Virus record (IMG/VR): IMGVR_UViG_3300010316_000058
Span: 1-22,478 of that record
Origin: a virus
Reading direction: 5' to 3' (one strand)
DNA length: 22,478 bases
Shown: positions 1-22,478 of the stretch, piece by piece
Position numbering within the stretch: the stretch's first letter is position 1
Layout: each line of letters starts with the position of its first letter
Program-made: the position numbers and the translations under genes
Notes under the pieces: generated by a model
The model's database searches: none
Told to the model about the DNA's origin: nothing
What the model saw: the letters and a program-made list of their open reading frames with translations, nothing else

Positions 1-15
1 ATCAACAATCAACAA
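1..15 (+). repeat. CA-rich leader motif, copy 1
   Basis: The window opens with ATCAACAATCAACAA, followed by a GGAG Shine-Dalgarno and the start codon at 29. The motif contains no G and would be unstructured in mRNA. It recurs ahead of other early genes, so a role in translation initiation is inferred. Confidence 0.6.
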
Positions 16-28
16 CGGAGTTAACACA

Positions 29-550
29 ATGCAAACAAACACAATTAAAAAAGATGAGTTTAGCAGAAACGCTGACGACCTAGTAAAACACACTTTTAAT
101 ACTTTTGATTTCTATACTGACAGCACAGACGAGCCAAGCGATAGGCTTAAAGCTGTTGCAGTAACTTTAAGAGATGATGGTTACCATATAGAAGATGAGC
201 CATGTGTTATTATTGAAATTGGAAAATGTGTAGCGGTTGAACATGACACTTATAATTTTGACATTTGGCAAACTGTGAACAGCTACAAAAGTTTTGAACA
301 CTCAGACAGAGATTATACGGTTATGACTGATGGCGAAGCTGACCAAGCATGGGACGAAAGCCTTGATAGCTACCTTGACGAATGCGTACTGCCAGATTTG
401 CCAGATACAGCACGAAACTATTTTGATGATGAAAAATGGAAGAGGGACGCTAGAATGGACGGCAGAGGTCATTCATTAAATCATTATGATGGTGGCGAAG
501 AAGAAGCTAACATTAATGACGTTGATTATTACATTTATAGAAGAAACTAA
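29..550 (+). CDS. Hypothetical acidic early protein, 173 aa
   Basis: I do not recognise this protein. It is 173 residues long and rich in Asp, Glu and Tyr, with no signal peptide or membrane segment. The acidic character runs through the whole chain, for example around residues 95-130 and 150-170. Small acidic proteins in the early region of T7-like phages are often host-takeover or DNA-mimic proteins, but nothing here shows that role. The ATG at 29 has GGAG about 9 bases upstream and lies directly after the CA-rich leader. The next small ORF begins 6 bases after the stop. Confidence 0.8.
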   Translation: MQTNTIKKDEFSRNADDLVKHTFNTFDFYTDSTDEPSDRLKAVAVTLRDDGYHIEDEPCVIIEIGKCVAVEHDTYNFDIWQTVNSYKSFEHSDRDYTVMTDGEADQAWDESLDSYLDECVLPDLPDTARNYFDDEKWKRDARMDGRGHSLNHYDGGEEEANINDVDYYIYRRN

Positions 551-555
551 AAAAT

Positions 556-684
556 ATGTATAAATTTAAATTATCACTGAGAAGGTTTTTATATAACTTT
601 CATTTAATGTTTACGGCAAAACGTGACTATGAAAAGCAAGTTAGACTTATAGTCAAATATGACCCTTTGAACATCTTGAATTAA
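556..684 (+). CDS. Hypothetical basic small protein, 42 aa
   Basis: A 42-residue ORF starts 6 bases after the preceding stop, which suggests translational coupling. Its own ribosome site is weak (purine-rich AGAAGAAA). The product is basic in the first 30 residues, with an RRF motif near residue 9 and a short hydrophobic-aromatic stretch (FLYNFHLMF), and it ends before an intrinsic terminator. I do not recognise a family. Position and reading frame support it, but the length makes a chance ORF possible. Confidence 0.45.
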   Translation: MYKFKLSLRRFLYNFHLMFTAKRDYEKQVRLIVKYDPLNILN

Positions 685-696
685 TAAACAGACTTT

Positions 697-730
697 AAGC
701 CTATCCAAGCGGTAGGCTTAGAGACTTTTT
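697..730 (+). terminator. Intrinsic terminator after the first early genes
   Basis: AAGCCTATCC pairs with GGTAGGCTT, with one bulged T and an AAGC loop. The sequence AGAGAC then leads to five Ts at 726-730. It separates the first gene pair from the next leader, which starts 11 bases later. Confidence 0.65.
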
Positions 731-740
731 ATAAAGTCAA

Positions 741-756
741 ATCAACAATCAACAAT
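741..756 (+). repeat. CA-rich leader motif, copy 2
   Basis: ATCAACAATCAACAAT sits between the terminator ending at 730 and the AGGAG ribosome site of the gene at 770. It extends copy 1 by one base. Confidence 0.6.
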
Positions 757-769
757 AGGAGTACCACAC

Positions 770-934
770 ATGCAAATTGCAAAATGTGTTCAAAAGATAC
801 AAAGGGCAGATAATGCCTCCAAGTATCGAGACGAGACCGAGAAAAAGAAACACTTTGAGGACTACCAAAACGCACCACAAGAGCAGAAACTTAAAATGTT
901 TCACAATGCTATTGCGGAAGGGTGGGTTAGTTAG
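770..934 (+). CDS. Hypothetical charged protein, 54 aa
   Basis: This 54-residue ORF has a good AGGAG ribosome site 9 bases before the ATG. It is highly charged, with a central lysine/glutamate segment (DETEKKKHFEDY at about residues 21-32) likely to be helical, and ends in GWVS. I do not recognise a family. The stop codon shares its last base with a GTG that opens the next small ORF, an overlap typical of compact phage operons. Confidence 0.65.
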   Translation: MQIAKCVQKIQRADNASKYRDETEKKKHFEDYQNAPQEQKLKMFHNAIAEGWVS

Positions 935-1068
935 TGAAACAGCTTTCACTTTTTAGCCTCGAAGAGTTAGCGGAGTGTTATTTGGCGACAAGGACAGTGC
1001 AAAAAGTCCGAGCCTCACTGCGTCCAACATCAAATATAATTAACTTTCCTATTAAAAAAGTTAGTTAA
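934..1068 (+). CDS. Hypothetical small protein, GTG start, 44 aa
   Basis: This ORF begins with GTG overlapping the previous TAG by one base. It gives a 44-residue product starting KQLSLFSLEELAECYLATRT and ending in a basic KKVS. The N-terminal half looks like an amphipathic helix, and the middle (TRTVQKVRASLRP) is basic. No separate Shine-Dalgarno is needed if it is coupled to the upstream gene, whose end (GCGGAAGGGTGGG) is purine-rich. The function is unknown. A terminator follows within 15 bases, so it would close this two-gene unit. Confidence 0.5.
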   Translation: MKQLSLFSLEELAECYLATRTVQKVRASLRPTSNIINFPIKKVS

Positions 1069-1082
1069 TAAATAATACAATT

Positions 1083-1122
1083 ACGCCGTTTAATTCTTCA
1101 ACTAAGGACTAGACGGCGTTTT
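1083..1122 (+). terminator. Intrinsic terminator, long loop
   Basis: ACGCCGT (1083-1089) pairs perfectly with ACGGCGT (1113-1119) across a 23-base loop, followed by a short T run to 1122. The 3' half contains GACTAGACGG, which also appears in the terminator at 1744 and within the coding region near 1499. Confidence 0.6.
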
Positions 1123-1128
1123 GATTTA

Positions 1129-1145
1129 ATCAACAATCAACAATC
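1129..1145 (+). repeat. CA-rich leader motif, copy 3
   Basis: ATCAACAATCAACAATC begins 7 bases after a terminator and precedes the GGAG ribosome site of the gene at 1163. This is the longest copy. Confidence 0.6.
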
Positions 1146-1162
1146 TAAAACGGAGTTAAATT

Positions 1163-1390
1163 ATGTATATGAGTATGGAAAATCTAAAAATAACTGAAAT
1201 AGCGGTTGAAAATGGCAAATGGAAAAAAGGTAAATTTGTTGACCATAAAACACCCATTGAAAAACCTAAAATTGTCTTTCAAGATAGCTACACTAATTTA
1301 ATGGACGTAGCCACTGAAGCACGACATGCGGCGGAGAGAAGCCCACAAAATAAAATTGTTGTTAGTTTTGAAATTAACGCAGAGTTTTAA
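1163..1390 (+). CDS. Hypothetical early protein, 75 aa
   Basis: A 75-residue protein of unknown function. It begins MYMSMENLKITEIAVENGKW, suggesting a beta strand pair, and has a helix-like segment (LMDVATEARHAAERS, about residues 46-60) and a final strand (KIVVSFEINAEF). The short alpha/beta layout and lack of hydrophobic segments indicate a small soluble protein. The ATG at 1163 follows GGAG with good spacing. An in-frame ATG at residue 3 or 5 is less well placed. The stop overlaps the next ATG by one base. Confidence 0.7.
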   Translation: MYMSMENLKITEIAVENGKWKKGKFVDHKTPIEKPKIVFQDSYTNLMDVATEARHAAERSPQNKIVVSFEINAEF

Positions 1391-1575
1391 TGTCAGGCTT
1401 TAAATCTTACAAAATACGAGACGGCGTTCACATACCCTCAGAGAAATACAAAGAGAATTGGGACGCCATCTTTGGCAAGAAAAAGAAACTAACCAAAGGA
1501 CTAGACGGTGAATTGGAAACTAAAATACAAGATAATAGCGTTCCTGCTAAAAACAAGAACACTAAAACAGTATGA
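1390..1575 (+). CDS. Hypothetical basic protein, 61 aa
   Basis: This gene is coupled to the upstream gene through a TAATG overlap at 1388-1392. The 61-residue product is lysine-rich, with GKKKKLTKG near residues 29-37 and a low-complexity basic tail. The N-terminal part (SGFKSYKIRDGVHIPSEKYKENW) looks folded. I do not recognise a family. Its 3' end overlaps another ORF in a different frame, starting at a GTG at 1508. Confidence 0.6.
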   Translation: MSGFKSYKIRDGVHIPSEKYKENWDAIFGKKKKLTKGLDGELETKIQDNSVPAKNKNTKTV

Positions 1576-1699
1576 CGAACTAACATCACATCAAGTGGCA
1601 TATAAGGCGGTACAGTTGATAGACAATATTATCAACGCAGAGACACCTCCTATTATTGCACTTACAAATGAAATTCAAAAATCAACAACGGAGGTTTGA
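1508..1699 (+). CDS. Possible overlapping small protein, 63 aa (GTG start)
   Basis: An open frame from GTG at 1508 has AAAGGA 8 bases upstream. It overlaps the previous gene by 68 bases in another frame and ends in TGA at 1697. The C-terminal part outside the overlap reads like a real protein (YDELTSHQVAYKAVQLID, then NAETPPIIALTNEIQKS), probably helical. The start is uncertain: a later non-ATG start would shorten the overlap. A programmed frameshift joining it to the 1390 frame is also possible but has no clear slippery site. Function unknown. Confidence 0.4.
   Translation: MNWKLKYKIIAFLLKTRTLKQYDELTSHQVAYKAVQLIDNIINAETPPIIALTNEIQKSTTEV
1681..1689 (+). repeat. Short CA-rich leader motif, copy 4, before an almost absent gene
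   Basis: ATCAACAAC is followed by GGAGG and an ATG at 1699 whose frame stops after three codons (Met-Glu-Leu-stop). A leader and a strong ribosome site with no gene behind them suggest a decayed gene or a leader peptide. Confidence 0.4.
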
Positions 1700-1743
1700 T
1701 GGAACTTTAAAAAAGCAAAACTGACGAGGCTTTAATAGCCGAA

Positions 1744-1774
1744 ATGCCGTCTAATGACTAGACGGTGTATTTTG
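1744..1774 (+). terminator. Intrinsic terminator closing the early region
   Basis: TGCCGTCTA pairs with TAGACGGTG through a 6-base AATGAC loop, with one G-T wobble. ATTTT follows at 1770-1773. It separates the early genes from the lysogeny module. Confidence 0.65.
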
Positions 1775-1780
1775 CATGTT

Positions 1781-1831
1781 AATAACTCAATATTTCCTGC
1801 TGTACATTAATTGTGTGACAGGATAGTTATT
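1781..1831. promoter_or_regulatory. Long dyad upstream of the lysogeny operon
   Basis: AATAACT (1781-1787) and TCCTG (1795-1799) are matched by CAGGA (1819-1823) and AGTTATT (1825-1831), giving two nested arm pairs with an asymmetric internal loop. It lies in the 99-base gap between a terminator and the first gene of the MarR/integrase unit, where a promoter and operator are expected. No convincing -35/-10 pair is visible; a weak TTGTGT/TTAAAT pair with 17-base spacing occurs at 1811-1839. The T run after the 3' arm means it could also act as a terminator. Confidence 0.4.
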
Positions 1832-1874
1832 TTTTAAATGAGTTTAACTATTAGCAAAAAAAGAAAGGAGAAAA

Positions 1875-2027
1875 ATGATTAGACGACCCAAAAAAGGAAC
1901 AGACACTTGTCTGATTGAATGGTGGTTAAGTCCGAGATGTAAATCTACTTCAATGTCATTAGGCAATCAAAAAGGTTACTTTACCTATTTCAATACTGCA
2001 CCACCTAAAATAAACACTAAATCTTAA
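1875..2027 (+). CDS. Hypothetical small protein, 50 aa
   Basis: A 50-residue ORF has a strong AAAGGAG ribosome site ahead of its ATG. The N-terminus is basic (MIRRPKKGTD), followed by CLIEWWLSPRCKS with two cysteines and a tryptophan pair, and a Ser/Thr/Pro-rich end. I do not recognise it. It opens a run of four consecutive plus-strand genes ending with the integrase, so it may be a lysogeny accessory such as a directionality factor, but this rests only on position. Confidence 0.6.
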   Translation: MIRRPKKGTDTCLIEWWLSPRCKSTSMSLGNQKGYFTYFNTAPPKINTKS

Positions 2028-2040
2028 CAAAAGGAATAAC

Positions 2041-2169
2041 ATGTATATAAATTTTATTCTTTTTAAAGTGTATATTGAAAAATATGCTAACTGGAGTAAA
2101 TTAAGCGTAAGTAAAGATAAATACGATACTATAATAGATTTTGGAAAATATAGGTTTTATTTGTCTTAG
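2041..2169 (+). CDS. Hypothetical small protein, 42 aa
   Basis: A 42-residue ORF follows the previous stop by 13 bases, with AAGGAA upstream of its ATG. The product is rich in aromatic and lysine residues (MYINFILFKVYIEKYANW at the start, then KYDTIIDFGKYRFYLS) and may form a small beta-sheet protein. No family is recognised. The spacing, ribosome site and lack of any competing frame support translation. Confidence 0.5.
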   Translation: MYINFILFKVYIEKYANWSKLSVSKDKYDTIIDFGKYRFYLS

Positions 2170-2196
2170 CTTTACTTTAACAAAGTGTGGTGAAAA

Positions 2197-2523
2197 ATGA
2201 CTAACAATCTTTTGAAGATAATAGAAGAAATGAGAAAGTTTGACCCTCAATTAGAGGCTCAAGCTATATCTGTTTTTTTCTATGTAGCGGATAAAGGCGG
2301 TAAAGACGGTGTGGCTCAACAAGCCATATCAGAGGCTTTAGACATAGCTCAATCAAGTGTTTCAAGAAATTGCTATAAGTTAGCAACTATCAACAGACAC
2401 CGAAAAGTTGGGATAGGTCTATTAGAAAACTTTGAAGACCCAATGGAAAGACGTAGAAAACTTGTGCGTCTTACAGCAAAGGGAAGAAGGGTACACAACA
2501 CCCTTCTTGAATGGGTCAAATAA
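2197..2523 (+). CDS. MarR-like winged helix-turn-helix regulator, 108 aa
   Basis: This is a small DNA-binding protein with a MarR-type winged helix. Residues 30-60 form the helix-turn-helix (VAQQAISEALDIAQSSVSRN, with the recognition helix around QSSVSRNCYKL). The wing ends in RRRKLVRLTAKGRRVHNTLL at about residues 86-105, and L-T-x-K-G-R-x is the usual end of a MarR wing. It is shorter than typical MarR proteins (about 140 aa), lacking part of the dimerisation helices. It sits 21 bases before the integrase gene, so a role in controlling integration or lysogeny is likely but inferred. The dyad at 1781-1831 is a candidate operator. Confidence 0.8.
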   Translation: MTNNLLKIIEEMRKFDPQLEAQAISVFFYVADKGGKDGVAQQAISEALDIAQSSVSRNCYKLATINRHRKVGIGLLENFEDPMERRRKLVRLTAKGRRVHNTLLEWVK

Positions 2524-2544
2524 CAATGAAAAGCGGAGGTATAA

Positions 2545-3426
2545 ATGCAACAGACAAAAAATGTCAAGTTGTTGACGGAGATACACCGCAAATTAACACT
2601 TAAAGGTTGGGAAAAGTTGCAATCTAAACGAGCCGAGAAAATAATTGATATGCTTGGTAAGGGAATGCTTGTGACTGAAGTTAACGATACTCACATAGAA
2701 AATCTTGTGGATACGTTGGAGGACAGAGGTTTTGCTCCTGCAACTATTAATCGTTATATGTCCTCAATCTCTAAGATGTTACGTTATGCCAATCAGAGAC
2801 AATCTATTTATCATTTAGATAGAATGCCTCACATACAATGGCAGGACGAAAGTAACAATGGACGAGAAAGATACCTTGAGCCAATAGAAGAAAAAGAAAT
2901 GATTAAATTATTGACCGAGTGGAATATGGTTAATTATTTAGAGTTCTATCTTTTTCTTATGGACACTGGCATGAGGTTAGGCGAAGCGTTATCTATTAAG
3001 AAGCTAATGATACACAATGTAGATGGTCATTATGTTGTTAATTTACCTAAAGAGGTAACTAAAAACAATATGCCCAGAGGTGTACCTTTAACAGAACGTG
3101 CCAAACTAATCGTTGAGAAGTTACTTGAAAAAGCGGTAGGTAGAAACGACCTAGTGTTTTCACATTTAAAATATTGGACGTGTGAGAATACTTGGAGAAG
3201 ACTGAGAAAAGCAATGAACCTTCAAGACGACAAAGAGTTTGTCATTCATTGTTTAAGACACACTTGTGCAACACGTATGGCTCAATCAGGTAAAGTAGAA
3301 CTTCACTTTATTGGTCAAATGTTAGGTCATAAGTCGTGGAAAATGATTAGTAGGTATTCACATTTAATACCTAATAATTTACGAGACGCAGTAAATGTTC
3401 TTAACACTTTTAACAAAGCTAGTTAA
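2545..3426 (+). CDS. int: Tyrosine site-specific recombinase (integrase), 293 aa
   Basis: This enzyme would insert and excise the phage genome by DNA strand exchange through a phosphotyrosine intermediate. An N-terminal SAM-like core-binding domain (about residues 10-95, with ATINRYMSSISKMLRYA) precedes the catalytic domain. All catalytic residues are visible: Arg144 (TGMRLGEAL), Lys173 (TKNNMPRGVPL), His235 and Arg238 (HCLRHT), His262 (LGHKSW) and Tyr271 (SRYSHL). The length is normal for short XerC/D-like phage integrases. GCGGAGG precedes the ATG. The probable attP follows directly downstream, as in other integrating phages. Confidence 0.95.
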   Translation: MQQTKNVKLLTEIHRKLTLKGWEKLQSKRAEKIIDMLGKGMLVTEVNDTHIENLVDTLEDRGFAPATINRYMSSISKMLRYANQRQSIYHLDRMPHIQWQDESNNGRERYLEPIEEKEMIKLLTEWNMVNYLEFYLFLMDTGMRLGEALSIKKLMIHNVDGHYVVNLPKEVTKNNMPRGVPLTERAKLIVEKLLEKAVGRNDLVFSHLKYWTCENTWRRLRKAMNLQDDKEFVIHCLRHTCATRMAQSGKVELHFIGQMLGHKSWKMISRYSHLIPNNLRDAVNVLNTFNKAS

Positions 3427-3435
3427 GGAATAAAG

Positions 3436-3597
3436 GTGATTAGAGGATAGTTGATTAATGATTATAGATTTAACTAATAAAAGCATACTAATTATGTGTG
3501 CATAGATACAATAGGATTTGCAATCCTCGTGTCTTTGCACTCGGTGGATATGTAAATCTTTAATTAGTTAAGTAAACACACAACTATTCTCTATCAC
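3436..3597. other. attP: Probable phage attachment site attP (tRNA-Cys anticodon-arm core with nested inverted arms)
   Basis: This intergenic stretch between int and the RNA polymerase gene is symmetrical. At its centre, 3505-3528 read on the minus strand resembles a tRNA-Cys anticodon arm and variable loop (AGGA, loop TTGCAAA, TCCT, then TTGTATC). The inner arms TTAACTAATAAAAG (3470-3483) and CTTTAATTAGTTAA (3558-3571) are inverted copies with one mismatch. The outer arms (3436-3453 and 3581-3597) are also near-complementary. All three centres fall within about 4 bases, at 3517-3521. Integrase core and arm-type sites are the likely reading. Confidence 0.7.
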
Positions 3598-3656
3598 TTC
3601 AAATAATAAATAGCAAAGGATAGAACCTAAATTGTAGGTCATTCCGCAGTTGCATA

Positions 3657-3667
3657 ATCAATCAACA
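3657..3667 (+). repeat. CA-rich leader motif, variant before the RNA polymerase gene
   Basis: ATCAATCAACA directly precedes the GGAGA ribosome site of the gene at 3677. It has a shortened internal unit compared with the early-region copies. Confidence 0.45.
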
Positions 3668-3676
3668 GGAGAATAC

Positions 3677-6124
3677 ATGAGAATACTTGAAATAATGCCA
3701 GATTTTCTAAATCAAAAAGAGTTAGAAAAAATAGGTAATGAAAGAGGAAAACATAGGACTAATAAAAGACGTTTGTCTCACATAGAAAGAGAAGACGAAA
3801 GTGTTACGTCCTACGGAAAAGTATTAGTAGCTAATCTTATCAGACCATACGCAGAAGCAATAAATGAATGGGTAGCACAAGCGTCATCTAATGTTCATTC
3901 TAAAACACCCATAGCCCTCCAAAAAATCTCCCAAATAGAAGACCCAAAAATAACTGCTTTAATAGCCTTGAAGCATATTATGAATACTATAACGACTACT
4001 AAAAATTTAACTGCAACTGCAATTAAGTTAGGTGGTAGAATTGAAACTGAAATTAGTCTTAAAAATTTTAAGAACTTAAACCCAGAGTTATATGCAGTAG
4101 TTAAAAAAGATTTAGACAAAAGGTCTTTTAACTATGCCTACAAAAGAAGAAAATACAGAGAAGTTGCCAAGAAAGATGAAGTTGTAAGTTGGGAAGAATG
4201 GTCAACTACCGAAAGACTACACACAGGAATGCAATTAATTAGTTTAATGGTAGAAAGTGTAGGACTTATAGAAATTGGTACTGACCAACATAAGCACAAA
4301 ACCTTTAAAGTTATAAGGCAAACTGCTTTTACTAGAAAATGGATACAAGACAGAAATAGCTTTAATGAGTTATTAAACCCAGAGTATTTACCTATGGTTC
4401 TTGCTCCAAAATCAGTCGTAGACGGACAAGTACAAGGTCATGGGTACTGGACATCAGAAATGCCAGAATTAGACCTTGTTAAGCAACGTGGTAAGAAATT
4501 TACCAATGAGCTAGAAAACCATGACATGCCTGAAGTTACAAGTGCAGTTAATCTAATGCAAAGTACGGCTTATAGGATTAATACCTTTATACTTGGAGTT
4601 ATGCAGAATGCTTGGGATAAGTCTCTTTCAATAGGAGGAATGCCACCCATTGAAAACCTAGACATACCACAAAAACCTTACGATATAGATACCAATAAAG
4701 AAGCTCTATTTGAGTATAAGAAAGCCTGTGTAATTGTACACACAGAGAATAACCGTATGTCATCTAAAAGAATGCTTTATGCTAAAATTATAAATTTGGC
4801 AGAGCAGTTTAAAGAATATGTAACTATGTATTTTCCAATACAGTTAGACTTTAGAGGACGTGCATATTGTGTTCCTGCTTTTCTTAACTATCAATCTATT
4901 AACGGTGCGAAAGCTCTGTTAAATTTTAGTCAAGGTAAAGCAATCACAAAAGAGAACAGAGGTGTATTTTGGCTATCTGTGCATGGAGCAAACATGTGGG
5001 GTAACGACAAAGTATCATTTGAAGATAGAGAAAAATGGACTTATGACAATGCAGATTGGATTAAGGCATGTGCTGAAGACCCTATTGGTAATAGGCAGTG
5101 GGAAGACGCAGACAATGCTTTTCAGTTTTTAGCATTTTGTGATGAATGGAATAGATACACAAAAGAAGGTGATGGATTTATTTCTCATATCCCAGTTAAC
5201 GTAGATGGCAGTTGCAATGGTTTGCAAATTTACAGTTTGTTATTAAAAGACAAAGTTGCAGGGTCATTAGTAAACTGTGTGCCTAATGATGTACCACAAG
5301 ACATCTATGGACTTGTGAAAAATGAAGTAGTTAAAAATGCAGAACAAAAATCTGCTGAAGGAGAAGAGTTAGCTACTAAGTGGTTAGACTACGGTGTTAA
5401 AAGGTCTACTTGTAAAAGACCTGTTATGACGCTTACTTATGGAAGTACAAGATACGCATGTACTGACTTTGTAGTTGAAGACTTAACTAAAAGAAAAGAC
5501 AAAGGAGAAATGCACCCATTTGATGATTTGTTTAAACCATCAACATATTTGTCAAAATTAATTTGGCAATCAATAGGTGAGAACTTAAAATCTGCAAAAG
5601 AAGGAATGAGATATTTGCAGGACATAGCAAAAGTTGTCGCAAAGGAAGGTGTGCCTATACACTGGGTAACTCCAGTAGGTTTTCCTGTTTATCAATATTA
5701 TCCAGAAATGAAAAGTAGAAGGGTAGAGACACATTTGATGGGACAGGTAATCCAATCCACAATAAGAGAAGCTAAACCAGAGACTGACAAAATGAAACAA
5801 CGTAATAGTTGTCCTGCTAACTACGTTCACTCGTTAGATAGTGCCTGTATGATTAGGACGGTTAACATTGCAAGAGAAAAAGGAATAGAAAACTTTTGTA
5901 ATGTGCATGATAGTTTTGCAACCCATGCCTGTGATATAGATAAACTTAATGAAAGTATTAGAGAAGCCTTTGTAAGTATTTTCTCTAAAGATTTACTTTC
6001 TGATTTTAAGGCAAAAGTATCAGAGACGTTGTCAGATGAGGCTATAGCTGAACTACCTGAAAGACCTAAAGATGGTGAGCTAGATTTAGATTTACTACAC
6101 AAATGTAAGTATTTCTTTGCCTAA
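3677..6124 (+). CDS. T7-type single-subunit DNA-directed RNA polymerase, 815 aa
   Basis: This enzyme transcribes the phage middle and late genes from phage-specific promoters. It aligns by eye with T7 RNA polymerase (883 aa). Asp510 lies in VDGSCNGLQ (T7 Asp537), Lys580 and Tyr588 in RSTCKRPVMTLTYGS (T7 Lys631 and Tyr639), and Asp745 in VHDSF (T7 Asp812). LDFRGRAY and the C-terminal YFFA foot are also conserved. The ATG at 3677 has AGGAGA in front and gives the normal N-terminus; an upstream TTG at 3650 lacks a ribosome site. Promoter specificity cannot be read reliably. It follows attP and precedes the SSB gene, the T7 order. Confidence 0.97.
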   Translation: MRILEIMPDFLNQKELEKIGNERGKHRTNKRRLSHIEREDESVTSYGKVLVANLIRPYAEAINEWVAQASSNVHSKTPIALQKISQIEDPKITALIALKHIMNTITTTKNLTATAIKLGGRIETEISLKNFKNLNPELYAVVKKDLDKRSFNYAYKRRKYREVAKKDEVVSWEEWSTTERLHTGMQLISLMVESVGLIEIGTDQHKHKTFKVIRQTAFTRKWIQDRNSFNELLNPEYLPMVLAPKSVVDGQVQGHGYWTSEMPELDLVKQRGKKFTNELENHDMPEVTSAVNLMQSTAYRINTFILGVMQNAWDKSLSIGGMPPIENLDIPQKPYDIDTNKEALFEYKKACVIVHTENNRMSSKRMLYAKIINLAEQFKEYVTMYFPIQLDFRGRAYCVPAFLNYQSINGAKALLNFSQGKAITKENRGVFWLSVHGANMWGNDKVSFEDREKWTYDNADWIKACAEDPIGNRQWEDADNAFQFLAFCDEWNRYTKEGDGFISHIPVNVDGSCNGLQIYSLLLKDKVAGSLVNCVPNDVPQDIYGLVKNEVVKNAEQKSAEGEELATKWLDYGVKRSTCKRPVMTLTYGSTRYACTDFVVEDLTKRKDKGEMHPFDDLFKPSTYLSKLIWQSIGENLKSAKEGMRYLQDIAKVVAKEGVPIHWVTPVGFPVYQYYPEMKSRRVETHLMGQVIQSTIREAKPETDKMKQRNSCPANYVHSLDSACMIRTVNIAREKGIENFCNVHDSFATHACDIDKLNESIREAFVSIFSKDLLSDFKAKVSETLSDEAIAELPERPKDGELDLDLLHKCKYFFA

Positions 6125-6145
6125 ACGTATGCACTATCGGAAAGT
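6122..6145 (+). promoter_or_regulatory. Candidate phage promoter downstream of the RNA polymerase gene
   Basis: Just after the polymerase stop, GCACTATCGGAAAG resembles the T7 promoter core CACTATAGGGAGA: CACTAT and GG are shared and the start region is purine-rich. It lies about 95 bases before the SSB start, in the gap expected to hold a middle promoter. A hairpin follows, with GCAGG at 6148-6152 and CCTGC at 6167-6171. One short match in AT-rich DNA is weak evidence, and I found no second clear copy. Confidence 0.25.
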
Positions 6146-6181
6146 AAGCAGGGTAGGAATAGTAAACCTGCCCTATTAGAC

Positions 6182-6190
6182 AATCAACAG
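6182..6190 (+). repeat. Short CA-rich leader motif before the SSB gene
   Basis: AATCAACAG occurs 45 bases before the SSB start, with further CAACAACAAACA between it and the AAGGA ribosome site. The leader is thus CA-rich over a longer stretch but only partly matches the early-region motif. Confidence 0.3.
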
Positions 6191-6234
6191 TCTCTTTGGA
6201 GTAAATCAAAGAAACAACAACAAACAAGGATAAT

Positions 6235-6858
6235 ATGAACAAAAAAGTATATAACAAATTGGTAACGCCAATAGGCATTAGTCAATATTGTTGGCTCAAT
6301 ACCCCAGATACTAAATTTGATAAAGAGAATGGTGGTCACTTTAAGACTAACCTAATTGTCAAAGGGTCTGAGGCACAGTCAATCATTAAGTCTATTAAAG
6401 ACGAAATGAAAGTATCTTTAGAAATGGCTAAACAGCAATCTAAAGGTAAAGAACCTAAAACAGCTAACTTACCCTTCGAAGAAGAATATTTAGAAGGTAA
6501 GCCAACTGGAAACATCATTTTTAAATTTAAAGCGAAAGCTAAAATTAATATGAAAAGTGGTGAGACTATAGATATTAAAATTCCAGTCTTCGATAGCAAA
6601 GGTACACCTATGAAAGACCAGATTTGGTCTGGCAGTGAAATGAAAGTTTCTGCTGATATGATACCTTATTACACCGCTATGGCAGGTGCAGGTGTCAGCT
6701 TGAGATTAAAAGCTGTGCAAGTAGCCAAGCTAGTCGAAGGTGGCAAAGGTGCAGGTTCACAAACTCATGGCTTTGAAGAAATCAAAGATGGCTATGTTGC
6801 ACCACAAGCAGAAAACGCATTTGAAAATGAAGTATCACCGTCCTCGACAGACTTCTAA
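6235..6858 (+). CDS. Single-stranded DNA-binding protein, T7 gp2.5-like, 207 aa
   Basis: This protein would coat single-stranded DNA at the fork and contact the polymerase and helicase. An OB-fold of the gp2.5 type is suggested by N-terminal VTPIGISQYCWLNTPDTKF, the FKFKAKAKINMKSG strand region and DQIWSGSEMKVSA. Residues after about 185 form an acidic tail (AENAFENE...STDF) ending in Phe, the feature that T7 gp2.5 uses for protein contacts. It is slightly shorter than gp2.5 (232 aa). AAGGATAAT precedes the ATG. Its 3' end overlaps the endonuclease gene by 32 bases. Confidence 0.88.
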   Translation: MNKKVYNKLVTPIGISQYCWLNTPDTKFDKENGGHFKTNLIVKGSEAQSIIKSIKDEMKVSLEMAKQQSKGKEPKTANLPFEEEYLEGKPTGNIIFKFKAKAKINMKSGETIDIKIPVFDSKGTPMKDQIWSGSEMKVSADMIPYYTAMAGAGVSLRLKAVQVAKLVEGGKGAGSQTHGFEEIKDGYVAPQAENAFENEVSPSSTDF

Positions 6859-7240
6859 TCAAATTGGTTTGAAACATGGTTTCAGGTCTGGTTTAGAAAT
6901 AGCTATCTCACAAGAGTTAGACGCTAATAAGGTAACGTATACCTATGAGAAGGTTAAATTGACTTATGTCAAACCTACGAAAGCTCATACGTATACGCCA
7001 GACTTTTACCTACAAGAACAAAACATTTATATCGAAACTAAAGGTTTGTTTACTTCTGCTGATAGACAGAAAATGCGATTAGTAAAAGAACAACACCCTG
7101 AATTAGACATCAGGTTTGTTTTCAGTAATTCAAGAAGTCGTATCTCAAAAAAATCAGAAACAACTTATGCAATGTGGTCTGAAAAATACGGATTTAAGTT
7201 TGCAGATAAACACATACCGTTGGAGTGGTTAAATGAATAA
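6827..7240 (+). CDS. Endonuclease I (Holliday junction resolvase), T7 gp3-like, 137 aa
   Basis: This nuclease resolves branched DNA and helps degrade host DNA. The T7 gp3 active site is complete: Glu24 (FRSGLE), Asp59 (TYTPDF), Glu70 and Lys72 (IETKG). EQHPELDIRFVFSNSRS and FADKHIPLEWL are almost as in T7, and the length fits (T7 149 aa). I chose the ATG at 6827 inside the end of the SSB gene because it places FRSGLE at the T7 distance from the N-terminus. The longer frame from 6740 would run almost entirely within SSB coding. The next gene overlaps by 8 bases. Confidence 0.93.
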   Translation: MKYHRPRQTSNQIGLKHGFRSGLEIAISQELDANKVTYTYEKVKLTYVKPTKAHTYTPDFYLQEQNIYIETKGLFTSADRQKMRLVKEQHPELDIRFVFSNSRSRISKKSETTYAMWSEKYGFKFADKHIPLEWLNE

Positions 7241-7667
7241 TAATAGAGAAAGAACAGATTTTATAGTTGTTCACTCAACTAAAACAAAACCAAGTGAAAA
7301 TTTAAACGCAAAGGATATAACTTTAAAACATGCAAAAGAAGGTTATTTCTACAATGCGTTTCACTTTATAATTAAAAGAGATGGGACTGTAGAAACTGGA
7401 CGTAAAGAAGAAATGTCTGGTGCAATACTACCTATCAATCAACCTTTAATTACTAACAAAAATTCTATCGCAATAGGTCTCGTAGGAGGTCTATTGGAAG
7501 ATGGTACAGGTCTTGACGTTAACTTCACAATAGAGCAATACATATCTTTACGTGAACTTGTAAAAAGGCTCAAAAAGAAGTATAGCGTTGAGGTAGTGGG
7601 TTGCAGAAATGCAATTAACTCCAAAAAATCGTGTATGTCTTTTGATGTACAGGCGATTGTTGATTGA
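7233..7667 (+). CDS. T7 lysozyme-like N-acetylmuramoyl-L-alanine amidase homologue, probably amidase-inactive, 144 aa
   Basis: T7 gp3.5 cuts the peptidoglycan amide bond and also binds and inhibits T7 RNA polymerase. This homologue keeps the fold signatures FIVVHSTKTKPS, FHFIIKRDGTVE, NSIAIGLVGG and CMSFD. Compared with T7, the Zn ligands His17 and Cys130 are present (His14, Cys134) and Lys128 is present (Lys132). The third Zn ligand, His122, is Asn126, and catalytic Tyr46 is Phe43. Loss of a metal ligand and the catalytic tyrosine predicts no amidase activity, leaving a possible RNA polymerase-regulating role. It overlaps the endonuclease gene by 8 bases and is followed by a terminator. Confidence 0.88.
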   Translation: MNNNRERTDFIVVHSTKTKPSENLNAKDITLKHAKEGYFYNAFHFIIKRDGTVETGRKEEMSGAILPINQPLITNKNSIAIGLVGGLLEDGTGLDVNFTIEQYISLRELVKRLKKKYSVEVVGCRNAINSKKSCMSFDVQAIVD

Positions 7668-7701
7668 GACGCTTCTAGTTAGAAATAGCTAGAGGCGTTT
7701 C
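7666..7701. terminator. Strong hairpin after the lysozyme-like gene
   Basis: A 13-base-pair stem (7666-7678 with 7689-7701, two wobbles) encloses a 10-base loop and starts inside the stop codon of the preceding gene. The plus-strand T tract after it is weak (GTATTTAT). Because it lies between converging genes, it could end both the upstream genes and the minus-strand tRNA transcript. Confidence 0.6.
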
Positions 7702-7746
7702 GTATTTATGGGGTAATGGAGGGAGACTGAAGTTACCTCAACTCTT

Positions 7747-7820
7747 TGGAGGCTTCGCCCAGAATCGAACTGGGATACAAAGATTTGCAATCTTCTGCGT
7801 AACCATTCCGCCACGAAGCC
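7747..7820 (-). tRNA. tRNA-Cys (anticodon GCA), complete, CCA encoded
   Basis: The 74-base minus-strand gene folds as a full cloverleaf. The acceptor stem GGCTTCG/CGAAGCC is perfect, with a D arm closed by GCG/CGC. The anticodon stem GAAGA/TCTTT has loop TTGCAAA (anticodon GCA), with a four-base variable loop and T arm CCCAG/CTGGG with loop TTCGATT. The discriminator base is U, a known identity element for cysteine, and CCA is encoded. It is the only minus-strand gene in the window. Its anticodon arm resembles the putative attP core at 3505-3528, linking it to integration. Confidence 0.95.
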
Positions 7821-7833
7821 CTCACTTATTTAA

Positions 7834-7844
7834 ACTCACACAAA
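7834..7844 (+). promoter_or_regulatory. ACTCACACAAA element, copy 1
   Basis: An 11-base sequence lies 11 bases before the primase-helicase start and is repeated exactly at 20843-20853 before the tail tube A gene. ACTCAC matches part of the T7 promoter core, so a phage promoter element is possible. The usual TATAGGG continuation is absent. Confidence 0.25.
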
Positions 7845-7854
7845 TTATTACATT

Positions 7855-9465
7855 ATGAACGAAACTGAAAGCGAATTTTTATATCACGAGCCTTGTGACA
7901 ACTGTTCTTCGTCTGACGCTAACGCCGTCTATTCAGACGGACATACACATTGTTTCTCATGTCAACACACCACAAAAGGAAAATCAACAATCATGAATGC
8001 CGAATTACAACCAATCAAAAAAGAAGAGGTTACTAACTTTGTTAAAGGTGAACACTTACCTCTTAATAAAAGAGGAATTAATTTAGATACAGTAAAAAAA
8101 TATAACTACCAAGTAGGTTCATGGTTTGCACGTCCATGTCATATTGCTAATTATTATAATGATAGCAAAGAAATCGTAGCACAAAAATTTAGATACCCTA
8201 ATAAAGATTTTCAATGGGTAGGTAATCCAAAAGAAGCAGGTTTGTTTGGACAAGAAACTTGTAGAGGAAAAGGAAAATATATTACTGTCTGTGAAGGAGA
8301 ACTTGATTGTCTTTCATTTAGTCAGGTCAACGATAATAAATTTGATTTTGTCTCCATTAAAACTGGTGCGGCAGGTGCAAAAAAAGATATTCAAAATTCT
8401 CTAGAATTCTTGGAGGGTTACGAGAATGTAATCTTATGCTTCGACCAAGACGAAGCAGGGCAGAAAGCGGCAAACGAAGTTGCAAAACTTTTTACGCCTA
8501 ACAAAGCCAAGATTGCTTCTCTACCACTTAAAGACGCTAACGAAATGTTGTTAGCAGGTAGAACAGAAGAACTTAAATCAGCTATGTGGAATGCAAAACC
8601 ATATAGACCAGATGGTATTGTATTAGGTTCTGAAATTTTTGAAGAAATATTAAAAGAAGATAAACACGTTACAGCACAGTACCCTTTTAAAAGCCTTAAC
8701 GATAAGACACATGGTTTAAGAAAAGGTGAGCTTACAACTATTACAGCAGGTAGTGGAGTAGGTAAAAGTTCTTTCTGTCGTCATGTAGCATTAGATTTAT
8801 TAAGACAAGATTTTAAAGTTGGTTACATAGCTTTAGAAGAAAGTATTAAACGTAGTGCATTAGGTATCATGGGTGTTGCCCTTCAAAAACCTCTGCATTT
8901 AACAAGAGAAGGTATAAATGAAACACAACTTGAAGAAACTTTTAAATCAACTGTTGGTAATGGGAATTTTTATTTATTTAATCACTTTGGCTGTACAGCC
9001 GCAGATAACTTACTTACTAAAATAAGATATTTAGCAAAATCATGTGAAGTAGACTTTGTAGTATTAGACCATTTACACATGGCTTTATCTGCATTGGGTG
9101 ATGAACATACTAATGATGAAAGAAAGTTAATTGATTATTTTGTAAGCACATTAAGAACACTTGTAGAAGAAACAGGCATAGGTGTCATACTTATTAGCCA
9201 TTTAAGAAGGTCAGAAGGTGATAAGGGCTATGAAGACGGTAAAGAAGTTACCATGAATGCTCTTAGAGGCTCAGCTTCAATAGGTCAATTATCAGATTTA
9301 ATTATTTCTATATCCAGAGACATTAAGTCAGATAAAAAAATAGCTAATCTAGCAATTCTTAAAAATAGATATTCTGGTGAGACAGGCAAAGCATGTTCTC
9401 TACTATATAATTTAGAAACAGGTTGTCTTTCTGAAACTACATCAGAGGTTTTAGATGACTATTAA
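7855..9465 (+). CDS. Primase-helicase, T7 gp4-like, 536 aa
   Basis: This protein makes RNA primers and unwinds DNA at the fork. A zinc-binding domain has Cys14, Cys17, Cys33 and Cys36. The TOPRIM primase core has Glu147 (VCEGELDC) and Asp197/Asp199 (CFDQDEAG). The RecA-like helicase has Walker A around Lys304 (GSGVGKSS), a Walker B segment (VDFVVLDHLHM) and NRYSGETG near the end. The ATG at 7855 lacks a clear Shine-Dalgarno. An internal ATG at 7993 (residue 47) has AAAGGA and the CA-rich leader, and would give a 490-residue form without the zinc domain, like T7 gp4B. T7 gp4 is 566 aa. Confidence 0.96.
   Translation: MNETESEFLYHEPCDNCSSSDANAVYSDGHTHCFSCQHTTKGKSTIMNAELQPIKKEEVTNFVKGEHLPLNKRGINLDTVKKYNYQVGSWFARPCHIANYYNDSKEIVAQKFRYPNKDFQWVGNPKEAGLFGQETCRGKGKYITVCEGELDCLSFSQVNDNKFDFVSIKTGAAGAKKDIQNSLEFLEGYENVILCFDQDEAGQKAANEVAKLFTPNKAKIASLPLKDANEMLLAGRTEELKSAMWNAKPYRPDGIVLGSEIFEEILKEDKHVTAQYPFKSLNDKTHGLRKGELTTITAGSGVGKSSFCRHVALDLLRQDFKVGYIALEESIKRSALGIMGVALQKPLHLTREGINETQLEETFKSTVGNGNFYLFNHFGCTAADNLLTKIRYLAKSCEVDFVVLDHLHMALSALGDEHTNDERKLIDYFVSTLRTLVEETGIGVILISHLRRSEGDKGYEDGKEVTMNALRGSASIGQLSDLIISISRDIKSDKKIANLAILKNRYSGETGKACSLLYNLETGCLSETTSEVLDDY
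7983..7992 (+). repeat. CA-rich leader motif inside the primase-helicase gene
   Basis: ATCAACAATC lies immediately before an in-frame ATG at 7993, with AAAGGA at 7975-7980. This occurrence of an otherwise intergenic motif marks the likely start of a short helicase form without the zinc-binding domain. Confidence 0.55.
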
Positions 9466-9679
9466 AAAAGTATCTGCAAAGAAAAAAAGAGATGCTTTAT
9501 TTTGGTCAGGGTTAGTTACTGAAGCATTAGCAAAAGCTAAATCAACAAACAAGAAACAAACAATAACAGTAGGAAGTTTAAAAACAGCATTCATGTTGCA
9601 AGATAGTCTAACAAACCTAGCTTTAGGTGGGCAAGACGAGGCTTGGTATGTGGAAGTTAAATTAGAAACATTACATTAA
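9455..9679 (+). CDS. Hypothetical basic protein, 74 aa
   Basis: A 74-residue protein overlaps the helicase gene by 11 bases, with AGAGG ahead of its ATG. The N-terminal half is very basic (TIKKVSAKKKRDALFW, then AKAKSTNKKQTITVG), and the C-terminal half contains SLKTAFMLQDSLTNLALGG and a short strand WYVEVKLETLH. It may bind nucleic acid. No family is recognised. The PP-loop gene begins 2 bases after its stop. Confidence 0.7.
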   Translation: MTIKKVSAKKKRDALFWSGLVTEALAKAKSTNKKQTITVGSLKTAFMLQDSLTNLALGGQDEAWYVEVKLETLH

Positions 9680-9681
9680 TT

Positions 9682-10521
9682 ATGAAAAAACATTTACGAA
9701 TATTATCTCTTGGAGCAGGAGTACAAAGTTCAACACTAGCGTTAATGATTGAAAGAGGTGAAATACCAAATGTTGATGCCGCTATCTTTGCAAATGTAAA
9801 AGGAGAACCAAAAAAAGTAGAAGATTGGTTAGCTTATTTAAGAACGCAAATTACTAAATTTCCTATTTATGAAGTTACTTGGAGAGATTTAAGACAAGAC
9901 ATATTAGACGCTTCAAAAGGAGAGTACCATAGATTTACTGCTCCTTTTTTTACAAAAAATAGAACAACAGGTAAAAAAGGAATGCTTCGTAGAGTATGTA
10001 CTGCTGATTATAAAGTAAAACCAGTTGTTCAAAAAATACGAGAATTGCTTGGTCTTCAAAAAAGAGAAAAAAGAAAAGAAGGTACAACAGTTGAATTATT
10101 AATGGGTATTTCAAAAGACGAAGCAACTAGAATGAAAATAAACCCTCTAAAATATATTACAAATATTTATCCTTTAATTGATAAAAGTTTGTCAAGAACT
10201 GATTGTTTAAATTGGATTACAAAACAAGGTTATCCTACACCACCACGTTCAGCTTGTACTTTTTGTCCTTTTCATTCAGCACATGAATGGCAAGAATTAA
10301 AAAAAGATAAAAAAGAATGGGACAAAGTAGTTGAGTTAGACAAAGCAATACGAAGCCCAGAAAGATTTAACAAGAAATCAGGTGCAGAAACTTTGACTGA
10401 TGAAATCTATTTACACCGAAGTTGTAAACCTATTGATGAAATAGATTTTGACAAAACAAACAAACAACAAGACCTTTTTTACGGCATGGAAAATGAGTGC
10501 GAGGGTTATTGTGGAAATTAG
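9682..10521 (+). CDS. PP-loop ATPase of the PAPS-reductase-like superfamily, 279 aa
   Basis: An adenine-nucleotide alpha-hydrolase fold is indicated by the PP-loop at residues 7-20 (LSLGAGVQSSTLAL), Cys106 in RRVCTADYKVKP and MGISKDEATRMK. The segment PRSACTFCPFHSAHEW follows, with a CxxC pair at Cys192/Cys195. The C-terminus carries another cysteine pair (Cys273, Cys277), so a metal or iron-sulfur site is plausible. Family members activate substrates by adenylation for sulfur transfer, sulfate reduction or tRNA/DNA modification; the substrate here cannot be told. It lies 2 bases after the preceding stop without a clear ribosome site, suggesting coupling. T7 has no equivalent between helicase and polymerase. 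Confidence 0.85.
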   Translation: MKKHLRILSLGAGVQSSTLALMIERGEIPNVDAAIFANVKGEPKKVEDWLAYLRTQITKFPIYEVTWRDLRQDILDASKGEYHRFTAPFFTKNRTTGKKGMLRRVCTADYKVKPVVQKIRELLGLQKREKRKEGTTVELLMGISKDEATRMKINPLKYITNIYPLIDKSLSRTDCLNWITKQGYPTPPRSACTFCPFHSAHEWQELKKDKKEWDKVVELDKAIRSPERFNKKSGAETLTDEIYLHRSCKPIDEIDFDKTNKQQDLFYGMENECEGYCGN

Positions 10522-10529
10522 AGGAAATT

Positions 10530-10811
10530 ATGAAATTACCAACAATAAATAAAAAGATATTAAACGCACAATTCGTTTCTTTATATTGGAAAGATATAAA
10601 TGGTTCGGCTGAATGGGTTTCTTTAAAGGACGCAGTTAATAGTAAAGTAACTATTTGTATTTCAAATGGTTGGTTACTTAAAGCTGACAAAGATGTCCAT
10701 GTATTAGCTTCAGATGTAAATTTTAATGATGATGGTACATTGGGTGATGTAGGTAACGTAACTACTATGCCTACTGTCAATGTATTAAAAATTAAGAAGG
10801 TAAAACTTTGA
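10530..10811 (+). CDS. Hypothetical protein upstream of DNA polymerase, 93 aa
   Basis: I chose the ATG at 10530, which has AGAGGAAA 5 bases upstream, over an earlier GTG inside the PP-loop gene. The 93-residue product has several predicted strands (AQFVSLYWKD, KVTICISNGWLLKADKDVHVLAS), an Asp/Gly-rich loop (NFNDDGTLGDVGN) and a basic end. It is probably a small beta-rich soluble protein. I recognise no family. Its stop shares bases with the TTG start of the DNA polymerase, so the two are coupled and it may act in replication. Confidence 0.75.
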   Translation: MKLPTINKKILNAQFVSLYWKDINGSAEWVSLKDAVNSKVTICISNGWLLKADKDVHVLASDVNFNDDGTLGDVGNVTTMPTVNVLKIKKVKL

Positions 10812-12508
10812 GTTCTTTTATCTTTGATATAGAAACCAATGGCTTCCTTAATGTATGTGACAAAGTACATTGCATTGTCTTAAAGAATATCGACACAGGT
10901 GAAATACTTACACCTAGTAACGAAGACGCTATTAAACTTTTAGAAGACGCAGAGTTAATCATAGGTCATAACATTATTAAGTTTGATATTCCTGTATTAG
11001 AGAAATTATATTCCGCTACATTTAGGGGTAAAATTTTCGACACATTAGTGGGTACAAGATTAGTATATAGTGACATTAAAGATAATGATTTTTCAAGAAA
11101 AGATTTTCCAAAAGATTGCATAGGTAAGCACTCATTAAAAGCATGGGGTAATAGAATAGGTGAGTACAAAGAACAGATAGATACCGATTGGCAGACATTT
11201 ACACCTGAAATGCTTGAGTATTGTATTCAAGATACAGAAGTTACTTACAAATTATACAAAGTCTTAGAAGAAAAAGGTTACTCCCAAGAAGCTATGGACT
11301 TAGAGCATGAAGTAGCCTTTTTAATATTTAAACAAGAACAACATGGTTTTACTTTTAATAGAGCTAAAGCAGAAGAGTTATCTATTAAGTTAAAAGCGAG
11401 ACAAGCTGAGTTAGCTGAAGAATTACAAGGTGTGTTTGAACCTATCGTGAATGAAAGATGGTCTACTAAAACAGGTAAGAAATTAAAAGACCAAGTTACT
11501 ATATTTAATCCATCAAGCAGACACCATGTAGCACAAAGATTAAAAGATAAGTATGGTTGGGACGCAAAAGAATTTACTACAGACGGTAAAGCTAAACTAG
11601 ATGATACAATTCTTAGCAAACTTCCATACCCAGAAGCTAAAATATTGTGTGAACATTTTTTATTAAACAAAAGAATTGCACAGATAGCAAATGGTTCACA
11701 AGCATGGTTAAAACATGAACGTAATGGTAAAATTCATGGCACATGTAATACAAATTCTTGTGTTACTTCAAGAGCAAGTCATTCTTTTCCTAATTTAGGA
11801 CAAGTACCAAGCACTTCTGCACCTTTTGGAACAGAATGTAGAGAATTATTTACAGTACCAGAAGGTAAACGATTAGTTGGTATAGATGTTTCAGGTTTAG
11901 AAATTAGAATGCTTTGTCATTTTATGTCTAAGTTTGACAACGGTGAATACACTAAAGTTGTACTTGAAGGTGACATACATACAGAGACACAGAAACTTGC
12001 AGGGTTAGACAGTAGAGACAATGCAAAAAGATTTTATTATTGTTTTCTTTACGGTGGTTCAGTCAAAAAGATAGCTGAAGTAATTAACAAACCTTTTAAA
12101 GAAGCAGGAAAGATTAAGAAAAGATTTTTAAATAACTTACCTGCATTAGCAAAACTTATTGAAGGCGTACAGTCTGCGGCTGAACGTGGTTTCATTAAAG
12201 GTTTAGACAAAAGAGAAATTAAAGTTCGTAATAGTTATTCAGCACTTAACACATTGTTGCAAAGTGCAGGAGCTATTCTTTGTAAGAAATGGTTAGTCGA
12301 ATTTAATAAAGAAGTTAAGAAATTTAAGAACGCACAACAAGTTGTATGGGTACATGATGAAATACAAGTTGAGTGTGAAGAACAAGACGCTGAAGATATT
12401 GGAAAGATAGCAGTAGAATGTATTAAACGTGCAGGTGAACACTACCAATTAAGAGTGCCGCTAACAGGCGAATATAAAATATCAACCAATTGGAGTGGAA
12501 CACACTAA
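10808..12508 (+). CDS. Family A DNA polymerase, T7 gp5-like, 566 aa, TTG start
   Basis: This is the replicative polymerase with proofreading. The 3'-5' exonuclease has Asp7 and Glu9 (FDIETNG), GHNIIKFDIPVL and YCIQDTEVTYKLY. The polymerase has Asp360 in motif A (IDVSGLEIRML), Arg403, Lys407 and Tyr411 in motif B (RDNAKRFYYCFLYGG), and Asp517 in motif C (WVHDEIQVEC), and ends NWSGTH like T7 NWAICH. It is about 140 residues shorter than T7 gp5: the thioredoxin-binding insertion before FNPSSR is reduced to a short segment. The TTG at 10808 has AAGAAGG in front and places FDIE correctly at the N-terminus. Confidence 0.96.
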   Translation: MSSFIFDIETNGFLNVCDKVHCIVLKNIDTGEILTPSNEDAIKLLEDAELIIGHNIIKFDIPVLEKLYSATFRGKIFDTLVGTRLVYSDIKDNDFSRKDFPKDCIGKHSLKAWGNRIGEYKEQIDTDWQTFTPEMLEYCIQDTEVTYKLYKVLEEKGYSQEAMDLEHEVAFLIFKQEQHGFTFNRAKAEELSIKLKARQAELAEELQGVFEPIVNERWSTKTGKKLKDQVTIFNPSSRHHVAQRLKDKYGWDAKEFTTDGKAKLDDTILSKLPYPEAKILCEHFLLNKRIAQIANGSQAWLKHERNGKIHGTCNTNSCVTSRASHSFPNLGQVPSTSAPFGTECRELFTVPEGKRLVGIDVSGLEIRMLCHFMSKFDNGEYTKVVLEGDIHTETQKLAGLDSRDNAKRFYYCFLYGGSVKKIAEVINKPFKEAGKIKKRFLNNLPALAKLIEGVQSAAERGFIKGLDKREIKVRNSYSALNTLLQSAGAILCKKWLVEFNKEVKKFKNAQQVVWVHDEIQVECEEQDAEDIGKIAVECIKRAGEHYQLRVPLTGEYKISTNWSGTH

Positions 12509-12912
12509 TGTATAATAAAAAATTTGACCTTGACCTAAAATATGGTCAGGAAAGAGAGAAGCGTTTAGCCTCTATCTTAGATAAAGATAAGACCAAGATA
12601 GAAGTTAAAACAGAAAGAGACTGGTGGTTTAAAACAGGTAACATTGCAATAGAGATAGAATGTAACGGTAAACCTTCAGGTGTCATGGCTACAACGTCTG
12701 ATTACTGGTGTCATATACTGGCAGATGGTGACAAAGATTATTGTAGAATGATATTTGATACAGCAACAATCAAAAGGTTGGCTAAAAAATATATCAAAAC
12801 ATTAAAGAACGGTGGTGATGGTTGGAGAAGCAAGTTTGTTCTTGTGCCGTTAGCCGAAATATTTTTACCAAAAAATTTAAGCAAATCTATGCAACAAAGG
12901 ATAGTAAAATGA
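12508..12912 (+). CDS. Probable PD-(D/E)XK-fold nuclease-like protein, 134 aa
   Basis: This gene is coupled to the polymerase by a TAATG overlap, and GGAGTGG upstream supports the ATG at 12508. Near the N-terminus, YGQEREKRLASILDKDKTKIEVKTERDWW resembles the start of a PD-(D/E)XK fold: a helix with Glu, an Asp, then ExK (IEVK). A second acidic strand follows (IAIEIECNGKP). The active-site pattern suggests a small nuclease or resolvase, but I base this only on motif spacing. Similar small genes occur near polymerase in marine T7-like phages as far as I recall. The 3' end overlaps the exonuclease start by 4 bases (ATGA). Confidence 0.65.
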   Translation: MYNKKFDLDLKYGQEREKRLASILDKDKTKIEVKTERDWWFKTGNIAIEIECNGKPSGVMATTSDYWCHILADGDKDYCRMIFDTATIKRLAKKYIKTLKNGGDGWRSKFVLVPLAEIFLPKNLSKSMQQRIVK

Positions 12913-13673
12913 GTGATAGATACAAAAAGAAAAGAGTATTAGTAATTGATGGCGATATACTTGCTTATCAAATAGCTACTAACAATGAGAGACCAATCAA
13001 CTGGGGTGATGGACTATGGACATTACATGCTGATGAGAACAGTTGTATTCAACAGCTAGACGCAGTGATAGATGACTTAGGTTCTAACTTGTCAGCAGAC
13101 GATTATGTTGTGGCACTAACAGATAAGAATAATTTTAGAAAAGATGTCTTACCTACATACAAATCAAACAGAAAAGAAAAACGTAAACCAATAGTTCTAG
13201 GAGCTATGCGTGAACACATTATGAAAAAACATAATGGTGTTGTCTGGGCTAACTTAGAAGCTGATGATGTCATGGGTATTATGGCAACTGAACCTGCACT
13301 AACTGAAGAAAGAATATTAGTTAGTATAGATAAAGACATGAAAACAATCCCATGTAATCTTTCACAAGACGGCAGTAACTTTGAACAAATACCTGAGAAG
13401 ATAGCTAATTATAATTTTATGATACAGGCAATCATGGGTGACAAGACAGATGGCTATGATGGAATTGAAGGTGTTGGAATTAAAACAGCAGAGAAACTAC
13501 TTCTTAAATATACCAACTGCACACTTAAAGATTTGTGGAAAGTGGTCAAAGGTATCTACAAAGAAAAAGGTTACACAGAAAAAGAAGCCTTACAACAAGC
13601 TAGGGTCGCACACATTTTAAGACATGGAGAATACAATAAGAAAACAGGGAAGGTAAAACTATGGACGATATAA
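12909..13673 (+). CDS. 5'-3' exonuclease, T7 gp6-like (FEN/PIN family), 254 aa
   Basis: This nuclease removes RNA primers and processes DNA ends. Acidic metal-binding motifs appear in order: VIDGDILAYQ near the N-terminus, LEADDVMGIMA mid-protein and SIDKDMKTIP. A helix-hairpin-helix DNA-binding region follows (GDKTDGYDGIEGVGIKTAEK). This is the standard FEN arrangement. The length is a little under T7 gp6 (300 aa). The ATG at 12909 overlaps the previous stop as ATGA; the longer frame from 12822 lies inside the upstream gene. The gene ends 13 bases into the DUF3310 gene. Confidence 0.93.
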   Translation: MSDRYKKKRVLVIDGDILAYQIATNNERPINWGDGLWTLHADENSCIQQLDAVIDDLGSNLSADDYVVALTDKNNFRKDVLPTYKSNRKEKRKPIVLGAMREHIMKKHNGVVWANLEADDVMGIMATEPALTEERILVSIDKDMKTIPCNLSQDGSNFEQIPEKIANYNFMIQAIMGDKTDGYDGIEGVGIKTAEKLLLKYTNCTLKDLWKVVKGIYKEKGYTEKEALQQARVAHILRHGEYNKKTGKVKLWTI

Positions 13674-13885
13674 GTAAACCAGTACACTATAATCAAGGCG
13701 GTATCGAACCCATAGATTACATTGTTAAAAACAAACTTTCATACTGTGAAGGTAATGTTGTTAAGTACATAACTCGTTGGAGACATAAGAACGGCATTCA
13801 AGATTTAAAGAAAGCCAAACAATACATAGATTTTATTATTGATAAAGAAGCCAAACCCACAGTAACAGAAAGCAAAGATGATTAA
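13661..13885 (+). CDS. DUF3310 domain protein (T7 gp1.7 C-terminal-like), 74 aa
   Basis: The short protein matches the DUF3310 pattern: KPVHYNQGGIEPIDYI, then CEGNVVKYITRW, then DLKKAKQYIDFII. The same pattern forms the C-terminal part of T7 gp1.7, reported as a nucleotide kinase. This one is the domain alone, so kinase activity cannot be assumed. Placement directly before the ribonucleotide reductase genes fits a nucleotide-metabolism role. GGGAAGG precedes the ATG, which lies in the last 13 bases of the exonuclease gene, and the next gene overlaps by 8 bases. Confidence 0.82.
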   Translation: MDDISKPVHYNQGGIEPIDYIVKNKLSYCEGNVVKYITRWRHKNGIQDLKKAKQYIDFIIDKEAKPTVTESKDD

Positions 13886-15629
13886 TTACGAAAGAGACGA
13901 ACTACTTACTGACTTTGGTAAGACAACTTTAAAAGATAGGTACTTACTACCTAACGAGAACTCACCGCAAGATGGATTTATGAGAGCCGCTAAAGCATTC
14001 TCTGATAATGATGAGATGGCACAGCGTATATATGATTACGCTTCTAAATTATGGTTCATGTATTCTACACCTATTTTATCTAATGGTGGAGCAAACAGAG
14101 GTATGCCTATTTCTTGTTTCTTAAATTATGTAGGAGATAGTAGAGAAGGATTAACAGGACACTACACAGAGAACGCTTGGTTAGCTTCTATTGGTGGTGG
14201 CATAGGTGGTTACTGGGGACATGTACGTTCAGATGGTACAAGCACTTCAGGTGGTTCACAATCATCAGGTTCAATTCCATTTTTACATGTAGTTGACAGT
14301 GAGATACTTGCATTCTCTCAAGGTAAAACAAGGCGTGGTAGTTATGCGGCTTACATGGACATGTCTCACCCAGAGATAATGGAATTTTTAGAAATGAGAA
14401 AACCTAGTGGAGGAGACATACATAGAAAATGTCTTAACCTTCACCATGCAATAAATATTTCAGATGATTTTATGCACTTGATTGAAAAGTGTGTAGCTGA
14501 ACCTACGTATGATGACAGTTGGAACTTAATTGACCCACATACAAAAGAAGTAGTGCGTACAGTATCAGCTAGAGAGTTGTGGCAAAAACTATTAGAAAAT
14601 AGAGTAGCTACTGGTGAGCCTTATGTTTCTTTCATAGATACTATCAATGAAGCATTGCCTGAAACACAAAAGAAATTAGGATTAAAAGTACATCACTCAA
14701 ACTTATGTACTGAAATTACTTTACCTACTAACGAAGATAGAACAGCAGTGTGTTGTTTGTCTTCTGTTAATTTAGAAAAGTATGATGAATGGAAGAATGA
14801 TAAATTATTCATACCTGATTTAGTTAGATTTTTAGACAACGCTTTAACTTACTTTATAGAGAATGCACCTGACAGTGTGTTCAGAGCAAAGTTTAGTGCG
14901 GCACAAGAAAGAAGTATTGGATTAGGAGCAATGGGTTTCCATGCTTATTTACAATCTAAGAACATAGCTTTTGAAAGTGCGTTAGCTAAATCTTTAAATA
15001 TGAAAATGTTTAAAAGTATTAAAGAAGAAGCAGTAGAAGAAAGTAAAAGACTTGCAGTTAAAAGAGGAGAAGCTCCTGACATGGAAGGCACTGGTATGCG
15101 TAATGCACACTTATTAGCTGTTGCACCTAACGCTTCATCATCTATTATTTGTGGGACTACTTCACCTTCAATAGAACCTTATAGAGCCAATGCTTATGTG
15201 CAAAAAACTATGTCTGGTTCATTCTTAGTTAAGAATAAATATTTAGAAAAACTATTAGAAAAGAAAGGGATAAACAATGATGCTATATGGTCGTCCATTG
15301 TCTCGCAAAGAGGCAGTGTCTTACATCTTAAAGAGTTATCAGACTATGAAAAAGATATTTTTAAAACTGGTATTGAAATAAATCAACAATGGATAATAGA
15401 ACATGCGGCTGACAGGCAGAAATATATTTGTCAAGGACAGTCAGTAAATCTTTTCGTCCCTGCTGATGTAAACATTAAAGAGTTGCATGACACTCACATG
15501 TTAGCATGGAAAAAGAAATTAAAAACTTTGTACTATTGCAGAAGCGAAGCAATCAAACGTGCAGAGTTAGTATCAAAAAAAGTAGAAAGGACAATCATAC
15601 CAGAAGCAGATTGCTTGGCGTGTGAATAA
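13878..15629 (+). CDS. nrdA: Ribonucleotide reductase class I large subunit, 583 aa
   Basis: This subunit reduces ribonucleotides to deoxyribonucleotides for phage DNA synthesis. Visible active-site elements are PISCFL with the first redox cysteine, HSNLCTEITL with the N-x-C-x-E radical site, and AVCCLSSVN with the second redox cysteine. LYYCRSE carries the tyrosine pair for radical transfer, and the C-terminal DCLACE has a shuttle CxxC. It is much shorter than E. coli NrdA (761 aa): the N-terminus begins close to the catalytic barrel with no ATP-cone, so dATP inhibition at an activity site would be absent. The small subunit follows about 250 bases downstream. No thioredoxin or glutaredoxin gene is visible. 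Confidence 0.95.
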   Translation: MINYERDELLTDFGKTTLKDRYLLPNENSPQDGFMRAAKAFSDNDEMAQRIYDYASKLWFMYSTPILSNGGANRGMPISCFLNYVGDSREGLTGHYTENAWLASIGGGIGGYWGHVRSDGTSTSGGSQSSGSIPFLHVVDSEILAFSQGKTRRGSYAAYMDMSHPEIMEFLEMRKPSGGDIHRKCLNLHHAINISDDFMHLIEKCVAEPTYDDSWNLIDPHTKEVVRTVSARELWQKLLENRVATGEPYVSFIDTINEALPETQKKLGLKVHHSNLCTEITLPTNEDRTAVCCLSSVNLEKYDEWKNDKLFIPDLVRFLDNALTYFIENAPDSVFRAKFSAAQERSIGLGAMGFHAYLQSKNIAFESALAKSLNMKMFKSIKEEAVEESKRLAVKRGEAPDMEGTGMRNAHLLAVAPNASSSIICGTTSPSIEPYRANAYVQKTMSGSFLVKNKYLEKLLEKKGINNDAIWSSIVSQRGSVLHLKELSDYEKDIFKTGIEINQQWIIEHAADRQKYICQGQSVNLFVPADVNIKELHDTHMLAWKKKLKTLYYCRSEAIKRAELVSKKVERTIIPEADCLACE

Positions 15630-15733
15630 TGAAGATATGTATATTAAAAATAATTTATCATTACTCAACTTATTTAACCAGTTGGTCATGGCAAAAATTG
15701 TATGGAGATAGAACTAAAAGGGGACAGAAATGA
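15629..15733 (+). CDS. Possible tiny protein between nrdA and nrdB, 34 aa
   Basis: The ATG overlaps the nrdA stop by one base (TAATG), so ribosomes could restart here. The product is 34 residues: a short hydrophobic N-terminus (MKICILKIIYHYSTYL) and a basic tail (LYGDRTKRGQK). The stop overlaps the next ORF by 4 bases. The overlaps on both sides and the lack of another frame here make it plausible, but the length is near the chance limit and no function is suggested. Confidence 0.4.
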   Translation: MKICILKIIYHYSTYLTSWSWQKLYGDRTKRGQK

Positions 15734-15885
15734 ATTACCCACCAATTAAATCTTTTGGTTTTAAAAAGAAAACAAGAAAAATAAAACAACAAAAACAAAC
15801 AGTGCTATGGACGGTTTATCATACTGTCCTAGCAGTAGAGTTATTAATATTAATCATAATAGAAGGGATAGAGTTACTAAGATGA
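15730..15885 (+). CDS. Small single-pass membrane protein between nrdA and nrdB, 51 aa
   Basis: This 51-residue ORF has a strong AAAAGGGGA ribosome site, overlaps the previous ORF by ATGA and overlaps the nrdB start by ATGA. Residues 1-23 are very basic (FKKKTRKIKQQKQT). They are followed by one hydrophobic segment (about 25-50, VLWTVYHTVLAVELLILIIIEGIELL) long enough to span a membrane. A basic cytoplasmic end and one membrane span are features shared with some small holins, but the segment holds three glutamates and the site within the RNR genes is unusual for a lysis gene. Function is unknown. Confidence 0.6.
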   Translation: MNYPPIKSFGFKKKTRKIKQQKQTVLWTVYHTVLAVELLILIIIEGIELLR

Positions 15886-16832
15886 GTTTATTTAAAACAA
15901 GAGCATACTACAAACCCTTTGAATACGATTGGGCATTTGCAAGTTACGACATGCAACAAAAAATGCACTGGCTACCTAGTGAAGTACCATTACATGAAGA
16001 TGTAAGAGACTGGAATGAAAGATTATCAGCAGAAGAAAAAAACTTAATAGGACAAATATTAAAATTCTTTACTCAAGGTGATGTCGATATTGCACAAGCA
16101 TATTTAGATAAATACATTCCTAAATTTAAACCACCTGAAATTAGAATGATGTTATCAGCGATAGCTACTTCAGAAGCTAATCATGCACACAGTTATTCTT
16201 TATTGAATGATACTATTGGATTACCTGATAAGGAATACAAAGCGTTTCAAGAATATAAAGAGATGTCTGATAAACATACTTATCTATTTCAAAGTAAAGG
16301 AACAGGCATAGAAGGATTAGCTAGAGAGATAGCTTGTTTCTCTGCATTTGGTGAAGGCTTACAGTTGTTTGCTTCCTTTGTTATGCTACTTAACTTCCAA
16401 CGATATGGGCGTATGAAAGGAATGTGTCAGATAGTTACTTGGTCTATCAGAGATGAGACACACCACGTTGAAAGTATGATTAAAATATTCCATGCTTTAA
16501 TTAAAGAGAACCCAAATATTTGGACTGAAAAATTTAAAGCAAGTATCTATCAAACAGCTAGAGACATGGTTGATTTAGAAGATAAGTTTATTGATTTAGC
16601 TTTTGCACAAGGTGGTATTAGAGGACTTAAAGCTGATGAAGTTAAACAGTATATTAGATACATAGCTGATAGAAGATTGCTTCAGCTATCTTTAAAGCCT
16701 AACTTTGGTGTCAAAGAAAACCCTCTATCGTGGTTAGATTGGGTATTAAATGGCGTAGAACATGCAAACTTCTTTGAGAATAGAGCCACCGAATATAATA
16801 AAGGGACTGTGACTGGCAGTCTGTGGGACTAA
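15882..16832 (+). CDS. nrdB: Ribonucleotide reductase class I small subunit, 316 aa
   Basis: This subunit carries the diiron-tyrosyl radical cofactor needed by NrdA. Ligands match E. coli R2 by motif and spacing: Asp67, Glu98 and His101 (SEANHAHSY), radical Tyr105, Glu in FGEGLQLF, and Glu with His in IRDETHHVES. The C-terminus (TEYNKGTVTGSLWD) provides the docking tail. The length is typical of short viral R2 proteins. I chose the ATG at 15882 because the earlier in-frame start at 15807 adds an unrelated stretch that overlaps the membrane ORF. Coupling with that ORF by ATGA supports this start. Confidence 0.95.
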   Translation: MSLFKTRAYYKPFEYDWAFASYDMQQKMHWLPSEVPLHEDVRDWNERLSAEEKNLIGQILKFFTQGDVDIAQAYLDKYIPKFKPPEIRMMLSAIATSEANHAHSYSLLNDTIGLPDKEYKAFQEYKEMSDKHTYLFQSKGTGIEGLAREIACFSAFGEGLQLFASFVMLLNFQRYGRMKGMCQIVTWSIRDETHHVESMIKIFHALIKENPNIWTEKFKASIYQTARDMVDLEDKFIDLAFAQGGIRGLKADEVKQYIRYIADRRLLQLSLKPNFGVKENPLSWLDWVLNGVEHANFFENRATEYNKGTVTGSLWD

Positions 16833-16846
16833 ACCTGCTCTTTTAG

Positions 16847-17032
16847 ATGAAAAACTTAACAGATGATGTGGTTTTACCATTGAAGGTAGACGATTTAATT
16901 AAATTATTAAACAAGGTCTACCCTGAAAAGTCTCCTAACTTGCAAGATGATACTAAGACTATCTACTTTAAAGCAGGTCAAAGAGACGTAGTAAACTTTA
17001 TTAACACTCTCAAAGAAAGGTCAGAACAATAA
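16847..17032 (+). CDS. Hypothetical protein after nrdB, 61 aa
   Basis: A 61-residue soluble protein with two predicted helices (VDDLIKLLNKVYPE and GQRDVVNFINTLKERSEQ) around a short strand (TKTIYFKAG). There is no clear Shine-Dalgarno before the ATG, 14 bases after the nrdB stop, so coupling is likely. Its stop overlaps the ATG of the next gene (TAATG). I recognise no family. The position between the RNR genes and the virion genes is similar to that of small unknown genes in related phages. Confidence 0.7.
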   Translation: MKNLTDDVVLPLKVDDLIKLLNKVYPEKSPNLQDDTKTIYFKAGQRDVVNFINTLKERSEQ

Positions 17033-17241
17033 TGTGTGGTTCACCAAAAATACCTCAAGCTCCAATACAGCCTATAGCTCCAATGCCAGTTAGAGGAGAA
17101 CAAGCACAGGATTTATCTCCTGAATTAGTTAAAGCTAATGATGCAGATTTAGACATTAAAAAGAAGAAAGTTAAAAAATCAGGTACAACTGCTTTAAATA
17201 CTTCTTCAGGTCTTAACATTGCTACTAGCTCAAGTATCTAA
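17032..17241 (+). CDS. Probable virion-associated protein, T7 gp7.3-like, 69 aa
   Basis: A small Pro- and Lys-rich protein lies directly before the portal gene, where T7 has gp7.3 (a tail assembly protein). It starts MCGSPKIPQAPIQPIAPMP, continues with a basic KKKKVKKSG segment and ends TTALNTSSGLNIATSSSI. The basic segment with a Ser/Gly/Asn-rich C-terminus resembles the gp7.3 ending (SVARSSGGGINI). The assignment rests on position and composition more than on alignment. Cys2 is not preceded by a lipoprotein signal. Confidence 0.6.
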   Translation: MCGSPKIPQAPIQPIAPMPVRGEQAQDLSPELVKANDADLDIKKKKVKKSGTTALNTSSGLNIATSSSI

Positions 17242-17245
17242 TTAA

Positions 17246-18805
17246 ATGGAATACGAAGGTAGTCTACAGAAGCAACATACAGCTAAAGAACGATACCTTA
17301 AACTTCAGTCAGAGAGAGAACATTATTTAGACAGAGCAGAAGAGTGTAGTGAACTAACTATTCCTTCTTTAATAAAACCAGATGGCTTTACTTCTTCAAG
17401 TGAGCTATACACTCCATTCCAATCAGTTGGTGCAAGAGGTGTCAACAACCTAGCAAGTAAACTTCTTTTACTTTTGCTTCCACCAAACTCCCCATTTTTT
17501 AGACTACAAATAGCAGGTGAAGCTAAAAAAGAATTAGAAGAAAATAAAGACATGAAGACTGACATTGAGAAATCTTTGTCTGTTATTGAAAAAGAAGTAT
17601 CAAGTAAAATAGAACAACTTGCATTAAGAGTTTCAGTTTATGAAGCATTAAAACATCTTATTGTTGGTGGTAATGTATTAACTTACCTACCTAAAAAAGG
17701 AAGCATGAGAGTATTTCCTTTATCACAGTACGTAGTTAGAAGAGATGCTTCAGGAAATATTTTAGAAATAATTATCAAAGAGAAAGCAAGTATTTTATCT
17801 TTAGGTAAAGAAGTATCAGCACAAGTAATTGCTGACCCTGATTATAAATCTGATGAAGAAATAGAATTATACACTCATGTTTATAAATTAAATGACAATG
17901 AGTTTTACGTTTGCCAAGAAGTAAACGGAATTAAAATACCTGAAAGTATTGGTACATTTAAAAATGAAAGAATGCCTTATCAAGCATTAAGAATGGTAAG
18001 AGTTGACAATGAAGATTATGGAAGAAGTTACGTAGAAGAATTTATTGGTGATTTAAAATCATTAGAAGGTTTATCTCAAGCACTTGTAGAAAGTGCGGCG
18101 GCTTCATCTAAAGTAGTATTTATGGTTAGACCTAATGCTGTTACTAGAAAAAAAGATTTAGCTATGACTAGAAATGGTGACATCATTACTGGAAGTGCAG
18201 AAGATGTAACCGTATTACAGGCACAGAAACAATATGATTTACAAGTAGTACAGCAATCTATTGCTAAATTAGAAGAGAGAATGTCTTATGCTTTCTTACT
18301 ACACACAGCAATACAAAGAGATGCAGAAAGAGTAACTGCACAAGAGATTAGATACATGGCAGAACAATTAGAGACTGCTATGGGTGGTATATATTCATTA
18401 TTATCACAAGAGTTTCAGCTACCGTTAGTTTCTATACTAATGAAAAGAATGGAAACAGCAGGAGAAATTCCCAAGTTACCTAAAGGCACAGTTAAGCCTA
18501 CTATTATTACTGGTATTGAGGCACTAGGTAGAGGAAACGATTTACAAAAATTAAGAGAATTTGTTGCAGAGATAGGAAACTTAGCACAAATAAATCCACA
18601 AGTTGTTCAGGCATTAAACCCAGATGATTTAATTAAACGTATAGCTATCGGTCTTGGTATTGATACTGACGGTTTATTAAAATCTCAAGAACAACTAGCG
18701 GAAGAACAAGCGGCACAAGAAGAACAAGCACAGCAACAACAAATGATGCAGATGGCTGAAAAAGCTATCCCTCAAGTTGCAGGTAATCTTACTAAGCCAC
18801 AATAA
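17246..18805 (+). CDS. Portal (head-tail connector) protein, T7 gp8-like, 519 aa
   Basis: This protein forms the ring at the capsid vertex for DNA packaging and tail attachment. It aligns along its length with T7 gp8 (536 aa). Matching segments include TIPSLIKPDGFTSSSELYTP, QSVGARGVNNLASKLLLL, EALKHLIVGGNVLTYLP, DYGRSYVEEFIGDLKSLEGL, RVTAQEIRYMAEQLE, GGIYSLLSQEFQLPLV and GIEALGRGNDLQKL. The C-terminus is Gln-rich and low in complexity. The ATG at 17246 comes 4 bases after the previous stop without a visible Shine-Dalgarno, so coupled translation is likely. Confidence 0.96.
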   Translation: MEYEGSLQKQHTAKERYLKLQSEREHYLDRAEECSELTIPSLIKPDGFTSSSELYTPFQSVGARGVNNLASKLLLLLLPPNSPFFRLQIAGEAKKELEENKDMKTDIEKSLSVIEKEVSSKIEQLALRVSVYEALKHLIVGGNVLTYLPKKGSMRVFPLSQYVVRRDASGNILEIIIKEKASILSLGKEVSAQVIADPDYKSDEEIELYTHVYKLNDNEFYVCQEVNGIKIPESIGTFKNERMPYQALRMVRVDNEDYGRSYVEEFIGDLKSLEGLSQALVESAAASSKVVFMVRPNAVTRKKDLAMTRNGDIITGSAEDVTVLQAQKQYDLQVVQQSIAKLEERMSYAFLLHTAIQRDAERVTAQEIRYMAEQLETAMGGIYSLLSQEFQLPLVSILMKRMETAGEIPKLPKGTVKPTIITGIEALGRGNDLQKLREFVAEIGNLAQINPQVVQALNPDDLIKRIAIGLGIDTDGLLKSQEQLAEEQAAQEEQAQQQQMMQMAEKAIPQVAGNLTKPQ

Positions 18806-18817
18806 TAAAAGGAAACA

Positions 18818-19537
18818 ATGGTAGAAACAGTAGAGATAAAACAACCAGAAACTACAAGTGAAAAACCTGTAGAAGAAAATGTTACACAAAGTAAACCTGA
18901 AGGCTTACCTGAAAAATTCAACTCAGTTGAAGATTTAGCAAAGTCCTATCAGGAATTAGAAAAGAAACTTGGTGACAATACGGAAGCACCTAAAACAGAT
19001 GCTCCCAAAAATGATTTAGATATTGCTGAAAAAGCAGTTGAGAGTGCAGGGCTTAACATGGAAAACCTGTCTTCTGAATATGCTGAAAAAGGTGAGTTAG
19101 ATGCTAAGTCATACGAGGCTTTAGAAAAAGCAGGTATACCTAAAGAATATGTAAACCAGTTTATCGAAGGTCAAAAAGCAGTTGCAGACCAACAAGCTAG
19201 TTCATTAAAAGAAATAGCAGGTGGCAATGAGGCTTATAATGAAATGTCTAACTGGGCGGCAGACAATATGACTGACGCAGAGAAGACAGCTTACAATACA
19301 GCAGTTAATTCTAAAGATGTAGAAACTGCAAAGTTAGCAATAGCAGGTTTAAAAGCTAAATTTGATGGAGCTAATGGTAATGAGCCTAGCCTTGTAGAAG
19401 GCAAAGCTACAGTGTCAGGTCAAGATGGTTATAAGTCTTGGGCTGAAGTTACAAGAGCTATGGGAGATGAGAGGTATGCAAATGACCCTGCTTACCAAGC
19501 AACAGTAAAAGAAAAACTAAGTAAATCGGAGTTATAA
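18818..19537 (+). CDS. Capsid assembly scaffolding protein, T7 gp9-like, 239 aa
   Basis: The protein guides procapsid assembly and is absent from mature virions. It is acidic and low in complexity in the first 70 residues (VETVEIKQPETTSEKPVEEN...). LPEKFNSVEDLAKSYQELEKKL follows, a segment common in podophage scaffolds, then helical regions and a basic C-terminus (TVKEKLSKSEL), the part that contacts capsid protein in scaffold families. The position between portal and capsid supports the call. AAAGGAAAC precedes the ATG. It is somewhat shorter than T7 gp9 (307 aa). Confidence 0.9.
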   Translation: MVETVEIKQPETTSEKPVEENVTQSKPEGLPEKFNSVEDLAKSYQELEKKLGDNTEAPKTDAPKNDLDIAEKAVESAGLNMENLSSEYAEKGELDAKSYEALEKAGIPKEYVNQFIEGQKAVADQQASSLKEIAGGNEAYNEMSNWAADNMTDAEKTAYNTAVNSKDVETAKLAIAGLKAKFDGANGNEPSLVEGKATVSGQDGYKSWAEVTRAMGDERYANDPAYQATVKEKLSKSEL

Positions 19538-19538
19538 T

Positions 19539-19670
19539 ATGAGCCTTTATAGAAATATGAACGCTAGAAAAAAATCTGGTACATCAAGACCAAAAAGTAA
19601 AAGTACGGTATCCGCTAAAGCATATAAAAATATGAAAGCAGGATTTCCTAAAAAGAAAAAGACGACATAA
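19539..19670 (+). CDS. Small highly basic protein between scaffold and capsid, 43 aa
   Basis: This 43-residue ORF begins 1 base after the scaffold stop, with GGAG in front. It is extremely basic and Ser/Thr-rich (RKKSGTSRPKSKSTVSAKAYK, cut here) and ends GFPKKKKTT. Lys and Arg make up about a third of residues, suggesting binding to nucleic acid or to an acidic partner such as the scaffold. There are no hydrophobic segments. I cannot name a family with certainty. Its place in the virion gene block makes a morphogenesis role plausible. Confidence 0.7.
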   Translation: MSLYRNMNARKKSGTSRPKSKSTVSAKAYKNMKAGFPKKKKTT

Positions 19671-19812
19671 AAAATAGTTGTGCAACACTTATGTGTGGCA
19701 ACTGCCAACTTTAATTAGCCAAATAACTTGACCCTCTGCGGAGGACAATCTTGACTAAATAACTGAATTGAAGAGGCTTTTAATAAACAATAAATAACAA
19801 AAGGAAAACACT
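19671..19812 (+). promoter_or_regulatory. 142-base gap before the capsid gene with two hairpins
   Basis: The first hairpin (19677-19702) is GTTG, TGCA, ACAC, loop TTAT, GTGT, GG, CAAC. The second is CCTC/GAGG with a TGCG loop (19733-19744). Two TTGAC sequences occur (19728 and 19751) without suitable -10 boxes. High-level capsid expression in T7-like phages is driven by a strong promoter at this place, so a promoter and RNA processing or stability elements are expected. AAAGGAAAAC is the capsid ribosome site. Confidence 0.4.
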
Positions 19813-20790
19813 ATGGCAAACGCAACTCCAGTATCAGTTGGAAGAGTAAATGCAAGTGGTTCTGAAGACGCATTGTTTTTAAAAGTATTCGCAGGTGAAG
19901 TAATTACTTCATTTGATAGAGCTTCAAAAACAGCAGGTGCAGATATGACTAGAAGTATATCTTCTGGAAAATCAGCAACTTTCCCAGTAATGGGTAGAGT
20001 AGCCGCTTCATACCATACAGCAGGAGCAGAAATCAACGGTTCTGACGTAAACCACAACGAAAAGGTTATTACAATTAATGACCTTCTAACATCTTCAGTA
20101 TTCTTATCGAATATCGAAGAAGCTAAAAACCACTGGGACGTAAGGTCAGCTTACTCTTCTGAAATCGGAAGAGCTTTAGCATTTACTAAAGATAAGCACA
20201 TCTTACAAACTATTGGTCAAGCATCATTAGCATCAGCTAACGTATCTGACAGTGGATATGGTGCAGGAGCAACTATCACTAATACTGGTATCGCTTCAGC
20301 AACAGACGCAACTGCGGCTAACGCTATGATTGATGCACTATTTGGTGCGGCTAAACAATTAGATGCAAACTACGTACCATCTGAAGGCAGAAAATGCTTT
20401 ATCAGATTGGAAGAATACTACAAATTAGCAAACGCTACAAATGCAGTCAATGTTGACTTCAGTGGTGGAGCTAACGGTGGTGTTGCTTCAGGTAGAGTAG
20501 TTAAAATTGCAGGGATTGAATTAGTACCTGTAGCTCACTTTGTAGCGTCTAACGTCACTTCAGGCGTTGATGCAGGTGCGGCTATTGGAACAACTCCTCA
20601 AGCAGTTAACTTGACTAACTATGTTGCACTTGTATCTCACCCTTCAGCAGTAGGAACTGTTAAGCTAATGGATTTAGCTGTTGAAAAAGAGTACGACATC
20701 AGAAGACAAGGTACTTTGATGGTAGCTAAATACGCAATGGGACACGGTGTGTTAAGACCAGAAGCGGCAGTAGGTATCAAAGAAGCATAA
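19813..20790 (+). CDS. Major capsid protein, T7 gp10-like, 325 aa
   Basis: The protein forms the icosahedral head (HK97 fold in T7-like phages). Features shared with T7-type capsids include an Ala/Gly-rich N-terminus leading to ALFLKVFAGEVITSFDRAS and SGKSATFPVMGRVAASYH. GSDVNHNEKVITINDLL and a late VALVSHPSAVGTVKLMDLAVE segment also match. The length is typical (T7 gp10A 345 aa). The ribosome site AAAGGAAAAC is strong. I see no gp10B-type frameshift extension: the frame ends in TAA and a hairpin follows. Confidence 0.95.
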   Translation: MANATPVSVGRVNASGSEDALFLKVFAGEVITSFDRASKTAGADMTRSISSGKSATFPVMGRVAASYHTAGAEINGSDVNHNEKVITINDLLTSSVFLSNIEEAKNHWDVRSAYSSEIGRALAFTKDKHILQTIGQASLASANVSDSGYGAGATITNTGIASATDATAANAMIDALFGAAKQLDANYVPSEGRKCFIRLEEYYKLANATNAVNVDFSGGANGGVASGRVVKIAGIELVPVAHFVASNVTSGVDAGAAIGTTPQAVNLTNYVALVSHPSAVGTVKLMDLAVEKEYDIRRQGTLMVAKYAMGHGVLRPEAAVGIKEA

Positions 20791-20805
20791 TACTTCTTAA
20801 TTTAT

Positions 20806-20840
20806 ACAGGGCGGAGATTAACACAGACAATCCGCCCTGT
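20806..20840 (+). terminator. Perfect hairpin after the capsid gene
   Basis: ACAGGGCGGA (20806-20815) pairs with TCCGCCCTGT (20831-20840), ten perfect pairs around a 15-base loop. It lies where T7 has terminator T-phi between genes 10 and 11. No T tract follows (GTACTCAC), so it may instead protect or process capsid mRNA, or act as a partial terminator. Confidence 0.55.
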
Positions 20841-20842
20841 GT

Positions 20843-20853
20843 ACTCACACAAA
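20843..20853 (+). promoter_or_regulatory. ACTCACACAAA element, copy 2
   Basis: The exact 11-base match to 7834-7844 sits directly after the capsid hairpin and 19 bases before the tail tube A start. Both copies continue into an AT-rich stretch and a gene. A phage promoter element is possible but unproven. Confidence 0.25.
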
Positions 20854-20871
20854 ATTTAACTTAAAGGATAT

Positions 20872-21480
20872 ATGGCAACACAAATTACACCTACTACAGA
20901 ATTACAGTCGGTCAACATTATGTTGAGTACGATTGGAGAAGCACCTGTTAACTCAATTACAGGAACTACTACAGTAGATGTATCAACAGCTATAAATATT
21001 CTTAACGAAACTTCAATGTCCATTCAATCTCAAGGGTGGAATTTCAACACACATATAAATTATAAATCTTTATCAATCGACAGTGATGGTAAAGTACCCC
21101 TTCCTTCAAACTGCGTTAAAGCAGACGCAAACCCCTCTTACAGATATTTAAATTACACAATTAGAAACGGCTACTTATATGACATGGATAATCACACAGA
21201 TGTCTTTACTTCAGCACCTGCAAGTGTTGATTTGGTTCTAGTACAACAACTGGAACACTGTCCTGAATACGCTAGACAATATATTACAATGAAAGCGGCA
21301 AGAAGATTTGCTTCAAGATTTATAGGTGATAAAGAAATTACTCAATTAATAGGTCAAGATGAGAATGAAGCTCTAATGGCATTTCATCAAGCAGATAGCC
21401 AAGAGGCTGACGTTAATATTCTTAAAGGTGACAGCAATACATTTTCTATAATTAATAGAACACCTCGTAGGACTTACTAA
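20872..21480 (+). CDS. Tail tubular protein A, T7 gp11-like, 202 aa
   Basis: The protein forms the upper tail ring attached to the portal. The T7 gp11 pattern is clear: ELQSVNIMLSTIGEAPVNSI near the N-terminus, ILNETSMSIQSQGWNFNTH, SNCVKADANPSYRYLNYTIRNGYLYD, and EYARQYITMKAARRFASRF in the C-terminal half. The length is close to T7 gp11 (196 aa). AAAGGA precedes the ATG. The stop shares one base with the next ATG (TAATG). Confidence 0.95.
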   Translation: MATQITPTTELQSVNIMLSTIGEAPVNSITGTTTVDVSTAINILNETSMSIQSQGWNFNTHINYKSLSIDSDGKVPLPSNCVKADANPSYRYLNYTIRNGYLYDMDNHTDVFTSAPASVDLVLVQQLEHCPEYARQYITMKAARRFASRFIGDKEITQLIGQDENEALMAFHQADSQEADVNILKGDSNTFSIINRTPRRTY

Positions 21481-22478
21481 TGGGAAGCGTAGTATCGCAA
21501 TCAATTCCTAATTTCTTGAATGGTATGTCCCAACAGACACCCACTCAAAGAGGTATCAATCAGGGAGAAGACCAAATAAATTTACAAAATGGTTTAGTTG
21601 ATGGTTTAGCTAAAAGACCACCTTTAGATTATATAGCAACATTGGATAGTTCTAATATTTATTCTAATAAAACAAAATTTTGGTCTATACAAAGAGACGC
21701 TACTAATCAGTACATTGTGGTTTTATTCAACGGTGGTATTAAAGTATTTGATTTAGCAGGTAATGAAAAAACAGTTACTATTGCAAGTGGTTCAAGTTAT
21801 TTAACTTCAACTAATCCTAGAGAGAATTTTAAATTAGTTAATGTTGCAGATTACACTTTCATTGCTAATACAAATACAACAGTTACAGCAGACAGCACTA
21901 CGTCTGCGGCTAAAGTAGAAGAGTTTTTAATTGTTTGTAAATTAACAAACTACGGTAGAGAATATAAAGTAGCATTGAAACACCCTTCAATGGCACAAGA
22001 GCTAGAAGTTATCTTTCAATTACCTACTGGTAATGATGCGGCTACAGATGCAAAATTTAGAGATACTAATAAAATTACAGACATACTTTTAAAAGGTACT
22101 TCAAGTACACATTGGGATAGTGCTGCAAATGGTATTGGTTTTAATGTTAGAAGAACTGACACAGGAGCTTCGGTATCTACATCACAAGGATTATCTAATT
22201 ATTCTGGTTTTACTTCTCATTTTACATTTGAAGAATTTGACAGTGTAATTTATGGAAAACCTACTGATGGCAATGCGGCTTATACTATAACTACTTCAGA
22301 TGGTTCTGGTAATACAGCCATGTATGCAATCAGAGATGAGATACAAGATTTTAGTAAACTACCTTTCTACGCAAAAACAGGTGTGATTATGAAAGTAACT
22401 GGTGAAGAAGGTGATGAACTATCAGATTACTATGTAAAATTTTCAGGTAAATCAGGTGTATGGAATGAAACACTAGCA
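21480..22478 (+). CDS. Tail tubular protein B, T7 gp12-like, 5' part (333 codons)
   Basis: The open frame runs to the window edge with no stop, so only the N-terminal 333 residues are seen (T7 gp12 is 794 aa). It begins MGSVVSQSIPNFLNGMSQQT and continues with AKRPPLDYIATL, GGIKVFDLAGNEKTV and ADYTFIANTNTT, all closely like T7 gp12. The visible end, DYYVKFSGKSGVWNETLA, also matches. The protein forms the lower tail nozzle. The start is coupled to tail tube A by TAATG. Confidence 0.95.
   Translation, partial: MGSVVSQSIPNFLNGMSQQTPTQRGINQGEDQINLQNGLVDGLAKRPPLDYIATLDSSNIYSNKTKFWSIQRDATNQYIVVLFNGGIKVFDLAGNEKTVTIASGSSYLTSTNPRENFKLVNVADYTFIANTNTTVTADSTTSAAKVEEFLIVCKLTNYGREYKVALKHPSMAQELEVIFQLPTGNDAATDAKFRDTNKITDILLKGTSSTHWDSAANGIGFNVRRTDTGASVSTSQGLSNYSGFTSHFTFEEFDSVIYGKPTDGNAAYTITTSDGSGNTAMYAIRDEIQDFSKLPFYAKTGVIMKVTGEEGDELSDYYVKFSGKSGVWNETLA

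Follow-up and report, generated by a model that had tools for sequence, protein, structure and literature searches.

A probable pelagiphage attachment site in the anticodon arm of tRNA-Cys and a phage-borne tRNA-Cys proposed to replace the interrupted host gene

The stretch of DNA analyzed here (the window; all 22,478 nt of IMG/VR record IMGVR_UViG_3300010316_000058) is, judged by sequence comparison, an HTVC019P-type pelagiphage (Pelagivirus), a virus of SAR11 ocean bacteria. Our main conclusion, to which we assign a probability of about 0.8, is that this temperate T7-like phage has an attachment site (attP) directed at the host tRNA-Cys gene, within its anticodon arm, and that it carries a complete tRNA-Cys that would replace the gene broken by integration. 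Comparison with related phages provides the attP core, the missing tRNA half, the complete tRNA gene, their strict association and the changes in the anticodon stem.

Genomic context and core of the attachment site

The region from the integrase gene (int) to the RNA polymerase gene exhibits 78% identity with Pelagibacter phage HTVC019P and 73-77% identity with about ten further pelagiphages. The principal features of the locus are as follows:

2197-2523 (+): MarR-like winged-helix protein, just before int (Pfam HTH_27 9e-5, MarR_2 7e-4)
2545-3426 (+): tyrosine integrase (Int), 293 aa, Xer-sized (PF00589 6e-23)
3513-3528 (-): attP core, 16 bp, the tRNA-Cys anticodon arm GAGGATTGCAAATCCT, an exact match to host-like tRNA-Cys
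3677-6124 (+): phage RNA polymerase, right of attP, homologous and annotated in the HTVC019P group
7747-7820 (-): complete tRNA-Cys(GCA), the proposed replacement tRNA (ARAGORN; Rfam 61 bits)

The region 3436-3597 is very probably the attP of the phage. Its core lies between int and the RNA polymerase gene, centered in nested inverted repeats, and the minus strand from 3528 to 3513 reads as the anticodon arm of tRNA-Cys(GCA), and after a gap of 1-2 nt comes TTGTATC, which matches the variable loop of the host-like tRNA; both elements had been recognized in the initial annotation. The 16 bp are identical to the tRNA-Cys of two host-like IMG contigs (L085 and L088, whose host taxon is putative), and they are conserved among the short-core relatives while the flank decays. 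HTVC022P, which has the same core and an integrase about 85% identical to that of the window, is reported to integrate at the host tRNA-Cys in a statement of PMC12753301 that cites Zhao 2019. The initial annotation had proposed an attP aimed at tRNA-Cys, with sites placed symmetrically on either side, and the comparison with relatives bears this out. It was incomplete, as most relatives have a tRNA half that is absent from the attP of the window, and the complete tRNA-Cys gene had been overlooked. In the region corresponding to this 5' half the window matches at 4 of 26 positions, compared to 25-26 of 26 in most long-type relatives; the core thus comprises the anticodon arm only and is too short for the tRNA to be rebuilt on integration.

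Upstream of the RNA polymerase gene (3612-3650) there is also a small hairpin, ACCTAAATTGTAGGT, conserved in the relatives, which is a possible processing or promoter element.

Distribution of long and short attachment sites

Analysis of the isolates reveals two forms of attP. Eight of them possess the entire tRNA-Cys 5' half at the same place, and in nearly all of these a stretch of 41 bp agrees fully with the host-like gene; the segment present in the long-type relatives corresponds exactly to positions 1-41 of the host-like tRNA-Cys. S35C6, HTVC105P and HTVC109P carry a tRNA-Leu 5' half on the other strand. Among the isolates compared and the window, only HTVC019P and the window have the anticodon arm alone, and no others possess a tRNA gene.

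A scan of IMG/VR with Int retrieved 67 loci. Every carrier of a 5' half was without a tRNA gene, and all short-core loci with enough flank had tRNA-Cys on the minus strand, 4.3-4.6 kb after int; a tRNA search of 32 whole records yielded, above the Rfam cut-off, replacement genes only. When the Cys group was counted over loci in which more than 4.75 kb of sequence follow int, or in which the tRNA was seen, 29 were long without a tRNA and 14 short with one, and there were no exceptions. A wider scan added distant relatives, including Leu and Phe types: L142-L145 and L147 carry half of a tRNA-Leu or of a tRNA-Phe and are without a tRNA gene, and L149 has a short tRNA-Phe core together with a complete tRNA-Phe. 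The total comprises 59 loci with enough flank: 42 have a tRNA half and no tRNA gene, and in the other 17 a short core is accompanied by a tRNA gene cognate to it, again with no exceptions.

This distribution bears on a different explanation, namely that the attP in tRNA-Cys is an ordinary one and that the phage keeps its tRNA-Cys for some other use, e.g. in translation or counter-defence during lytic growth. Phage tRNAs have often been given such proposed roles; however, the tRNA gene accompanies only the short core and never the long one, its isotype is in every case that of the core, the tRNA-Phe of L149 being one such case, and the Cys-group tRNA has the opposite orientation to the phage genes, which makes this explanation very improbable. 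We give marginally less credence still to the idea that short-core attPs are decaying relics of non-integrating phages in which the tRNA is incidental. The loss of the 5' half, and of the whole attP in some relatives (L030, L047, L072), would agree with decay, but Int is intact and 80-100% conserved, and the short types retain the core, the arms and their spacing, only the half being decayed.

The preferred reading, replacement of the host tRNA by the phage copy, also gains from the phylogenetic pattern. On the RNA polymerase tree we count six switches between the two forms, and six of six independent supported pairs agree (sign test p 0.031); the Int tree provides only 3-4 independent pairs and is not significant alone. 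The short-type L037 and the long-type L038 have an identical Int protein. L070, which groups among long-type phages, possesses tRNA-Cys and an attP half that is partly decayed (15/26 matches), an intermediate that suits a gain of the tRNA first and decay of the half afterwards; this is one of the orders proposed in PMC10865867.

Several other loci depart from the common pattern. In L038 (4674-4810) the attP half has three changes (23/26 matches), two of which are expected to make the rebuilt tRNA less stable or less fit. The contig stops short of the position at which a replacement tRNA would lie, and we predict that one is present. The distant L147 and L148 carry, at the attP site after int, the 3' half of tRNA-Phe and not the 5' half, an arrangement indicating that phages can differ in which side of the tRNA they restore. 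In L030, L047, L072, L079, L080, L150-L153 and L155-L159 RNA polymerase comes directly after int, with no attP at this place; lysogeny may have been lost or the attP may have moved.

The tRNA-Cys carried by the phage

The anticodon stem of the window tRNA-Cys is GAAGA/TCTTT, as opposed to GAGGA/TCCTT in the host-like gene. Other phage copies have GTGGA/TCTAC (HTVC019P type), GGAGA/TCTTC (L022) and GTAGA/TCTAT (L070), and in all tRNA-Cys copies of the window's phage type the stem is changed with respect to the host-like form, with pairing kept. The D arm and the anticodon loop are almost unchanged. The tRNA-Phe of L149 also has the stem GTAGA/TCTAT, and attP fragments read GAGGA/TCC at this stem.

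The attP and the tRNA-Cys gene of the window are direct repeats 4.2 kb apart, and therefore recombination between them would delete the segment from RNA polymerase through lysozyme; given this risk, it is reasonable to infer that the tRNA gene is protected from Int. The altered anticodon stem plausibly stops Int from recombining the attP with the phage tRNA-Cys. In HTVC011P the tRNA-Leu and the attP core share an identical 12 bp, which weakens the idea of protection by the stem; this is not so in HTVC025P. That a carried tRNA gene might act as attB has been raised as a speculation by the authors of PMC10865867.

Alternatively, the altered stems could result from descent from another host or from neutral drift, and not from selection against the phage's own Int, and we regard the chances of this as nearly even. 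The acceptor and T stems have also changed, in a compensatory manner, most copies share some of the changes and may have a single origin, and the tRNA-Leu of HTVC011P is unaltered within the 12-bp core. On the other hand, every Cys copy of the window's phage type has a changed 29:41 pair, as do the separate tRNA of L070 and the tRNA-Phe of L149, and the attP fragments of many phages keep the GGA/TCC stem.

No sigma-70-like promoter was found for the window tRNA-Cys. A terminator-like hairpin of 17 pairs is present on the plus strand between lysozyme and tRNA-Cys (7665-7702).

Inverted repeats, arms and the integrase

The core is flanked by three pairs of elements:

3436-3453 (+): left outer arm of attP, GTGATTAGAGGATAGTTG; includes AGGATAGTTG, invariant in 18 diverse attPs; fixed spacing
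3470-3483 (+): left inner arm, 14 nt, 93% complementary to 3558-3571; lineage-specific self-complementarity
3498-3509 (+): left innermost repeat, GTGCATAGATAC, adjoining the core; paired in the predicted fold
3529-3540 (+): right innermost repeat, GTGTCTTTGCAC, in the place occupied in most relatives by the remainder of the tRNA-Cys 5' half
3558-3571 (+): right inner arm, partner of 3470-3483
3581-3597 (+): right outer arm of attP, CAACTATTCTCTATCAC, a conserved block; fixed spacing

The outer and inner arms nested around the anticodon loop are present as originally described, and the innermost pair is an addition to them. The outer-arm match is exact at 3443-3453 and has one mismatch at 3581-3591 (-). 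The anticodon loop spans 3517-3523 (center 3520), and the centers of the repeats fall at about 3517 and at 3520.5. The outer-arm motif on the left and the arm motif on the right are conserved across the 18 attPs. By arm matching, the outer arm on the 5' side of the tRNA lies 79-80 bp from the center of the core and that on the 3' side 85 bp from it; arm matching mis-registered the left arm in some loci, and the positions of the invariant motif are the safer measure of the spacing. This asymmetry is exchanged in the tRNA-Leu phages, whose fragment is inverted. Conserved arm sequences at a fixed distance from the core are what characterizes an attP of the lambda type.

The plus strand of the attP has a predicted fold of -52.7 kcal/mol (z -7.6), and 0 of 200 shuffled sequences folded as well. 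Folding was carried out for 52 attPs, and among those listed all were better than their shuffles (z -2 to -9), except for L068, in which the right arm is absent (z +0.6). It could accordingly be argued that the nested repeats, lying between int and the RNA polymerase gene, serve mainly as an RNA hairpin, either a T7-like processing site or a sib-like element that integration splits. In favor of such a hairpin are the strong folds of nearly all attPs, the absence of a hairpin at the L068 junction, and inner arms that differ in sequence between lineages yet remain self-complementary (permutation p 0.0001). The invariance of the outer arms and their fixed spacing, with an asymmetry that flips with the orientation of the tRNA, are instead as expected of DNA sites, and lead us to favor a recombination site acting at the DNA level. 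We consider the hairpin an unlikely main role of the repeats, although it could coexist with a role of the arms as DNA sites. An account of the repeats in terms of RNA only was not adopted because the consensus RNA fold of the attPs exhibits little covariation.

The identity of the protein that binds the arms deserves a comment. The only Pfam matches of Int are PF00589 and a SAM-like core-binding domain, XerD/XerC-type NCBIfam matches are below the cut-off, and the R-HxxR-H-Y set is conserved in Int of 14 relatives. Searches of Pfam and NCBIfam detected no separate N-terminal arm-binding domain in the 293 residues; an AlphaFold model of low confidence (pLDDT 60), used for the order of helices only, has the four-helix core-binding domain starting from the N terminus. 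The initial suggestion that the integrase itself binds the arms finds no support, as this Xer-sized protein has no detected arm-binding domain and the inner arms vary between lineages. The arm binder may therefore be another protein. The product of the MarR-like gene before int, which is annotated as MarR family in the relatives too, is a conjectural partner acting at the arm sites or in directionality.

Search for lysogens and junctions

Neither a genome scan with the Int alignment nor a search of IMG/VR with a pattern for short-core attL revealed a lysogen or a junction of a short-core phage; the single match of the prophage scan was a contig of a pelagiphage that carries half of a tRNA-Phe and had been placed in a MAG. 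A pattern search for intact host-stem tRNA-Cys returned six loci, none of them beside a pelagiphage RNA polymerase. In L068 (4600-6553) int, the left arm, the core and the tRNA-Cys 5' half are followed by L096-like sequence instead of RNA polymerase. The arrangement resembles a tandem insertion of two elements at tRNA-Cys; alternatively, the assembly may be chimeric, joined at the repeat common to both. L096 (IMGVR_UViG_3300025168_007781) itself comprises an element of about 9.1 kb with repeated ends, a 510-aa integrase, its own tRNA-Cys 5' half, a large primase-like protein and a RusA-like gene, and no capsid genes were seen in the whole locus; it looks like an integrative marine satellite that uses the same tRNA-Cys.

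Proposed mechanism

By analogy with known systems, Int would recombine the core (3513-3528) with the host tRNA-Cys gene, strand exchange probably taking place in the anticodon loop, and the conserved flanking arms would organize the recombination complex. In the long-type phages the 5' half brought by the phage would complete the 3' half of the host gene, and the host tRNA would be rebuilt. In the window, HTVC019P and several other lineages there is no such half, so that integration would split the host tRNA-Cys gene without rebuilding it and the phage copy (7747-7820) would have to supply its function in the lysogen, i.e. tRNA-dependent lysogeny. The compensatory changes in the anticodon stem disrupt its agreement with the core but preserve the fold of the tRNA, and may thus hide it from Int. 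The integration event of the window phage, expression of the tRNA in lysogens and its protection from Int are what we infer from the comparison. The broader proposition, to which we grant somewhat less than an even chance, is that these phages have switched repeatedly between rebuilding and replacing the host tRNA, with interchangeable integrases and with the tRNA stem recoded against their own Int; the palindrome may also report integration by being split.

Comparison with known systems

In the attP of phage lambda the core is flanked by conserved arms, and the sib hairpin lies beyond int, from which it is separated by integration. The sequences in the window are different, and no arm-binding domain is detected in its Int; retroregulation of the sib kind at the window attP is a conjecture by analogy. 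HTVC022P and other members of Pelagivirus share with the window the gene order, the arms, the core and the tRNA-Cys target, but their attP includes the 5' half of 41 bp, and they are without a tRNA gene. The pelagiphages of group III (uv-Fonsiphage, HTVC011P, HTVC025P) have an 11-bp core in a host tRNA and a tRNA-Leu of their own that is said to replace that of the host (PMC6811365). In contrast to the window, they use unrelated long integrases, the tRNA is tRNA-Leu(TAG), and the tRNA gene adjoins the attP.

The closest parallel is the tRNA-dependent lysogeny of the mycobacteriophages Fionnbharth, LeBron and Gaia, in which the need for the phage tRNA has been proven (PMC10865867). As in these phages, we find a tyrosine integrase, an attP core within a host tRNA gene that is too short for the tRNA to be rebuilt, a phage tRNA of the same isotype, and close relatives that do rebuild the tRNA. 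The differences are that the phages considered here are T7-like pelagiphages, that the tRNA is tRNA-Cys (once tRNA-Phe), that the 5' half has been lost rather than the 3' half, that Int has no detected arm-binding domain, that the core stem of the carried tRNA is altered, and that the need for the tRNA, proven there, is here predicted from sequence comparison.

The strategy as such is therefore already known. To judge from the readable literature, its occurrence in Pelagivirus is new, and it sheds light on how the strategy evolves; also new are the repeated switching within one phage group, the presence of the same Int protein with both forms of attP, the intermediate attP, and the compensatory anticodon-stem changes that may hide the replacement tRNA from Int. 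Guerrero-Bustamante and Hatfull noted that the relation of tRNA-dependent lysogeny to canonical tRNA-rebuilding integration is unclear and its spread outside actinobacteriophages unknown (PMC10865867). The Pelagiviruses offer a natural series at one target gene, with the tRNA rebuilt, the half partly decayed, or the tRNA replaced, and cultured examples of both kinds (HTVC022P and HTVC019P) make it possible to test in which order the events occurred and whether the tRNA is needed. The comparison thereby gives some tRNA genes of abundant ocean viruses a specific role, and it raises the problem of how a replacement tRNA escapes the same integrase, together with a candidate solution.
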